Source: an uncultured Alphaproteobacteria bacterium
GTDB lineage: Bacteria > Pseudomonadota > Alphaproteobacteria > Rhodobacterales > Rhodobacteraceae
Assembly: GCA_902524655.1 (NCBI GenBank)
Contig: CABZEG010000001.1
Location: 1-64,000 of the forward strand
Reading direction: 5' to 3'
DNA: 64,000 bases
Positions 1 through 64,000 of the stretch are shown here, in pieces (the stretch's first letter is position 1; the number at the start of each line of letters is the position of its first letter). Below the pieces are notes generated by a model that was not told the origin of the DNA, ran no database searches, and saw nothing but the letters and a program-made list of their open reading frames with translations. Made by a program: the position numbers and the translations under genes.

Positions 1-119
1 CAATGAACAATGAAAGGATATCCGCCAAACAAAAAGCTTGGAACGAAGGTAGTTGGGTCAGAGCTGCAGCACATGCACATGCCTTAAAGAAACAAACTGC
101 CTTACAGGCAGCTGAATAA
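1..119 (+). CDS. paaA: 1,2-phenylacetyl-CoA epoxidase subunit PaaA, C-terminal end (partial)
   Basis: Only the last 38 or so codons are inside the window; the reading frame enters from the left edge (codons begin at base 3) and stops with TAA at 117-119. The tail reads like the PaaA C-terminus (KQKAWNEGSWVRAAAHAHAL), and the identity is fixed by the paaBCDE genes that follow directly. PaaA is the di-iron catalytic subunit that epoxidises the ring of phenylacetyl-CoA in the aerobic phenylacetate pathway. The active-site residues lie upstream of the window and cannot be checked. The next gene starts one base after the stop, so the two are co-translated. Confidence 0.85.
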   Translation, partial: MNNERISAKQKAWNEGSWVRAAAHAHALKKQTALQAAE

Positions 120-120
120 A

Positions 121-411
121 TTGGTTAATGAGGAAAAAGAAACCATCCTCTGGGAGGTATTTATCCAGCCAAAAAATGGTCTGTCACATCGTCACTGTGG
201 ATCAATTCATGCTCCAGACCGCGAGATGGCAATATTATCTGCAAGGAATGTATACAGTCGTAGGGGAGAAGGACAATCAATTTGGGTCGTAAAGTCTATT
301 GATATAGTATCTTCTGATCCCGATGAGAAAGACGAAACTTTTAGTTCTGACGATAAAATTTATCGCCATCCCACTTTTTATGATGTTCCAGATGATGTAG
401 GTCACATGTAA
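121..411 (+). CDS. paaB: 1,2-phenylacetyl-CoA epoxidase subunit PaaB
   Basis: A 96-residue protein matching PaaB over its full normal length. Recognisable stretches are LWEVFIQPKNGLSHRHCGS near the start, a middle motif of the type YSRRGEGQSIWVVKS, and YRHPTFYDVPDDV at the end. PaaB is a small non-catalytic subunit that bridges PaaAC heterodimers in the multicomponent epoxidase. The start is TTG, one base after the paaA stop, and the TAA overlaps the paaC ATG by one base, so the operon is tightly translationally coupled. Confidence 0.93.
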   Translation: MVNEEKETILWEVFIQPKNGLSHRHCGSIHAPDREMAILSARNVYSRRGEGQSIWVVKSIDIVSSDPDEKDETFSSDDKIYRHPTFYDVPDDVGHM

Positions 412-1178
412 TGAAAAATAATACGGCCGATATGCTTTTTGAAGGTCTACTGAGAATAGCTGATGACAATCTAATATTAGGCCATAGAACATCAGAATGG
501 TGCGGGCATGCACCCACTCTGGAAGAAGATCTTGCCCTTCCTAACATCGCTCTAGATTTAATTGGACACGCGCAAAATTTGTACTGCCTAGCATGTGAAA
601 TAGACTCTAGATATCAAAATGAGGATCAATTAGCTTTCCTGAGACTTGAACATGAATATAAAAATTTATTGCTTGTTGAGCAGGAAAACGGTGATTTTGG
701 AAATACTGTCTTACGCCTGTTCTATTTTTCGACCTTTATGAAATATTTTTGGGAGAGAGTGAAAATTAAATGCTGCTTTAAAAAGCTAAAGGAATTCTCG
801 GAGAAGGCATTTTTGGAAACTTCCTATCATTCGAAATATGCGTCTCAATGGGTTGTCACATTAGGCGATGGCACAGATGAAAGCAATTTAAAAATGTCTA
901 ATGCCATCACAAACTTAGAACCTTTCTTAGGAGAACTTTTTAATAATGACGATTTTACTGAAATGTGCACGCAAAATGATTTCCTTCCTGAACCAAGATC
1001 GATATTTGACAGTTGGAAAAATGAAGTTGAGGCTATTCTCCAAAAAGGGAATTTAGATTTTCCAGACATTATTTTAAAAAAAAGAGGTGGACGGAAAGGT
1101 GAACACAGTGAGGCCTTTGGGTATTTGCTTTCAGACCTACAATATATGCAAAGAGCGTATCCAAACTCAAGTTGGTGA
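411..1178 (+). CDS. paaC: 1,2-phenylacetyl-CoA epoxidase subunit PaaC
   Basis: A 255-residue ferritin-like helical protein, normal for PaaC. The early region has the family's features: an LxIADDNLILGHRTSEWCG-type stretch near residues 15-33, an LALPNIALDLIGHAQN-type stretch, and a region with EHEY and DFGNTVLRLFYFSTF. PaaC is the structural partner of PaaA; the pair forms the catalytic core. The C-terminus ends in a QRAYP-type segment, as in the family. It overlaps paaB by one base and is followed directly by paaD. Confidence 0.94.
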   Translation: MKNNTADMLFEGLLRIADDNLILGHRTSEWCGHAPTLEEDLALPNIALDLIGHAQNLYCLACEIDSRYQNEDQLAFLRLEHEYKNLLLVEQENGDFGNTVLRLFYFSTFMKYFWERVKIKCCFKKLKEFSEKAFLETSYHSKYASQWVVTLGDGTDESNLKMSNAITNLEPFLGELFNNDDFTEMCTQNDFLPEPRSIFDSWKNEVEAILQKGNLDFPDIILKKRGGRKGEHSEAFGYLLSDLQYMQRAYPNSSW

Positions 1179-1180
1179 AC

Positions 1181-1663
1181 ATGGAAAAAAGCACTGAAAA
1201 AGCATGGGATGTCTTAAAAGACTTGACCGACCCTGAATTACCCTTCCTAACATTAGACGATTTGGGAGTAATCAGAGAAATTAAGCGCAACGATAAAAAC
1301 CATGTGGTTACTATTGCTCCAACCTACATTGGATGCCCAGCTATTTCAGTCATTGAGGAAAAAATTGCAAGTGAGTTAAAAAAGATAGGTATATCGCCCA
1401 TAATTGAAAAGTCTTTTTCGCCACCTTGGAGCTCAGATTGGATTTCTGAAAATGGGAAGAAAAAAATGGAGGAGTTTGGAATTTCACCCCCACATCCCAG
1501 GAAGTCAGATACTATTGGTGATCCCTTATTAAAAGATGTCAAGTGTCCACAATGTACATCTTACAAAACCGAAAAGGTATCTGAATTTGGCTCAACAGCA
1601 TGCAAGTCACTATATAGATGCTTGGATTGCAAGGAGCCCTTTGATCATTTTAAGTGTGTTTAA
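1181..1663 (+). CDS. paaD: phenylacetyl-CoA epoxidase maturation protein PaaD
   Basis: A MIP18/DUF59-family protein (about residues 10-90) with a C-terminal zinc-ribbon-like part. The motifs are DPELPFLTLDDLGVIR and PTYIGCPAI, then CPQC...CLDC with a final Cys near the end. PaaD is needed for phenylacetate catabolism and is thought to help assemble the metal or Fe-S centres of the epoxidase; it is not a catalytic subunit. The ORF could start at TTG 1172 or GTG 1175; I prefer ATG 1181, which gives the sequence MEKSTEKAWDVLKDL and lies two bases after the paaC stop. GTG 1175 would overlap paaC in a GTGA and remains possible. Confidence 0.9.
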   Translation: MEKSTEKAWDVLKDLTDPELPFLTLDDLGVIREIKRNDKNHVVTIAPTYIGCPAISVIEEKIASELKKIGISPIIEKSFSPPWSSDWISENGKKKMEEFGISPPHPRKSDTIGDPLLKDVKCPQCTSYKTEKVSEFGSTACKSLYRCLDCKEPFDHFKCV

Positions 1664-2728
1664 ATGGTCAAACAAAAATTTTATGATCTTAAAATAAACT
1701 CAATCAAGAGAGAGACAGCGGGAAGCAGTAGAATAAAGTTCAGTCTACCCAACTTTTTGTATGAGAAATTTAATCATAAACCTGGCCAATATATCAGCGT
1801 CAGATTCAATATGAAAAAAGAGGCCTACACTAGAACCTATTCCATCAGTTCTGAACCCAATAAAAACTTTATTGAGATAGGTGTCAAACATATAGAAAAT
1901 GGTATGTTTTCAAAATTTCTCAAAACAAAAAAAATAGAGGATGTGGTTCAAATATCCAACCCAGATGGTAGTTTTGTTGTAAGAAACAAAAACGCAAATC
2001 ATCTGTTACTTATAGCGGCAGGATCGGGGATTACTCCAATTATGTCCATTTTGAAGTCTACACTTAGGAAAAATAAAAAATCGAGAATAACACTTTTATA
2101 TTCAAATAAAACGTTCGCCGATATGATGTACAAAACAGAAATACAGGACTTAAAAGATAAGTATCTTGATAGGCTAATCGTTTTCAACTTTTTTTCTAGA
2201 GAGATCCAGAGTACAGAATTTCTGAATGGAAGGATAACGCAAGATAAAATGGCTTTTTTAAGCGACAAAAATCTTATTGATCTCGAAGATTTAGACCAAT
2301 GTTTAATTTGTGGACCAATAGATATGACTAAATCCTTGCAATCATATTTAAAAGACAAGGGAGTAGCAGAAAGAAGAATTACGACTGAGCTATTTTTTGT
2401 GGCTACAGATAAAAGTATAGAAGATATTTCCCGAAATTTAGAGGAAGGGAAGAGTAAAATAGAGCTCCTAATAGACGGAAGTAAAAAATCTTTTCTTATG
2501 AGCAAGAATGACGATTTTATAGATAAAGCTAACCAAAATGGAATTAATGTGCCTTATTCTTGCAAAAACGGCATGTGCGCAACTTGTAGATGCAAGGTCA
2601 GTTCGGGTGAAGCAAAAATGAGAAAGAATTACTCTTTGGAAGAGTGGGAAATTAAAAAAGGATTTGTTTTGTCTTGCCAATTAGAACCATTAGGTAAAGT
2701 AATATCTCTCGATTTTGACATAATATAA
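1664..2728 (+). CDS. paaE: phenylacetyl-CoA epoxidase reductase PaaE
   Basis: A 354-residue reductase with ferredoxin-NADP reductase architecture plus a C-terminal plant-type 2Fe-2S domain. Visible motifs are RTYSISSEP (FAD binding), AAGSGITPIMSILK (NAD(P)H binding) and CKNGMCATCRC with a later Cys in SCQLEP (2Fe-2S ligands, CX4CX2C...C). It passes electrons from NADPH to the PaaAC di-iron site. ATG directly follows the paaD stop. This ends the paaABCDE run; no paaG, paaZ or paaK homologue follows, so the lower pathway must be encoded elsewhere or to the left of the window. Confidence 0.95.
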   Translation: MVKQKFYDLKINSIKRETAGSSRIKFSLPNFLYEKFNHKPGQYISVRFNMKKEAYTRTYSISSEPNKNFIEIGVKHIENGMFSKFLKTKKIEDVVQISNPDGSFVVRNKNANHLLLIAAGSGITPIMSILKSTLRKNKKSRITLLYSNKTFADMMYKTEIQDLKDKYLDRLIVFNFFSREIQSTEFLNGRITQDKMAFLSDKNLIDLEDLDQCLICGPIDMTKSLQSYLKDKGVAERRITTELFFVATDKSIEDISRNLEEGKSKIELLIDGSKKSFLMSKNDDFIDKANQNGINVPYSCKNGMCATCRCKVSSGEAKMRKNYSLEEWEIKKGFVLSCQLEPLGKVISLDFDII

Positions 2729-2818
2729 GTTGGAAATTAAGAGCTGATTGATATAGTTTAAGCTGTTTATTCAATCTATTGCTTTTTATTAAAAATCTTT
2801 GTTATTATTTAATAACGA

Positions 2819-5272
2819 ATGGGGAATTTGATGAGTATACCGTCAGAGGCAAGTATTGTAATTATTGGCGGTGGTATATCAGGATGCTCGCTAGCATATC
2901 ATCTTGCTAAGATAGGTTGGAAAGACATTGTTCTTTTGGAAAGGAAGAAATTGACTTCTGGAACCACATGGCATGCAGCGGGTCTTATTGGTCAATTAAG
3001 ACCAAACTTAAATATGACAAGATTAGCAAAATACTCTGCAGACCTCTATGTGAACTTAGAAAAAGAAACAGGGGTTTCTACAGGGGTAAAACAAAATGGA
3101 TCGTTAACGGTAGCACTTACAGAGCACCGTCATGAAGAAATTCTGAGACAATCATCGATAGCAAAGTCATTTGATGTTGACGTCAATGAGATTTCCATTT
3201 CTGAATTGAAGTCCTATCATCCATTTTTAAATGTCGATGGAGTGAAGGGTGCCGTCCATCTCCCACTAGATGGTCAAGGCGATCCCGCGAATATTGCAAT
3301 GGCACTAGCAAAAGGAGCTCGAGATTTAGGAGTAAAAATTTTTGAAGATACAAAAGTGACTGGGTTAAACACTCATAATAATTCAGTTAGTGGCATTTAC
3401 TGGCTGAATAATGATGGAAAAGGGCTTATCAAAACTGAAAATGCTGCAAATTGTGCTGGAATGTGGGCAAGAGAATTTGCTGAAAGCCAGGGGGTTACCG
3501 TTCCGCTCCATGCCTGTGAGCATTTCTATATCGTAACTGAACCAGTCAAAAACCTAAGTACTTTGCCCGTATTAAGAATGCCAGATGAACAAGCGTATTA
3601 CAAAGAGGATGCGGGTAAATTTTTAGTTGGAGCCTTCGAACTTGAAGCAAAACCATGGGGTATGGATGGAATAGATGAGGATTTCTGCTTTGACCAATTA
3701 CCGGAAGATCTAGATCACTTTGAACCTATATTGGAGAAAGCTATAAAGCGAATTCCCATATTAGCAAAATACGGTATTAAAACATTTTTCAATGGTCCAG
3801 AGAGCTTTACTCCGGATGATAAATACTATTTGGGGGAAGCTCCCGAGCTGAAGGGTTTTTGGGTCGCGGCTGGATACAATTCAATTGGAATCGTCTCTTC
3901 GGGGGGTGCTGGGATGGCTTTGGCACAGTGGATCGACCAAGGATCACCTCCCTTTGACCTATGGGACGTTGATATTAGGAGAGCCCAACCATTCCAAAGA
4001 AACCGTCTCTATTTGAAAAACCGGGTAAAGGAAACATTAGGATTATTGTTTGCAGATCATTTTCCTTATCGACAGGTCGAAACATCTCGAGGGGTCAGAA
4101 GATCACCATTACACGAGCATTTAAAAAAGGAAAATGCCGTTTTCGGTGAACTCGCGGGATGGGAAAGAGCCAATTGGTTTTCTATTGGTAGCCAGGAAAA
4201 AAGATACATCTACGATTGGAAAAAACAAAATTGGTTTGAAAACCATAGACTAGAGCATTTAGCAATTCGAAATAATGTTGGACTAGTAGATATGAGCAGT
4301 TTTGGAAAAATAAGAGTTGAGGGAAGTGATGCCCTTTTGTTTTGCCAAAGAATTTGTGGAAATAATGTCGATGTAGAAATTGGGAAAATAGTTTACACCC
4401 AAATGCTCAATTCAAAAGGTGGTATTGAAAGCGACCTGACAGTCACTCGTTTAAAGCAGAATTGTTTTTTATTTGTAGTACCCGCTACAACTCTAGTGCG
4501 AGATCTGAGTTGGCTGAGTCGCCACACAGAAGACTTTAATATCGTATTAACTGATGTTACTTCATCTGAAGCCGTTTTAGCATTAATGGGGCCTAATTCA
4601 AGAAAGCTATTATCAGACATATCACCAAATAAATTTGATAACAAAAATCATCCCTTTGGCTTAGCAAAGGAAATCGAAATAGGATATGGTTTAGCTAGAG
4701 CACATCGAATAAGTTATGTTGGTGAATTAGGTTGGGAACTTTATGTTAGTTCAGAGCAGGCATGTCATGTTTTCGAAACAATCCGAGAGGCAGGAAAAAA
4801 ATATGAGCTAAAGCTCTGTGGGCAACATAGCTTAGATAGTTGTAGAATAGAGAAGGCTTATCGCCATTTTGGCCATGACATTACCGATGAAGATCATGTT
4901 TTGGAAGCAGGGCTCGGTTTTGCTGTAAAAACAGATAAAGATGATTTTATAGGTAAAGAGGCAGTTATAAGGAAAAACAATAAGGGGTTAGAAAAATATC
5001 TCTATCAATTTCAATTAGAAGATCCAGAACTATTTCTTTTTCATAATGAACCGATTTATCGGGATGGCGAACTCGTTTCTCATTTAACTTCTGGTAATTA
5101 CGGTCACTTTTTGGGATCAGCTGTTGGCATGGGTTATATTCCATTAAAAGAAGAAACTAAAGAGTCAGTTGAAACCTCTGATTTTCATATTGAAATTTCA
5201 GGTACTATGGCGAAGGCAAAAATTTCATTAAGACCACTTTATGACCCTAGTTCAGAAAAAATTAAGGTCTAA
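2819..5272 (+). CDS. dimethylglycine/sarcosine dehydrogenase-like FAD protein with GcvT domain
   Basis: An 817-residue two-part enzyme. The N-terminal DAO-type oxidoreductase has a Rossmann motif (IVIIGGGISGCSLAYHL) and the SGTTWHAAGL segment, whose His carries covalent FAD in dimethylglycine dehydrogenase. The C-terminal half (from about residue 420) is a GcvT aminomethyltransferase domain with SPLHEHL-, DMSSFGKIRVEG- and GELGWELYV-type motifs. Such proteins oxidise N-methyl groups of dimethylglycine or sarcosine and pass the carbon to tetrahydrofolate. The exact substrate cannot be told from sequence; choline, betaine or creatine breakdown is likely. ATG 2819 is used; ATG 2831 (MSIPSEAS) is an alternative. 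It is separated from paaE by 90 bases and may have its own promoter. Confidence 0.87.
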   Translation: MGNLMSIPSEASIVIIGGGISGCSLAYHLAKIGWKDIVLLERKKLTSGTTWHAAGLIGQLRPNLNMTRLAKYSADLYVNLEKETGVSTGVKQNGSLTVALTEHRHEEILRQSSIAKSFDVDVNEISISELKSYHPFLNVDGVKGAVHLPLDGQGDPANIAMALAKGARDLGVKIFEDTKVTGLNTHNNSVSGIYWLNNDGKGLIKTENAANCAGMWAREFAESQGVTVPLHACEHFYIVTEPVKNLSTLPVLRMPDEQAYYKEDAGKFLVGAFELEAKPWGMDGIDEDFCFDQLPEDLDHFEPILEKAIKRIPILAKYGIKTFFNGPESFTPDDKYYLGEAPELKGFWVAAGYNSIGIVSSGGAGMALAQWIDQGSPPFDLWDVDIRRAQPFQRNRLYLKNRVKETLGLLFADHFPYRQVETSRGVRRSPLHEHLKKENAVFGELAGWERANWFSIGSQEKRYIYDWKKQNWFENHRLEHLAIRNNVGLVDMSSFGKIRVEGSDALLFCQRICGNNVDVEIGKIVYTQMLNSKGGIESDLTVTRLKQNCFLFVVPATTLVRDLSWLSRHTEDFNIVLTDVTSSEAVLALMGPNSRKLLSDISPNKFDNKNHPFGLAKEIEIGYGLARAHRISYVGELGWELYVSSEQACHVFETIREAGKKYELKLCGQHSLDSCRIEKAYRHFGHDITDEDHVLEAGLGFAVKTDKDDFIGKEAVIRKNNKGLEKYLYQFQLEDPELFLFHNEPIYRDGELVSHLTSGNYGHFLGSAVGMGYIPLKEETKESVETSDFHIEISGTMAKAKISLRPLYDPSSEKIKV

Positions 5273-5420
5273 TTTATTACAAGTAATGAGGGGGAGAGAT
5301 AAAGGTAACTAAATGAAAAGGGTAAGTCTTTAATATACCTATAAGAGGATTTCTATATCTGAGAAAATGAGCCGTACAAAAACGAATGTCAATAAGCTAA
5401 GCAAAAAAGAATTTAGTAAC

Positions 5421-5723
5421 ATGTATAAAAAAAACCTTTTAAATACCTTACTTCTAATTTTTTTATGCTCGTGTTCGTCGAATCTAAACCGTGAAATAAT
5501 AAGGCTTGACCCAACTAATGAAAATTATCATACGCCAGGATGCAGAGAAATTAGAAAAAAAATACTGGATCAAAAAAGTGATCCCAGTGAAAGCGTCGCG
5601 CGTGGCGCTTTGTCGACCTATTTTTTAGGAGCAATAAGTCTACCTGCTTTGGGTTTTTTGGAAATAAACTCAGAGGAATATAAGAAGAGTTTGATAGCTG
5701 AACTTAAAAGAAACTGTTATTAA
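5421..5723 (+). CDS. small putative lipoprotein, unknown function
   Basis: About 100 residues starting MYKKNLLNTLLLIFLCSCSS: a short basic N-terminus, a hydrophobic stretch and a Cys-rich lipobox-like end (LCSC), so it is probably a lipid-anchored protein. The mature part has one central hydrophobic segment (residues about 60-80, GALSTYFLGAISLPALGFL), charged flanks and Cys near the C-terminus. The ORF track starts at 5367, but ATG 5421 gives a proper signal peptide. I do not recognise a family. It lies alone between the dehydrogenase and the acyl-CoA dehydrogenase. Confidence 0.65.
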   Translation: MYKKNLLNTLLLIFLCSCSSNLNREIIRLDPTNENYHTPGCREIRKKILDQKSDPSESVARGALSTYFLGAISLPALGFLEINSEEYKKSLIAELKRNCY

Positions 5724-5754
5724 TAAAGTGTTAATTTTAAAAAGGGAATAAGGT

Positions 5755-6903
5755 TTGATTGATACAAAACAAATCCGGGAGTCTGTAGCAACAATTTGCC
5801 AGAAATATGGAGAAGAATATTGGCGTGCTTTAGATAAGAAAAAAGAATACCCAACAGACTTTGTTAAGGAAATGACGACAAGCGGGTTCTTAAATATCCT
5901 AATTCCTCAAGAATATGGTGGCGCTGGACTGGGATTAAAAGAAGCATGTGTTGTTTTAGAGGAACTTAGTCTTCAAGGTGCACATGCTGGTGCGTGTCAT
6001 GCTCAGATGTACGTTATGGGCACCCTTCTAAGGCATGGGTCGGATAAACAAAAAAAAGAATATCTTCCAAAAATATCTTCTGGTGAGCTGAGGCTTCAGA
6101 GCTTTGCCGTAACAGAGCCAAACTCAGGAACTGACACAACCAGTATCAAAACTATGGCAAAAAAAACTAATGATGGCTGGATTATCAACGGGCAAAAAGT
6201 CTGGATTAGTCGAGTGGAACACTCTGACTTAATGATCCTTCTCGCACGAACTAAACCACAGGGCGCTCTCCCCAAAAAGACTGACGGATTTTCCGTTTTC
6301 CTTATTGATATAGAACAAGCTAAGGAAAGTGGCCTTAAAATAGTTAAGATTGACTCTATGATTAACCATCACTCCTGTGAATTATTTTTTGATGATGTTT
6401 TCATTCCAGATGAAAGCATAATTGGTGAAGAAGACAAGGGCTTCCAAGCAATTATGGATGGTATGAATGCCGAAAGAATTCTTATAGCATCAGAGTGTAT
6501 TGGAGATGGTAAATATTTTATAGAAAAGTCTGTTAACTACGCCAAAACTAGAAAAATTTTTAATAGAGAAATTGGCATGAACCAGGGAATTCAATTTCCA
6601 ATAGCGGAGTGCTATTCACAAATCGAAGCCGCATCGCTTATGGTCGATAAAGCTGCCACGCTTTTCGACGAGGGTAAAAAATGTGGTGCTGAGGCTAATA
6701 TGGCAAAAATGTTGGCGGCTGATGCTAGTTGGAAAGCGGGCACTACAGCAATGGAGACATTTGGTGGCTTTGGCTTTAGTAAAGAATACGATATTGAGAG
6801 AAAATTCAGAGAAACGCGCCTTTATCAAACAGCTCCCGTATCGAGGAACTTAATACTTAGCTATATTGCTGAGCATGTTTTAAATCTTCCAAGAAGCTTT
6901 TGA
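5755..6903 (+). CDS. acyl-CoA dehydrogenase family protein
   Basis: A 382-residue flavoprotein with the ACAD signatures FAVTEPNSGTDTT and FGGFGFSKEYDIERKFRE. It oxidises an acyl-CoA at the alpha-beta bond, passing electrons to ETF. The usual MCAD-type base (Glu in a YEGT motif) is absent: the matching stretch is YQTAPVSRN (Gln358). A Glu at residue 240 in GMNAERILIA sits where isovaleryl-CoA and long-chain dehydrogenases keep their base, so the enzyme is probably active on a branched or short acyl-CoA. TTG start with an AAGGGAATAAGG ribosome site. The next gene, a CoA-transferase, starts one base after the stop, suggesting a two-step pathway for one acid. Confidence 0.88.
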   Translation: MIDTKQIRESVATICQKYGEEYWRALDKKKEYPTDFVKEMTTSGFLNILIPQEYGGAGLGLKEACVVLEELSLQGAHAGACHAQMYVMGTLLRHGSDKQKKEYLPKISSGELRLQSFAVTEPNSGTDTTSIKTMAKKTNDGWIINGQKVWISRVEHSDLMILLARTKPQGALPKKTDGFSVFLIDIEQAKESGLKIVKIDSMINHHSCELFFDDVFIPDESIIGEEDKGFQAIMDGMNAERILIASECIGDGKYFIEKSVNYAKTRKIFNREIGMNQGIQFPIAECYSQIEAASLMVDKAATLFDEGKKCGAEANMAKMLAADASWKAGTTAMETFGGFGFSKEYDIERKFRETRLYQTAPVSRNLILSYIAEHVLNLPRSF

Positions 6904-6904
6904 A

Positions 6905-8035
6905 ATGAGTTTACCACTTGATGGAATATTAGTGGTATCAATGGAACAAGCTGTGGCTGGACCTTTTTGCTCTAATAGACTTAAGTTAGCGGGCGCCCGG
7001 GTGATTAAGATTGAGAGAAAGGATGGTGGGGATTTTGCTCGGGGTTATGACATAGCTGCTGACGGAGAAAGCTCATATTTCATATGGCTGAATCAAGGTA
7101 AAGAAAGCATCGCGCTGGACCTAAAGACAAAGAGTGATAGACACATATTCTTAAATATGGTTGCTAAAGCGGATATTTTTATTCAGAATTTCTCTCCGAC
7201 AACTGTAACTAAATTGAGCATCGATAGCTCCAGTTTAAAATCTATTAACCCAAGACTTATCTGTTGCGATATATCTGGCTATGGAGAGGCTCCTGAAATG
7301 ATGAAAAAAAAATCCTATGATTTACTAATTCAAGCCGAGAGTGGGCTTATAGATGTCTCTGGATCACCGGAGGGACTTGGTAGGATAGGAGTCTCAATTT
7401 GCGATATTGGCGCAGGAATGGCGGCACATGCAGGCATTGTAGAATCTTTGTTATTAAGAGAACGTTTTAATAAAGTTAAGGATGTTAAGATTTCTCTTTT
7501 TGATGTTGCTGCTGACTGGATGACTGTTCCATATATTCATAGCAAATATGGAGGGGCTGCTCCCAAAAGGGTTGGTCTAAAGCATCCTTCTATCGCACCT
7601 TATGGTGCTTTCCTGTGCTCGGAAAGTACTAGCTTTATCATTTCAATTCAGAACGAATTGGAGTGGAAAAGATTTTGTGTAGAGGTTCTTAAAACACCTT
7701 CCCTGGCAGAAGAAAATAAGTTTTCTAGTAATACACTCAGAGTAAAAAACAGGGATCTATTAGATGAAACAATTCAGGCTATCTTATTTTCACTGACCGA
7801 TGAAACTCTTAAAAATAGGCTTGAAGACGCGTCAATTGCGTATGGAAGATTAAATACTGTTAAGGATCTAGAAAGGCATTTGGCGTTGAAAAAAATCAGT
7901 GTGAGAAATTCACTAGATGACAGTTTAACAATTCCTTCTCCGCCCCTAATTTGGGAGAATTCGGAAAAAAAAGCTCCTAAATTTAATCAACACAATGAAC
8001 AATTGAGAAAAGAATTCAGTGACACAAAAAAATAA
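6905..8035 (+). CDS. CaiB/BaiF family CoA-transferase
   Basis: A 376-residue class III CoA-transferase. The N-terminus (LDGILVVSMEQAVAGPFCSN) and the pattern GESSYFIWLNQGKESIALDLK are typical. The conserved catalytic Asp is visible at residue 167 (SICDIGAGMAA). It moves CoA from a donor acyl-CoA to a carboxylic acid. Coupled to the acyl-CoA dehydrogenase one base upstream, it probably activates the acid that the dehydrogenase then oxidises; the substrate is unknown. Slightly shorter than many family members (about 400). Its end overlaps the sugar kinase start by 17 bases. Confidence 0.88.
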   Translation: MSLPLDGILVVSMEQAVAGPFCSNRLKLAGARVIKIERKDGGDFARGYDIAADGESSYFIWLNQGKESIALDLKTKSDRHIFLNMVAKADIFIQNFSPTTVTKLSIDSSSLKSINPRLICCDISGYGEAPEMMKKKSYDLLIQAESGLIDVSGSPEGLGRIGVSICDIGAGMAAHAGIVESLLLRERFNKVKDVKISLFDVAADWMTVPYIHSKYGGAAPKRVGLKHPSIAPYGAFLCSESTSFIISIQNELEWKRFCVEVLKTPSLAEENKFSSNTLRVKNRDLLDETIQAILFSLTDETLKNRLEDASIAYGRLNTVKDLERHLALKKISVRNSLDDSLTIPSPPLIWENSEKKAPKFNQHNEQLRKEFSDTKK

Positions 8036-8951
8036 ACATATTTTTGTTTTTGGAATTTTCGCGGTGGATTTATCTTTCTATGTTGATAAGAAAGTAAAAC
8101 CTGGAGAAACCATTATTGCTAAAAATTCGAACATAGGCCCTGGCGGCAAAGCCTCAAATCAGGCAATATCAGCAAGAAAACTTGGAGCACCCACCACATT
8201 AATTACTCGATTAGGGAATGATAATTTTAATAGATATGCACATGATATTTGGAGAAGAGAAAAACTCTTTGCGAGTACAACAATTGACAAAAATTTGCCT
8301 ACTGGTATGGCAGGAATATTTATTGATGATAAAACTGGTGAAAATAGTGTAATTGTTGATCCTGGTGCATCAGCTCATCTAAGTATAGATGACTTTTATT
8401 CGCAGAAATCAAAAATGAAAAAAGGAGACATCTTTTTAACTCAATTTGAACAGTCATCTGATACCACATTTGCAGTTTTAAAGGAAGCCAGAGAATTGGG
8501 TATGATTACAATTTTTAACCCAGCCCCATTCGGAAAAATTAGTAGGAAAGCTTACCAGTTTTGTGAAATTATTACTCCCAATGAAACAGAAGCTGAGCAA
8601 TTAACCAGTATCTCTCTAAAGGGCAAAAGAGACATTGAAAAGGCTATTAATAAAATCAGAGACCTGGGAGTTAAAAAAGTAATTATTACACTTGGAAAAA
8701 ACGGTGCTGCGTTTTTTGATGGAGAGAGAATATTGTTTTGCCCAGGCAACAAGTTTGGAAAAGTAATTGATACGACGGGTGCTGGCGATTGTTTCAATGG
8801 TGCTCTAGCAAGCGCTCTGTCTTTTGGAAAAGATTTGAGGCAATCAGTAGAATTTTCTTGTGCAGCAGCAGGTCTTAGCGTTTTAAAGAAAGGTACTGCT
8901 CAGTCAAGTCCGACCAGCGTTGAACTAAATAAAGCTCTGAAGGCTACTTAA
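8019..8951 (+). CDS. PfkB-family carbohydrate kinase (ribokinase-like)
   Basis: A 310-residue kinase with both PfkB signatures: GPGGKASNQAISARKLGA near residues 40-57 and DTTGAGDCFNGALASAL near 252, with the catalytic base Asp257 in GAGD. Closest in pattern to ribokinase (N-terminal HIFVFGIFAVDLSFYVDK, NPAPFG and TPNETEAEQL). It phosphorylates a sugar or nucleoside; ribose is the best guess, but no rbs transporter is nearby. GTG start inside the end of the CoA-transferase gene. Its tail overlaps the convergent TPP-enzyme gene by 8 bases. Confidence 0.82.
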   Translation: MTQKNKHIFVFGIFAVDLSFYVDKKVKPGETIIAKNSNIGPGGKASNQAISARKLGAPTTLITRLGNDNFNRYAHDIWRREKLFASTTIDKNLPTGMAGIFIDDKTGENSVIVDPGASAHLSIDDFYSQKSKMKKGDIFLTQFEQSSDTTFAVLKEARELGMITIFNPAPFGKISRKAYQFCEIITPNETEAEQLTSISLKGKRDIEKAINKIRDLGVKKVIITLGKNGAAFFDGERILFCPGNKFGKVIDTTGAGDCFNGALASALSFGKDLRQSVEFSCAAAGLSVLKKGTAQSSPTSVELNKALKAT

Positions 8952-10581
8952 GATTATGCCTATGGGATAATTGTTTAATGGAAATTGGTATTTCAATGAC
9001 ATTCACTTTTTTCGATTTAAGCGCGTTGACAAAGATTTGAGAAAAATCTTCTACCCCCTTTACTCTATAGGCATCAGCACCCATAGCTTTACATAGCTTA
9101 ACAAAGTCAGGGTTTTTCAAATCCGTAGCTATTTTTCGTCCTGGATAATCTCTCTCTTGATGCATTCTTATTGTTGCGTAACTGCTGTTATTAATAAGTA
9201 AAATAATTATTTTTGCACTATAGTGAACGGCAGTAGATATTTCCTGACTAGACATCATAAACCCTCCATCACCTACACAACAAAGGACAGCTTTTTCAGG
9301 ATTTAATAGTGCTGAAGACACTGCCGCTGGAATGGCATATCCCATAGAACCACAGGTAGATGCTATCTGCCTTCGGTTCCTTCCAAAACTTAAAAATCTT
9401 TGTGGCCAAGCTGCATTGTTTCCAGCATCAAGAGTAATAATAGAATTTATGGGGAATTTTTTTTCAACTATTTCAAAAATTTTACTTAGATTGTTAAGAT
9501 TTCTATTTTTTTGTGGTCCGGAATCCTCTATGTAGTTTTTGTTTAACTCATTTCTCCATTCTTTCCATCGATTGGAATTATCCAGAGTTAGCTCTTCTAG
9601 TTTATCGCAGCACTCATCCACTCCAACGTTTATGCATACATTAGCGTTATAAACCTTGTTCAATTCATTTGGGTCTACATGAATATGAATTATATTTTTT
9701 GAGTTATCTAGAGGACTAATAATGCTATATCCTTGAGTTGTCATCTCACCTAGCCTAGCTCCTAAAACAATAATAAGGTCGCTAGTTTTGGTGCTGTCTA
9801 TAAGGTTTGGGGATACTGATGTGCCAAAGCTTCCTGCAAAGTTCTCGTTTTTATGGTCAAACAAATCTTGTCTACGAAAAGAAGTTGCTACTGGAATATT
9901 ATTTTCATTGATAAAATTATGAAATTTAGAACATGACTTCGTTGTCCAACCCGAGCCACCAACTATGAAAAGGGGTTTTCTTGACTTCATTAAATTTTCT
10001 TTCAAAGCATTTAATCCTTTTAAAGGCATTTCACCCTTAATAACCGGACTTAAAGAAGGTACTTTCACTTTCGAAATTTGAGTAAGCATATCTTCTGGAG
10101 TTACAAGCACGACCGGTCCGGGCCTTCCAGAAGTGGCCAAACTGAAAGCCCTGTTCATGTACTCTGGTACCCTATTTGGATCATTAATTTCTGCCACCCA
10201 TTTTGATATTGGTCCAAAAAAGGTCCTAAAGTCTACTTCTTGAAATGCCTCTCTATCTCTAACATTCCTTGAAACATCCCCTACTATCAAGATCAATGGT
10301 GTACTGTCCTGATATGCAATGTGTACACCTACAGAGGCATGACAAGCTCCAGGACCCCTTGTAACTATGGCAACTCCTGGCATCCCAGTAAGTTTACCAT
10401 AACTTTCAGCCATGTTAGCTGCCCCAGCTTCGTGCCGTGCATTAATAACCTCAATACTTTTCTTTTTATCAAAAAGAGCGTCCAATGCTCCCAAATAGCT
10501 CTCTCCAGGAACACAAAACACCTTTTTGACTTGATTTCTATCAAGGCACTCCGCGATTAATTGGCCGCCTGTTTTTGGCAT
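8944..10581 (-). CDS. thiamine-pyrophosphate-dependent enzyme, acetolactate synthase-like large subunit
   Basis: A 545-residue TPP enzyme with three domains: N-terminal pyrimidine-binding domain with the catalytic Glu51 (NARHEAGAANMAESYG), a central domain, and a C-terminal pyrophosphate domain with the GDG...NN motif (CVGDGGFMMSS ... LLINNSSYATI). Related to acetohydroxyacid synthase and similar decarboxylases or carboligases. No small regulatory subunit (ilvH) is adjacent, and it stands alone in the minus direction, so it is more likely a catabolic TPP enzyme than the biosynthetic IlvB. The substrate cannot be predicted from the sequence. Confidence 0.83.
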   Translation of the reverse strand: MPKTGGQLIAECLDRNQVKKVFCVPGESYLGALDALFDKKKSIEVINARHEAGAANMAESYGKLTGMPGVAIVTRGPGACHASVGVHIAYQDSTPLILIVGDVSRNVRDREAFQEVDFRTFFGPISKWVAEINDPNRVPEYMNRAFSLATSGRPGPVVLVTPEDMLTQISKVKVPSLSPVIKGEMPLKGLNALKENLMKSRKPLFIVGGSGWTTKSCSKFHNFINENNIPVATSFRRQDLFDHKNENFAGSFGTSVSPNLIDSTKTSDLIIVLGARLGEMTTQGYSIISPLDNSKNIIHIHVDPNELNKVYNANVCINVGVDECCDKLEELTLDNSNRWKEWRNELNKNYIEDSGPQKNRNLNNLSKIFEIVEKKFPINSIITLDAGNNAAWPQRFLSFGRNRRQIASTCGSMGYAIPAAVSSALLNPEKAVLCCVGDGGFMMSSQEISTAVHYSAKIIILLINNSSYATIRMHQERDYPGRKIATDLKNPDFVKLCKAMGADAYRVKGVEDFSQIFVNALKSKKVNVIEIPISIKQLSHRHNLK

Positions 10582-10615
10582 TTTCTACTACAAAAATAAT
10601 TAAAGCCCAACCAAA

Positions 10616-11272
10616 CTATTCTTTTGGTTCCGGCAAAGGCTTTAGTTTGTTTAATTCAGGTAAAAGAAGTCGTTCCTCTTCATTTTTCGGCTCAAAATAA
10701 CTGCCTAAAATAGTTTTTCTTTTTTTGAGAGCATGCAGCTTTACTAGCTTGACGTATTTATCGTAAACAGCATCCACCTTATTCCTTGAGTTATTCATAG
10801 TAACGCCATCTATAAATTCATTTTCTAACGCAGCTTTTAGTCTCTGCGATGTATTGCCTCTTATCTTTGTCAAACTACTTATCGCGGATCGACTCATACC
10901 AGCTACTTGATCCTCCATCGCTGTCAGGTCATCTAAAGTCGGCTTGGGTACAACCACTGTAATTAATTGTTGTTGTACATCAGCTTTAACATTCTTCAAA
11001 CCACTTTCCTTAATCTCACTTACAATCAACGGAATGTGATCTCTACTAAACACCAAAAGTTCAAGCGTTCTAGGCGCCTTACCGGTATAAATCTTAGATA
11101 TATCAGCGACACGCCTAGGTTTCTTTTCTATCATTACTTTAAGACCAAAAAGAGCATTTTTGAACGCCTCACTCGAGCCCACATCTTTTATTAAGGTACC
11201 AAAAGTAATTATATAGTTTTCCATATTCGCTAACGCTTCTGCTGAATAGGAGTCTTCAAAAACTTCAGCCAT
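10616..11272 (-). CDS. ribosome-recycling-factor-like protein (divergent paralogue)
   Basis: 218 residues. The central and C-terminal parts resemble RRF: a LELLVFSRDHIPLIVSEIKESGL segment lines up with the RRF motif around its V-DRS-AVEKAI-ASDLG region, then VVPKPTLDDL with the P-LTEERR region, and SLTKIRGNTSQRLK with the helix carrying the functionally important Arg132 (the Arg is kept here). The usual N-terminal DxRxxMD and GRASP-like motifs are weak or missing and there is an extra C-terminal tail. Not next to pyrH or tsf, so probably not the housekeeping frr. ATG 11272 has a perfect AGGAGG upstream; the ORF track start at 11308 lacks one. Function uncertain, perhaps a translation or stress factor. 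Confidence 0.55.
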   Translation of the reverse strand: MAEVFEDSYSAEALANMENYIITFGTLIKDVGSSEAFKNALFGLKVMIEKKPRRVADISKIYTGKAPRTLELLVFSRDHIPLIVSEIKESGLKNVKADVQQQLITVVVPKPTLDDLTAMEDQVAGMSRSAISSLTKIRGNTSQRLKAALENEFIDGVTMNNSRNKVDAVYDKYVKLVKLHALKKRKTILGSYFEPKNEEERLLLPELNKLKPLPEPKE

Positions 11273-11434
11273 TTTTTTCCCCCTCCTTATATTGAACAAA
11301 TTGTTCAAAGGTTCAAAACATATATATATAATTATGAATATACTACAACATTTAGATCAATATTACAAAATTTCTAAAATAATAGATATGGTGGTCGACT
11401 TATATTATTATGTTTTAAAAATATTGTGAATATA

Positions 11435-11794
11435 ATGAAAAAGCTTGTATTAATAAGCATAGTACTGTTCCTTCCTACTTTCGGATTAGCTGAGGGTCGT
11501 GTCTATGAAAACAGAAAACAACCGCATTGTACCCTCTGGGATACAATGAGGCTAAAATGGCCTCAAACTATTATGGGCAGAGAAAAAATTAAATGTCGTA
11601 GAAGGGCAGAACTTTCCAATACTGCACCAGTGACATGCCGATTTAAAAGTTGGAAATGGAATGATGATGACCCAACTCAAAGAATGTGTACTTATGTCAA
11701 GGCTGGTTCAAGGATGGATCCACCCGAAGTAACAATAGTAATTGAAGATAAGGGAGCTTGCCCCAGAGAATATAAGTGCGCTCGGAACAAGTAG
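11435..11794 (+). CDS. small secreted cysteine-rich protein, unknown function
   Basis: About 119 residues. MKKLVLISIVLFLPTFGLAEG is a clear Sec signal peptide with a likely cut after LAE. The mature part has six Cys (HCTLW, IKCRR, VTCRF, MCTYV, ACPRE, YKCAR), enough for three disulfides in the periplasm, and is basic. ATG 11435 is preferred to the GTG at 11426. No family recognised. It is isolated between the RRF-like gene, transcribed away from it, and another unknown. Confidence 0.65.
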   Translation: MKKLVLISIVLFLPTFGLAEGRVYENRKQPHCTLWDTMRLKWPQTIMGREKIKCRRRAELSNTAPVTCRFKSWKWNDDDPTQRMCTYVKAGSRMDPPEVTIVIEDKGACPREYKCARNK

Positions 11795-11865
11795 TAATAC
11801 ACGATCATACAAAGTTTTACAAAGTTTTTATTATTTAAAAAGAATTTTCGATTATTATCAGCAAT

Positions 11866-12870
11866 ATGAAAAAAACCAATTCGATATATCCAAATGAGGT
11901 GATTTTTGTAAGGCAACAGAATTCATTTAATCTTTCTAAAGAGGAGACTGAGTATCTGGTAGAAAAAAGAAATGATTTTGATGAGTTAGAGAGGCTAGTA
12001 AAATTTTTTCCAGTGAAAGACGGCACCGTAGAGCTTAAAATTGTATCACCAGAATACTCCAAATCATATAAGCATGGTGATATTTATAATGTAAGCAAAA
12101 AAAAATCCACCGGGTTCAGTGAAGTGGAACAAATTGTTGGCACTGGCATAAGTTTAAATAATATCTACAAAAAGAATAAAGACTCTTTCTCAATACTTGG
12201 TTCAAGAGAACAAACTAATGAAGTAAATGTTGCGCTCCATTGCTTAAAAAGAAATAATGATCAGAAATTAAATAAAAACAAATCTGTTCTTGGGAGTTAT
12301 ACTCAAGAAGATCTAAACTTTAACAATTCTAGGGGCAGCGGGTTTTTTTCTTTGACTTGTGGTAAGGCAAGCGACAATCTAGATTATAATTTCGGGGAAG
12401 AATTTTATTTAGAAGTATATCTCGATGATGAAACCTTTAGAGACCTACTTAGCAAAATTTATCATGTTGAATTTGAGGCTATTATTGTAAGGTGTAATCT
12501 AGGTAACTTGAAAGGAGTTTACGCGGAAAAACCTACTGGAATATATACCGAAAATGGTTTTATAACTGATGGTCAGGCTTACAAACTTTTGTATGATATA
12601 GCGGACGTTTCGAATTATAAAGATATGCCCGACTACTTCAGATCCGTTGGTTCTCTTTCGGAAGGTAATCCGTTTATAGTAGACGTCTACTATGCTAGCA
12701 AAGATTCGAAAAAAGCGAAGCCAGATAAGGCTAATGAAATCCTCAGAGACCATAGACAAATATTAGAGAAATTGCAGTTCATTGGCTCTAATAACAAAGT
12801 GAATATTATAGTTTTATATATTTTAATGTTTTCCACGTTATTATATCTCGCTGTTCAATTTTTCGAATAA
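11866..12870 (+). CDS. uncharacterised protein with C-terminal membrane anchor
   Basis: 334 residues with no signal peptide. A mainly polar, mixed alpha/beta-looking body is followed by a single hydrophobic segment at residues about 312-332 (VNIIVLYILMFSTLLYLAVQF) and a short tail, so it is probably a tail-anchored inner-membrane protein with its body in the cytoplasm. I recognise no domain. The last 16 bases overlap the convergent iron permease gene. A lone gene with long spacing upstream; no operon partner. Confidence 0.65.
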   Translation: MKKTNSIYPNEVIFVRQQNSFNLSKEETEYLVEKRNDFDELERLVKFFPVKDGTVELKIVSPEYSKSYKHGDIYNVSKKKSTGFSEVEQIVGTGISLNNIYKKNKDSFSILGSREQTNEVNVALHCLKRNNDQKLNKNKSVLGSYTQEDLNFNNSRGSGFFSLTCGKASDNLDYNFGEEFYLEVYLDDETFRDLLSKIYHVEFEAIIVRCNLGNLKGVYAEKPTGIYTENGFITDGQAYKLLYDIADVSNYKDMPDYFRSVGSLSEGNPFIVDVYYASKDSKKAKPDKANEILRDHRQILEKLQFIGSNNKVNIIVLYILMFSTLLYLAVQFFE

Positions 12871-14420
12871 AAGAAACTATTCAAGTGACTTTGTACCAAT
12901 AGAATCGGAATTAGGCCGGTACAAATAATGAAAAATGCTGGCAATGAAGCCTCAATCATCAATTCGTCATGTGCAAATTGGTATGTATAGGTTGCCAGTG
13001 TTTCAAAGTTAAAAGGTCTCAGTATCAATGTCATTGGCAGCTCCTTCACTATATCTACAAAGGTCAAAATCGCAGCAGCTATAATCGATGTCCTTATAAG
13101 GGGAAGAGTAATTTTATATGATGTCGACATTGTGGAATAACCCAAACTTTTTGACGCATCAAATAAAGTTGACGGAATTCTAGAGTATCCCGAAATCACC
13201 CCACCATAGGGAATAGCATAAAACCTAACTGTCAATGCAAATATAACTCCATATATCGTTCCTCCTAAAAAGACTAGATTTCCAGTAAAATTATCTAAAA
13301 ACCCAAAAAAAATCACTACACCTATAGCGAGCATAGTTCCAGGTAAAGCATATCCTGTAGCAGCTATGTTATAGATAGTAACTAAAGCTCGATTTTTAGA
13401 AAAATACGAGTTAGAGGCTGAAAAAAAAGCAAGTAATATAATTATTAATGTGGCGGTGATACCTATAAAAATAGTATTTAGTAGGACAGGGAAAATCGCT
13501 AAAAAGCTATCAAGTTTCAGCCCTTTAAAAACGTTATTTATCAATATAATTACTGGAACTATAAAACCAACTGAAATTGGTACTAAACAAAAGCAAATCG
13601 CAAATAGTGCTTTTTTCGAATTCAACTCTTTTGGTGAAACATTATTCAGTCTCTTTGACGTGTCATTATATTTTTGGCTAGATCTCGCCTTTCCTTCTAA
13701 AACAAGCAAGATGATTATAAAAACAAATGTCACTATCGCTATTTGGGATGCTGCAGATATACTGTTCATTCCAATCCAGACATTAAACATTCCCAGAGTG
13801 AGAGTTTGAACAGAGAAATATTCAACTGTTCCAAAGTCTGAAAGTACTTCCATTGCAACAAGGGCAAGACCTGCCACAATATATGGCCTGCATAAGGGCA
13901 AGCCAACTGCTAAAAATTTATTTCGGCCATAAAGCCTTGCAGTTTCATACAAGCTTCTAGGAGAGTTATTAAAACCAGTTCGTGCCAAAATATATACATA
14001 CGGGTAAAGAACAAAACCCATTACAAAAATAGCACCAAAAATAGATCTTATTTCAGGAAAATAATAGTCAGCTGCTGAGTTAAAACCAAAGATGCGTCTT
14101 ATAAGTCCTTGCACCGGTCCTGCGTACTCTAGAAAATCAGTGTAAACATAAGCAATAATATAAGCTGGACAAGCTAAAGGTAGTATTAAAGCCCACTCTA
14201 TTACTTTTTTACCAGTAAAAGAGTAATAAGTCACAAGCCAAGCCGTTGAAATACCTAAACACGCCGATAAAGTTAGCACCCCTATGAATAGCAATAAAGT
14301 ATTTAAAACGTATATAGGCAACACCGTGTTTACAAGGTGACCCCACAGTTCTTGGTTGCTTTCGAAAGCTGTCAGAATTAAACTAAATATAGGACCAATT
14401 AAAAGGATAGAGAGAAACAC
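12855..14420 (-). CDS. fbpB: Fe(III) ABC transporter permease, FbpB/AfuB-like
   Basis: 521 residues or slightly more, about 12 membrane segments in two halves, each carrying a binding-protein-dependent transport domain (EAA-like loops YETARLYGRNKFLAVGLPLC and FDASKSLGYSTMSTSYKITLP). The family is the fused Fe3+ permease that works with FbpA and an ATPase. The GTG at 14420 is the first ordinary start codon, but in-frame coding-like sequence (SKLWATNKGILRNSP, basic, as expected before TM1) continues upstream to a stop at 14514-14516. The true start may be CTG 14438, with AAGGG just upstream, or ATT 14495, one base after the fbpA stop. No ATPase gene follows. Confidence 0.85.
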   Translation of the reverse strand: MFLSILLIGPIFSLILTAFESNQELWGHLVNTVLPIYVLNTLLLFIGVLTLSACLGISTAWLVTYYSFTGKKVIEWALILPLACPAYIIAYVYTDFLEYAGPVQGLIRRIFGFNSAADYYFPEIRSIFGAIFVMGFVLYPYVYILARTGFNNSPRSLYETARLYGRNKFLAVGLPLCRPYIVAGLALVAMEVLSDFGTVEYFSVQTLTLGMFNVWIGMNSISAASQIAIVTFVFIIILLVLEGKARSSQKYNDTSKRLNNVSPKELNSKKALFAICFCLVPISVGFIVPVIILINNVFKGLKLDSFLAIFPVLLNTIFIGITATLIIILLAFFSASNSYFSKNRALVTIYNIAATGYALPGTMLAIGVVIFFGFLDNFTGNLVFLGGTIYGVIFALTVRFYAIPYGGVISGYSRIPSTLFDASKSLGYSTMSTSYKITLPLIRTSIIAAAILTFVDIVKELPMTLILRPFNFETLATYTYQFAHDELMIEASLPAFFIICTGLIPILLVQSHLNSFFYSKN

Positions 14421-14496
14421 AGCAGGAGAATTTCTCAGTATACCCTTATTTGTAGCCCAAAGTTTAGATTGGAATCTTGCTGAAACACTTAAAATT

Positions 14497-15510
14497 TTAC
14501 CAGCCCACTTTATCTATAATTTTTTGAGCTTCATAAGCTTTTTCGGCAATTGAGATGATAGGTAACCTGTCAGACTTAAAACTTCCCCAACTTTTCAGTT
14601 CTTCAGTAGTTTCGACATTTGGGTTCACCGGGTATTCAAAATTAATCTCTCCATACATTTTCTGAGAGCCCTCCTTTGATAAGAACTCTAATAAGGCCAC
14701 CGCTTCTTTCTTATTTTTTGAATATTTAGCGACCCCTCCACCAGATATATTTACGTGTGATCCCCTATCTTCTGCACCTTGATTAGGGAAAATTAGGCGT
14801 ACACTCTTTGCCCATTCCCTTTGGCTTGGGTCGTCGGAATATTTTAATTTACCAAAATAATAGTTATTTATTATCGATATATCACATTGACCTTCAAAGA
14901 TCGCCTTTACTTGCGCTCTATCATTTCCTTGTGGCCTTCTAGCTAGATTACCGACAAATCTTTTCGCCCAGTCCTCCGCTGCTTTCTCTCCCAGAGATAA
15001 AATGAGGGAGGCCATTAAAGCTCTATTATATACATGGCTTCCTGGTCGGGAACACACCTTGCCTTTCCATTGATCGCCGGCTAAATCCTCAATTTTTGTG
15101 ATTTGTCCTTCTTTTACTCTTTCCTTAGATGTAACTATAATTCGTGATCTTTTGGATAAGGCAAACCATTTGTTTTCGGGGCTTTTTAGATTCTGAGGAA
15201 TGTTTCTATCTAAGATATCCGAATTTACTGATGCGAGGAGATCAAGATCATCATAAATATATAAGCGCCCAATATCTACGGTCAAAATGACATCAGCAGG
15301 ACTATTTTTACCCTCCGCTTTTAACCGTTGAGCCAAACCTTTTGTTGCATATACTACGTTGGTCTTTATTCCTGTTTCCTGAGTGAACTTTTCCAAAAAA
15401 GGATTGATTAGAAAGGGTTGACGGTGAGAATAAATATTAACCTCAGCACCAAGTACGGTAGTAAACGAAAGAAATAAAAACGTAATAATTGATAAAGGAT
15501 AGAATTTCAT
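14497..15510 (-). CDS. fbpA: Fe(III) ABC transporter periplasmic binding protein, FbpA/FutA-like
   Basis: 337 residues with signal peptide MKFYPLSIITFLFLSFTTVLGA. The mature protein begins EVNIYSHRQPFLINP, the FutA/FbpA-type start, and contains a conserved double tyrosine (NNYYFGKL) that binds ferric iron in this family. It captures Fe3+ in the periplasm for the permease encoded just downstream. AGGAG lies about nine bases before the ATG. The hydroxylase-family gene upstream ends 14 bases before this start, so both are in one transcript. Confidence 0.93.
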   Translation of the reverse strand: MKFYPLSIITFLFLSFTTVLGAEVNIYSHRQPFLINPFLEKFTQETGIKTNVVYATKGLAQRLKAEGKNSPADVILTVDIGRLYIYDDLDLLASVNSDILDRNIPQNLKSPENKWFALSKRSRIIVTSKERVKEGQITKIEDLAGDQWKGKVCSRPGSHVYNRALMASLILSLGEKAAEDWAKRFVGNLARRPQGNDRAQVKAIFEGQCDISIINNYYFGKLKYSDDPSQREWAKSVRLIFPNQGAEDRGSHVNISGGGVAKYSKNKKEAVALLEFLSKEGSQKMYGEINFEYPVNPNVETTEELKSWGSFKSDRLPIISIAEKAYEAQKIIDKVGW

Positions 15511-15524
15511 TAGAGGTGCTCCTT

Positions 15525-16502
15525 TTATATTTTAAAAATTTTACTCAGTGATTTGAAACTAGAAAGACTTTCTGAGGCTATGTCTGAAATTTCTTTCAAT
15601 GGTTTCAAATATAATTCCATTATTGATTTAGGATTGAAGTCATTATCTTCAACTCCCAGAGTTAGATTATCAATATCCTCAGAGTGATGAAGCGATCCAA
15701 AAATCCAATCCCAGATCGCCAAAGCGGCTCCAAAATTTTTGTCGTAATGTCTTACGTCCAATGAATGATGAAGCTGATGTTGAGCCGGTGAAATGAGAAT
15801 TTTTTCTAACCAAACCCAATATTTGATGTCTATGTGGGAGTGTCTTAAATTTGATCCCGCAACATGGAAAGAAAATACTAAAAAGTTAACTCCTAAAATA
15901 GTTACTAAATCTACCTTATCACCAAAAATGAAAAAGAACGTCGAAATCACTGTACCTTGGGAAAATACTCCTCTTAATGAAAATAGAATTCCCTCAAGAG
16001 GATGTGTTCTGTACACTGTGATTGGATTCAAGGTCTCAGCTGAATGATGAACTTTATGGAGAGCCCACAAAACGGGCCACTTATGCATCCATCTATGTAC
16101 CCAGTATTTTGTAAAGTCGTCAAAAGTGAAGAAAATAAAAGTAAATAGTATTGCGACTACAATAGTCGGGGTATCACTTAAGAAAGAAAGAAGACCGCTT
16201 AAAGGTAAAGATAAAAGAGAATAGTAAAAAAATGTTGCTACGGCTAACTGAGTCAAAAGATACGGAGATAATACCAACATTAGAATCCTGTTAATTAAAA
16301 ACATTTTGTAATCCGAGATTGCAGAACGTGATAAGAGAATTTTTTTATCAAAGACTTTAAAAATTGCTGATTTCAAACCCTTTTTTTTAAAAAAAACAAG
16401 CCATAAAACAGCTATTACAATAGATAACACAATATACCCAAAGAAAACTCTTTTCTTTGGATCAACAAAGTGATGGAAAATATCGTCAATATATTCTAGC
16501 AT
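15525..16502 (-). CDS. sterol desaturase / fatty acid hydroxylase family membrane protein
   Basis: 325 residues with about five membrane segments and the di-iron histidine clusters of the family: HRWMH, HKVHHS, HVAGSNLRHSH and QHQLHHS. Members hydroxylate or desaturate lipids at the membrane. Its place inside a probable iron-regulated operon may simply reflect need for iron, or a role in siderophore or lipid change under iron stress. The start has TTAGGG five bases before the ATG. The C-terminal about 50 residues are soluble and charged. Confidence 0.86.
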   Translation of the reverse strand: MLEYIDDIFHHFVDPKKRVFFGYIVLSIVIAVLWLVFFKKKGLKSAIFKVFDKKILLSRSAISDYKMFLINRILMLVLSPYLLTQLAVATFFYYSLLSLPLSGLLSFLSDTPTIVVAILFTFIFFTFDDFTKYWVHRWMHKWPVLWALHKVHHSAETLNPITVYRTHPLEGILFSLRGVFSQGTVISTFFFIFGDKVDLVTILGVNFLVFSFHVAGSNLRHSHIDIKYWVWLEKILISPAQHQLHHSLDVRHYDKNFGAALAIWDWIFGSLHHSEDIDNLTLGVEDNDFNPKSIMELYLKPLKEISDIASESLSSFKSLSKIFKI

Positions 16503-16595
16503 TATAACCCTAACTTATTTAGGCCCTTTTTAGGTATTTAGGACTTTCCCCCGTGACTGGGAAATCCGAGGGAAAGCTGGAGAAGGAAAGCTCTT

Positions 16596-17972
16596 TTAGT
16601 CGTTTTCCGCGCTATCGGAGCTTCCTACCTTTGACGCCAAAGAGGACATATCTGCTAACATGTCGTTTCCTTTTGCTTTGACACCAAACTTTTCAACCAT
16701 CAGCTTTTGGATCTTAAGCATGTGTAGCTTAAACTCACCCCAAGACTGAGCTTCTTCCTTAATGTAATTTCCTGAAGAATCTACACCTGTTACTTGTGAA
16801 GCATTCATAAGAACTGGTCCCATACCTGTAAGCCTGTTTAGCTTCACGGCTGTTTCACCCAAGTTTGATTTGCCTGTCTGCAGAGCTAGTGCAAAACCTT
16901 TAAATTCTCCCCAATGTTTCGCGTAGGTGGAGAAGGCTTTATCCGAATAATTTTCTTCAAGCTTTACAATATCCTTATAAACGGAACCCGCATACTTAAA
17001 AACAGACTCCGCAATAACCTTTTCCCAATTCGCGTTAATTACAGCGATGTGACCTTGCAGTGCAGCTTTTTTTGATGATGAAAGCTTTTCACCTTTTGCT
17101 CCTGCTATTATCTTTCTACCGTCTAAAAAAGCCTGGGTAACTGTATTGTAGTAATTTGTCTTACCACCCTTATCGAAGCTTGATGCATAGTACGCGTGCG
17201 CAAAATTGTATTCACTCTTGAGATCTATTACACCGTCTTTGTTTTGGTCTGCGGCTGCCATATCCTTCATTTTGGTAATATCGTAGTTTTGCTTTGCACT
17301 GAGACCGAGCCCATGTGAGACAGCACCCCAATATCCAAATGCTTCATCCCAAGCGTGCTCTTTATAGGTATAATAAGCTCCATCCTTGTACGGCTTATCG
17401 TTCGTCTTTGAATCAGGAGCCATCTTTTCATCTAGATAATTATCAACTGCTTGGTTATAAAACACAGCACCCATTGCGAACTTTGAAATCAATTGAGGAT
17501 AGTTATAACCAGTAGCAGGGTCAAAACCACCTTTTGTCTGAGCAGCTTTTTTAATCATAAACTCGATGACTTCTGGTCCGGTCATTTGACCAGGCCATCC
17601 GTTTATAACGCCCTTATAAGTCTTACCAGACAGATTTTTACCTTTGCTAATTTCATTAAGTTTTGTTTGCTTTATTTTAAAATCACCTTTTGTTTTGGGT
17701 GCAATGATATCAAGGTCCTCTTTACTACCCTTGAAATACTTCATCATCTGAGCCTCGATTTCAGCAGCGTTGGATCCTCCATCACCTTTACCGGCAAGTT
17801 TTTTAAGAGAATCATGTAAAACATGTCTTGCTATCTGCCCTGAGTAAGAGACTGAGTTGGTCTTGTCTCCAGTATAACCTTTCAATGTAATTGGAAACTT
17901 TGAATAAAAATGATGTGCTGCTACCTCTGTAACCACAAACACCGCAACAATCATAACGATAAGTTTTTGCAT
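16596..17972 (-). CDS. secreted DUF4856 protein, imelysin-like iron-associated candidate
   Basis: 458 residues with signal peptide MQKLIVMIVAVFVVTEVAAHH. The body matches DUF4856: VSYSGQIARHVL near the start, KFAMGAVFYNQAVDNYL, then EHAWDEAFGYWG and KHWGEFKGFALALQ. A DQNKDGVIDL stretch looks like an EF-hand calcium loop. DUF4856 is uncharacterised; similarity in style to imelysin or EfeO-like periplasmic proteins and the gene's position upstream of fbpAB suggest a role in metal handling. ATG 17972 has GAAGGA seven bases upstream, so the ORF-track start (17987) is rejected. A 12-bp hairpin lies in its leader. Confidence 0.82.
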   Translation of the reverse strand: MQKLIVMIVAVFVVTEVAAHHFYSKFPITLKGYTGDKTNSVSYSGQIARHVLHDSLKKLAGKGDGGSNAAEIEAQMMKYFKGSKEDLDIIAPKTKGDFKIKQTKLNEISKGKNLSGKTYKGVINGWPGQMTGPEVIEFMIKKAAQTKGGFDPATGYNYPQLISKFAMGAVFYNQAVDNYLDEKMAPDSKTNDKPYKDGAYYTYKEHAWDEAFGYWGAVSHGLGLSAKQNYDITKMKDMAAADQNKDGVIDLKSEYNFAHAYYASSFDKGGKTNYYNTVTQAFLDGRKIIAGAKGEKLSSSKKAALQGHIAVINANWEKVIAESVFKYAGSVYKDIVKLEENYSDKAFSTYAKHWGEFKGFALALQTGKSNLGETAVKLNRLTGMGPVLMNASQVTGVDSSGNYIKEEAQSWGEFKLHMLKIQKLMVEKFGVKAKGNDMLADMSSLASKVGSSDSAEND

Positions 17973-17989
17973 TATATAATCCTTCAATA

Positions 17990-18018
17990 TTAATTCCGAC
18001 TATCCCAGTCGGAATTAA
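17990..18018. promoter_or_regulatory. 12-bp perfect hairpin in the leader of the DUF4856 gene
   Basis: TTAATTCCGACT, loop ATCCC, AGTCGGAATTAA: a perfect 12-bp inverted repeat with a five-base loop, just upstream of the GAAGGA ribosome site of the minus-strand DUF4856 gene. No T-run follows on either strand, so it does not look like a terminator. It could be an operator or a leader RNA structure that stabilises or controls the message. A second palindrome (GACTAATTTAGTC, 18023-18035) lies five bases away. Confidence 0.6.
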
Positions 18019-18117
18019 AGATGACTAATTTAGTCGCCTTTGTCAATAACTATTCTGACAAAAAAAGTAATGATTAAAAAAATTGGAATTATTTAGATAA
18101 AGTACCATTTTTCTCTT

Positions 18118-18137
18118 GCAAATGATAATCATTATCA
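18118..18137. promoter_or_regulatory. Fur-box-like operator
   Basis: GCAAATGATAATCATTATC matches 17 of 19 bases of the classical Fur box and contains the perfect 7-1-7 palindrome TGATAATCATTATCA (18123-18137). It lies 27 bases before the metal-exporter start and about 145 bases before the DUF4856 start, so it could control either or both divergent units. In alphaproteobacteria Fur-type proteins may respond to manganese (Mur) or iron; which one acts here is not shown by sequence. Confidence 0.8.
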
Positions 18138-18164
18138 AGTAGATGTCTTATAGAAAGTTTTAAG

Positions 18165-19259
18165 TTGATTTATTCTATCAGAAAAAAGTATTTCATTGCC
18201 CTTTTACTTCTTGCTCTAACAGCCTTGCCGGGGGAATTGGGCGACCTTACAAGAGCCTTGGTTACTGACGCATATGTTCAGGTGAGTGCTTTCGTAGCCA
18301 TTACTTTATCCATCTTCTATTTATCAGAACATAGGTTTAATTTTAATATAGGGAATATTCTTCGAGAATCTTCAGCCTTTCAAATACCAACAGCTGCTAT
18401 TCTTGGTGCAACGCCAGGGTGCGGCGGAGCCGTTGTTGTGGTTGCGGCGTATACTTCTGGAAACGTGTCTTTTGGAGCGGTTATAGCAACCCTAACCGCC
18501 ACTATGGGAGACGCCGCATTTTTATTGATTGCGGTCAGACCGGACATTGCAATATTAGTGCTTCCTCTTACGCTACTCGCTGGAATTATCACAGGATATA
18601 TCGCTGATAATTTTCTTACTTTTTCACATCAGGAGAAGGCAGTTAATCTTAAAAGTGACGTCCCCATAATTGGCAAAAATAGGAAGCGTGACATCATATT
18701 TACATGTCTGATAATACCGGGTTTCGGTCTGGGAATTCTTCAAATACTTCAGTATGATCTTGAAAAGCTCTTCGGTATCTTCCCACAGATTATTGCAATA
18801 GTTGGAATGGTGACAAGCATTTTTATATGGTCTAATTCTCAAATCAAAACAATGACTAACCCGAGAGACAAACCACTTGTTCGCGTAGCTGAAGAAACAA
18901 GTTTTATAACCATCTGGGTTTTAGCTGCTTATTTAGCATACGATTATCTCGTTTATCTAACTCCGTTGGACTTGAACGTAATATTCAAGACGATGGGGAT
19001 GCTGATTCCTTTACTAGCCATAATAATAGGGTTTATTCCTGGATGTGGACCCCAAATATTGGTCACAACTCTTTTTATAAATGGAATGATACCTTTTAGT
19101 GCTCTTTTAGGAAATGCTATATCAAACGATGGTGATGCTTTGTTTCCTGCTATAGCGATCGCACCTAGAGCCGCCATCCTAGCAACGATTTATTCGGCTA
19201 TACCAGCTTTTGTAATGGCCTATACCTTATACTTTTTTTTCCCTTTATTCGGACAATAA
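18165..19259 (+). CDS. putative 10-TM metal exporter (ArsP_2 / putative manganese transporter family)
   Basis: 364 residues, highly hydrophobic, about ten membrane segments. The paired motifs GATPGCGGA ... GDAAFLLIA and GFIPGCGPQ ... SNDGDALFPAIAIAP show an internal repeat typical of the putative heavy-metal or manganese exporter family. TTG start. The Fur/Mur-type box 27 bases upstream supports a role in Mn or Fe homeostasis. The export direction and metal are inferred from the family name only. Confidence 0.75.
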   Translation: MIYSIRKKYFIALLLLALTALPGELGDLTRALVTDAYVQVSAFVAITLSIFYLSEHRFNFNIGNILRESSAFQIPTAAILGATPGCGGAVVVVAAYTSGNVSFGAVIATLTATMGDAAFLLIAVRPDIAILVLPLTLLAGIITGYIADNFLTFSHQEKAVNLKSDVPIIGKNRKRDIIFTCLIIPGFGLGILQILQYDLEKLFGIFPQIIAIVGMVTSIFIWSNSQIKTMTNPRDKPLVRVAEETSFITIWVLAAYLAYDYLVYLTPLDLNVIFKTMGMLIPLLAIIIGFIPGCGPQILVTTLFINGMIPFSALLGNAISNDGDALFPAIAIAPRAAILATIYSAIPAFVMAYTLYFFFPLFGQ

Positions 19260-19261
19260 AA

Positions 19262-19729
19262 TCAATCTTCTGAAAGTGTCTTATTTACTTTCTTCCTCAT
19301 CTGCTCGACTAATTTGGTAATATCTTCGGATATTGTCTCAGTTTTTTTTACCATCACCATCAGTTTCTCCAAATCCTTAGATAATTCTTCACTTTGCGCG
19401 TTTGAATCAATGAGTCTCAAATGTGTTTTTCTTATCAACGCAGAAATAACTTTGTTTCGTTGCAAAAAACTGTCTATTGATCTTGCTGGAAGAAATAAGG
19501 CATGAACTTCATGTTCACCGGCAACTGCCGTTACCGAACGTGGCTTTTTTAAAACAAGCGAGGCATCACCAAATATTTCATTCACACCTAGCCTATTGAG
19601 TTTTAGTCCACCTGATGTGTAAATATAAACGTATCCAGACTTAATCAGATACGCACCTTCTGGGTTATCCCCTGCCTTGTAAATCTCTTCATTTGGCTGC
19701 CATATCACATGCTTTTCAGTTTTTTCCAT
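19262..19729 (-). CDS. cyclic-nucleotide-binding (CRP-like sensor) domain protein without HTH
   Basis: 155 residues. Residues about 10-110 form a cNMP-binding beta roll (GDNPEGAYLIKSGYVYIY, then EIFGDASLVLKKPRSVTAVAGE). The phosphate-binding RxA motif is only partly kept. The C-terminal 45 residues form a coiled coil with no DNA-binding helix-turn-helix, so it is a sensor or scaffold, not a CRP-type regulator. It lies six bases downstream of the GST gene and is probably co-transcribed with it. Its end faces the exporter gene with a two-base gap. Confidence 0.78.
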   Translation of the reverse strand: MEKTEKHVIWQPNEEIYKAGDNPEGAYLIKSGYVYIYTSGGLKLNRLGVNEIFGDASLVLKKPRSVTAVAGEHEVHALFLPARSIDSFLQRNKVISALIRKTHLRLIDSNAQSEELSKDLEKLMVMVKKTETISEDITKLVEQMRKKVNKTLSED

Positions 19730-19735
19730 TTGTTC

Positions 19736-20485
19736 CTACTCCACATATTCTTTTAGTTTTTTTTCGTCAACAACTATGGGTTGGATGATGCCTCCAGCCC
19801 TTTCAAAAATATCAAGTACATTTGGCAAAGCCAGCATATTTTCCCACACTTTATTTAGATTTGGAAAATCTTTTTCTAACGGAATATCTGATGCAAGTGC
19901 ATTTCTTATTTGGGGAATTAAAAAACAATCCGCATAAGACACATTATCTCCAACACAATATTTTCCTGAAACATTTTTCAAAATTTCTTCTATGGCAGAA
20001 AACTCGCGATTAATAAAATGCTTCCTCAGGGGATGCTTAATCGGCTGTGCTTTTTTCATTCCCCACTCACCCATCGCTTGAATAATAAAGGGAATGTTTT
20101 GGTAGGGTTGGGTGTCAGCGGCTACAATCCACTGAATTCTTCTCATCTCTGCTTTTAAATAAGGGTCCTCTGGAATTAATGGAGAAGGTTCGCCCAAAAG
20201 ATCATCTATCAAATCTATAATAGCTCCTGTCTGAGTCATTTTTTTGCCATCCTCAAGCAAAAGTAAAGGCACTCTTCCCTCAGGGTTTAGAGCTTTATAA
20301 TCCTTGGTTTTTAACTTATTGTATTGTTCGTCATCACTAGGGATCGTCCAAACTGGTATCCCACGGTTATCAAAATCTATTCCAGTCTCAATTAGTTTAA
20401 CTTTATTTTCGGGAACACCCCTGCAACTTAAAAAAATAAGAACGCGTAAAGAAGCACTACTGGATGAATGGTAATATAATTTCAT
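19736..20485 (-). CDS. glutathione S-transferase family protein, zeta-like
   Basis: 249 residues. The N-terminal thioredoxin-like domain has MKLYYHSSSSASLRVLIFLS, where the Ser cluster resembles the zeta-class (maleylacetoacetate isomerase) active site, and NPEGRVPLLLLEDGKKMTQTGAIIDLID, the glutathione-binding part. The C-terminal domain is all helical (SYADCFLIPQI). Longer than MaiA (about 215) because of insertions before the NPEG motif, so isomerase function is uncertain. Probably in an operon with the thioesterase upstream and the cNMP protein downstream. Confidence 0.8.
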   Translation of the reverse strand: MKLYYHSSSSASLRVLIFLSCRGVPENKVKLIETGIDFDNRGIPVWTIPSDDEQYNKLKTKDYKALNPEGRVPLLLLEDGKKMTQTGAIIDLIDDLLGEPSPLIPEDPYLKAEMRRIQWIVAADTQPYQNIPFIIQAMGEWGMKKAQPIKHPLRKHFINREFSAIEEILKNVSGKYCVGDNVSYADCFLIPQIRNALASDIPLEKDFPNLNKVWENMLALPNVLDIFERAGGIIQPIVVDEKKLKEYVE

Positions 20486-20497
20486 TTTTAAAACCTC

Positions 20498-21382
20498 TTA
20501 CAATATCAGTTTAGCCAAGGCCTTAGCCATTTCCGGTGGTATGGGAATCGACTTTCTAGCCTCGAGATCCATAGTAACGGCAACAGCACTTGCAATAGCG
20601 ACTGGCTTTCCAGTCTCAACATTAAATATCCAGTGCTTCCATACAAAAGTCTTATTAGACATAGATTGAACTCCTGACTTCGTTTTTAAGTGCGTACCTA
20701 AAGGAACATATTCAAAAAAATCAAACTTATATTCTAAAGCAGCGCTTCCGACATTGGTCATACCATTTTCATCTATTGTGCCAGTATACGCTAACAAGTG
20801 AGGCGTTGAGTCTGATACCACACCCATATAAGCGGAGGGCTTAATCTTATCCATATTATCGCAATGCCTTTGCAAAATTACTGACTCAAATGAATCAATC
20901 ATATCTTTCTGAGAGGCTTGTGAGAGAGACATTACATTTTCCTTTTGTAAAGATAATCCTCTTGGTTGACCATAGCTTGGAATATCTACCCTCAATTCCT
21001 CAAACACTTTAGAAAAATTCTTTTTTGCTTCCTCTGGGGGTTTACTCGTCCATACAAATTGGAAGTTAAAGGCAGCGCAGGGTTGCTGTGTAATCGTTTC
21101 TACCATTTCTAAATAGGGCTTTACTTCGGTATCTCCAAGTTGAACTATTCCCAGTTTAAAAAAAAATGGAGCTCCTGGTTTTTGTTCCTTAAGAAAACGA
21201 ATGTGGGCACGGGCAAGAGAAAGATATGTATTTCCCAACTCGACTGGTTTCTCGTTAATTCCTAACTTGTTCCAAAGCACAACACATCCTTGAAGTGCTT
21301 TTTCAAAATAGAATTGAACATTCATATGGCCCATTTGATCTATTTCCCAAGATTGGACTGAGTTTCTGTAAACCGTTTTCAT
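20498..21382 (-). CDS. double-hotdog acyl-CoA thioesterase family protein
   Basis: 294 residues. The first hotdog domain begins VYRNSVQSWEIDQMGHMNVQFYFEKA, with the Asp-x-x-x-His-x-N pattern of 4HBT thioesterases. A second hotdog half follows (AYMGVVSDSTPHLLAY, SAALEYKFDFFEYVPLGT). It probably hydrolyses an acyl-CoA in the cytoplasm; substrate unknown. First gene of the minus-strand run with the GST and cNMP genes, divergent from the serine hydrolase. Confidence 0.78.
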   Translation of the reverse strand: MKTVYRNSVQSWEIDQMGHMNVQFYFEKALQGCVVLWNKLGINEKPVELGNTYLSLARAHIRFLKEQKPGAPFFFKLGIVQLGDTEVKPYLEMVETITQQPCAAFNFQFVWTSKPPEEAKKNFSKVFEELRVDIPSYGQPRGLSLQKENVMSLSQASQKDMIDSFESVILQRHCDNMDKIKPSAYMGVVSDSTPHLLAYTGTIDENGMTNVGSAALEYKFDFFEYVPLGTHLKTKSGVQSMSNKTFVWKHWIFNVETGKPVAIASAVAVTMDLEARKSIPIPPEMAKALAKLIL

Positions 21383-21495
21383 TGTATGTAAATAATTCCC
21401 TCTCTTGAGTTCAGTGATTACATTTTATCTCTTGTTGTACCAGACATTGTCCTGTAATTAGATCATAGAGTTTATTTATCATCAAAGGAATTAAA

Positions 21496-22647
21496 TTGGA
21501 AGATTCTCAACCTACATTAGCCAACTGGAGGCTACCCCCATTTAATAGAGAAGCATTTTCTAAAGTAAGGGAAATAATCCCTACGGCTTCGATAAATTGG
21601 ACCAAAGGACCAGATAAAAAAATCAGTGAGTTTAAAAATAAGGAGCTTACCGTAAAAATAAGAGAAAACGAGGAAGCATTGTTGGACGAGTTTTTAAGTC
21701 AAACAACAGTAGACGCTTTTCACATATCTCATAAAGGTAACACCATATATACGTGGCATTCTGATTATTGTTCCTCCACAACACCACATATTATCTTTTC
21801 TGTGTCAAAGTCACTAACCGCGTTACTTATCGGCTGCGTAATAGATGAAGGGTTATTAAGTGAAGAGACTTTGGTCTCCCAGATTATTCCCGAGACAAAG
21901 GGAAGTGCTTTCGAAGATGCCTCAGTTCGCAATTTATTGGACATGAGCGTTTCTTCTAATTTCATAGAAGACTATGAAGCAACATCCGGTATTTTTCTCG
22001 ATTATCGGCAATCAACCGGTTGGAACCCACAAGACATAGATGATACATCACATTTAAAATCGTTTCTTTATAGCTTGAACAAAAATACACACAAACATGG
22101 TGAAAAATTTGAATATCATTCAACAAACACCGACATGCTCGGAATTATAATAGAGAAATGCACTGGTAAAAAATACGCACAGTTTTTTTTTGAAAAACTT
22201 ATGAAGCCTACAGGCGCACAAGACGATGCTTATGTGACACTGGACAGAATGGGTACGTCAAGATCTGCGGGAGGAGTATGTATATCGGCAAGCGATATAA
22301 TGGGTATATGTGAAATGGTTCGATGCTATGGAAAAAATAGTCAGGGCGAACAAGTATTTCCTGAAAACTGGATCAAAGATATACTAAATTCAGCTTCTAA
22401 TAAAAAATTCAGTCTTGATGGACATTATGATATTTTTCCTGAAGGACTTTATAGGTCAAAATGGTATAGGCCTTATATTTCTCGAAGCGTTCTTTTTGGG
22501 CTCGGAATTCATGGCCAGTGGATTTGGATCGATTTTGATAAAGAGCTTTCTTTTGTGTGCCTGAGTTCAGAGCCTAAACCCATTATGAAAAATAATATTG
22601 AGCAGATGTCTAACATTTTCAGTCAAATTACCAGTCAACTGGTTTAA
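21496..22647 (+). CDS. serine hydrolase, beta-lactamase / 6-aminohexanoate-dimer hydrolase-like
   Basis: 383 residues of the class C beta-lactamase fold. The SxxK nucleophile motif is SVSK at residues 102-105 and the second motif is YHSTNTDM, giving the tyrosine base. No signal peptide is visible, so it is cytoplasmic. It probably cleaves an amide or ester; the exact substrate is unknown. TTG start with AAAGGA six bases upstream. The EamA transporter gene begins 18 bases after the stop, so the two are co-transcribed. Confidence 0.82.
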   Translation: MEDSQPTLANWRLPPFNREAFSKVREIIPTASINWTKGPDKKISEFKNKELTVKIRENEEALLDEFLSQTTVDAFHISHKGNTIYTWHSDYCSSTTPHIIFSVSKSLTALLIGCVIDEGLLSEETLVSQIIPETKGSAFEDASVRNLLDMSVSSNFIEDYEATSGIFLDYRQSTGWNPQDIDDTSHLKSFLYSLNKNTHKHGEKFEYHSTNTDMLGIIIEKCTGKKYAQFFFEKLMKPTGAQDDAYVTLDRMGTSRSAGGVCISASDIMGICEMVRCYGKNSQGEQVFPENWIKDILNSASNKKFSLDGHYDIFPEGLYRSKWYRPYISRSVLFGLGIHGQWIWIDFDKELSFVCLSSEPKPIMKNNIEQMSNIFSQITSQLV

Positions 22648-22665
22648 CCCTAAAAAGGAATATCA

Positions 22666-23532
22666 TTGAAATTAAGTTTTGGAGGCATACCTCTTTTTTT
22701 GTGTGCCATATTATCATTTGTGTGCATGAATGCCCTAGCCAAGGGAATGGCTCTTCAATATCCCATAATTGAGGTGGTTTGGGCGCGATACCTCAGCCAA
22801 ACAGTGCTGACAATATTGGTATTCAATAAAAATCTGAAAACAATTGTGAAAACACAAAGGTTAAAAATTCACCTTTTCAGATCGGCTCTACTTTTTGGAG
22901 CGACCATTTTTATTTTTGCCGGTTTTGCTAACTTATCCTTGGCTGCAACTATGGCGATTTTTCAAACCGCGCCATTATTGGTTGTTATTCTATCAGTAAT
23001 TTTTCTAGGCGAAATAGTTGGGTTTAAGCGATGGTTAGGGGTTTTTGTTGGATTTTTAGGAGCGTTAATTATTATACAACCAGGAACAGATACCTTTTTA
23101 ATCGCTAGCATTTTTCCACTTCTATCAGCTTTGTGCTACGCAGGTTATGCAGTTTCAACGCGTCACCTCGGTACAGATGAGGATCCTAGAACAAACTTCT
23201 TTTATACTGGCTTAGTAGGAACTATTGTTTCCACACTAATTTTATTTCCATATTTTCAAAAAATAGAGTTGTTCGATATTATTTATTTCACCCTATTAGG
23301 TACTCTTGGTGGCTTCGGTCATTACTGTCTAATTTTAGCACTCAGAAAGTCTGAGGCATCTCTACTTGCCCCCTTTTCGTATTTTGATTTAGTCTTCTCA
23401 GCTTGCCTTGGCATTATATTCTTTACAGAGTATCCAAGTCAAAGTTTGATAATTGGTGCTGTTATCATTGTTGGAGCAGGAATATACACTTGGTATCGAG
23501 AAAGGGTACAGTCACACAATCAAAGTGTCTGA
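22666..23532 (+). CDS. EamA/DMT-superfamily transporter
   Basis: 288 residues with about ten membrane segments in two EamA halves. Typical stretches are VEVVWARYLSQ-like sequence near residue 36, AIFQTAPLLVVILSVIFLGE at the end of the first half, and GAVIIVGAGIYTWYRE at the C-terminus. It exports or imports a small metabolite. TTG start. Downstream of a serine hydrolase, it might carry that enzyme's substrate or product. Its end overlaps the convergent aminotransferase by 13 bases. Confidence 0.85.
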   Translation: MKLSFGGIPLFLCAILSFVCMNALAKGMALQYPIIEVVWARYLSQTVLTILVFNKNLKTIVKTQRLKIHLFRSALLFGATIFIFAGFANLSLAATMAIFQTAPLLVVILSVIFLGEIVGFKRWLGVFVGFLGALIIIQPGTDTFLIASIFPLLSALCYAGYAVSTRHLGTDEDPRTNFFYTGLVGTIVSTLILFPYFQKIELFDIIYFTLLGTLGGFGHYCLILALRKSEASLLAPFSYFDLVFSACLGIIFFTEYPSQSLIIGAVIIVGAGIYTWYRERVQSHNQSV

Positions 23533-24386
23533 GAGCGTGACCAATCCCAATATAATTCTCTTGCCAGCTTTGCTATAGATCCGACTTGGTAGTTCTTATC
23601 TTCGAACGCAGTTACAGGCATTATCTTGGTCATATTTCCTGTCATAAATACTTCCTCGGCTTCTTCAAAATCTTTGAAAGACAGAACAGTTTCTGAAACC
23701 GGTTTTCCATATTCTCTTAAATTTTTTATATGTCTTGCCCTAGTAATACCAGCCAAAAACGTTCCATTTGGGATCGGTGTTAATACTTCGCCGTCTTTTA
23801 CCATAAAGATATTGGCTGTTGCTGTCTCAGCAACATTGCCAGCAGCATCAGCAACTAAGGCATTTGTAAATCCTTTTGATCGTGCCTCGGCTAACATTCT
23901 CGCATTATTGGGATATAAACACCCCGCTTTTGCATTCACTACATTATCCTCCAGAACAGGTCGTCGGAATTTAGTTCTGCTGAGCGTTGCAGAAACAGTT
24001 GCTGCGGCCATTGGAATTTGCTCAAGACAGATTGAAAAAGCCGTACTATTTTCCTTTGGCAATACTAAAGACTCGGCCCCATCAAGCGCCCAATACATTG
24101 GCCTTATATAAACCGATGTGGATTTATCGAAAGAGCTAAGCCCCTCTTTAATTATTTCCACCATTTCTTCAGGTGTAACAGCGGGATCAAGCATCATTGC
24201 CTTTGCTGAATTATTTACTCTCTCACAATGTAAAAGTAGGTCAGGTGTAGCACCTTCAAAAAAGCGAGCTCCATCAAAGACACTTGATCCTAACCATGCC
24301 CCATGATCAGCGGCGCGGAGAATATATTTATCTCCATCATGCCATGTGCCATTAAAATATGTTTTTATATTTTCCCCAGAAGCCAT
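23520..24386 (-). CDS. ilvE: branched-chain amino acid aminotransferase (class IV PLP enzyme)
   Basis: 288 residues with the class IV fold. The PLP lysine is Lys153 in NAKAGCLYPNN, followed by ADAAGNVAETATANIF and a cofactor-phosphate loop NGTFLAGITRARHI. The N-terminal FDGARFFEG and YIRPMYW stretches fit BCAT better than D-amino-acid transaminase. It swaps amino groups between branched-chain amino acids and 2-oxoglutarate. It follows the copper operon by 20 bases with AAGG before the ATG, so it may be read through from the cop genes. Confidence 0.87.
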   Translation of the reverse strand: MASGENIKTYFNGTWHDGDKYILRAADHGAWLGSSVFDGARFFEGATPDLLLHCERVNNSAKAMMLDPAVTPEEMVEIIKEGLSSFDKSTSVYIRPMYWALDGAESLVLPKENSTAFSICLEQIPMAAATVSATLSRTKFRRPVLEDNVVNAKAGCLYPNNARMLAEARSKGFTNALVADAAGNVAETATANIFMVKDGEVLTPIPNGTFLAGITRARHIKNLREYGKPVSETVLSFKDFEEAEEVFMTGNMTKIMPVTAFEDKNYQVGSIAKLARELYWDWSRSQTL

Positions 24387-24406
24387 TCCAACCTTACTCT
24401 GTTGCG

Positions 24407-25276
24407 CTACTTTAAAGGTAGCTCTATAGAAGTTGTTAGTAAACTAGATATTACCAAAATTATGAATAATATCGAAATCTCTACATTGATTGATTTTCTC
24501 AATTTAATTGCGTGCGATAAATAATTTTTTTTAAGTTGTGGTACTAACCGGAACTTATTTAGGGCACCAATCCCTAGCAAAGTTGTGACAAAAAATAATT
24601 TAAATAAAAAGGCTTTTCCATAATCAGAAGTCACTAGCTGATCTATACCACCAACTAAAATTGTCCCCAGCATTAATCCAGTTATTAGCAAGACCCCTAT
24701 GTAGTAGACAGCATAAACACCAAATTGATGCGCTATTTGAAACAGGTTTTCTTCTTCAACTTTTCCCTGAGTAGAATAACGGAGCGGTAAGAACGAACCA
24801 ACCCAAAAAGAAATAGCGCCCAGGTGTAAGACGATCAGTAGCTGAGAGCTAAATCCATTTATTGTCGAGTGCCCATATAATGAGAATGATGAAAGTATGA
24901 GGGCAAAGCCTAATATTCCTGCGATAGGTCTTTGATTTTGAAAAACAGATATCCACAAGAATACTAATAAGAACCCAAAAAATAATACTAAAATGGACTG
25001 ACCGGCCTTCGATGACAAGGCTATATTAACCATAAATGGATCAACTGCACTTTGTAAATCTCCTCCTATGTTTCCTGCTGTCATTAACAGTAATAATGGT
25101 GCTACGATGGAGCCAGTTAGTGATGATCTACTTACTAAATTGCAACAGTATGCAAGTGTTGGTTGTGAAAGCAAAGATCTGAAATGAAAAATGAACATGC
25201 CTGTCCCTACCGCGAGGAAAGATAGAACATAGAGTAAAACTTTTACAAGAGGAGCTAATATAGCCCAGATTTCCAT
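24407..25276 (-). CDS. copD: CopD-family copper resistance membrane protein
   Basis: 289 residues with about eight membrane segments. It has CopD-like features: LHLGAISFWVGSFLPL with a conserved His and Trp, and later GKAFLFKLFFVTTLLGIGALNKF. CopD with CopC moves copper across the inner membrane or handles periplasmic copper. It is four bases downstream of copC in the CueR-type copper operon. Confidence 0.85.
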   Translation of the reverse strand: MEIWAILAPLVKVLLYVLSFLAVGTGMFIFHFRSLLSQPTLAYCCNLVSRSSLTGSIVAPLLLLMTAGNIGGDLQSAVDPFMVNIALSSKAGQSILVLFFGFLLVFLWISVFQNQRPIAGILGFALILSSFSLYGHSTINGFSSQLLIVLHLGAISFWVGSFLPLRYSTQGKVEEENLFQIAHQFGVYAVYYIGVLLITGLMLGTILVGGIDQLVTSDYGKAFLFKLFFVTTLLGIGALNKFRLVPQLKKNYLSHAIKLRKSINVEISILFIILVISSLLTTSIELPLK

Positions 25277-25280
25277 TTTT

Positions 25281-25685
25281 TTAATTACCTTTAACTTCGA
25301 AAGTAAGTATACCTTTTAAAACGTGACCATCCTCCCCCATAGCTCGCCAATGCACTTCATAAGAGCCAAAATTAATCTGAGGTAACTTTATTAAATGACT
25401 TTCGGACAAAACCAACGAAGGTTTATAATTTATTTCTATCAATTTCCCATTTGATTTTTTAAAAAAACCTTTCAATGATGATAATTTTTTATTGTTATCT
25501 TGGCCTTTTTGAAAAATCTCAAACTTTATTAGTTTAGCAGGAGATTTAAATAGCATTTTATACTGGGTTGGAGCCTTTGTTAACAAAGCCCCATCCATTG
25601 GATTTGCTAACTTTAGAGGCGAATGTGGAAACGCTGTTATTGGCAAACTGAATAGTATAAAAACTAATATGATTTTCTTTAACAT
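25281..25685 (-). CDS. copC: CopC-domain periplasmic copper-binding protein
   Basis: 134 residues with signal peptide ending ITAF|PHSPL or nearby. The N-terminal His after cleavage (HSPLK) and the C-terminal GEDGHVLKGILTFEV with a second His are the usual Cu(II) ligands of CopC. There is no C-terminal membrane anchor. It binds periplasmic copper and works with CopD, encoded next. Confidence 0.88.
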   Translation of the reverse strand: MLKKIILVFILFSLPITAFPHSPLKLANPMDGALLTKAPTQYKMLFKSPAKLIKFEIFQKGQDNNKKLSSLKGFFKKSNGKLIEINYKPSLVLSESHLIKLPQINFGSYEVHWRAMGEDGHVLKGILTFEVKGN

Positions 25686-25687
25686 AC

Positions 25688-26170
25688 CTACCTCTGTTCT
25701 TTGCTAATTGTATTAATTTTATCGTGTTGCAGTCTTACCTTCATACTCCATGTACTCTTGATAAATGATAAAGCTGCAACAATTTCACGGTCGGACAAAA
25801 GGTTATTATATGCAGGCATATTATTTGGATATTCTTGCCCGATAATTTCTTCCAACCCATATTTGGTCATTAAGAAAAGATACTCATCTGAGTGATGCCA
25901 TGTGTGACCACTTTCATCATGCGGAGGTGCCGGCATGTATCCATCGGAATCCGGTTGTCTCCATTGCTCTTGACCCTCAAGATTAACACCATGGCATGAC
26001 GCACAATTATTTTTATAAACCAACTTGCCCAGATTTACCAAATCTTGATCATCTGGCTTCAGAGAAATGTCAGCCCTGAGGGGCTCATCAAAAAATAAGC
26101 TTGGTGCAAAATAAAAAACACTCCCTAACACTAAAAATACAAATAGGATTGGCACAGCAAGTTTTTTCAT
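25688..26170 (-). CDS. membrane-anchored mono-heme cytochrome c
   Basis: 160 residues: an N-terminal anchor (KKLAVPILFVFLVLGSVFYF), then a class I cytochrome c domain with the heme site CASCH (Cys56, Cys59, His60) and a likely Met ligand in PNNMPAYN. His-rich DESGHTWHHSDE could bind copper. Encoded between DUF4396 and CopC, it is probably a copper-stress or copper-redox cytochrome in the periplasm rather than a respiratory one. Confidence 0.85.
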   Translation of the reverse strand: MKKLAVPILFVFLVLGSVFYFAPSLFFDEPLRADISLKPDDQDLVNLGKLVYKNNCASCHGVNLEGQEQWRQPDSDGYMPAPPHDESGHTWHHSDEYLFLMTKYGLEEIIGQEYPNNMPAYNNLLSDREIVAALSFIKSTWSMKVRLQHDKINTISKEQR

Positions 26171-26171
26171 T

Positions 26172-26618
26172 TTAGTGACACGCTTTTCCTAAAGCTTTAA
26201 GTCGCCAGTAGTTATAGGGAAGAGGCGTTATAAAACCAACTATTAGCATTAATGGTATCACCCACCACGTCAATTTTGCGCCTCCAGTGGCAATAAAATC
26301 TGTCAAGTTCATGGCGGCCTCCATTGATATCATTGAAATTAGGGACATACCTATAGCTGTTTGAAAAGCCGCCTTTAAAGGCATTTGTCGAAACAGAATG
26401 AACGTTTCAAGTAAAATGGATGTGATTAAGCCATTAATGATAGCTAGCGTCATAATTGCTAAAACCGGCCAAGCAATACCCATAAATTGAAAATATGCTA
26501 TTGTTCCAAAATCTCCTATAGAGCAGCCTAAAAGGCACCACATTGTATTGTAAGACGCCCTTTTCCAAGTGTGCTTACAATACCAGTTTATATCGATTTT
26601 TTGGGCTAGTTCAGACAT
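26172..26618 (-). CDS. DUF4396 membrane protein
   Basis: 148 residues with four membrane segments. TWKRASYNTMWCLLGCSIGDFGTI and a later MEAAMNLTDF segment match DUF4396. The Cys and Met residues along the helices (CLLGC, M-rich segments) fit copper handling, and the gene is first in the copper operon. AGAGG is just before the ATG. The function of the family is not established; copper transport is an inference. Confidence 0.82.
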   Translation of the reverse strand: MSELAQKIDINWYCKHTWKRASYNTMWCLLGCSIGDFGTIAYFQFMGIAWPVLAIMTLAIINGLITSILLETFILFRQMPLKAAFQTAIGMSLISMISMEAAMNLTDFIATGGAKLTWWVIPLMLIVGFITPLPYNYWRLKALGKACH

Positions 26619-26638
26619 CTTGACCTCTTTTTATTTTC

Positions 26639-26669
26639 AATATAAAGTCTCCAGTTACTGGAATGTAAA
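26639..26669 (-). promoter_or_regulatory. CueR-type promoter of the copper operon
   Basis: On the minus strand: TTTACA (-35), a 19-base spacer, TATATT (-10). The spacer holds the palindrome TCCAGTAACTGGA (26650-26662) within an ACaTTCC-n6-TGGAgacT layout, very close to the copper CueR box. The overlong 19-base spacing is the hallmark of MerR-family promoters. It reads into the DUF4396-cytochrome-copC-copD run and lies next to the cueR gene. Confidence 0.85.
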
Positions 26670-26679
26670 GAGTTTATTA

Positions 26680-27066
26680 ATGAATATTAGTCAGGCAGCA
26701 AAATTATCGGGACTATCTGTTAAAACAGTCAGGTATTACGCGGATATAAAAATGGTTGAACCAGCAAGAAACATTCAATCTGGTTATAGAAGCTACTCCA
26801 ATGATGATGTGGCAAAATTAAACTTCATTGGAAAAGCGAGACGCTTTAATTTCAGCATTGAAGAATGTAGAGAGCTTCTTTCTTTATATCAGGATAAAAA
26901 TAGATCTAGCAAAGAGGTAAAAAAACTGACCCTAGCCAAAATTGCTTCTATCGATAAAAAGCTTAAGGAGTTCCATTCTCTCAGAGACGAATTAAGTCAC
27001 TTAGTTAATTGTTGTAATGGAGATGATAGACCATCGTGCCCAATTCTGGACGAGCTTTCAAAATAA
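26680..27066 (+). CDS. cueR: Cu(I)-responsive MerR-family regulator CueR
   Basis: 128 residues. Winged helix N-terminus MNISQAAKLSGLSVKTVRYYADI, dimer helix, and the metal loop CNGDDRPSC, where the two Cys are spaced C-x7-C exactly as in CueR Cys112 and Cys120. A Ser equivalent to Ser77 (RSSKEVK) marks monovalent-ion sensors. It activates the divergent copper operon. ATG 26680 replaces the ORF-track start at 26569, which runs back across the promoter. Confidence 0.93.
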   Translation: MNISQAAKLSGLSVKTVRYYADIKMVEPARNIQSGYRSYSNDDVAKLNFIGKARRFNFSIEECRELLSLYQDKNRSSKEVKKLTLAKIASIDKKLKEFHSLRDELSHLVNCCNGDDRPSCPILDELSK

Positions 27067-27117
27067 ATTTTTGGATTAAAATTGGAAGATACTAATCTTT
27101 AGAAATATAGCAAAGAC

Positions 27118-27345
27118 CTAGCAACAGCTACAAGACCCAGCCTGCTTTTTTTCTACCGCTTTCGTTTTTATTGATTTTTTTGATTTAGTTTTATCGGCTT
27201 GATCCGCTTCTAATGCTTGTGCTTCTTTTGCAATTTTGTCTTCAAAATACTCGTAAAGTGACGCAAACCCTAACTTTGCCGCTTTCTTTTCTTCATACGG
27301 CTTTTCTCCCACGAAGGTTATCAATCCGCTCCAATATGAGTTCAT
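27118..27345 (-). CDS. small Lys-rich protein with C-terminal Cys cluster, unknown
   Basis: 75 residues. A short ordered N-terminus (YWSGLITFVGEKPYEEKKAAKLGFASLYEYF), a Lys/Glu-rich linker, and a terminal GSCSCC. The Cys cluster could bind copper or zinc; its place between the copper and zinc loci fits, but there is no other support. The gene may be part of either unit. No strong ribosome site is visible. Confidence 0.5.
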   Translation of the reverse strand: MNSYWSGLITFVGEKPYEEKKAAKLGFASLYEYFEDKIAKEAQALEADQADKTKSKKSIKTKAVEKKQAGSCSCC

Positions 27346-27419
27346 TTTGCGTACCCATCGGTAACAGAGATCAATACATTAATCAAGTTAAGCTTTAATG
27401 AGTAAAAATAGGCATTAAC

Positions 27420-27441
27420 CAACCCACTTAAAAGTGGGTTG
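27420..27441 (-). terminator. hairpin downstream of znuA
   Basis: CAACCCACTT-AA-AAGTGGGTTG: a 10-bp perfect inverted repeat starting 12 bases past the znuA stop. The T-run (ATAATTTTTCTTT) sits on the plus-strand side, so it would be a better terminator for plus-strand transcripts, but it could also protect the znuA 3' end or act both ways. Confidence 0.5.
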
Positions 27442-27452
27442 ATAATTTTTCT

Positions 27453-28688
27453 TTAGAAGCACTTAGCCAAGTTGGTTGCCAAGTTTCGAATGAGGTTTTC
27501 ATATAGACTTGGGCCAGTTTCTAATTTAACGCCTAGTGGATCAATCACAGCTGTATTTGCGTTGGTCCCCTCAACAACCGCTTTAACTAGGCCCTGTTTG
27601 TATTGGGGCTCCGCAAGCACACACTCGACAGCTTCATCTACCACTCTTTTGCGTATCTCGGCAAGACGAGCGGGGCTTGGATCAGAAGCATCCCCTAATG
27701 ATATAGCTCCGGAAGCACTAATACCAAAATCTTTCTCAAAATACTGATAAGCATCATGAAAAACGACAAATTTCTTCTCTCTTATTGGATATAATATGGA
27801 ATTCACTTCAGATACCAATGCGTCAATGTTATCTCTAGCCGATTTTGCATTTGAAAAATAAGTTGCAGCATTATCAGGGTCAAGCTCCGACAATTTTGCT
27901 GCAATAGAATTCAACCATACTTTCGCAATTTTTGGTGACAACCAGGCATGAGGATCGTGCTCTCCGTGAGCATGGCCCTCGTGGTCATCATGATCATCAT
28001 GCTTTTTCTTGCCATGGTCATGATCGTCATGGTCATCATGCTTCTTCTTGCCATGATCGTGATCATCGTGGTCGTCATGCTTCTTCTTACCATGGTCATG
28101 ATCATCGTGATCATCATGCTTCTTCTTATCATGGTCGTGATCATCGTGGTCGTCATGCTTCTTCTTACCATGGTCATGATCATCGTGATCATCATGCTTC
28201 TTCTTATCATGGTCGTGATCATCGTGGTCGTCATGCTTCTTCTTACCATGGTCATGATCATCGTGATCATCATGCTTCTTCTTACCATGGTCATCATGAT
28301 CGTCGTGATCGCCATGGTCATGTGCTTCGAATAGCGCTCCCTCGCGGAAACTGAGAAGTTCTATGCCATCAACACCTAGAAGAGAAGTTATAGAAGCGTC
28401 TTTCGCTAAACTTTCCAGACCATTTTCCAGCCACGGTGTAAGATCCTCTCCTATCCAAAAAACAACATCAGCATCTTCCAATGACTTTGCATTAGAGGGT
28501 TTAAGTTGATATTCGTGCGGGGATGCTCCTGCTGGCATAATCAAGTCTGGTTTACCCACACCTTTCATTACACTTGAGACTAGTGAATGGACGGGGGCGA
28601 TGTCTACAGTAACCTTCGGCACATCTGCAACTAGCATACTGGTGCTCAATAGAAACGCTGACGTTGTTGAAAGGAATTTATTAGACAT
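27453..28688 (-). CDS. znuA: zinc ABC transporter periplasmic binding protein ZnuA
   Basis: 411 residues. Signal peptide MSNKFLSTTSAFLLSTSMLVA, then zinc ligands in APVHSLVSSVM, SPHEYQ, HDPHAWLSP and FHDAYQYF. A very long His/Asp-rich loop occupies residues about 120-245: a 13-residue unit, HDDHDDHDHGKKK, repeated about eight times. It scavenges zinc in the periplasm. ATG 28688 has GGAGAG six bases upstream, so the ORF-track start at 28880 is wrong. It diverges from zur and is probably repressed by Zur in zinc-replete cells. Confidence 0.94.
   Translation of the reverse strand: MSNKFLSTTSAFLLSTSMLVADVPKVTVDIAPVHSLVSSVMKGVGKPDLIMPAGASPHEYQLKPSNAKSLEDADVVFWIGEDLTPWLENGLESLAKDASITSLLGVDGIELLSFREGALFEAHDHGDHDDHDDHGKKKHDDHDDHDHGKKKHDDHDDHDHDKKKHDDHDDHDHGKKKHDDHDDHDHDKKKHDDHDDHDHGKKKHDDHDDHDHGKKKHDDHDDHDHGKKKHDDHDDHEGHAHGEHDPHAWLSPKIAKVWLNSIAAKLSELDPDNAATYFSNAKSARDNIDALVSEVNSILYPIREKKFVVFHDAYQYFEKDFGISASGAISLGDASDPSPARLAEIRKRVVDEAVECVLAEPQYKQGLVKAVVEGTNANTAVIDPLGVKLETGPSLYENLIRNLATNLAKCF
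28002..28313. repeat. 39-bp tandem repeat coding the ZnuA His-rich loop
   Basis: Eight 39-base units start at 28002, 28041, 28080, 28119, 28158, 28197, 28236 and 28275. Units at 28080, 28158 and 28236 are identical to each other, as are those at 28119 and 28197, giving an A-B-A-B-A pattern, so there is a 78-base higher-order repeat from recent duplication. Length is divisible by three, so copy changes keep the frame. Confidence 0.95.
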
Positions 28689-28716
28689 TTGGCTCTCCAT
28701 GAGGTATTTGTATTGG

Positions 28717-28753
28717 TGTGTTATGTTATAACATGTAATGATATAACGTAACA
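28717..28753. promoter_or_regulatory. Zur-type operator region between znuA and zur
   Basis: TTATGTTATAACATGTAA contains the perfect 12-base palindrome ATGTTATAACAT (28723-28734). A second, overlapping, imperfect copy is TGTAATGATATAACGTAACA (28734-28753). Both resemble the ATGTTATAACAT core of Zur boxes. The region sits upstream of znuA on one side and zur on the other, so it probably gives zinc-dependent repression both ways. Confidence 0.8.
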
Positions 28754-28795
28754 TCTTAACAAAGTAAAGATCAATTCTACAGAGCGCGCATTCGG

Positions 28796-29299
28796 ATGAA
28801 AAAAAAGAAAAAAAACGAAAATTCTTCAAAGATATTTGAAGGTCATGACCATGGAGCTTGCTTTGGTGACGCGATAACACTAATCGAGGATTATTTCATC
28901 GAGAAAAAATTACAACTAACTCCTTTACGACGAAAAGTTTTTGAAATTTTAATCGAGGATCACAAGCCTCTTGGCGCTTATGAGATCCTTGATAGTTTAG
29001 GGAAGGCAGGTTTTTCATCATCTCCACCTATAGCGTATCGAGTTCTTGACTTTTTAATGGAACATGGATTTGTTCATAAAGTGCAGGGTTTAAATGCCTT
29101 TATTGCCTGTTCAAACCCAGAGCACTCGCATTTTCCGACATTTGTTATCTGTCGAAAATGTGAGAAAGTTGCAGAAGTCAGTGACGAGAAAACCAGGCTT
29201 AATCTATCGAGTCCCGAAATAACAGATTTCAAAATTGAAAAAACCACTATTGAATTGACTGGAATTTGTAGCACTTGCGAAAATGCAGAGATCAGATAA
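28796..29299 (+). CDS. zur: zinc uptake regulator Zur (Fur family)
   Basis: 167 residues. N-terminal winged helix (LTPLRRKVFEILIEDHKPLGAYEILDSL), the family's PPIAYRVLDFLMEHG, and the two structural-zinc CxxC pairs CRKC and CSTC. GHDHGAC near the start is typical of alphaproteobacterial Zur. It represses zinc uptake when zinc is bound. Its stop overlaps the znuC start by one base; the znu genes downstream follow in one transcript. Confidence 0.92.
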   Translation: MKKKKKNENSSKIFEGHDHGACFGDAITLIEDYFIEKKLQLTPLRRKVFEILIEDHKPLGAYEILDSLGKAGFSSSPPIAYRVLDFLMEHGFVHKVQGLNAFIACSNPEHSHFPTFVICRKCEKVAEVSDEKTRLNLSSPEITDFKIEKTTIELTGICSTCENAEIR

Positions 29300-30027
29300 T
29301 GCTCATTGAGGTTCAGAGTCTAAATGTACGATATGGAAATAAAAAAGTACTAGAAAACATAAATCTTTCTGTGAGCAGAAGTGAAATTGTTACGATAGTT
29401 GGTCCAAATGGATCAGGAAAAACGACTCTTTTCAAGGCGATAATTGGCTCAGCGCCTATTTCCTCTGGTAAAATAATTATGAGCCCGAGTGTAAAAGTAG
29501 GCTATGTGCCGCAAGTTTTGAATGTTGACCGTTCACTCCCTTTGACAGCCGCGCGATTTCTAAATCTTGTGAATAATCGTAATGACCAAGGACTCTTGAG
29601 AGCCCAACAGATTTTGGGATCAGAAGATTATTTATCGACGCAGATAAGCAGCCTTTCCGGTGGTCAATTGCAACGCGTGCTTCTAGCACGTGCTTTAATG
29701 AATGACCCTGACGTTTTATTGCTCGATGAGGCTACACGCGGATTAGATCAACCGGGATCAGCGGCATTTTACAAAAAAATAGAGGAAGTACGAGAGTCCT
29801 CTGGCTGCGCAGTGCTAATGATAAGCCATGATTTACATATAGTTATGAGCGCATCAAATAGAGTAATTTGTCTTAATGGCCATATATGCTGCCAGGGTGA
29901 ACCGCAATCGGTCGCTTCTTCACCAGAATATAGAGATCTTTTTGGTTCAAATATAGATGGTACATTTGCTCTTTACCAACATAACCACAAAGAAAACAAA
30001 AGCAGGATAAATCACAGTAATGCTTGA
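29299..30027 (+). CDS. znuC: zinc ABC transporter ATP-binding protein ZnuC
   Basis: 242 residues. Walker A GPNGSGKTT, signature LSGGQLQRVLLARAL, Walker B VLLLDEATRGLD and a switch His in MISHDLH. It powers zinc import through ZnuB. ATG 29299 overlaps the zur stop; the ORF-track start at 29275 is upstream. A His-containing tail (YQHNHKENK) is like that of other ZnuC proteins. Confidence 0.93.
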   Translation: MLIEVQSLNVRYGNKKVLENINLSVSRSEIVTIVGPNGSGKTTLFKAIIGSAPISSGKIIMSPSVKVGYVPQVLNVDRSLPLTAARFLNLVNNRNDQGLLRAQQILGSEDYLSTQISSLSGGQLQRVLLARALMNDPDVLLLDEATRGLDQPGSAAFYKKIEEVRESSGCAVLMISHDLHIVMSASNRVICLNGHICCQGEPQSVASSPEYRDLFGSNIDGTFALYQHNHKENKSRINHSNA

Positions 30028-30826
30028 TGACTTCATGGTTAGAGCTACTCTTGCTGGCGTTGGTGTTTCTCTGGCAGCCGCTCCTTTAGGTTGTTTTGTG
30101 GTATGGCGAAGAATGGCATACTTTGGTGAGGCAACAGCCCATGCTGCTCTCTTAGGTATATCATTGTCTTTAATGTTTGAATTTTCGGTGTTTGCAGGAG
30201 CGTTGTTTGTATCTGTAATTATGGCTACTGCAGTTACAATTGGTCAAGGTCGGTCACTGTTTTTAGATACTCTTCTTGGGGTTGCGGGTCATTCATGTAT
30301 GGCATTAGGTTTAATAATAGTTTCTTTCATCTCTGGGGTACGTATAGAGCTCATGGCCTATCTGATTGGGGATATTCTGGCTGTATCCAAAACAGATGTT
30401 TTATTGATTTGGTTAGGTTTAGCTCTTGTATTGCTTTTATTGATTTGGCGATGGTCAGCGCTTTTATTGTGCACTCTAAATGAAGATTTAGCAGCTGCAA
30501 GCGGCCTATATCCCAAAAGAGAAAACTTTGTTCTGACAATCGCCCTAGCAGTGGTTGTAGCCGTTGGCATAAAGGTTGTCGGCGTACTTCTTATTATCTC
30601 TATGTTAATTATACCAGCCGCTTCTTCGCGTTCACTTGGATCGACACCAGAGAAAATGGCTATATTTGCCTCCTTAATTGGAACGTTATCGGCGATACTA
30701 GGCTTCAACGCTTCTTATGTTTTTGATACGCCAACGGGTCCATCAATTGTCTGTGTAGCGTCGTTAATTTTTCTTTTTACTCTGACCTTTTCTTTGCTTA
30801 CACAGCAATTTCAACGCAAGTATTAA
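30020..30826 (+). CDS. znuB: zinc ABC transporter permease ZnuB
   Basis: 268 residues with about eight membrane segments, ABC-3 family. FVVWRRMAYFGEATAHAALLGI is the typical early motif and AAASGLYPKRENF-like sequence follows in the cytoplasmic loop. It forms the membrane channel for zinc with ZnuA and ZnuC. Overlaps znuC by eight bases. Confidence 0.93.
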   Translation: MLDDFMVRATLAGVGVSLAAAPLGCFVVWRRMAYFGEATAHAALLGISLSLMFEFSVFAGALFVSVIMATAVTIGQGRSLFLDTLLGVAGHSCMALGLIIVSFISGVRIELMAYLIGDILAVSKTDVLLIWLGLALVLLLLIWRWSALLLCTLNEDLAAASGLYPKRENFVLTIALAVVVAVGIKVVGVLLIISMLIIPAASSRSLGSTPEKMAIFASLIGTLSAILGFNASYVFDTPTGPSIVCVASLIFLFTLTFSLLTQQFQRKY

Positions 30827-30849
30827 AGAATTTAATTAAGATAGAAAAA

Positions 30850-31929
30850 ATGAATAAGTTTGCACCTAAACCAGTAACAGTAATCACAGGTTTTCTTGGA
30901 AGCGGCAAAACAACTTTGCTCTCTGCTTTGCTTAAAAAAGAAGAGATGAAAAATGTAGCGGTAATCATTAATGAGTTTGGTGAGGTTGGACTAGACCATG
31001 CTTTGGTAGAGCACAGCGATGAAAATATTGTCGAGCTACAAAATGGATGTATTTGCTGTACTATCCAGGGCGATCTCCAGAAAACAATGCTGGACTTGAT
31101 AGATAAAATGACTAAAGGAGAAATATCTTATTTTGATAAAGTTATAATAGAAACGACAGGACTTGCTGACCCAGTTCCCATTATTCATACTTTGATTAGC
31201 TCAATAGATTTGCAACGAATTTATACTCTTGATGGTGTAATCACAGTAGTTGATGCAACAAATGGAGAAAAAACATTAGAGTTACAACCAGAGGCCGTTA
31301 AACAAGCTGCGCTAGCCGAACGCATTATAATTAGTAAAATTGATCTAATAGAAAAAGATAAAGAAATATCTTTGGAAAATCGATTAAGAGCAATAAATCC
31401 TTCGACAAAAATTATCAAAAGTAGCTTTGGCAAAGTTTCAATTTCAGACTTAATTAATTTGGACGCATACGATCCTTTTAGCAAGTCTAGAGATGTAAAG
31501 GAATGGCTTGCTGCAGAGAGTATGGACTCCCATCACCATCACGATCATGACCACCACCATGTTAATGTAAATCGGCACGATGAGAATATTGAAGCGTTTT
31601 CTATGACTAGCGATAAACCCGTCAACATGATGGCCTTTGGTTTTTTTAAGGACTTATTAATGGCACAAATGGGGCCAGACTTACTCAGGTTAAAGGGAAT
31701 AATAAATATTGAGGGTAAAGATCGCCCCGCAGTTATTCACGGCGTCCAGCATATTTTTCATCCCGTCCATTGGTTGGAAAAATGGCCTGATAGCGATAAA
31801 CAAACGAAGCTGGTATTTATTACACGAAATGTAAAGAGAGAACAAATAGAGATTTTGTTTAATGGATTAATGGGAGATGCCGAAGAAAAAGGCATACGCA
31901 CAGAAGCAGCTAGTTTACCGGAATCTTAA
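30850..31929 (+). CDS. COG0523-family zinc metallochaperone GTPase (CobW-like)
   Basis: 359 residues. P-loop GFLGSGKTTLL, the metal motif GCICC (GxCxxC type), Walker B ETTGLADP, then a His-rich stretch (SHHHHDHDHHH) and a CobW C-terminal domain. In a Zur locus, such proteins hand scarce zinc to client enzymes under zinc limitation. The gene follows znuB by 23 bases and is probably in the same Zur-controlled transcript; cobalt or nickel roles are less likely here. Confidence 0.9.
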   Translation: MNKFAPKPVTVITGFLGSGKTTLLSALLKKEEMKNVAVIINEFGEVGLDHALVEHSDENIVELQNGCICCTIQGDLQKTMLDLIDKMTKGEISYFDKVIIETTGLADPVPIIHTLISSIDLQRIYTLDGVITVVDATNGEKTLELQPEAVKQAALAERIIISKIDLIEKDKEISLENRLRAINPSTKIIKSSFGKVSISDLINLDAYDPFSKSRDVKEWLAAESMDSHHHHDHDHHHVNVNRHDENIEAFSMTSDKPVNMMAFGFFKDLLMAQMGPDLLRLKGIINIEGKDRPAVIHGVQHIFHPVHWLEKWPDSDKQTKLVFITRNVKREQIEILFNGLMGDAEEKGIRTEAASLPES

Positions 31930-32349
31930 AAAATCAACCTTAGATTTTCTAAAATTACCTATAGTTCCTAAGGAGCACAGAAAGCAAAATAGTTAAGGAC
32001 ACACTAATGTATCATCTTTAATAGTGGCGATAGAACACGTTATTTTTTCAGGTTTAAAAGGATCCATAAAATATTCTATTTAATTTTAACGAATTTCGTA
32101 TTTGACTATCGCAGTTAAAAAAAAATTTACGTATGGCCAACACATCTTGGTCTGAATAAGGAGCACCTAAAAAGAAACCACCGAATGCTGATCGGATAAA
32201 TTAAAGAATAAATTAATTAGTGTGTAATTATAGCGATCAAGCCTTAAACATTTTTCCAAAAAATTTCGTCTTTGTAACTTCAGATCATAGTTTATACTAA
32301 AAACGAAGTGCGGAGAAAGATTTGTTGAATTATTTGAAAGATATATTTT
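31930..32349. other. 420-base intergenic stretch
   Basis: Between the zinc chaperone gene and the asparagine synthase gene. The only long frame is a 93-codon minus-strand ORF that overlaps the start of the asparagine synthase gene and shows no protein-like pattern. I see no tRNA, hairpin terminator or clear promoter. It probably holds the asparagine-synthase promoter and leader. Confidence 0.5.
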
Positions 32350-33840
32350 ATGTGTGGGATTTTTGCGTGCAAACCATTCAATAAAGCTTGGCTGGAAGAA
32401 AGCATAATTAAGCATCAGGAGAGAGGGCCTGATCAGCAAGCAATTCATTTATTTAATGAAATTGGTGTTTCAGTAAATAGGCTGGCAATAACTGGTAATT
32501 TGCAAGATGGATCTCAACCTGTATTTTCAAGTTCAAATGAGACTTTTTGTGTTTTTAATGGTGCTCTCTACAATACTGAGGACCTTAAAAAACGTTTTTC
32601 TCTCAAGGTTAGCTCGACAAATGAGGCCGCAGTTTTAGTGGAGCTATATGAGCTAAAGGGAGAAAAATTTACTGACTATTTAAGAGGAATGTTTTCAATT
32701 ATACTTGTAGATAAACGAAATGGGTCTTTGTTGGTCGCTAGGGATATTTTCGGGGTAAAACCGTTATATTGGGTTGATAAAGAAGACCTAGTTGTTTTTT
32801 CAAGCTCTTTAAACGCCATCCCCGAAAAGCTTTTTCCTTATGCTAAAGCTTTTCCACCTGGTGGAGTATGGGTCAATAATACGTTTAAAGACCGCGTAAA
32901 ACCAGAAATAGTACAATTCAAGAGTTTAGAAAAACTTCTTGTAAATGCGGTTTCTAGTCATATACCAATGGAAGTAAAATGGGGGTGTAGTCTCAGTGGG
33001 GGTGTGGATAGTTCTTTGCTATGTGCACTAGCTAAATCAATTGGGCATCACTTTAACTGCTATACTTTAGACACTGGAGGAGGACAGGACCTCGCTTGTG
33101 CAATAGAGGTTTCAAAATATCTCAAAGTACCTTTGAAACTGGTAAGAGTGAATGATTTAGATATTGAACACACTATTCCCAAAGTTGTTGAGTCTTTGGG
33201 TACTTATCAAGGGGAATTAATTTTGGGTGGACTTTTTACATACTTTATTTCTCGCGAAGCTTATAAAGATGGGCTTAAAGTTTTACTTTTTGGCGAGGGA
33301 GCGGATGAGGTCTTTGGTGGCTACAGCAAATATAGATTATTTTTGGAGAAATCATCTGAACTTTCAAATAAAAAAATGTTGAATGACCTTCATTCACTTT
33401 GGCTAACGCACAATAAAAGAGTGGACCACGCATCTATGGCCGCTAGCATAGAAGCTAGAGTGCCTTACCAGGATACTTACGTCACTGGTAATGCAAGTAG
33501 GTTGCCGATGAAATTAAAAGTTGATTTAAATAGTGCGGACGGAAATAAAATAGCTTTACGAGCTGTGGCACAGAAATATTTGCCAAAAAATATCGCCCTC
33601 AGAAAGAAAGAAGTAATTTCACGTGGCACAGACCTCGGAGTTATGCTGAGCAGAGTAGCAAAAAAAATGGCTAATAATAATGATGTGCAATCAATAAGTG
33701 CTATTGATATAAAAAATTTTAATATTAGGAATGATATCGAAGCGGTTGCGTTTAAAGTCTGGAGAAAGCTCTTCCCTAACTTGGCAGAAAACATTGAAAG
33801 TATGAAAGAACGTGGATTATTTAAGTTATTAACGGTTTAG
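32350..33840 (+). CDS. asnB: glutamine-hydrolysing asparagine synthase-like protein
   Basis: 496 residues. MCGIFACKP gives the Ntn nucleophile Cys2 after Met removal; HQERGPDQQ and FNGALYN are glutaminase-domain motifs. The synthetase domain starts near residue 215 with the PP-loop CSLSGGVDSSLLCAL and ends with an ARVPYQD-like segment. Shorter than E. coli AsnB (554) and far shorter than the 600-residue proteins common in alphaproteobacteria. It makes asparagine, or amidates another substrate, using glutamine and ATP. It stands alone next to the integrated element. Confidence 0.82.
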   Translation: MCGIFACKPFNKAWLEESIIKHQERGPDQQAIHLFNEIGVSVNRLAITGNLQDGSQPVFSSSNETFCVFNGALYNTEDLKKRFSLKVSSTNEAAVLVELYELKGEKFTDYLRGMFSIILVDKRNGSLLVARDIFGVKPLYWVDKEDLVVFSSSLNAIPEKLFPYAKAFPPGGVWVNNTFKDRVKPEIVQFKSLEKLLVNAVSSHIPMEVKWGCSLSGGVDSSLLCALAKSIGHHFNCYTLDTGGGQDLACAIEVSKYLKVPLKLVRVNDLDIEHTIPKVVESLGTYQGELILGGLFTYFISREAYKDGLKVLLFGEGADEVFGGYSKYRLFLEKSSELSNKKMLNDLHSLWLTHNKRVDHASMAASIEARVPYQDTYVTGNASRLPMKLKVDLNSADGNKIALRAVAQKYLPKNIALRKKEVISRGTDLGVMLSRVAKKMANNNDVQSISAIDIKNFNIRNDIEAVAFKVWRKLFPNLAENIESMKERGLFKLLTV

Positions 33841-33916
33841 ATATCTAATCGAAGGGTAATGTCATTTTAGTCTTCGTTTTATCAAAACTAAAATCTGCTT
33901 TAAATAACTGACCTGC

Positions 33917-33970
33917 ATGGTGAGCCCGACAGGGTTCGAACCTGTGACCCACTGATTAAAAGTCAGTTGC
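33917..33970. repeat. att site copy: 54-bp tRNA-Lys 3' fragment (left end of the element)
   Basis: ATGGTGAGCCCGACAGGG... to ...GTCAGTTGC is identical over 54 bases to the 3' part of the tRNA-Lys gene at 42772-42825. The D arm and 5' acceptor strand are missing, so this is a displaced tRNA end, not a working gene. It marks the left junction of an integrative element. Confidence 0.95.
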
Positions 33971-34034
33971 CTTAAGTATTATTAGACATTTTTTAATCAA
34001 ATATTCTCATAATATATCAATTTTTATTGCCTTT

Positions 34035-34080
34035 TGTCTACTATTTGTCTACTAGTATTGCTGTCTACTAACTGTCTACT
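34035..34080 (+). promoter_or_regulatory. integrase arm-type site cluster, left
   Basis: Four direct copies of TGTCTACT at 34035, 34046, 34062 and 34073 (spacing 11, 16, 11), immediately before the integrase start. Two more copies 11 bases apart lie inside the right end (42706, 42717). Short direct repeats on both sides of the attachment core are what the N-terminal arm-binding domain of such integrases uses. Confidence 0.8.
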
Positions 34081-34089
34081 GGATTAAAA

Positions 34090-35334
34090 TTGGTAAAAAT
34101 CACAGAAAAATACTTAGAAAAAATAAAGCCAGGCACCAAAGACCAATATCACCGAGATGACACATTAAAAGGCTTTGCCGTCAAAGTAACGCCAACCGGC
34201 CGAATATCTTTTATAGCCGAAGGAAGAGTAAGAAAAGGTAGGTCTCGACGCATCACTTTAGGGCGACATCCTTTTCTTGCAATGAAGGAAGCAAGAGAGC
34301 TAGCTATGAATAATCTCAATGAAATGCAAAAAGGAATCGACCCAGTATTGAAAGAAAGGGAGGAGAGAGGAAAACAGAAAGCTTTATCAAAAACATTAAA
34401 TGATATTTTTCATGAGTATCTATCCCTAAAAGCTCTCAAGCCTAATACCAAGTATGATTATGTGAACACTTTCTTATTAACTTTTTCAGAGTTAGGGAAA
34501 AGACCTATTAGAAGTATTTCTAGGCAGGAAATCTTAGAACTCTATTTTAAGATTCAAAGCGAGAGAGGGGATTCTACCGCAGCAAAATTCAAAAGGATTG
34601 GTTCAGCTATTTTCAAATTTGCAATGGCTGATGAAGTTGATGGTGAGAGGCTGATTAAAGAAAACCCTTTTAACATAATAACTGAGAAAGGAATAAAAAT
34701 TCCTTTGAAGAAGAGAGCTACCTTTCTAACTAATACAGACATCTCAAAGCTTATTACTTTCTATATGAATTTTGAAAACTGGCCCTCTCCTTCGAAACAT
34801 GGAGTGACAAAGCAGGGAATAAATTACGTAATCCTTTTAATGACAACAGGGCTAAGAAAAAGTGAAGCCTTGAGACTTAAGTGGAATCATGTTGATTGGA
34901 CTAATAAGACCTTCACAGCATTTGAGACTAAAAACAGTTCAAATCATATCGTACCAATGTCGACTACTACTGAATGGATTTTAAATGAGCAGCAAAAAAT
35001 TTCACTAGATAGTCCCTACGTATTTCCTTCTCAGAAAACTGGGATGCATATGACGGAACCAAAGTCGCAATTATTTAAAATAAGACGCGCAACAAAATTA
35101 AACTTTACCTTCCATGATTTAAGAAGAACCTTTGCTACTCATGCCGAAGCATTGGGGCAATCACATGAGCTAATAAGAAAAGCTCTCAATCATAAATCTG
35201 GTGGAGGGATAACATCTCAGTATATAATAACTCAAGTTGAAACTTTAAGACCTGTTTTTCAATCGGTTGCTGAAGGCTACAGAACTTACTATGACCCAGA
35301 CTGGAGATATGACTTAATAGATGAGGGGGACTAA
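34090..35334 (+). CDS. int: tyrosine-type site-specific integrase (P4-like)
   Basis: 414 residues. N-terminal DUF4102-like arm-binding domain (KGFAVKVTPTGRISFI, TLGRHPFLAMKEARELA), core-binding domain, and a catalytic domain with Arg256 (TTGLRKSEALRL), His342 and Arg345 (HDLRRTF) and the nucleophile Tyr378 (TSQYI). All the catalytic residues are present. It catalyses integration into and excision from tRNA-Lys. TTG start, ten bases after the last arm repeat, which suggests it may repress its own gene. Confidence 0.93.
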   Translation: MVKITEKYLEKIKPGTKDQYHRDDTLKGFAVKVTPTGRISFIAEGRVRKGRSRRITLGRHPFLAMKEARELAMNNLNEMQKGIDPVLKEREERGKQKALSKTLNDIFHEYLSLKALKPNTKYDYVNTFLLTFSELGKRPIRSISRQEILELYFKIQSERGDSTAAKFKRIGSAIFKFAMADEVDGERLIKENPFNIITEKGIKIPLKKRATFLTNTDISKLITFYMNFENWPSPSKHGVTKQGINYVILLMTTGLRKSEALRLKWNHVDWTNKTFTAFETKNSSNHIVPMSTTTEWILNEQQKISLDSPYVFPSQKTGMHMTEPKSQLFKIRRATKLNFTFHDLRRTFATHAEALGQSHELIRKALNHKSGGGITSQYIITQVETLRPVFQSVAEGYRTYYDPDWRYDLIDEGD

Positions 35335-35585
35335 TGCATAAATCTACAATAATCTGGCTAACGATATTCTTTATGTCAGCATTTTCGACTTATGGTCAAA
35401 GTAACTTTAAAAGTTTTGGAGGAGAAGAAGCGGAGAACATTATTGTTAACGGAGACGTTATAATGGTTAATGAACGCGATTATATGATAATTAAGTATAA
35501 AAATAGACTTTACGAATGTATATCAAGAATTTTCCTTGACGGTTATATCAATTGTCACAGGTTGAATTATTCCAAAGATAAATAA
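35334..35585 (+). CDS. small secreted protein, unknown function
   Basis: 83 residues: signal peptide (MHKSTIIWLTIFFMSAFSTYGQ) followed by a mature part of about 60 residues with two Cys (YECISR, NCHRL) that could form a disulfide. The ATG overlaps the integrase stop by one base, so it is translated with the integrase. No family recognised. Confidence 0.6.
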   Translation: MHKSTIIWLTIFFMSAFSTYGQSNFKSFGGEEAENIIVNGDVIMVNERDYMIIKYKNRLYECISRIFLDGYINCHRLNYSKDK

Positions 35586-35634
35586 AACCTAATACGATTA
35601 ACTTAGAAATTAATTAACTCTAAATGCAACTGAT

Positions 35635-35669
35635 TTGACATAATGTGTACTATGTAGTACACAGTACTT
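35635..35669 (+). promoter_or_regulatory. promoter and palindromic operator of the XRE gene
   Basis: TTGACA (35635-35640), 17-base spacer, TACACA (35658-35663). The perfect palindrome GTGTACTATGTAGTACAC (8-2-8, 35645-35662) fills the spacer and overlaps the -10. The ATG follows six bases after the -10 and there is no ribosome site, so the message is probably leaderless, as for phage CI-type repressors. A bound dimer would block the promoter. Confidence 0.75.
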
Positions 35670-36023
35670 ATGAAAAGATTCGGTTCATATATACGAGACT
35701 GTCGAGAGGCACTCAATAAAGAAAGTAAAGGTTACAGTGTACGGAAAGTTGCTGAGAAGATTGGGGTGGAGCCCGCATTCCTTAGCAAGGTTGAGAGAGA
35801 CATAGTCCCTCCCCCTTCAGAGAAGAAGATTGTAGCTCTGGCAAAGGTGCTTGATGAGGACCCAGATATCCTACTTGCGATGGCCGGCAAAGTGTCCACA
35901 GACCTATTAAAGATAATACAAAAGCGCCCTGTTATCTTTGCTGATTTAATTCGCAGACTAAAGAAAGAGCCGGACCATGCTGTTTTAAAAATAGTAAGAG
36001 AAGTAACAGACGGAGAATGGTAA
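35670..36023 (+). CDS. XRE-family helix-turn-helix regulator
   Basis: 117 residues. HTH over residues about 4-60 (YSVRKVAEKIGVEPAFLSKVERD, then KIVALAKVLDEDPDILL). A helical C-terminal part (LLKIIQKRPVIFADLIRRLKK) may dimerise. It heads a compact gene set: the next three genes follow at 12-, 14- and 3-base gaps. It probably represses its own cassette through the palindrome overlapping its promoter. Confidence 0.85.
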   Translation: MKRFGSYIRDCREALNKESKGYSVRKVAEKIGVEPAFLSKVERDIVPPPSEKKIVALAKVLDEDPDILLAMAGKVSTDLLKIIQKRPVIFADLIRRLKKEPDHAVLKIVREVTDGEW

Positions 36024-36035
36024 AGGAGACCTAAC

Positions 36036-37109
36036 ATGATAAACTTAAGACACAATCAACTTGAAATTCGCTTTCCTGAAATTCACAAAAGGGCTGGAGT
36101 TAAAATTGATTTTAAAAGAACCTTGAGGGTACCTGATGACTCAGAAACTCACTACTTGCCGCCAAACTTAGGAAGATTTCCTCTTCGCCATATTGAAGAC
36201 TTTGACTTAAAAAATAAGAGTCATTTGAAAAAGCGTGGAGGAGTGATAATGCCAATGTTTCAGGCTGACGCACTTTGGTTAAACTTCACTCCTCTTTATG
36301 AAGGTTATGACGAAGAGTACCCAATAGCTATTAAGATAGGCACAGGTAAAATCTGTGCAATATCTGGCGATAAATGGAATTCGAGTCTAAATAGGGACCC
36401 TCAGGATTACATTGTCGTGCCAAGCCAACCATGGTTAGATGGCTATAATGCTGACAAAAACGGAACTGTAAGGCAATTCGTTGCTGCTCCCCTTGGGAAG
36501 GGCTACACAGTAGAAGAACAGTTGACAGGGTCTGCTACCGTTGGAGGTATACAGATTCAAGCTTTTCCAATGAAATTAAAAAAATATAAAGAATTAATGA
36601 AAGCACGTTCCTACCAAGTTGAGGTGCAGGCATGCTACTCAGCAGAACCATTACTAGAAAGCAGAGAGTCATTTGATATGGGTTTAGCCCCCGGAGGCTC
36701 GATTAAACAGGATATCTACGAAGATGAGCATGACCTAGAAGACTGGGACTTACGAAATACTCACAGGTGTTTTGTAACCTTAGCAAATGCTACACAGTGG
36801 ATGGACTTAACGTGCGAGGCTCCTCCCCTTTCGCCGAATACCGAGTATCAATATAAACAGGAAGGACTTACCTGGTTTGATTATTATGATAAAGATAGAG
36901 AAGCAATTGATACAGCTGTAAAGCTAGGAAAAGTTAAATCTCCGAAAAAGTTAGGAGCCGCAGAGGAAGACCCGATTTGGGATGAGGAGCTAGAATTTTC
37001 AACTAATGACCCTATGAAAAAGTATCTCAAACTTCAAAAAATAATCAAGAAAAGGAACGAAAATAAATTGATGGAAGAGTTCGGCAGGGACAAGAAAAAA
37101 TGGTGGTAA
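36036..37109 (+). CDS. conserved uncharacterised protein with PQDYIVVPSQPWLDG motif
   Basis: 357 residues, cytoplasmic, no membrane segment. The body carries a strongly patterned stretch: LPPNLGRFPLRHIED, GGVIMPMFQADALWLNF, AIKIGTGKICAISG, PQDYIVVPSQPWLDG, RQFVAAPLGKGYTVEEQLTG and GGIQIQAFPM. I recall proteins of this pattern annotated as hypothetical in many bacteria, but know no function. The C-terminal 80 residues are charged and helical. It lies between an XRE regulator and a zinc-finger protein in a tight cassette. Confidence 0.7.
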   Translation: MINLRHNQLEIRFPEIHKRAGVKIDFKRTLRVPDDSETHYLPPNLGRFPLRHIEDFDLKNKSHLKKRGGVIMPMFQADALWLNFTPLYEGYDEEYPIAIKIGTGKICAISGDKWNSSLNRDPQDYIVVPSQPWLDGYNADKNGTVRQFVAAPLGKGYTVEEQLTGSATVGGIQIQAFPMKLKKYKELMKARSYQVEVQACYSAEPLLESRESFDMGLAPGGSIKQDIYEDEHDLEDWDLRNTHRCFVTLANATQWMDLTCEAPPLSPNTEYQYKQEGLTWFDYYDKDREAIDTAVKLGKVKSPKKLGAAEEDPIWDEELEFSTNDPMKKYLKLQKIIKKRNENKLMEEFGRDKKKWW

Positions 37110-37123
37110 TAAGGAGCAAAGAC

Positions 37124-37408
37124 ATGATTACACTGAAAACGACACTAGGTGTTGAAACTCTCAGAAATGCCCCAACCGTTTCTGAACTGAAGTTAAGCCG
37201 AATAGAACAATTTAAGTTAGCTAATGAAGGTAAACTTGAGAATTACAGAGAGAGATGCTGCTTCTGTAAAGTAGAGATGACAAACATTTATAAAACTCAT
37301 AATCCCTACCCTCTTAACAAAAATGAAGACGCGACCTGTTGCAAGGACTGCTGTGATACTTTGGTGGGGCCTGCTCGGATGATGATGATTTTAAAAAAGG
37401 AGATTTAA
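37124..37408 (+). CDS. small zinc-finger-like protein, unknown function
   Basis: 94 residues. Cys-rich centre: CCFC ... CCKDCC, separated by about 25 residues, fits a four-Cys zinc site. The rest is charged and helical. ATG 37124 has AAGGAG eight bases upstream; the ORF-track start at 37100 is inside the previous gene. Third gene of the XRE cassette; perhaps a partner of the 357-residue protein. Confidence 0.65.
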   Translation: MITLKTTLGVETLRNAPTVSELKLSRIEQFKLANEGKLENYRERCCFCKVEMTNIYKTHNPYPLNKNEDATCCKDCCDTLVGPARMMMILKKEI

Positions 37409-37411
37409 AAA

Positions 37412-37807
37412 ATGGAATTAGACTTACAGAATGAGACTCCGGAAAAGGAGAAAAAACCTAATTACATACACGCTGCTCTAGGAGCCATTGGGTTTATTTT
37501 TTTCCTGTGGGGCTTCTTCGAAGGAGATGGAAATTTAATAATGCGACTAATTACTGGAATTATAACCTTTGGTGGAGGCCTGATAATCACATATACAGTT
37601 CTTTACGTCGGACTGGGATGTTTATCTATTTTTTTTAACTCTGTTTATCGAGCTCAAAACTCGTTCTTAGGAGGATTAAAAGGTGCTATAGGAATATTTC
37701 TTCTTCTTGGTTTTTTCGATATGGCACTTCTTGGAGGAACGTTTATTTATCAACCAGTCATGATTTTTCTTTTTACAGGTAGTTTTGAAAACACTTTTTG
37801 GAATTGA
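37412..37807 (+). CDS. small membrane protein, unknown function
   Basis: 131 residues. A charged N-terminus (ELDLQNETPEKEKKPN) and three membrane segments (about 20-38, 46-72, 88-118). No family recognised. It begins three bases after the zinc-finger gene and ends the XRE cassette. A regulator, a soluble protein and a membrane protein in one tight unit is a layout seen in phage-defence and toxin systems, but this is only a resemblance. Confidence 0.6.
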   Translation: MELDLQNETPEKEKKPNYIHAALGAIGFIFFLWGFFEGDGNLIMRLITGIITFGGGLIITYTVLYVGLGCLSIFFNSVYRAQNSFLGGLKGAIGIFLLLGFFDMALLGGTFIYQPVMIFLFTGSFENTFWN

Positions 37808-37879
37808 CGAATAACGTAGGTTGTACTTGAGGTAGGTACTAATTTTGCCAAAGGGTGATTATTTTAGGCTTAGAGTTAA

Positions 37880-38533
37880 ATGACTATTAAGAACACATTA
37901 TTGAAGATAAATTTCGGTTTGGTCTTTATTCTGGGATTTTATTCAAATGCTTTTTCTAACTCTCTAGGTTGTGAAAAATCAAATTACTGGTATGCATTCA
38001 ATCACCCTAAACTTGAAGCAGCAAATTATAATGACCTCGTTCCGAACAAAGATAGCTCTACTATCAAGTTAAAAGGCTACGTTTACTATATAAATTTAAA
38101 CCAGTACATATTTGATGAGTGCAACATTCCAATTGTAGAGCCCATATTTTTCAATGAAAAGTATCGGTATATTATACTTTCAGATTCTTGGAGGCAGGGC
38201 CTGAACGTCAGAGAAAAAATAAAGGAATGCATTGATGTACCAGTTCAATTTATGTCACGGATTATGGTAACTGTGAAAATTTATCCAAAAAAAATTTCAG
38301 ATTTAAAAATTAAAGCTGAGAATGATAGGAATACAAAACTAGATACAAACGAGAACTTATTTCCACATCCTAAAAATATAAAGGTTTGTGAGGCAGAGAT
38401 AGAAGTTGCAGCTCTAATTAAACCTGAACTAGACATACCTCGATATATTCCAGAGGGGGCTCCACGTGAAGACTTTGTGCTTGCCCCAACTTTAAGAGTG
38501 ACATCGATTGGGTCAATCAAGAAAATAGACTAG
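37880..38533 (+). CDS. secreted protein, unknown function
   Basis: 217 residues. Signal peptide NTLLKINFGLVFILGFYSNAFS, then a mature part with Cys in LGCEKSN, DECNIP, KECIDV and KVCEAE (four Cys, possibly two disulfides) and Pro-rich ends. Unknown family; predicted periplasmic. Separated from the cassette by 72 bases. Confidence 0.6.
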   Translation: MTIKNTLLKINFGLVFILGFYSNAFSNSLGCEKSNYWYAFNHPKLEAANYNDLVPNKDSSTIKLKGYVYYINLNQYIFDECNIPIVEPIFFNEKYRYIILSDSWRQGLNVREKIKECIDVPVQFMSRIMVTVKIYPKKISDLKIKAENDRNTKLDTNENLFPHPKNIKVCEAEIEVAALIKPELDIPRYIPEGAPREDFVLAPTLRVTSIGSIKKID

Positions 38534-38590
38534 TGTAATGTTATGAAATGTCGCATTTGATAATCTGGAAACTTCTGCTACTTTATCATC

Positions 38591-38779
38591 ATGTGTATAA
38601 TGAATAGTTTAATGTTTCTTGGCATATTAGGATATCTTGGCTTCAAAGGAGCCAGGTGGGTTGTTAAGACTGTTTACCAAAACAGAACAGCAATCTCTAA
38701 CAATATCTACCAAGCCTACAATCTACCTGAGACGTTGTATCAGCGTGTAAGAGTAGACGGAAAAAGAGACTATAGATAA
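38591..38779 (+). CDS. very small membrane protein, unknown
   Basis: 62 residues: MNSLMFLGILGYLGFKGARWVVK is a short hydrophobic or amphipathic N-terminal helix, followed by a basic, polar tail. Could be real or chance; the codon pattern fits its neighbours but there is no clear ribosome site. Confidence 0.4.
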   Translation: MCIMNSLMFLGILGYLGFKGARWVVKTVYQNRTAISNNIYQAYNLPETLYQRVRVDGKRDYR

Positions 38780-38793
38780 AATTTAGACCTAAG

Positions 38794-39078
38794 TTAAGTT
38801 TTAGAACCCTGACTAGGTGGTTTTAAGACCTCGTCGATAACTAAGTGTCTAAGCTCCTGCATATCAGGATTGTCACTTAGTTTTTTCAAGGCTCGTGCCT
38901 CAATCTGACGGACACGCTCATAAGAGATGCCAAAAATCTTTGCGATTTGATGAAGTGTCCAAGTCTCTTGATTTGGCATATCAATTCCAAAACGCATCTT
39001 TAAAATCAACAGTTCACGTTCTGTCATTTTGTCTAACTGACTCAAATTATTAACAGCCTTTGTAATTCTTATTAACAC
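38794..39078 (-). CDS. stand-alone sigma-70 region 4 protein
   Basis: 94 residues. MTERELLILKMRFGIDM ... TLHQIAKIFGISYERVRQIEARALKKL is region 4 of an RpoD-type sigma factor (the -35-binding helix-turn-helix). Regions 1 to 3 are absent and no matching sequence lies upstream, so it is a separate short protein, not a frameshifted sigma gene. It could compete with the host sigma for RNA polymerase or act on its own promoters. GTG 39078 keeps the helix before the motif; ATG 39027 is possible. It overlaps or closely follows the Sel1 gene. Confidence 0.75.
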   Translation of the reverse strand: MLIRITKAVNNLSQLDKMTERELLILKMRFGIDMPNQETWTLHQIAKIFGISYERVRQIEARALKKLSDNPDMQELRHLVIDEVLKPPSQGSKT

Positions 39079-39649
39079 ATTCTCTTGCTAAATCTTGTGC
39101 CTTCTCTATTTGGGATGGGGTCATTTTTTTTGCCACTAAATCTCTGTTATTTGATGCGTCTTCAAAACCATTTGCAGCAGCTATATTTAACCACATGTGA
39201 GCATAGACCAAGTCCTGTAATACACCTAGCCCTTCTTTATACAAAAGTCCTAGATTGTTCTGCGCTTTTGAATATCCCCCTTCAGCAGCAATTTTAAACC
39301 ATTGAACTGCTTCTTTATAGTCTTGGATAGTACCTTGCCCTTCTTTGAGCATAACTGCTAGATTAAACTGTGCATGTATATATCCCTGTTTAGCAGCAAG
39401 CGTGTGCCACTTAACTGCTTCTTTATAGTCTTGAATAGTTCCTTGCCCATTATAAAACATTTGCGCCAAATTATACTGTGCTACTGCGCCTCCTTTCTCG
39501 GCTAATCTTTTAAACCCCTCGAAAGCAATGGCGTAGTCACCTTTTTTATATGCATTAAAAGATTTTTGGAAGTCATCACCCCAACTCAAACTAACACTCA
39601 ATGATAAAAATAAAATGGTACCTGGTATATGTTTCACAAGAAGATTCAT
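39050..39649 (-). CDS. secreted Sel1-repeat protein
   Basis: 199 residues with signal peptide (TILFLSLSVSLSWG). Four or so Sel1-like repeats, for example AVKWHTLAAKQGYIHAQFNLAVM, GQGTIQDYKEAVQWFKIAAEGG and AHMWLNIAAANG. Such repeat proteins bind partners in the periplasm. It is the first gene of a two-gene minus-strand unit with the sigma region-4 protein. Confidence 0.85.
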   Translation of the reverse strand: MNLLVKHIPGTILFLSLSVSLSWGDDFQKSFNAYKKGDYAIAFEGFKRLAEKGGAVAQYNLAQMFYNGQGTIQDYKEAVKWHTLAAKQGYIHAQFNLAVMLKEGQGTIQDYKEAVQWFKIAAEGGYSKAQNNLGLLYKEGLGVLQDLVYAHMWLNIAAANGFEDASNNRDLVAKKMTPSQIEKAQDLARECVNKNYKGC

Positions 39650-39737
39650 CTCAAAAGTATCTCCTACAGTTTAAGATTTTGCAACATAGAGGTGTTTAAG
39701 GTATTTTAGAGACAATTTATTATTGAGGAGATAGAAA

Positions 39738-40070
39738 ATGGTTGAGTTTAGAACAGCTATGGTGAACTTTGATAATGAAAAAAATTTAAAAACTTATGTA
39801 AAGAAATACATAGAAGACTTACCAAATATTAATCCCTACCTCACAGAAATAATTGTAAATAGAACAAGCCCAACATCAGTTCAAATGATAGTAACTGCTG
39901 ATACTGATGAGCTAGTAAGTTTGAAAACTAAAGAAATGGAAAAATGGAGGGAAGAAAATAAGTTTGAGGGTGTGATTGATACAATGCTTCTTCAGGGTGA
40001 TGTGTTGTTTAATTACAAAAACTACGAAGACCATAAATCCAAATATAAAAGTAATGAACTGGAGAATTAA
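39738..40070 (+). CDS. small cytoplasmic protein, unknown function
   Basis: 110 residues, acidic and basic mix, no membrane segment or known motif; pattern suggests an alpha/beta fold (TEIIVNRTSPTSVQMIVTADTDELV). GAGGAGA ribosome site before the ATG supports a real gene. Divergent from the Sel1 gene. Confidence 0.55.
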   Translation: MVEFRTAMVNFDNEKNLKTYVKKYIEDLPNINPYLTEIIVNRTSPTSVQMIVTADTDELVSLKTKEMEKWREENKFEGVIDTMLLQGDVLFNYKNYEDHKSKYKSNELEN

Positions 40071-40165
40071 CAACCAACTCCTAGCAACAAGGCCAATTCT
40101 ATTTCTTGGGTTAATTTCTCTCGAGTTCGTTTTAATTGTAAGCTGCTCAAATTAAAAAACGATAA

Positions 40166-40939
40166 ATGCAACAAAACAAAACACCAACTCAAAAACGTGA
40201 ACCTAAGAGGCATAACTATGCTGGCTTTTGGATTCGGTTCGGTGCTTTTGCCGTTGATGTGATTATATTATCTCCATTTCTTTTAATACATCAGATATCT
40301 ATTAACTTTCAGTTGAGCAACCCTTCATTTGTAAACAAAACGGTGACCTTAAGCTGTTGGATTATTTTCTGGCTTTATTTTGCACTTTTAGAAAGTTCTA
40401 AAATGCAGGGAACTGTAGGTAAATGGGTTTTTGGACTAAAAGTGATTCATCAAACCGGTAGAAGAGTCAGTGAGTTGAGAGCGACAGGGAGATATTTTTC
40501 CAAAATCTTATCTACACTATCTCTATATGTCGGTTTTTTTATGATTGGATGGACAAAAAGGAAACAGGGTTTGCATGACTTTGTAGTGCAAAGCTATGTT
40601 GTTAGAGTAGAAAAAAGTAAGATTACAATCGCTCTACAAATTATCTGGGAGTTTATATTGACTAAAATTAATAACGAAGAAAGTTCAATCGGTAGAAATC
40701 TCAAACTTTTAAGAGAATTTATATTGAGTAAAACCTTAGATAATAAGGGCAGAATAAACTTAATTGGCTATGGTGCTATATGCTCCTTAATATTAGTAAG
40801 CCTGACAATTTTTTTCTATTTAAACTCAGGTTATAAGTCTTATGCAGAGTGTATTTTGGACAAGATGCCCGGTACTAACGATAGAGCGGCGGCTTTAATC
40901 ATTCGCGATGCATGCCGAAAGGCAACATCTAAGAAATAG
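40166..40939 (+). CDS. RDD-family membrane protein
   Basis: 257 residues. The RDD domain (residues about 17-148) has YAGFWIRFGAFAVDVIILSP and KWVFGLKVIH, the usual Arg and Asp positions, and several membrane segments. An unusual C-terminal part has a repeated LREFILSK-type segment and one more membrane segment (YGAICSLILVSLTIFFYLN) before a short tail with Cys. Function of the family is broad (some are Na+/H+ exchangers). Confidence 0.75.
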   Translation: MQQNKTPTQKREPKRHNYAGFWIRFGAFAVDVIILSPFLLIHQISINFQLSNPSFVNKTVTLSCWIIFWLYFALLESSKMQGTVGKWVFGLKVIHQTGRRVSELRATGRYFSKILSTLSLYVGFFMIGWTKRKQGLHDFVVQSYVVRVEKSKITIALQIIWEFILTKINNEESSIGRNLKLLREFILSKTLDNKGRINLIGYGAICSLILVSLTIFFYLNSGYKSYAECILDKMPGTNDRAAALIIRDACRKATSKK

Positions 40940-41408
40940 AAGGGTTATTTGAGTTATAAGACAAAACCTTCAACTTTTCTAACATTTCTGAGGTTGGAGA
41001 AAACCTCGTAGACTGCCCTCTACCCCTCTCTTTAGAGTAACCTCCTTTCGTCTCCTCTTCAATATAGGAGAGAGCGAGGAGACCCTCATAGACTGCCCTT
41101 ACCTGTCTGTATGTTAATCGTGGTCCCTCTTCTTCAGTCTTCTTGGAGTAATATCCACTCCTCAGCTGCACCATCAACTCATGGTTAGGAACTTTACGAA
41201 TATGTTTGTCTATCTCTACTAAGAACCAGGAGATGGCGTGATTAAAGTTCCGTAACGCTTCCTCTGTGCGTTGGTTCTTTCTGTAAAACTTGGGGGCAAC
41301 GGAAGTGGAACTCGAAGAACTCTTCTCGGTTGCAACTTTAAGTTCCCACTCTCTTATCTCTTCTGATAACGCATTGACCAACCCTTCGAGTCTTTCTTGG
41401 GTTATCAT
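40929..41408 (-). CDS. putative winged-helix protein, possible replication initiator
   Basis: 159 residues. N-terminal helical part with a Ser-rich linker (SSSSST), and a C-terminal part RLTYRQVRAVYEGLLALSYIEEE ... TRFSPTSEMLEKL that looks like a winged helix (helix, turn, helix, beta wing with TRF). Similar patterns occur in plasmid replication initiators and phage regulators, but I cannot assign a family. GGGAG lies ten bases before the ATG. The palindrome-rich region right upstream could be its target. Confidence 0.5.
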   Translation of the reverse strand: MITQERLEGLVNALSEEIREWELKVATEKSSSSSTSVAPKFYRKNQRTEEALRNFNHAISWFLVEIDKHIRKVPNHELMVQLRSGYYSKKTEEEGPRLTYRQVRAVYEGLLALSYIEEETKGGYSKERGRGQSTRFSPTSEMLEKLKVLSYNSNNPSIS

Positions 41409-41434
41409 CGTATGACACTCCCTGTCTCTATAAT

Positions 41435-41587
41435 GTAATACATTATGTATACATTATAGTAATACCTTAAGTCTTCTTCTTCTCCTTTATTAAAGAAAGA
41501 AAACCTTAAGGTTAACCTTAATGTACTTTAAGTATTAACTTAAGAAGAAGGAGTTAAAGTATACTTTAAGTAATACATTATGTATAC
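41435..41587. other. palindrome-rich AT region, candidate origin or operator
   Basis: Two identical 18-base repeats GTAATACATTATGTATAC (41435-41452 and 41570-41587), each centred on the palindrome ATACATTATGTAT. Between them lie many CTTAAG- and TTAACC-type palindromes (CCTTAAGGTTAACCTTAA) and polypyrimidine/polypurine tracts. It lies between the divergent winged-helix gene and a secreted-protein gene. The layout could be an iteron-type origin or a double operator. Confidence 0.55.
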
Positions 41588-41682
41588 TAGTAACGAAGAT
41601 TAATTTTTATGTCGTGTTATTTATAACGAGCATTATTATTTTAATTTTGAAAGAGCTATACCATATTCTAAAGGGCTTAAAG

Positions 41683-42225
41683 ATGAAGATTATTACTAAA
41701 TTGTCGACAATTCTTTTGTTTCTATTTTTCTCAGGCTTTTTATATGCACAAAGCGATGACATTATTGGGAAAGATGACGCCAAGGCTATGTTTGCCTTGG
41801 GGCTAGAAGAATGGAAACAGAACCTTTTAACAGGTAAAGCAGCTGGTGCATTTGATTACGATACCGACAACAATTTAGAGTGGACATTAATCTCCTATCC
41901 TCCAGTTGGTAAAATTGTGGTCACTCCTTCTTATTCTGAGAATAACTTGTCAAGACCATGGAAAGTTTCATTGTCAATTGTATATTACCCCCAATACTCT
42001 GGCGTATTTATGAGATTGAGTGATAAAGAGCATCGCGATTTAATTGCAAAAGCTCAAAGACAGTTGAGACCAGAACTCACTCTCATGACAAAAGTTACTA
42101 TATCTAAAAAAGACCAACTGTTTATACACGATTTCCAGATTTTTGAAGCAGGTAAATTTCCTTTAATGGATAACAAATCGACCAATGCGAAGGGATGCAT
42201 TGAACCTTGTATAGTAAGAAATTAA
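41683..42225 (+). CDS. secreted protein, unknown function
   Basis: 180 residues. Signal peptide MKIITKLSTILLFLFFSGFLYAQ with likely cut before SDD. The mature part is mixed alpha/beta (WTLISYPPVGKIVVTPSY, WKVSLSIVYYPQ) with two Cys near the end (KGCIEPC). ATG 41683 has AAGGG upstream; the ORF-track start at 41614 is upstream of the signal peptide. Unknown family. Confidence 0.6.
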   Translation: MKIITKLSTILLFLFFSGFLYAQSDDIIGKDDAKAMFALGLEEWKQNLLTGKAAGAFDYDTDNNLEWTLISYPPVGKIVVTPSYSENNLSRPWKVSLSIVYYPQYSGVFMRLSDKEHRDLIAKAQRQLRPELTLMTKVTISKKDQLFIHDFQIFEAGKFPLMDNKSTNAKGCIEPCIVRN

Positions 42226-42771
42226 AAACAGTAGAAAAACAAGTTTCTGATACCTCTTTATAAACCCTATCCACTGCTTTTAAATTATTAAAAATGCTAT
42301 AAGCGAAGTGATAAATGAAAGACTAAATTTAAGAGTCACTGAGTCCCCCTCTAAGTCCTCCAGAGTCCTGGTCTATATGAAAACTTTTAACGCCCACCCG
42401 GTGACTCTTAAAACGGCTCTGAGAGGATTTTTGCTCCCTGCCCTAACCTCTATCATAGCCAACTATAGTTAGCGTTTGAGAGTGTTAAGCACAGAAAGTG
42501 GTTAACAACTTGATAACTAAAAATCTGGCAAAGACCAATAATATATATCCCCTAGGAGGGGGGTGGCACATGCATGGGTTTATTAACATGATTTCGTAAT
42601 GGTGAATCTAAGTATCAGATGTGGTTAACACGGCAAAATAATGATGTATTATTTCCAGGTTTCTACCAAAGAAACTGACATGATTTCAGAAAAAGTTATG
42701 CCGTTTGTCTACTATGTGTCTACTGGAAGGATTTGACTATTAAGGTCAGAATCAATAAAGCCTTTGTCTCA
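42226..42771. other. 546-base non-coding right end of the element
   Basis: No convincing gene. It holds a 9-base inverted repeat AAGAGTCAC (42331) / GTGACTCTT (42401) flanking about 61 bases, a CCCCTAGGAGGGG hairpin near 42550, and two integrase arm-type repeats TGTCTACT (42706, 42717) shortly before the tRNA. It is the right attachment arm, and the hairpins may be RNA structure. Confidence 0.55.
42706..42724 (+). promoter_or_regulatory. integrase arm-type site pair, right
   Basis: Two TGTCTACT copies 11 bases apart, in the same orientation and spacing as pairs in the left cluster, about 50 bases inside the tRNA-Lys junction. Confidence 0.75.
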
Positions 42772-42772
42772 A

Positions 42773-42848
42773 TGGTGAGCCCGACAGGGTTCGAACCTGT
42801 GACCCACTGATTAAAAGTCAGTTGCTCTACCAACTGAGCTACGGGCCC
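42773..42848 (-). tRNA. tRNA-Lys (TTT), element attachment site
   Basis: 76 nt including an encoded CCA. On the minus strand it starts GGGCCCG and ends CGGGCTCACCA. D arm GCTC/GAGC, anticodon stem ACTGA-CTTTTAA-TCAGT with anticodon TTT, T arm ACAGG-TTCGAAC-CCTGT are all intact. The 3' part is repeated at 33917-33970, so the element uses it as its target. Confidence 0.97.
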
Positions 42849-42947
42849 ACATTGAAAGTTTTATTATTTACTTACTATTTGGTCAAGTCTTCAATTATAT
42901 TAAATGACGTAGGTACAAAATTACTTTATTTATAGTTATAGAAAATA

Positions 42948-43772
42948 ATGGGGAAAGGATTGGAACTACAATTTACCAAAATGCATGGTTGTGGAAATGA
43001 TTTTGTTATTATTGATAATCGCAATCAACAATTGGAACTAAATAAAGATGAAATTAAATTAATATGTGATCGACGTTATGGAATTGGCTGTGATCAGCTA
43101 GTTATTGTAAATAACAATGATAAAAACCACGTTTCAGCATATGCTCTTTTTTGGAATTCAGATGGTTCCGTCTCATCTACATGCGGGAATGCCACAAGAT
43201 GTATTGCCAGCATTCTCTTCAAGGAGACCAGAACAAAGAAAATTAATATAGAGACTCACAATGGGGTTATTGAGTGCCATAAAAAAAATAATGGATTGAT
43301 ATCTGTAAATATTGGTGAGCCAAAAATATCTTGGGACCAAATACCGTTATCATTGGAAGTCTCAACTTTAAAGCTTCCACTCGAAGGAGAACCAACTGGA
43401 ACAAATTTTGGCAACCCTCATTGCACATTTTTTGTAGATGACTTGAATACGGTGGATATTCAAAATCAAGGCCCAATTATTGAGAATAATGTGTTGTTTC
43501 CCCAAAAAACTAATGTTCAATTTGTAAAAATCATGGACAGAGCTAATATTAAAATTAGGGTCTGGGAGAGAGGGGTTGGAACCACATTAGCATCTGGATC
43601 TTCCTCTTGTGCGGCAGTCGATGCAGGAATAAGGAGAGGGCTGCTTAATAATAAGGTTACTGTTGAACTTGAGGGTGGAACTCTAGAGGTAGAGAAAAAA
43701 TCAACAGGTGTGTGGTTGACTGGGCCAACAAAGAATGTATTTTCTGGACGCTACAACTTGATTCGAAACTGA
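42948..43772 (+). CDS. dapF: diaminopimelate epimerase with atypical active site
   Basis: 274 residues, normal DapF length. KMHGCGNDFVIID at the start and STCGNATRC (Cys79, first catalytic Cys) are normal. The second catalytic motif, normally ACGSGACA, reads ASGSSSCAA here, so the second catalytic Cys is Ser216. Interconverts LL- and meso-diaminopimelate for lysine and peptidoglycan; activity with Ser in place of Cys is uncertain. Starts about 100 bases past the tRNA and is followed by mtaB. Confidence 0.85.
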   Translation: MGKGLELQFTKMHGCGNDFVIIDNRNQQLELNKDEIKLICDRRYGIGCDQLVIVNNNDKNHVSAYALFWNSDGSVSSTCGNATRCIASILFKETRTKKINIETHNGVIECHKKNNGLISVNIGEPKISWDQIPLSLEVSTLKLPLEGEPTGTNFGNPHCTFFVDDLNTVDIQNQGPIIENNVLFPQKTNVQFVKIMDRANIKIRVWERGVGTTLASGSSSCAAVDAGIRRGLLNNKVTVELEGGTLEVEKKSTGVWLTGPTKNVFSGRYNLIRN

Positions 43773-43778
43773 GCAAAA

Positions 43779-45020
43779 ATGAAATTTAAAACTCTCGGAT
43801 GCCGACTGAACACGTTTGAAACTGAAACGATCAAGTCAATAACAGAAAAGTTAGATTTTAAAAATCTTACTTTCGTTAATACCTGCTCAGTTACAAAAGA
43901 AGCAGCTAAAAATAGCAAGAAGTATGTTCGTCAGCTAAAAAAATCATCTCCAAACAACAGAGTTGTTGTTTCGGGATGTGATGCGCATATCGACAAAGAA
44001 ACTTACATAAATATGCCTGAAGTTGATGTGGTTGTTGGAAATGACGTTAAGATCGATGAAGCAATTTGGAGAGACATAGTAAAAAGTGGGCAGTCAGGTT
44101 TTTTTGGAAATTCAAAGGGCAAGTTAAGACAAGCAAAAACAAAAATTCTTCCCAATTTTACAAAAAGATCAAGAGCCTATTTAGAAATACAAAATGGATG
44201 CGACCACTCTTGTACTTTTTGCATAATTCCTCAAGGAAGAGGTCCTTCAAAATCAGTTGCTACTAAAACAATTTTAGAGAAAATCGGTAATCTTGTTGAT
44301 CAGGGATTCAAAGAAATTGTATTAACGGGCGTCGATATCACGAGTTGGGGCTTAGATCTAGCTGGCAATGAAAAACTTGGTGATTTAGTGATCAGGATCT
44401 TGGATGAAATTCCTAGATTACCTCGCCTAAGGCTATCATCATTAGATGTTAGTGAAATGGATGATAGTCTCCTACATGTTTTTAAAACCAATAAACGGAT
44501 GATGCCACATCTCCACCTTTCTTTGCAATCAGGTAACAACCTCATACTAAAAAGAATGAAAAGAAGACATTCCAGAGAGCAAGCAATTGATTTATGCAGA
44601 AACCTAAAGGCTGCCAGACCAGAGTTGACATTCGGTGCGGACCTAATTGCAGGCTTTCCTACAGAAAGCGATATAATGTTTTTAGATACTATTAAACTTG
44701 TAAATGAGTGCGATATCAGCTGGCTTCACATTTTTCCTTACTCTATACGTCCAAACACCCCAGCGAGTCGCATGCCACAAGTTAATAAGCATGAAATATC
44801 CAAGCGTTCGAAGGCCCTAAGAGATCTAGCTCAGCAAAAAAAAATACAGCATTTTGCAAAACTAAAAGAAAAGACGCTTTCAGTTCTGATGGAGTCTGAA
44901 TTCAAGGGACGGGCTGAAGATTTCACTGAAATTACAACGAGCACCCCGCTCAAAACAGGCGAAATTTATGCACTAAAAGTGTATAATTACAGTTCTGACA
45001 GCCTTATAGCAAAAGACTAG
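43779..45020 (+). CDS. mtaB: tRNA t6A37 methylthiotransferase MtaB
   Basis: 413 residues. N-terminal UPF0004 domain (LGCRLNTFETE, FVNTCSVTKEA), radical SAM motif CDHSCTFC near residue 145 and a C-terminal TRAM-like part. It adds a methylthio group to t6A at tRNA position 37. Six bases after dapF, in one unit. Its tail overlaps the convergent dehydrogenase gene by four bases. Confidence 0.93.
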   Translation: MKFKTLGCRLNTFETETIKSITEKLDFKNLTFVNTCSVTKEAAKNSKKYVRQLKKSSPNNRVVVSGCDAHIDKETYINMPEVDVVVGNDVKIDEAIWRDIVKSGQSGFFGNSKGKLRQAKTKILPNFTKRSRAYLEIQNGCDHSCTFCIIPQGRGPSKSVATKTILEKIGNLVDQGFKEIVLTGVDITSWGLDLAGNEKLGDLVIRILDEIPRLPRLRLSSLDVSEMDDSLLHVFKTNKRMMPHLHLSLQSGNNLILKRMKRRHSREQAIDLCRNLKAARPELTFGADLIAGFPTESDIMFLDTIKLVNECDISWLHIFPYSIRPNTPASRMPQVNKHEISKRSKALRDLAQQKKIQHFAKLKEKTLSVLMESEFKGRAEDFTEITTSTPLKTGEIYALKVYNYSSDSLIAKD

Positions 45021-46492
45021 AGCGATAGGCAAAGGTATTTCATCTCCAGATACTCCTCAATTCCATGATGCGATCCTTCACGACCAAGACCAGACTGCTT
45101 AACTCCTCCAAAGGGAGCCACTTCTGTAGAAATTAATCCCGTATTTATGCCTACCATACCGTATTCCAAAGCTTCTGCTACTTTCCAAACGCGCTTAAGA
45201 TCTGAGGCATAAAAGTACGAGGCAAGACCGAATATCGTATTATTAGCTTGTTCTATAACATCGTCTTCATCATTAAATCGGAATAAAGGTGCAACAGGCC
45301 CAAAAGTTTCTTCTTCCGCAATTAACATCGACTTATCAACATTAGTTAATACCGTTGGTTCAAAAAACGTGCCGCCAATGCCGTGTCTCTTTCCACCGCA
45401 TTGAGCTATGGCACCTTTATCTAAGGCATCTTTGATATGCGCCTCAACCTTTTTGAGGGCTTCGTAAGTGATCAAGGGACCTAGGGTACTAGATGTAGCA
45501 AAACCATCTCCTACCACCATCTTTGAAACGGCCTCTTCCAGCTTCTTAGAAAATATATCATACACTCCATCTTGAACATAAATGCGATTTGCACATACAC
45601 ATGTCTGACCATTATTTCTAAATTTAGAAATTATTGCTCCTTCAACTGCCTTATCAATATCTGCGTCATCAAATACAATGAATGGAGCATTACCACCCAA
45701 CTCCATCGACATCTTTAAAACTTGGTCTGCTCCTTGTTTTAACAGTTTTTTCCCAACTTCTGTTGATCCAGTAAAAGTTAGTTTTCGAATTTTATCATTT
45801 GAGCATAGTTCTTTGCCTATTTCGACCGGATCAGAAGTAGTTAGAACAGAGAACACTCCTTTTGGAATTCCAGCTTCTTCTGCAAGGTCGCAAAGTGCCA
45901 AAGCGGATAATGGAGTGTCTTCTGGAGCTTTTGCTACAAAACAACAACCAGCAGCCAGTGCTGGGCCCAATTTTCTAGTAATCATCGCATTAGGAAAATT
46001 CCAAGGCGTTATAGCAGCGACAACACCCACTGGCTGCTTCAGCACAATTATTCTTTTATCCTCTTGGTGTCCGGGAATGGTTTCTCCGTAAATTCTTTTT
46101 CCTTCTTCGGCAAACCACTCAATAAAACTTGCTCCATAAGTAATTTCTCCCTTTGCTTCTGCCAACGGTTTTCCCATTTCAGCGGTAAGAATTGCAGCTA
46201 GATCATCGGCATTTTCTAACATTAGTTTGCAGAACTTATTTAGAATTATGCTTCTCTCTTTCGCGGTCTTTTTACTCCAACTAGGGAAAGCTTCGTACGC
46301 AGCATCAATTGCAATTCGAGCATCGTTAACATCTAAATCGGGAACAGTTACCAGTAAATTTCCATTAGAGGGATTAACCACTTCAAAAGTTTTTTCACTT
46401 TTTGCATCTACCCAAGCACCGTTAATGTATGCTTTATTTTTAAGAAGGTTTTTGTTTTTTAGCATAACACTGAGATTTGTTTGATCTAACAT
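45017..46492 (-). CDS. gabD: NAD(P)-dependent succinate-semialdehyde dehydrogenase-like aldehyde dehydrogenase
   Basis: 491 residues of the ALDH family. MELGGNAPFIVFDDADID carries the catalytic Glu and NNGQTCVCANR the catalytic Cys; TPWNFP is the cofactor and active-site turn. The pattern fits GabD, which oxidises succinate semialdehyde to succinate; related aldehydes are possible. The start could also be ATG 46465. Confidence 0.87.
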   Translation of the reverse strand: MLDQTNLSVMLKNKNLLKNKAYINGAWVDAKSEKTFEVVNPSNGNLLVTVPDLDVNDARIAIDAAYEAFPSWSKKTAKERSIILNKFCKLMLENADDLAAILTAEMGKPLAEAKGEITYGASFIEWFAEEGKRIYGETIPGHQEDKRIIVLKQPVGVVAAITPWNFPNAMITRKLGPALAAGCCFVAKAPEDTPLSALALCDLAEEAGIPKGVFSVLTTSDPVEIGKELCSNDKIRKLTFTGSTEVGKKLLKQGADQVLKMSMELGGNAPFIVFDDADIDKAVEGAIISKFRNNGQTCVCANRIYVQDGVYDIFSKKLEEAVSKMVVGDGFATSSTLGPLITYEALKKVEAHIKDALDKGAIAQCGGKRHGIGGTFFEPTVLTNVDKSMLIAEEETFGPVAPLFRFNDEDDVIEQANNTIFGLASYFYASDLKRVWKVAEALEYGMVGINTGLISTEVAPFGGVKQSGLGREGSHHGIEEYLEMKYLCLSL

Positions 46493-46551
46493 CTTAACGA
46501 TTCCATTTTCAATTTGTTCCTACTGTCATATAATCACTAAGTTATACAACA

Positions 46552-47010
46552 TTACAAGTCCCTAGTTTGTCTTAAAGCTTCTGATAAGACCATCACACAA
46601 CTAACTACCACATTTAAAGACCGTCCTCTGCCTGGCATCTCTATGGTAACAGCGTCGTCCACCGATTCGTGAACATATTCAGGTACTCCGGTGCTTTCTC
46701 TACCTAGCATTAGTCGATCATTTTTCTGAAATCTAAAATCTAAATAATTTTTTTTACTTTTCGTTGTCAGAAGAATCACTCTTGAACTCGGCTTTTCCTC
46801 TTGTTGCTGTTTCTTAAATGATTGATAATCAATGAACGTCCTAAAGTCCGCATGGCTAATATAGTCCATTGCGGCCCTCTTCAATTTCCTTTCAGAAAAA
46901 GCAAATCCGCATGGCTCAATTATGTCCAATGGTACATTAAGGCAAGCAGAAACCCTGAGAAGTGCTCCTAAATTTTGAGGTATATCTGGTTGAAAAATAG
47001 AAATTCTCAT
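46552..47010 (-). CDS. trmL: tRNA (cytidine(34)-2'-O)-methyltransferase TrmL
   Basis: 152 residues, SPOUT fold. QPDIPQNLGALLR at the start, LMLGRESTGVPEYV and the knot motif GRGRSLNVVVS. It methylates the wobble base of leucine tRNAs. ATG 47010 (MRISIFQPDIPQN) is the family start; the ORF-track start at 47058 adds 16 residues. Confidence 0.9.
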   Translation of the reverse strand: MRISIFQPDIPQNLGALLRVSACLNVPLDIIEPCGFAFSERKLKRAAMDYISHADFRTFIDYQSFKKQQQEEKPSSRVILLTTKSKKNYLDFRFQKNDRLMLGRESTGVPEYVHESVDDAVTIEMPGRGRSLNVVVSCVMVLSEALRQTRDL

Positions 47011-47134
47011 ATATACACTATACATAAATTTAAAAATACAGTGCGTCTTAAAGTCCAATAGACAATTTATTGAAAAATATTAAATTAAGGTATATAAGCG
47101 CTATGGAAAACTGGGAAATAGATACGGAATTTAC

Positions 47135-47695
47135 ATGGAAGACAACAAAGAGAATAAAAAGGGCAGTAGGCGTGATTTTCTTTATATTTCAACCGGTGCT
47201 GTTGGGGCAATAACGGTTGGAGCGGCAACATGGCCTCTAATAAACCAAATGAATCCTTCAGCTGATGTAGCGGCCTTGTCATCTATAGAGGTAGATGTGA
47301 ATGATTTAGAGCCAGGATCACAGTTAACGGTGAAGTGGTTGGGAAAACCAGTTTTTATCAGAAGGCGTACAGAAGAAGAGATTTCCGCTGCAAGAGAGGT
47401 GAAATTGGAAGACTTGCCTGATAAGAGCGCACAAAACGCTAATCTTAAAGACGGCGATGCATCGGATAAGTTCAGGACGCTTGATGAAAACGGTGAGTGG
47501 CTGGTGATGATGGGAGTGTGTACGCATCTGGGATGCGTCCCACTTGGCGATGCAGGAGATTTTGGGGGATGGTTTTGCCCCTGTCACGGATCTCATTATG
47601 ACACTGCTGGTAGAATTAGAAGAGGACCGGCTCCCACAAATTTACCTATCCCTGTTGCATCGTTGTCCGATGACGGAATATTAAAACTAGGTTAA
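47135..47695 (+). CDS. petA: ubiquinol-cytochrome c reductase Rieske iron-sulfur subunit
   Basis: 186 residues. A Tat motif (SRRDFLYIS) and one membrane segment at the N-terminus, then the Rieske 2Fe-2S ligands CTHLGC and CPCHGSHYD. First gene of the bc1 operon; it takes electrons from ubiquinol to cytochrome c1. petB begins 18 bases later. Confidence 0.96.
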
Positions 47696-47713
47696 GAGAC
47701 AAAGGAAAGAAAA

Positions 47714-49069
47714 ATGGGCGGCATACCACACGATAAATATGAACCAAAAAAAGGATTTGAAACTTGGTTGGATAATAGACTACCTGTCGGAAGACTTGTT
47801 TATGACACCTTAATGATTCCAACTCCAAAGAATTTGAACTGGATGTGGATATGGGGGATAGTACTAACCTTTTGTCTAGTCCTTCAAATAATCACCGGTA
47901 TTATCTTAGTTATGCATTACACTCCACATGTAGATCATGCCTTTGACAGCGTTGAGCACATAATGCGTGATGTGAACGGTGGATGGGCCATTAGGTACAT
48001 TCACGCGAATGGTGCTTCACTGTTTTTTATAGCGGTGTACATGCACATATTTCGAGGATTATATTACGGTTCCTACAAGGAACCTCGCGAAGTAACCTGG
48101 ATAATAGGAATGCTAATTTATTTGGCAATGATGGCAACAGCCTTCATGGGCTACGTTCTTCCTTGGGGTCAAATGTCTTTTTGGGGAGCTACAGTTATCA
48201 CGGGCTTATTTGGAGCTATTCCATTTGTGGGAGAGTCACTCCAGACTTGGTTGCTAGGAGGTCCAGCAGTAGACAACGCAACTTTAACGCGATTTTTCAG
48301 CCTACATTACTTGCTACCATTTGTTATCCTTGGATTAGTTGCTACACATATATGGGCTTTTCATACTACTGGAAATAATAACCCAACCGGAGTAGAAGTT
48401 AGACGCGGATCCAAAGAGGAAGCAGAGAAAGACACCCTTCCATTTTTTCCTTATTTTGTCATGAAAGACCTTGTTGCACTTGCGATTATTTTGGCAATTT
48501 TCGCTGCTATCGTGGGGTTTATTCCAAATTATCTTGGGCACCCAGATAACTACATTGAAGCTGATCCTCTTGTAACACCAGCCCACATTGTTCCGGAATG
48601 GTACTTTTTACCTTTCTATGCAATTCTTCGTGCTTTCACTGCTGATGTGTGGATTGTTCAATTCACTTCATTCATATCAGGGGGAATAATCGACGCAAAA
48701 TTTTTTGGAGTTCTCGCTATGTTCGGTGCGATTGCAGTTATGGCGCTTGCGCCATGGCTTGACACGTCTTCTGTTCGATCTGGAAGATATCGACCTCAAT
48801 TCAAGTGGTGGTTTGCGTTATTAGTTTTAGATTTTTTTGTTCTGACCTGGGTAGGTGCAAAACCCGCCGAGCAACCTTATTCCACAATATCACTTATCGG
48901 ATCCAGCTATTGGTTTGCTTACTTTTTAATAATACTTCCCTTACTAGGGATCACCGAAACCCCAGATGAGCAACCCAACACAATTGAGGAAGATTGGAAC
49001 AAGAAATTGGAGAAAAGTGAAAAAAAGGAAAGTTCACCTAACGGAGGTGTGTATGAACCTGCAGAGTAA
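47714..49069 (+). CDS. petB: ubiquinol-cytochrome c reductase cytochrome b
   Basis: 451 residues with eight membrane segments. Heme-ligand helices carry HANGASLFF and [14 protein letters not shown]-type sequences, and the Qo motif is PEWY ([14 protein letters not shown]). The protein ends in a charged tail. The reading frame overlaps the petC start by 17 bases. Confidence 0.96.
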
Positions 49070-49811
49070 CACGTTCATAAAGGGCGCTATTTGTAACTTT
49101 GTCCTAGTAGCTCAGCTAACCTTTATAGGTCAGGCCTATTCCGCTGGACCAGTTGGAAAGATAGATAACGTCGATTTTTCATTTGAAGGAGTCTTTGGAA
49201 CATATGATAAAAAGCAATTACAGCGTGGGCTTCAAGTCTTCACTGAGGTATGCGCAGGGTGTCATGGACTAACACATGTAGCATATCGTAATCTAGGTGA
49301 TAAGGGAGGACCTGAACTACCTCCTGAGCAAGTCAAAGCATATGCTGCTCAGTTTGATGTTTATGACCCTGACATTGATGACGATAGAAGTGCAGTGCCT
49401 TCTGATTACTTTAGCGGATCAATGGTAGAAAACGCTCCCAATTTAAGCCTTATGGCTAAAGCGCGCGTGGGAGGGGCAGAATATATCGTATCGCTTTTGA
49501 AAAGTTATACTGAAGAAGAGAAAGAACAAGCCGGCTCTGTTTTATATGGCAACAAATTGTATCCTGGTGGATGGATTGCTATGTCTCAGCCTCTTTGGGG
49601 TGACGATGTAGAATATATGGATGGGACTGAGGCTACCCTCCAGCAAGAAGCTGAAGATGTAGCGGCATTTTTAATGTGGGCTGCAGAGCCAAAGTTGAAC
49701 GTGAGGAAGGAAACGGGCTTCAGGGCGGTACTACTCCTATTGCTTCTTTCTGTATTATTATATTTTACGAATAAAAAGCTTTGGGCGCCACACAAGTACA
49801 AAAAAGTTTAA
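49053..49811 (+). CDS. petC: ubiquinol-cytochrome c reductase cytochrome c1
   Basis: 252 residues. Signal sequence ([24 protein letters not shown]), heme site CAGCH, a later Met ligand near the [13 protein letters not shown] stretch, and a C-terminal membrane anchor ([14 protein letters not shown]). GGAGGTG is just before ATG 49053, so the upstream ORF-track start (48966) is rejected. Completes petABC. Confidence 0.95.
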
Positions 49812-49889
49812 TTTAGTAGGCAGCAAGCTTTTTTCATCTATTATTGATTCATTTACTGACAAAAAATCTAAATAGAAAGATTGTTGGAG

Positions 49890-50990
49890 ATGTCGATTAA
49901 TTCATTTGGTCACTTGTTTAAAGTAACTACCTGGGGGGAAAGCCACGGTAGTGCGATTGGAGCAACAGTTGATGGGTGCCCGCCCGGCGTAGAACTTAGT
50001 GAAGCCGATATACAACCTTGGTTAGACAGAAGAAGGCCGGGCCAAAGCAAATTTACGACCCAAAGAAAAGAATTGGATAAGGTTAAGATACTCTCAGGAA
50101 CATTTGAAGGCGTAACCACAGGCACTCCAATTCAACTATTCATTGAAAATCAAGATCAACGATCAAAGGACTATAGTGAAATTGCAAATACATTTAGACC
50201 AGGTCACGCAGACCTTACATATCACCTTAAATATGGAATAAGAGACTACAGAGGAGGCGGAAGATCTTCAGCAAGAGAAACAGCATCCAGAGTAGCGGCT
50301 GGAGGAATAGCTAGAAAGATACTAGCAGATATCGCTCCAGACATAGAGATAACAGGCTATCTGATCCGAATTGGAAAATTGGAAATTGACAGAGAAAATT
50401 TTTCTGAAACTACAATTCAAGAAAATGACTTTTGGTGTCCTGACAAAACTATGGTTCCAAATTGGGAGAAATATATAAAAGAACTTCGTAAAAGTGGTAA
50501 TTCTGTTGGTGCAACGATTGAAATCATTGCTAAGGGCGTACCTGCAGGGCTGGGAGCGCCCTTATACGCAAAGATGGATTCAGATCTAGCAAGTGGTCTG
50601 ATGTCCATAAATGCCGTGAAAGGTGTTGAAATAGGTATTGGTATGCAAGCTGCTGAGATTGAAGGAATAGAAAATGCTGATGAAATCTTTTTGGATGACG
50701 AAAAAATATCTTTTACATCCAATAATGCGGGAGGTGTTTTGGGTGGTATAACTTCGGGTCAGGATATTGTTACAAGATTTGCTGTCAAGCCGACGTCATC
50801 GATTTTAAGCGAGAGAAAGTCAATTACAAAAGCAGGATCTTCAACCACAGTTTCGACCAAGGGAAGACATGACCCGTGTGTAGGAATAAGAGCAGTGCCA
50901 GTAGGAGAAGCTATGGTAGCATGTATTATTTTAGATCATTTTTTACTACATAGAGGCCAAATTGGGCCCAATTCTGCCACTATATTATAG
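49890..50990 (+). CDS. aroC: chorismate synthase
   Basis: 366 residues. [20 protein letters not shown] is the family start; [29 protein letters not shown] and [17 protein letters not shown] are the other signatures. It makes chorismate in the shikimate pathway. ATG 49890 is chosen over the TTG at 49881 because it gives the canonical N-terminus. Confidence 0.95.
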
Positions 50991-50993
50991 CAA

Positions 50994-51719
50994 TCAGCAC
51001 TTTTTTAGATGTACGAAAATTTCCTGATTGCCTTTTTTTCCAGTGATATACGCTTTTCTGCACTTTACAAAATATAAACTACTCTTTTCCAAGGATTTAA
51101 GGAAATGACCAAGTATTTTCTGAGTGTCTGTCTCCTTTTTTACTACACCATTTTTTGAAATATTCTGTTTTCCAACTTCGAATTGAGGTTTATATAGTAA
51201 AATAATATCCCCTTCTTTTCTTGCAACAGATTCTATATCTTTAATAATTTTTGTTAATGAAATAAAGGCAACATCTACAACAACTAGGTCAAAGGAATCT
51301 TTCAGTCTTGATGAAATGTCTCTTATATCCGTTTGTTCTAATAAAGAAATCCGTGCTACATTTCTTAGATTTGAATGAAGCTGATCAGTTCCAACGTCAA
51401 CTGACGTAATTTTTTCTGCTCCCTCATAAAGCAGAACTTGTGTAAAGCCACCCGTTGACGAGCCTACATCCAAGGCCGTTTTCCCCTCAACCTTCACCTC
51501 AAAACTTTTTAGAACTTCAAACAATTTTTTTCCTGCTCGACTTACCCACTGCTGTTGTTCAACTATAGAAACACTTGACCCTGTTATAATTTCTTTTGCA
51601 GGTTTGTTACATATTTTTCCATTTAGTAAAACAGATCCTTCCTTTATCAGCTCCTGGGCCCTATTTCTTGATCCTGCCAGACCCAATTCCATAATATATT
51701 GATCTAATCTCATTTTCAT
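50994..51719 (-). CDS. tlyA: TlyA-family rRNA methyltransferase / hemolysin-like protein
   Basis: 241 residues: an N-terminal S4 RNA-binding domain (MRLDQYIMELGLAGSRNRAQELI) and an FtsJ-like methyltransferase domain with ALDVGSSTGGFTQVLL as the SAM motif. It methylates ribosomal RNA. Convergent with aroC, three bases between stops. Start may be Met1 or Met3. Confidence 0.88.
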   Translation of the reverse strand: MKMRLDQYIMELGLAGSRNRAQELIKEGSVLLNGKICNKPAKEIITGSSVSIVEQQQWVSRAGKKLFEVLKSFEVKVEGKTALDVGSSTGGFTQVLLYEGAEKITSVDVGTDQLHSNLRNVARISLLEQTDIRDISSRLKDSFDLVVVDVAFISLTKIIKDIESVARKEGDIILLYKPQFEVGKQNISKNGVVKKETDTQKILGHFLKSLEKSSLYFVKCRKAYITGKKGNQEIFVHLKKC

Positions 51720-51789
51720 TTATCTAAAAGTACTTCGTATGCTATCTTATTGATAGCATTGTCTTTTAAAGATTAGAAAAATTGGAAAT

Positions 51790-52683
51790 ATGATGATAGG
51801 TCAGCAACAAAAAGATCAGGCAGAAAAATGGTTCAAAGATTTAAGAGATAAAATTTGCGAAGAGTTTGAAATATTAGAAGAAAACCACTTAAAATTGTCT
51901 TCCAAGAGTGATGTGGCTGCAAAAAAATTTGAGAGAAAGAGTACAATAAGAGAAACAGACGATAAAAAAGATGGTGGTGGCGGCGTCATGGCAACGCTTA
52001 AAGGTGGTCGAATATTTGAGAAAGTAGGCGTAAATGTTTCTGCAGTATATGGAAACCTTGCACCAGAAGCACAAAAGAGTATTACAGCTAGGAAAGCTAT
52101 CCCCGAGCTCAAAGATGACCCCAGATTCTGGGCCTCAGGCATCAGCCTTGTAGCGCATATGAGAAATCCGCATACACCTGCCATACACCTTAATACAAGA
52201 ATGTTTTGGACACCTCATGCGTGGTGGTTTGGAGGAGGAACCGACTTGAATCCGTCGATAGAAAATGACGACGACACAAATTTCTTTCATCAAATTCTGA
52301 AAAAGAAATGTGATAAGCATAATCAGAGTTACTACAAAAAGTTTAAGGAATGGGCTGATGAATATTTTTTTATACCACATAGAAAAGTTGCAAGAGGAGT
52401 CGGTGGAATATTTTTTGATGATCTCTGCACTGGTGACTGGGAAAAGGATTTTTCTTTCACCAGAGATGTTGGAGAAGCATTTATTGAAGCTTATATACCA
52501 ATAGTAAAAAAGCACTATCTGAAAGATTGGACGCCACAGGATAAGAAAATCCAAGAACAAAAGAGAGGTCTTTACGCTGAATTTAACTTAGTTTACGACA
52601 GAGGCACAAAGTTTGGCTTACAGACAGGACACAATATAGATGCAGTATTAATGAGCTTACCTCCAACAGCAGCGTGGGTTTAG
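51790..52683 (+). CDS. hemF: oxygen-dependent coproporphyrinogen-III oxidase
   Basis: 297 residues. DGGGGVMATLKGGRIFEKVGVN, VAHMRNPHTPAIHLNTRMF and WWFGGGTDLNP are the family signatures, followed by KKFKEWADEYFFIPHR and GLYAEFNLVYDRGTKFGL. It converts coproporphyrinogen III to protoporphyrinogen IX, needing oxygen. Its end overlaps the convergent CCA-transferase by four bases. Confidence 0.95.
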   Translation: MMIGQQQKDQAEKWFKDLRDKICEEFEILEENHLKLSSKSDVAAKKFERKSTIRETDDKKDGGGGVMATLKGGRIFEKVGVNVSAVYGNLAPEAQKSITARKAIPELKDDPRFWASGISLVAHMRNPHTPAIHLNTRMFWTPHAWWFGGGTDLNPSIENDDDTNFFHQILKKKCDKHNQSYYKKFKEWADEYFFIPHRKVARGVGGIFFDDLCTGDWEKDFSFTRDVGEAFIEAYIPIVKKHYLKDWTPQDKKIQEQKRGLYAEFNLVYDRGTKFGLQTGHNIDAVLMSLPPTAAWV

Positions 52684-53840
52684 CTAAGCAAACTTAGCAA
52701 CTTTTCCTTAGATGCTTTGAACCCAGAACCTATCCAAAATGTTTCCATTAGATTTATTTTTTCTTTAGTGGTGTTTAAGTTTTTTGTAAAAGGATGAACA
52801 TCTGAGAACTTTATCGGAAAAATTTTTCTAGATGCTTTCCTTATTTTCTCTATATCTTTGGCTGTTATAATAAATCCTTCTTTAACTGCTTTTATTATTA
52901 GCAAATCTATGCTGGCTTTTTCACCCAATTTGTACCCTAAATAATCAGGATTATGGTCCAGACCCAATAGATTATTTAATTGATTGAAATATTTTTTCTC
53001 TTTTTTTATCATAAGGGGGATCGAGGTCTTCATCTTGAGAGCTAATAATCTCCTTACCAAAGATGGTGTCAAATTAAACCTATTCTCCAATTTTTCTAAT
53101 TTATGGAGTGCGGATTGAGAGTAAATTCCGAACAATTTTTTATAAAGATCCACTTTATTCATGAGCTTCAAAGCAAAATATGGAGACCTAGCGAGAAGTA
53201 TTTTTCTAATCTCTGAAGCCACCCTTTCATAACTTAAGTCACTTATTCCATTTATATGCTTTTTGATAATCGGTAACTTGTTTGAAGCGACATTTTCATC
53301 TTTTAAATCTAAGACTGCAACAAACCGAAAAAATCTTAATATCCTTAAATAATCTTCTTTTATTCTAAACTCAGGATCACCTATAAAGTCTAACTTTATT
53401 TTATTTAAATCTTCTAAATTTCCTAATGGATCGATTATTTGCCCACTATAGGAACAATAAATAGCGTTAATAGTAAAGTCACGTCGTTTTGCATCCTCTT
53501 CAATATTTTCAACAAACTCAATATCAGCCGCCCTACCGAAAGTTCGGATGTCTTTCCTAAAAGATGTTATTTCGAAATTTCTTTTTTTATTTCTTACTGT
53601 CAAGCAACCGTACTTTAGTGCTCTATCATCAAACCTTATTTGGTTTAGATCAAAAATTTGTTTTAGTTGCTCAACGCTTAAAGAAGTGGTTAGGTCAATA
53701 TCTTTAAATTTTTTATACCCGATTAATAAATCCCTAACTGCTCCTCCAACAATATAACATTCCTTTCCTGATGAACTAAGTAGACGCATAAGTTCCTTTA
53801 GCTCTGAACCGAAAACCTTTTCTACATTCACTTTTTTCAT
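52680..53840 (-). CDS. CCA tRNA nucleotidyltransferase / poly(A) polymerase family
   Basis: 386 residues. GGAVRDLLIGYKKFKDIDLTT holds the catalytic Asp pair, then RRDFTINAI and an EDYLRILRFFRF stretch typical of class II enzymes. It adds CCA to tRNA 3' ends. The gene follows the NUDIX gene in a run with hslO. Confidence 0.9.
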   Translation of the reverse strand: MKKVNVEKVFGSELKELMRLLSSSGKECYIVGGAVRDLLIGYKKFKDIDLTTSLSVEQLKQIFDLNQIRFDDRALKYGCLTVRNKKRNFEITSFRKDIRTFGRAADIEFVENIEEDAKRRDFTINAIYCSYSGQIIDPLGNLEDLNKIKLDFIGDPEFRIKEDYLRILRFFRFVAVLDLKDENVASNKLPIIKKHINGISDLSYERVASEIRKILLARSPYFALKLMNKVDLYKKLFGIYSQSALHKLEKLENRFNLTPSLVRRLLALKMKTSIPLMIKKEKKYFNQLNNLLGLDHNPDYLGYKLGEKASIDLLIIKAVKEGFIITAKDIEKIRKASRKIFPIKFSDVHPFTKNLNTTKEKINLMETFWIGSGFKASKEKLLSLLS

Positions 53841-53849
53841 ATTATATCT

Positions 53850-54485
53850 CTAACTTGAGAAAATTTTTGAAAAATTATAAAGAATTCTTGCTGTCGCACC
53901 CCAAATATAATACGGACCATAAGGAACCGCTAAAAATGATCTTTTCTCTCCATTCCAAGTAAAAGAATGCTCCGAATACCTGTTATTATCCAATAAAAAC
54001 TCAAGTGGCACTTTAAATACTTCAGACACCTCCTCTAAGCTATTTATTTGAATTTCATATCCACTTACAACTCCAATAAACGGAAATATCCTGAAACCAG
54101 TTATTGTTTCATGTGATGGTAAAGAGCCGATTAGAAATACATTTAGCGAGCTTAAACCAATTTCTTCAAAAGCTTCTCGTATCGCTGTAACGTCAAGACT
54201 TTTATCTTTATCATCAAACTTACCTCCTGGAAAAGAAATTTGCCCCGAATGCTTTTTCATATTCATTGAACGGCGCGTCAGAATAACTTGCCACATAGAA
54301 TTTTCATATTGTAATGGAACCAGGACTGAAGCGGGGTGTAAATTTATATTTGTTCTGTTTTTCTTAAGATGTAGATCAAAGGTGGTATCCGCTTTTCTCG
54401 TAAAATCATTATGATAGTCAGTAGGGTTGATAATACCTCTTATTTTTTCTATTACTTCTTCTTTTTTTGAAAAATCAACCTTCAT
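53850..54485 (-). CDS. CoA pyrophosphatase-like NUDIX hydrolase
   Basis: 211 residues. NUDIX box GGKFDDKDKSLDVTAIREAFEEIGL with the HSGQISFPGG lead-in typical of NudL-like CoA pyrophosphatases. It cleaves CoA or related diphosphates. ATG 54485 overlaps the hslO stop; the ORF-track start at 54569 lies inside hslO. Confidence 0.85.
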   Translation of the reverse strand: MKVDFSKKEEVIEKIRGIINPTDYHNDFTRKADTTFDLHLKKNRTNINLHPASVLVPLQYENSMWQVILTRRSMNMKKHSGQISFPGGKFDDKDKSLDVTAIREAFEEIGLSSLNVFLIGSLPSHETITGFRIFPFIGVVSGYEIQINSLEEVSEVFKVPLEFLLDNNRYSEHSFTWNGEKRSFLAVPYGPYYIWGATARILYNFSKIFSS

Positions 54486-55368
54486 AGTAGTCAAGAATTT
54501 GTTTAAGTGAAAACTGAAATTTTCGTCCACAGAATTGGCAGTTTGCAGAAATTTTTTCCTTCTTATCATACATATCTTCTAGCTGCTCTTTTGGATATTT
54601 AGATAAAGTGTAGAGTAGTGTTTTTCGTTTACAAGAGCATCCAAATTTTATCTTTGTCTCTTTAAATACTGTTAATGCGTTGTGTTGGAAAATATTATCC
54701 AAGAATTGATATTGATTAAATTCTGCATTCATTGAATTTCTTATTTGTTCAGTTATTCTTTCCTTTAAAATATCCCAACTTTTGTCATCAATATATTTGT
54801 TATCATGCTCATCTGGCAGCGCTTGCAACATAAACCCAGAGGCAATCCAATTTCTTCCACTTTTTGCACTGTGCTTCTTTGTAATATTCAAGTCAAAGAA
54901 TGTTTTAATTTGTTCTGACTGAAAAAAATAATTTTCGGCTGATCTACTAAGACTGCCTTCAATAATTGGGGTTATGCCCTGATATGGCTCCATATTTTTC
55001 CCTTGATCAATAGTAATTGCGAATAATCCTGTATCGAGATTTAAATGCGTAGCTTCTTTGTCATAATCTGCATATGCTCTTATATTTGCAGGCTTTCCCT
55101 GATCCTTCGGGGCATAATAGTCTGTTGCCAACAACTTTATGCTTTCATTGCCTCTTATCTGTAATGAGAGTCTCCATCTTATTTTAATCATCTCTCCTAT
55201 TAAAACAGTAAGTAGTAGTGCTTCGAATAGGAGTTTACAAACTTTATCAGGGAAACGATGATGTTTTATTGTATCTAAAGCTAACTTCTCTATCCGTGCA
55301 AATCGACCTCTTAGATTTTTATCATCAATCTGGAATGGTAAAACTGAGTCTAAAAAATTGTTTTTCAT
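54475..55368 (-). CDS. hslO: Hsp33 redox-regulated chaperone
   Basis: 297 residues. The C-terminal zinc switch CSC ... CQFC is present. It protects unfolded proteins during oxidative stress; zinc release by oxidation turns it on. First of the run hslO-NUDIX-CCA transferase. Confidence 0.9.
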   Translation of the reverse strand: MKNNFLDSVLPFQIDDKNLRGRFARIEKLALDTIKHHRFPDKVCKLLFEALLLTVLIGEMIKIRWRLSLQIRGNESIKLLATDYYAPKDQGKPANIRAYADYDKEATHLNLDTGLFAITIDQGKNMEPYQGITPIIEGSLSRSAENYFFQSEQIKTFFDLNITKKHSAKSGRNWIASGFMLQALPDEHDNKYIDDKSWDILKERITEQIRNSMNAEFNQYQFLDNIFQHNALTVFKETKIKFGCSCKRKTLLYTLSKYPKEQLEDMYDKKEKISANCQFCGRKFQFSLKQILDYYEG

Positions 55369-55445
55369 ATACTTCGTTTTTATTTAGTGGTTATTGATGT
55401 TTATTTAATATTAAATGCGAAAACAACAACAATCGGTAGTGAGCG

Positions 55446-55883
55446 TTGAAGCTGTTTGGTGAAAGAGTTAATTATAAAATTAAGTACCAGAGAAGAGTTG
55501 GTGCCTATGGTATTATTTTGCAAAAGAATGACTTAATTTTAACAGAGCAAATAACTAAAGAGAATGGTATAGAGCTTCAATTACCTGGAGGAGGCTTGAA
55601 TGAGAATGAGTCCCTCATTCGTGCTCTTTATCGAGAGGTAATAGAGGAAACAGGTTGGGGCATTAAAGTTCTTAAAAAAGAAGGGATATTCCAACGTTTT
55701 ACATACATGCCGGAATATAAAATTTGGGCCCATAAAATATGCCATATTTACCGATGTGCCGCAACGATGAGAAAAACAGAACACCTTGAGAAAAATCATC
55801 GCTCTCTAATTATGAATAAAAAAAAAGCTTTGGAAAAAGTTGTGGATACTGGGTTCAAATATTTTATTCAAAACTTTGGCTAA
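55446..55883 (+). CDS. NUDIX hydrolase
   Basis: 145 residues. NUDIX box GGGLNENESLIRALYREVIEETGW. TTG start. The substrate is unknown. Overlaps the convergent transglycosylase gene by four bases. Divergent from hslO. Confidence 0.85.
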   Translation: MKLFGERVNYKIKYQRRVGAYGIILQKNDLILTEQITKENGIELQLPGGGLNENESLIRALYREVIEETGWGIKVLKKEGIFQRFTYMPEYKIWAHKICHIYRCAATMRKTEHLEKNHRSLIMNKKKALEKVVDTGFKYFIQNFG

Positions 55884-57079
55884 TTTATTAGGAGCTTTCT
55901 TAGGAGCTCTTTTGTTGGCCAACTGTCTGCTGAAAGTCCAAATTCTAATTGAACCGACCTAACAGCCTGTCTAGTCTTTGCACCTAATATTCCGTCTACT
56001 TTTCCAACATCATACCCTTTAGATCTTAGAACGTTTTGTAATTTTATCATTGCTTCAATATCTAGAATATCAGATGGGTTGTTATGCTTATATTTTTTTG
56101 CTCCACCAAGTCTTTTAGCTAAGTGAGCAGCTGTAACGGTATAGATGAAGCTATCGTTCCATTTCAAATAAACTTCAAAATTTTTAAATGCTAGAAATGC
56201 TGGACCTTTCTTTCCCTGGGGCAATAGAAGCGTTGAATAAAGGTTTTCATCTATTTTCAATTTTTCTCCTCTTAATTTTAGGCCTAAGTTTTCCCAGTCT
56301 TTAAGAGCTCTTCCCCTTCCAAATCCCGCTAATTCCCAATAAAAGTCTTTCGGTAATATCACTTCCTCTAACCAAGCCTCCCCTTTTGCCCAACCCATAT
56401 GGTTTATCAGATTGGCTGCTGTTAAAATGGCATCTTCAGGCGTTTCCTTTAAAGAAATCTGGCCGTCCTTGTTACCGTCAATACCAAATTCCAAGATATC
56501 CTGCGGTAACATCTGAACTTGCCCTATTTCTCCTGCCCAAGCTCCTGTTGTATCGTAATCAATATCGCCACGCTCAATCAATTGCATTGCTGCAATGAAT
56601 TCAGGCTGAAAGAGCTCGGGTCTTCTACAATCAAATGCCAGGGAAGCTAAGGATTTTAGAGTATTAAAATTTCCTTGAACGGCTCCAAAATCAGTCTCCA
56701 TAGCCCAAAAAGCCGTAATCACTTCTTTTGGCACTCCATATATAGCTAAGGCTTCATTAAAAACAGTTTGATATTTTTTGAATTGTTTTTTCCCGTTTAC
56801 CAATCTGTAATCATTTATTGCTCTTTTGGAGAAATCAAGGAAGCTCAATTTGAAACTTCTTTGTTTTCTATCAAGTTTAATAATGGCTGGGTTAAATTTT
56901 GCTCGTCTAATGGTTTTTTTTACTACTTCAGTACTTATACCAATACCAGTTGCATACCTTTCTGTTTCTTTTAAAAAAACACTAAAATCCCCTCCACAAT
57001 TAGTAAACGTGTTGCCAAATACAACTGGCGGCAAGCCAAATATCAGTAAAAAAACTAAAGTTTTAAGATTGGGTTTCAT
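55880..57079 (-). CDS. MltB-like lytic murein transglycosylase with peptidoglycan-binding domain
   Basis: 399 residues. Signal peptide (KTLVFLLIFGLPPVVFG), SLT_2 catalytic domain with Glu128 (AFWAMETDFG) and AGEIGQVQMLP, and a C-terminal PG_binding_1 domain (LRSKGYDVGKVDGILGAKTRQAVRSVQ). It cleaves peptidoglycan glycan strands in the periplasm. No lipobox Cys at the signal end, so soluble. Downstream of dapB with an eight-base gap. Confidence 0.9.
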   Translation of the reverse strand: MKPNLKTLVFLLIFGLPPVVFGNTFTNCGGDFSVFLKETERYATGIGISTEVVKKTIRRAKFNPAIIKLDRKQRSFKLSFLDFSKRAINDYRLVNGKKQFKKYQTVFNEALAIYGVPKEVITAFWAMETDFGAVQGNFNTLKSLASLAFDCRRPELFQPEFIAAMQLIERGDIDYDTTGAWAGEIGQVQMLPQDILEFGIDGNKDGQISLKETPEDAILTAANLINHMGWAKGEAWLEEVILPKDFYWELAGFGRGRALKDWENLGLKLRGEKLKIDENLYSTLLLPQGKKGPAFLAFKNFEVYLKWNDSFIYTVTAAHLAKRLGGAKKYKHNNPSDILDIEAMIKLQNVLRSKGYDVGKVDGILGAKTRQAVRSVQLEFGLSADSWPTKELLRKLLIN

Positions 57080-57087
57080 GTATTTAA

Positions 57088-57900
57088 CTACCTCAAGTTT
57101 AAAACATTTAACATGTCATATAGACCTGGATCCTTTTCTTTAGACCACAAGGCTGCTTTTATTGCTCCGTTTACAAAAATATCTCTGGAGAATGCTTCAT
57201 GTTTGATAGATATTCGTTCCAAGTCAGATGTAAAAGAAACTTCGTGTTCACCAACTACGCCGCCACCCCTAAGGGAAGCAAAACCTATTGAGCCTTTTTC
57301 TCGACCATCTGATATGCCATCACGTACTGCTACTCTCAATTCTGGCAGGTCTTTTCCTTTGCCTCTAGCTGCCGCTTCACCAAGCATTAAAGCAGTTCCA
57401 GAGGGTGCATCAACCTTATCTCTATGATGCATTTCCAAAATTTCTATATCAAAATCTAGGTCTAGAGAAGATGAAATCTTCTCGACTAAGCTGGTTAATA
57501 CATTTATTCCTAGGCTCATATTTCCTGCCTTAACAATCACTACTCTCTCTGCATACTCGCTGATCTCATTTTCTTGTCCTCGGTCAAAGCCAGTTGTACC
57601 AATTACATGGGCAGTATCGGTCTGTGCGCAAACCTTGACACACTCCAATGAGGTATCTGGGGTGCTAAAATCGATAACAGCTTCTGCACCCTCTAAAGCC
57701 AATTTTAAATCATCCGTTATCAAAATATTATTAGGTCTACCTAGAAGTTTTTCCCCACAATCTTGTCCTATCCAAGCGTGCCCTTTACGCTCCACAACAA
57801 AGTGTAGGTCTATTGTGGAAGATTCAGTAATTTTTTTTATTATTTTAGATCCCATTCGACCTGAAGCTCCTAAAACACTTACCTTGAAACGATTTTTCAT
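57088..57900 (-). CDS. dapB: 4-hydroxy-tetrahydrodipicolinate reductase
   Basis: 270 residues, the family's normal length. NAD(P) motif VSVLGASGRMGSKI and the catalytic EMHHRDKVDAPSGTALMLGE. It makes tetrahydrodipicolinate for lysine and peptidoglycan. GAGG lies six bases before ATG 57900. Confidence 0.95.
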   Translation of the reverse strand: MKNRFKVSVLGASGRMGSKIIKKITESSTIDLHFVVERKGHAWIGQDCGEKLLGRPNNILITDDLKLALEGAEAVIDFSTPDTSLECVKVCAQTDTAHVIGTTGFDRGQENEISEYAERVVIVKAGNMSLGINVLTSLVEKISSSLDLDFDIEILEMHHRDKVDAPSGTALMLGEAAARGKGKDLPELRVAVRDGISDGREKGSIGFASLRGGGVVGEHEVSFTSDLERISIKHEAFSRDIFVNGAIKAALWSKEKDPGLYDMLNVLNLR

Positions 57901-57985
57901 ATTTTTCCTCAACAAATAATTGAATAATCTTCAATTTAATTTTAGTAGTTAGTATAGACCAATCGTTATACTGGATGAAGCTAAT

Positions 57986-58372
57986 ATGCAAAAAAGAAAA
58001 AATAAAAGTAGGTTTGGAGACGAGGCTTCACAAAGACAACTGAGGGTCTCCGAATTAATAAAAAGAAACATTGCGAAAATATTAATTGACTCTAACTTTT
58101 ACGATCAAGATAGGAAGATTTATTCAGCATCTGTTACTGAGGTACGTTGCTCAGCAGATCTCAAAATAGCAACCGTATACGTTCTTCCCTTAGATGATAT
58201 AGACGCTCAGGACCTAGCTGCTTTTCTTGGTAAAAATAAAAATGCCATCAGGCACGCTCTTGGGAAAGAGGTGTCTTTGAAATATTTACCAGATTTAAGG
58301 TTTAAAGAAGACACACTTTTTGAACAAATAGAGAAAACTAACAAAATTTTTAGAGCTCTTGAAAAAGATTAG
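57986..58372 (+). CDS. rbfA: 30S ribosome-binding factor RbfA
   Basis: 128 residues, KH-like fold: RQLRVSELIKRNIAKIL and later VTEVRCSADLKIATVYV and LRHALGKEVSLKYLPDLRF-like segments. It helps mature the small subunit. It opens the run rbfA-truB-rpsO-pnp, the order common in proteobacteria. Confidence 0.93.
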   Translation: MQKRKNKSRFGDEASQRQLRVSELIKRNIAKILIDSNFYDQDRKIYSASVTEVRCSADLKIATVYVLPLDDIDAQDLAAFLGKNKNAIRHALGKEVSLKYLPDLRFKEDTLFEQIEKTNKIFRALEKD

Positions 58373-58379
58373 GAAGGCA

Positions 58380-59273
58380 GTGCACAAGAATATATTCAAC
58401 GGATGGCTCTTAGTGAATAAACAGGCCGGCATGACATCTGCCGACGTCGTTAGAGTTTTAAAAAGAAAAATGAACCCAACAAAGATTGGTCATGCTGGAA
58501 CTCTGGATCCTGACGCTACGGGATTGTTACCATTAGCATTAGGTGAAGCCACTAAGGCCATTCCATATCTTCTTAAATCAAAAAAAAAGTATGAAGCTAC
58601 TTTTTTGTGTGGTGTTAAAACTGATACAGATGACGCTTCTGGAAAACCTCTCAAAGCCTCATTCTACGTTCCAAGAAAAAATGAAATATTGGATGCACTT
58701 AACTATTATTCAAAGGTCATCTTTCAAATTCCCCCTAAAGTCTCAGCCGTAAAAGTTGAGGGAAAAAGAGCTTACAAACGTTTTAAAGCCAACGAGAATT
58801 TCCAGCTTTCTGCAAGAAGTATAAACGTATATGAGCTTTCATTACAATCTTACGATGAAAATGGTAAAGCCATTGTTCACTTTGAATGTAGCAAGGGTGG
58901 GTATGTAAGATCCATTGCAAGAGATATAGGTGATTTCATTGGGTGTTTCGGATACGTAAGAAACTTGAGTCGCCTAGAGTATGGTCCTTTTAAAGTTACA
59001 GAGGCATGTCATCTGTCCAAATTATTAGATCTTTCTAAAGAGAGTTTAGAGTCAAAATTAAAGGCCATCGAGATAGGCATCCCAAACCTAAAAATTTTTG
59101 AATGTCCTATGGATGATTTAAAACATCTGGAAAATGGTCGACCAATAGAATGTCCAACGACCGTCAGTCTAATCGAGGGAGAAGAGCTCATCGCAAAATA
59201 TAAAGGAAGGGTTACAGCCATTCTTTTCAAGGATGGCTCATTTTTGAAAGTGAGAAGAAAACTTAACACTTAA
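58380..59273 (+). CDS. truB: tRNA pseudouridine(55) synthase TruB
   Basis: About 297 residues. NGWLLVNKQAGMTSADVV, KIGHAGTLDPDATG with the catalytic Asp, and KGGYVRSIARDIG. It makes pseudouridine 55 in tRNA. GTG 58380 has AGGAAGG just upstream; the ORF-track TTG (58359) has none. Confidence 0.93.
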   Translation: MHKNIFNGWLLVNKQAGMTSADVVRVLKRKMNPTKIGHAGTLDPDATGLLPLALGEATKAIPYLLKSKKKYEATFLCGVKTDTDDASGKPLKASFYVPRKNEILDALNYYSKVIFQIPPKVSAVKVEGKRAYKRFKANENFQLSARSINVYELSLQSYDENGKAIVHFECSKGGYVRSIARDIGDFIGCFGYVRNLSRLEYGPFKVTEACHLSKLLDLSKESLESKLKAIEIGIPNLKIFECPMDDLKHLENGRPIECPTTVSLIEGEELIAKYKGRVTAILFKDGSFLKVRRKLNT

Positions 59274-59421
59274 TCATTACAAAGAAAAAAAGGAATATCA
59301 AAGGTAATTCGGTATTATTTATTTTTTTCTTTATTTTTTTGTAAAATCACACTAATAACTATCCAAACAACTAATCCTAACTGGACGACATCCTGGTAGG
59401 ATAGAAAAATGGAGAATAACG

Positions 59422-59691
59422 ATGTCGATTACGCAAGAAGATAAAAAAACTTTAATTAAAGACTACGCAACAAAAAAGGGAGATACTGGCTCACCTGAAG
59501 TTCAGGTAGCTATATTGACCAAGAGAATTGTCAATTTAACAGAGCATTTCAAAACTCATAAAAAAGATAATCATTCTAGAAGAGGCCTTTTGAAAATGGT
59601 TTCTTTAAGACGAAAACTTTTGGACTATGTGCGAGAGAAAGACGAGAATCGCTACAAGGAACTAATTAAAAGACTGGAAATTAGAAGATAA
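59422..59691 (+). CDS. rpsO: 30S ribosomal protein S15
   Basis: 89 residues, normal length: [23 protein letters not shown] and [25 protein letters not shown] is well placed before the ATG. The 148 bases before it probably hold a promoter and a regulated leader. Confidence 0.97.
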
Positions 59692-59738
59692 AATATTCCG
59701 TTTTTTGTCCGTAAAATTTACCAAAACAAAGGCAAGAT

Positions 59739-61859
59739 ATGTTTAATGAAATAAAGAAGACTATTGAGTGGGGACACGATAAGTTAACACTAGAAACTGG
59801 CAAGATCGCTAGACAAGCAGACTCGACTGTAATAGCAACATATGGTGAAACAGTAGTTATGGCTGCCGTTGTATACTCAAAGGAATCAAAGGCTGACCAA
59901 GATTTCTTTCCCTTAACCGTTAATTATCAAGAAAAGTATTATGCTGCAGGGAAAATTCCAGGCGGGTTTTTCAAAAGAGAAGCTAGACCGACAGAAAAAG
60001 AAACTTTGACCAGTCGTTTGATCGATAGGCCGATACGACCATTATTTGTCGAGGGGTTTAAAAACGAAGTACAAGTGACATGTACGGTTCTTAGTCATGA
60101 CCTGGAGAACGACCCCGATATAGTAGCAATGATAGCAGCCTCTGCGGCCTTAACACTTTCAGGAGCTCCTTTTCTTGGTCCAATCGGAGCTGCCAGAGTA
60201 GGTTTTGTTAATGACTCTTATGTTCTCAATCCTTCAGTAGATGATATGGATAATTTAAAAGAAAACAATGAGCAAAGACTTGATCTTGTAGTTGCTGGAA
60301 CCAAAGATGCAGTAATGATGGTAGAATCCGAAGCTTACGAATTATCGGAAAAAGAAATGTTAGGGGCGGTTAAGTTCGGACATGAACAAATGGCATTAGT
60401 AATTGACATGATCATTGATCTGGCAAAAGAGGCTGCAAACGAACCCTTTTCTTTTGAGTATCAGCTCAATGACAAATTATATAACAAGATATCCAAAGCG
60501 GGAGCCAAAGATCTAAAGAAAGCTTTTGAAATATCTGAAAAAAAAGAACGACAAGCTTCAGTGGCGTCAGCGATAGAAAAAATAAAAAGTTCCCTGTCTG
60601 ATGACGAAAATGAAGGTAACGAAGTGAATGAACTCATAAAAAAACTAGAGTCTGAGGTTGTTAGAAACAATATTCTAGATAATGGTACTCGAATAGATGG
60701 TAGAGATTTAACAACGGTTAGATCGATAGAGACGGAAACTCGTTTATTGCCACGAGCACACGGTTCCTCACTATTTACTAGGGGTGAAACTCAAGGGCTA
60801 GTAGTCACAACGCTGGGAGCCGGGGATTCTGAACAGATAATTGATGCCTTACATAAAGAAGGTAGGTTGAATTTTATGCTACACTATAACTTTCCACCAT
60901 ACTCAGTCGGAGAATGCGGTCGAATGGCTGGCCCGGGCCGTAGAGAAATTGGCCACGGAAAACTTGCTTGGAGAGCCTTACAAGCAGTATTACCTTCGTC
61001 TGATGAGTTCCCTTATACTGTACGAGTCGTATCAGAAATTACTGAGTCCAATGGATCTTCTTCAATGGCAACCGTTTGTGGATCATCTCTGTCAATGATG
61101 GATGCTGGGGTACCCCTTAAAGCACCCGTAGCTGGTGTCGCTATGGGATTAATACTAGAAGGAAAAAAGTTTGCTGTTCTAACAGACATTTTGGGGGATG
61201 AAGATCATCTTGGTGACATGGACTTTAAAGTAGCTGGAACAGAGGCTGGGATAACGTCTTTGCAAATGGATATAAAAGTTGCTGGCATTACTCCTCAAAT
61301 TATGGAAAAGGCTCTAGATCAAGCAAAGGAAGCTCGTTTGCATATATTGGGCGAAATGGCTAGATCTTTGTCGGCTCCATCTGAGTTTTCGAAATATGCA
61401 CCTAAAATTGAGTCACTAACTGTTCCAAGCGATAAAATTCGCGAAGTAATTGGAAGTGGAGGAAAAGTGATAAAAGAAATCGTCGAGGTTTCGGGCGCGA
61501 AAGTTGATATAAATGATGAAGGATTAGTAAGAATAGCATCTCAAAACAAAGAGAGCCTAGATACAGCTAGAAAAATGATAAGTGAAATCGTTGAAGACCC
61601 TATTGTTGGTCAAGTCTATGAAGGAATAGTTGTGAAGCTTATGGACTTCGGTGCTTTTGTTAACTTCTATGGAAAACGAGACGGTCTTGTTCATGTAAGC
61701 CAAATATCGGTAGAAAGAGTAAACCACCCAAAAGATGTTTTGACTGAAGGACAGAATGTAAAAGTTAAGTTAATGGGTATTGATGACAGGGGTAAGAGCA
61801 AACTATCGATGAAAGTTATAGATCAAAGTACAGGAAAAGAAGTGGAGAAGGAAGCTTAG
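59739..61859 (+). CDS. pnp: polyribonucleotide nucleotidyltransferase (PNPase)
   Basis: 706 residues: two RNase PH domains ([36 protein letters not shown]), a KH domain ([14 protein letters not shown]) and an S1 domain ([17 protein letters not shown]). It degrades RNA from the 3' end. Last gene of the rbfA-truB-rpsO-pnp run, convergent with hemH. Confidence 0.96.
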
Positions 61860-61860
61860 A

Positions 61861-62898
61861 CTATATCCAACCTAGCAACTCATTTTTAATTATATTGAAA
61901 AACATATCAATATGGATTTTTTCATCGTTAAGACATGGGATATATAAAAAGTTTTTTCCGCCAGCCTCAATAAAACTTTCTGAAATCTCGCCACATATCT
62001 CTTCTAACGTTTCAACACAATCGGAAGAAAATGAAGGAGCTATGACCGCAATATTTTCCTTACCAGATTTAGCTAAATCTGCTACGAGATCAACGGTCGC
62101 TGGTCCTACCCACTTTTCGGGACCAAATTTAGATTGAAATGCTGTTGTTAATTCGTTCTCTTTCCATTTGAGCTTTTCCCTAATAAGCCTGGTTGTTTTT
62201 TGGCATTGACAGTGGTAAGGATCTCCATTCATTAAATATCTTTCGGGAACGCCATGATAAGATATCACCAGATGCTGAGGCTTTATTTTTGATTTTTTAT
62301 AAGCTGTCGTTATGGACGCTGAAATGGCATTGATAAAATTAATGTTATCAAAATATGGAGATACTGTTCTTACAGAAGGCTGCCAATTAAGACTCATTAG
62401 TGATCTAAATACTTGATCATTAGCAGTAGCAGTTGTTGGAGCTGCATACTGTGGATAAAGTGGAAAAAAAAGAATTTTTGTACATCCCTTAGATACCATT
62501 TTTTTCACCACGCTGTCTGTAGAAGGATTTCCATATCTCATACAAAAATCTACTAAAACTTTATCACCATACACTTTATCGAACCTAGCTCTCAGTTTTT
62601 TTGTTTGAGCCTTTGTAATTGTCAGCAGTGGGCTTTCATCTTCTTCGTTATTCCAAATCTCTTTATACGCTTCACCAGAGGAGAATGGTCTTCTCAGCAA
62701 AATTAAGTTTAATATCGGTTTCCATACCCAAGGAGAGTAATCAATTACTCTCCTATCAGAAAGAAATTCTTTAAGATATCTTCTCATAGACCAATAGTCT
62801 GTGGCATCAGGTGTGCCCAAATTACCAATAATTACTCCGACTTTTTGTTTTAAAATCTGAGGATGTTCTTTTGGAATATCGGACTTTTTTACATTCAT
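61861..62898 (-). CDS. hemH: ferrochelatase
   Basis: 345 residues. VGVIIGNLGTPDA at the start, YHGVPERY with the catalytic His and APSFSSDCVETLEEI with the conserved Glu. It puts Fe2+ into protoporphyrin IX to make heme. With hemF it gives two heme-synthesis steps in the window. Confidence 0.94.
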   Translation of the reverse strand: MNVKKSDIPKEHPQILKQKVGVIIGNLGTPDATDYWSMRRYLKEFLSDRRVIDYSPWVWKPILNLILLRRPFSSGEAYKEIWNNEEDESPLLTITKAQTKKLRARFDKVYGDKVLVDFCMRYGNPSTDSVVKKMVSKGCTKILFFPLYPQYAAPTTATANDQVFRSLMSLNWQPSVRTVSPYFDNINFINAISASITTAYKKSKIKPQHLVISYHGVPERYLMNGDPYHCQCQKTTRLIREKLKWKENELTTAFQSKFGPEKWVGPATVDLVADLAKSGKENIAVIAPSFSSDCVETLEEICGEISESFIEAGGKNFLYIPCLNDEKIHIDMFFNIIKNELLGWI

Positions 62899-62967
62899 TT
62901 CAATTTCTTTCGATACGGATTAACTAAGCTATACCTCATAAATATCAAATCATTTTCCATCTTTATT

Positions 62968-63705
62968 CTAATATTTCCTACCATATAGGAAAATTATTTC
63001 AAAAGTGGCACTTATGGTAAAAGTGTCCTTTTTTGACTTTTTATCTGTAAAATTTTTAAAGTAAAATTTCTCAACCTCTTGAACTAGGTTTTTGGTCGTT
63101 AAACTTTTACGACGCTCAAGAATAGCGTTTGTCTCACCCATTTCTTTAATATCCAAAAACAAATCTAGTAACCTCTCATAATCGACCTTAATTACATCTC
63201 TATCGACTACACAGTTTTTGAGACCAACCTTTGTAGCCAAATTACCTACATCTCGTATTTCAGGTAATGGAGAAATTCTTGGGCTCGCTGCTCCAAATAA
63301 TTTCATTTCGGCCTTCGAGAAAGAGTCTCTTAGTTCATTGAGCGTCTCCGAACCAAATAAGCAACACATAAAATGGCCTTCAGATTTTAAAAATTTAACT
63401 TTTTCAAAAAAATCGCTATATGGATCATTAGACCAATGTAGTTGCATTAGATTTGCATACAAATCAAGTGATTGAGTTTTAGTAGTATTGCGGCTAAATT
63501 CCGAGACGATTACTTTATTAATTTTGCTTAACTTTTTAAGGTCATTTTTTCTACATCCTTCGATCAGACCGCACTTCCAACCCTTAGGTAAATGTAAAAT
63601 ACGATTTTCAAGATCACCAAATACTCTTTTTAAAAGAAAGCTTCTTGACCTTGATTCTCTTGATCTGATTTTATTCTCTTTAACTCGATTTATATCAAAT
63701 AACAT
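62968..63705 (-). CDS. NDUFAF5-like methyltransferase with a weakened SAM motif
   Basis: 245 residues resembling the alphaproteobacterial NDUFAF5/BioC-like methyltransferase: a basic N-terminus with FLLKRVFGDLENRI, CCLFGSETLNELRDSF, ASPRISPLPEIRDVGNL, MGETNAILERR and a final ATFEIIFLYGRKY. The SAM-binding loop, usually DLGxGxG, reads CGLIEGCRKNDL and has lost the glycine pattern, so SAM binding is doubtful. Possibly a complex I assembly factor. Confidence 0.7.
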   Translation of the reverse strand: MLFDINRVKENKIRSRESRSRSFLLKRVFGDLENRILHLPKGWKCGLIEGCRKNDLKKLSKINKVIVSEFSRNTTKTQSLDLYANLMQLHWSNDPYSDFFEKVKFLKSEGHFMCCLFGSETLNELRDSFSKAEMKLFGAASPRISPLPEIRDVGNLATKVGLKNCVVDRDVIKVDYERLLDLFLDIKEMGETNAILERRKSLTTKNLVQEVEKFYFKNFTDKKSKKDTFTISATFEIIFLYGRKY

Positions 63706-63775
63706 TGATTGTTAGTCCGAAAATATTTTATGATGAAGTTACCAACGTTTTCTAAACAACCATTAGCGTGTTTTT

Positions 63776-64000
63776 ATGCTAGAATTCAACAATAAAGATG
63801 TGAATTTATTAATTCTACTTAGTGAGATAGCCACTATAGAACAATTAGCTCGAAACAAACTTGATAATGCTCTACCTAAGGATTTAAATATATCCAGCTT
63901 TTCTGTTTTAAATCATTTTTTTGGCTCGAAAGCAGAAAAAACTCCCTTGCAATTGGCTAGAAGTTTTCATGTTACTAAAGGAGCTATGACCAATACATTA
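63776..64000 (+). CDS. MarR-family regulator, N-terminal part (runs off the window)
   Basis: 75 codons with no stop to the window end, missing from the ORF track because the frame is open. LPKDLNISSFSVLNHFFG and TPLQLARSFHVTKGAMTNTL are the MarR winged-helix pattern. Ligand and targets cannot be seen. Divergent from the methyltransferase gene. Confidence 0.78.
   Translation, partial: MLEFNNKDVNLLILLSEIATIEQLARNKLDNALPKDLNISSFSVLNHFFGSKAEKTPLQLARSFHVTKGAMTNTL

Follow-up and report, generated by a model that had tools for sequence, protein, structure and literature searches.

The open reading frame (ORF) at 38794-39078 (minus strand) of the window, a term used here for the entire 64,000-nucleotide stretch of DNA analyzed, codes for a stand-alone sigma-70 region 4 of phage type, an assignment that is well supported with respect to both the identity of the gene and its origin. 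The phage family to which the protein belongs, together with its copies on bacterial islands, looks undescribed in the collections and literature searched; a literature search on stand-alone region 4 proteins found nothing relevant.

The region 4 gene and its genomic island

Read from a GTG start, the gene comprises 94 codons, and its 94-residue product matches Pfam Sigma70_r4 with E=1.3e-16 (60 bits) over positions 2-48 of the 50-position profile. Regions 4.1 and 4.2 are both complete, and according to Pfam all other sigma regions, including region 2, are absent; the first-pass annotation, which had described a complete RpoD-like region 4 without other sigma regions, was thereby confirmed. 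Identity to the RpoD regions is 37-44%. An AlphaFold model of the protein (mean pLDDT of 72, with an average of 94 for residues 41-60) has its helices arranged as in sigma4, and its best matches in the PDB are to region 4 of E. coli sigma70 in the holoenzyme. Two start codons are candidates, the GTG at 39078 and an in-frame ATG at 39027 that would give 77 aa; in the homologue from another genome of the genus (G003), an ATG preceded by AGGAG would likewise yield 77 aa.

The gene is part of an integrated element of 8.9 kb, whose tyrosine integrase gene (34090-35334, plus strand, TTG start; Pfam Phage_integrase, 3.3e-20, and Arm-DNA-bind_3, 2.5e-11) stands beside a 54-bp attachment repeat at 33917-33970, an exact copy of the 3' end of tRNA-Lys. 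The second copy of this exact 54-bp repeat (42772-42825) is located within the tRNA-Lys (ttt) itself, the integration target, which ARAGORN places at 42773-42848 on the minus strand. The integrase gene and the second copy of the tRNA 3' end identify the element as a tRNA-integrated island, and the mobile-element setting initially proposed from the letters alone was borne out by the integrase and the repeat pair. The element further encodes a Cro/C1-type helix-turn-helix regulator (35670-36023, plus strand; Pfam HTH_3, 1.3e-8), an RDD membrane protein, a Sel1-repeat protein, and proteins without any family. Searches against Pfam, PHROGs, and NCBIfam recognized neither phage structural genes nor genes for helper-dependent packaging or phage hijacking in the element, and its integrase and a 357-aa marker protein, which were searched as a sign of packaging, had no match in the viral contigs. 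Elsewhere in the window, the gene at 27453-28880 encodes a zinc-uptake-like binding protein in which a His/Asp/Lys motif (HDDHDHGKKK...) is repeated over a long tandem array.

The Sel1-repeat ORF (39050-39649, minus strand; Pfam Sel1, E=2.7e-29, three stretches) encodes a protein with a hydrophobic, signal-like segment at its N-terminus, as read from the sequence. Its 3' end has 29 bp in common with the 5' end of the region 4 ORF as read from the GTG, and the identical overlap is present in a third genome of the genus (G012, L032/L033). The two genes had originally been read as a pair, but their pairing as a functional unit found no support: Sel1 and region 4 occur together in only two genomes, that of the window and G012, both of which carry the same homologous 1.2-kb module, and the remaining copies have other neighbors. 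The gene before region 4 is FtsZ/tubulin-like in G003 and an unrelated 234-residue gene in phages. Because the region 4 gene of G003 has its own AGGAG, is preceded by the FtsZ/tubulin-like gene, and lacks Sel1, the pairing is not general; an obligatory pair was rejected, as the G003 and phage copies have no Sel1 partner, and the association is regarded as incidental.

A 62-aa ORF (38591-38779, plus strand), for which no known family was found, is convergent with the region 4 gene. It is 77-92% conserved across 16 of the 22 genomes of the genus, sometimes in two copies, and another copy is located on contig C20 of the genome from which the window derives (G000). As a dedicated partner of region 4 it was rejected, given this wide distribution and its occurrence in other contexts.

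Relatives on bacterial islands and in phages

The first-pass annotation had called for a search for similar short genes, and such genes were found on a tRNA-Thr island of G012, in G003, and in phages. Within the genus, 3 of 22 genomes carry a region 4 homologue: G000, G012 (85% identical), and G003 (74%). At a stringent cut-off, 397 genomes sampled from the family and 385 from the class yielded no homologue apart from the window's own. Two of the three bacterial copies sit on tRNA-integrated islands. In G012, taken to be the single-cell genome AG-343-G05, the gene is positioned between tRNA-Thr (L033, 10707) and a 63-bp repeat of the tRNA 3' end (7930). The tRNA-Thr island as a whole spans 2.8 kb (L033, 7930-10769), with 63-bp repeats at both ends; no integrase was seen among its ORFs, and it is a minimal island that is probably mobilized in trans. 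A stretch of the window at 38533-39733, comprising Sel1, region 4, and the convergent 62-aa ORF, is homologous to this island (blastn, about 72-82% DNA identity), and an additional 44-bp blastn match links window positions 40970-41013 to sequence adjoining the G012 module. The two islands are therefore related by descent, with rearrangement. In G003, the 192-aa FtsZ/tubulin-like gene lies immediately 5' of the region 4 gene (L034, 8800-9378); the gene before that one (7611-8750) encodes an RNase T exonuclease domain. The FtsZ-like neighbor gave no useful match in the viral contigs searched.

Detection of the phage homologues required an alignment as the query against IMG/VR contigs, most of which are fragments; a single-sequence scan of viral contigs returned no match. 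At 59-67% identity, these phage genes are the closest relatives outside the genus, which substantiates the tie to phages drawn in the first pass. In the phages, region 4 is preceded, in order, by genes for an AAA ATPase, a 350-aa protein, a DUF2201 metallopeptidase/VWA protein, and the 234-aa protein, and is followed by genes for a small helix-turn-helix-like protein whose tail is hydrophobic, a 93-aa protein, and a DNA polymerase I-like protein. The first of these downstream genes, which in those close phages that were read lies immediately 3' of region 4, is exemplified by L053 5218-5538, whose 106-aa product matches a helix-turn-helix weakly and carries a hydrophobic segment at its C-terminus. 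One 55-kb contig encodes a large terminase, portal/adaptor, major head protein, internal virion protein, and endolysin, and thus represents a podovirus-like phage; compared with isolate phages, its polymerase is at best 34% identical and its terminase at best 40%. A scan with the 234-aa neighbor identified 37 phage loci, and in all 16 loci with at least 54% identity to this gene, region 4 is located immediately 3' of it. The region 4 gene is a fixed part of this close phage group, which is apparently marine, judging from contig and host context. No member of the family was recognized in the isolate-phage collection. Named matches in the isolate-phage and plasmid collections were sigma factors, along with a few plasmid records of sigma-factor-like helix-turn-helix proteins, and neither Rhizobium phage RHph_TM3_14A nor Pseudomonas phage KPP25, which have the polymerase in common with the phage group, gave a match.

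Full-length members of the family score 141-182 bits against the family profile, and one truncated copy scores 135, compared with at most 67 for every sigma factor tested. The family is distinguished by a two-residue loop insertion between region 4.1 and the helix-turn-helix, where most members read M-P-N-[EQ]-[EQ]; the window protein has this insertion and a profile score clearly above those of sigma factors. Six distant phage loci (L131, L143, L145, L146, L149, and L150) contain a short stand-alone region 4 ORF; in four of these, namely L143, L145, L149, and L150, the last two being identical, the full insertion is missing. The short ORFs of L143, L145, and L149, each close to a gene related to that for the 234-aa protein, are possible ancestral forms. 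Phylogenetic analysis placed the family in one clade apart from sigma factors (support 99/95). In a tree with all phage rows, a 99/99 clade unites the three bacterial copies and branches among phage genes, with the more distant phage genes and the sigma factors outside. Transfer from phage to island would be the simpler direction; the fork on which this depends has moderate support (86/75).

At the level of individual residues, R554, R562, L573, E585, R586, R588, and Q589 of sigma70 contact -35 DNA, and the residues aligned with them are retained by each of the three bacterial copies and by almost every close phage copy. At the position aligned with R584, the close phages have Lys or Arg, whereas the bacterial copies have Tyr or His; promoter specificity may therefore be altered or lost in the latter.

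Proposed function and competing explanations

We propose, with roughly even confidence, that the family consists of phage transcription regulators that dock at the beta-flap/-35 site of the host's RNA polymerase and that were later captured by islands. This reading is the most likely one because of analogy: phage regulators exploit the contact between region 4 and the beta flap (PMC3985653), and T4 gp33, a protein of 112 residues, is a sigma4 mimic that binds the flap and represses basal transcription (PMC2988020). The phage protein would sit where sigma region 4 normally sits, on the beta-flap tip above the -35 box, and would thereby weaken the use of -35 promoters by host sigma-70, steer the polymerase to chosen promoters, or both. 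The diversion or blocking of host RNA polymerase raised in the first-pass annotation is likewise a predicted effect. The island copies would be captured phage genes expressed as cargo, in the case of the window probably through translational coupling to Sel1. The main weakness of the docking model is that isolated region 4 holds the flap weakly in comparison with the grip of region 2 on the core (PMC3985653), which leaves competition by a free copy unexplained. Judging from ORF sizes, the phage may lack a single-subunit RNA polymerase of its own.

Region-4-like helix-turn-helix domains are common in phage transcription regulators. In the present family, the recognition helix, E-R-V-R-Q, is the best-kept part, as might be anticipated if the protein were a plain DNA-binding regulator whose helix-turn-helix recognizes -35-like operators on phage or element DNA, repressing or activating transcription with no need to engage the flap. 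Such a role is unlikely but deserves consideration: region 4.1 (LTERE...KMRFGID), which packs against the flap in sigma factors, is conserved as well as the recognition helix, no operator motif was identified, and canonical promoter-like sites in the phage piece scanned were fewer than in shuffles.

In bacteria, the gene might instead be an inert hitchhiker, namely captured phage DNA without function. The small number of carriers within the genus, the lack of homologues in the other sampled genera of the family and class, and the differing neighbors are all compatible with this idea, which is nevertheless quite improbable in light of the open frames and of dN values that stay well below dS whichever two of the three copies are compared. 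By the NG86 method, dN is 0.082 and dS 0.443 for G000 versus G012 outside the overlap (dN/dS about 0.19), and dN is 0.121 and dS 1.061 for G000 versus G003 (dN/dS about 0.11); the corresponding values for a phage pair, L053 versus L077, are 0.183 and 1.213. The region 4 gene is under purifying selection, although part of the signal among the island copies may date from the phages if islands were loaded more than once. Frameshifts or a lack of conservation in related elements, the signs of decay named in the first-pass annotation, were looked for, and intact homologues with dN well below dS were found instead. A decayed copy of RpoD was rejected, as the frame is intact and the family has its own clade and its own loop insertion.

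A further possibility, which we consider very doubtful, is that the protein constitutes one half of a split sigma factor and works with a separate region 2 protein. Precedents exist in SigO (sigma4) and RsoA (sigma2), separate proteins that act together (PMC8103513), and in T4 gp55, which together with gp33 can be viewed as a split sigma (PMC2988020). No stand-alone region 2 (PF04542) above the Pfam cut-off was found in phage contigs G101 and G111 or in genomes G000, G003, and G012, all of them incomplete contigs or drafts: the two phage contigs gave no region 2 match, and the bacterial matches above the cut-off fall in frames of at least 191 aa. For the neighbors scanned, neither Pfam nor PHROGs returned a region 2 match. 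With no region 2 partner detected by these profiles, which a very divergent partner might escape, a split sigma factor becomes less likely.

Finally, it is a remote conjecture that the islands turn a captured sigma4-like regulator against its source phage, or use it parasitically alongside that phage, such that the island copy, with Tyr or His at the R584 position, and the phage copy would compete for host RNA polymerase, and the phage program would be blocked or redirected, as anti-phage cargo or as a satellite trigger.

Comparison with known systems

A conserved phage family that consists of region 4 alone, with the DNA-reading helix kept and region 2 absent, would offer a direct test of whether a free sigma4 can reprogram RNA polymerase. 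It would also shed light on how transcription is controlled in an uncultured phage group without a sequenced isolate in the collection searched, and its recurrence on tRNA islands adds a clear example of how mobile islands of bacteria acquire a transcription regulator from phages. Among proposed marine phage satellites, tycheposons and VEIMEs are likewise tRNA-integrated islands with a tyrosine integrase and variable cargo; unlike these, the element of the window has no recognized phage-hijack or packaging gene, and its integrase and marker protein were not found in viral contigs.

Region 4 of RpoD (sigma-70) has the Sigma70_r4 Pfam domain and the fold in common with the family, which differs in being stand-alone, in its two-residue loop insertion, and in its separate clade. 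SigO similarly carries region 4 on its own polypeptide, but has RsoA as a partner, whereas none was detected for the family. Like the family, T4 gp33 is a phage protein of about 100 residues at the sigma4 position, which in the case of the family is predicted. However, gp33 does not read DNA and works together with gp55 and the sliding clamp (PMC2988020), whereas the family keeps most residues of the DNA-reading helix and no gp55-type region 2 partner was found for it; the kept DNA-contact residues suggest the opposite of the lack of DNA recognition in gp33. BFVD also contains short "sigma-70 region 4" proteins from uncultured Caudovirales (for example, A0A6J5LJJ3, 95 aa, and A0A6J5LKM7, 94 aa), which are likewise stand-alone and of similar length and, compared by fold match, show 28-34% identity. 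Phage proteins acting at the sigma4 position are an already-known kind, of which the present family would be a variant.
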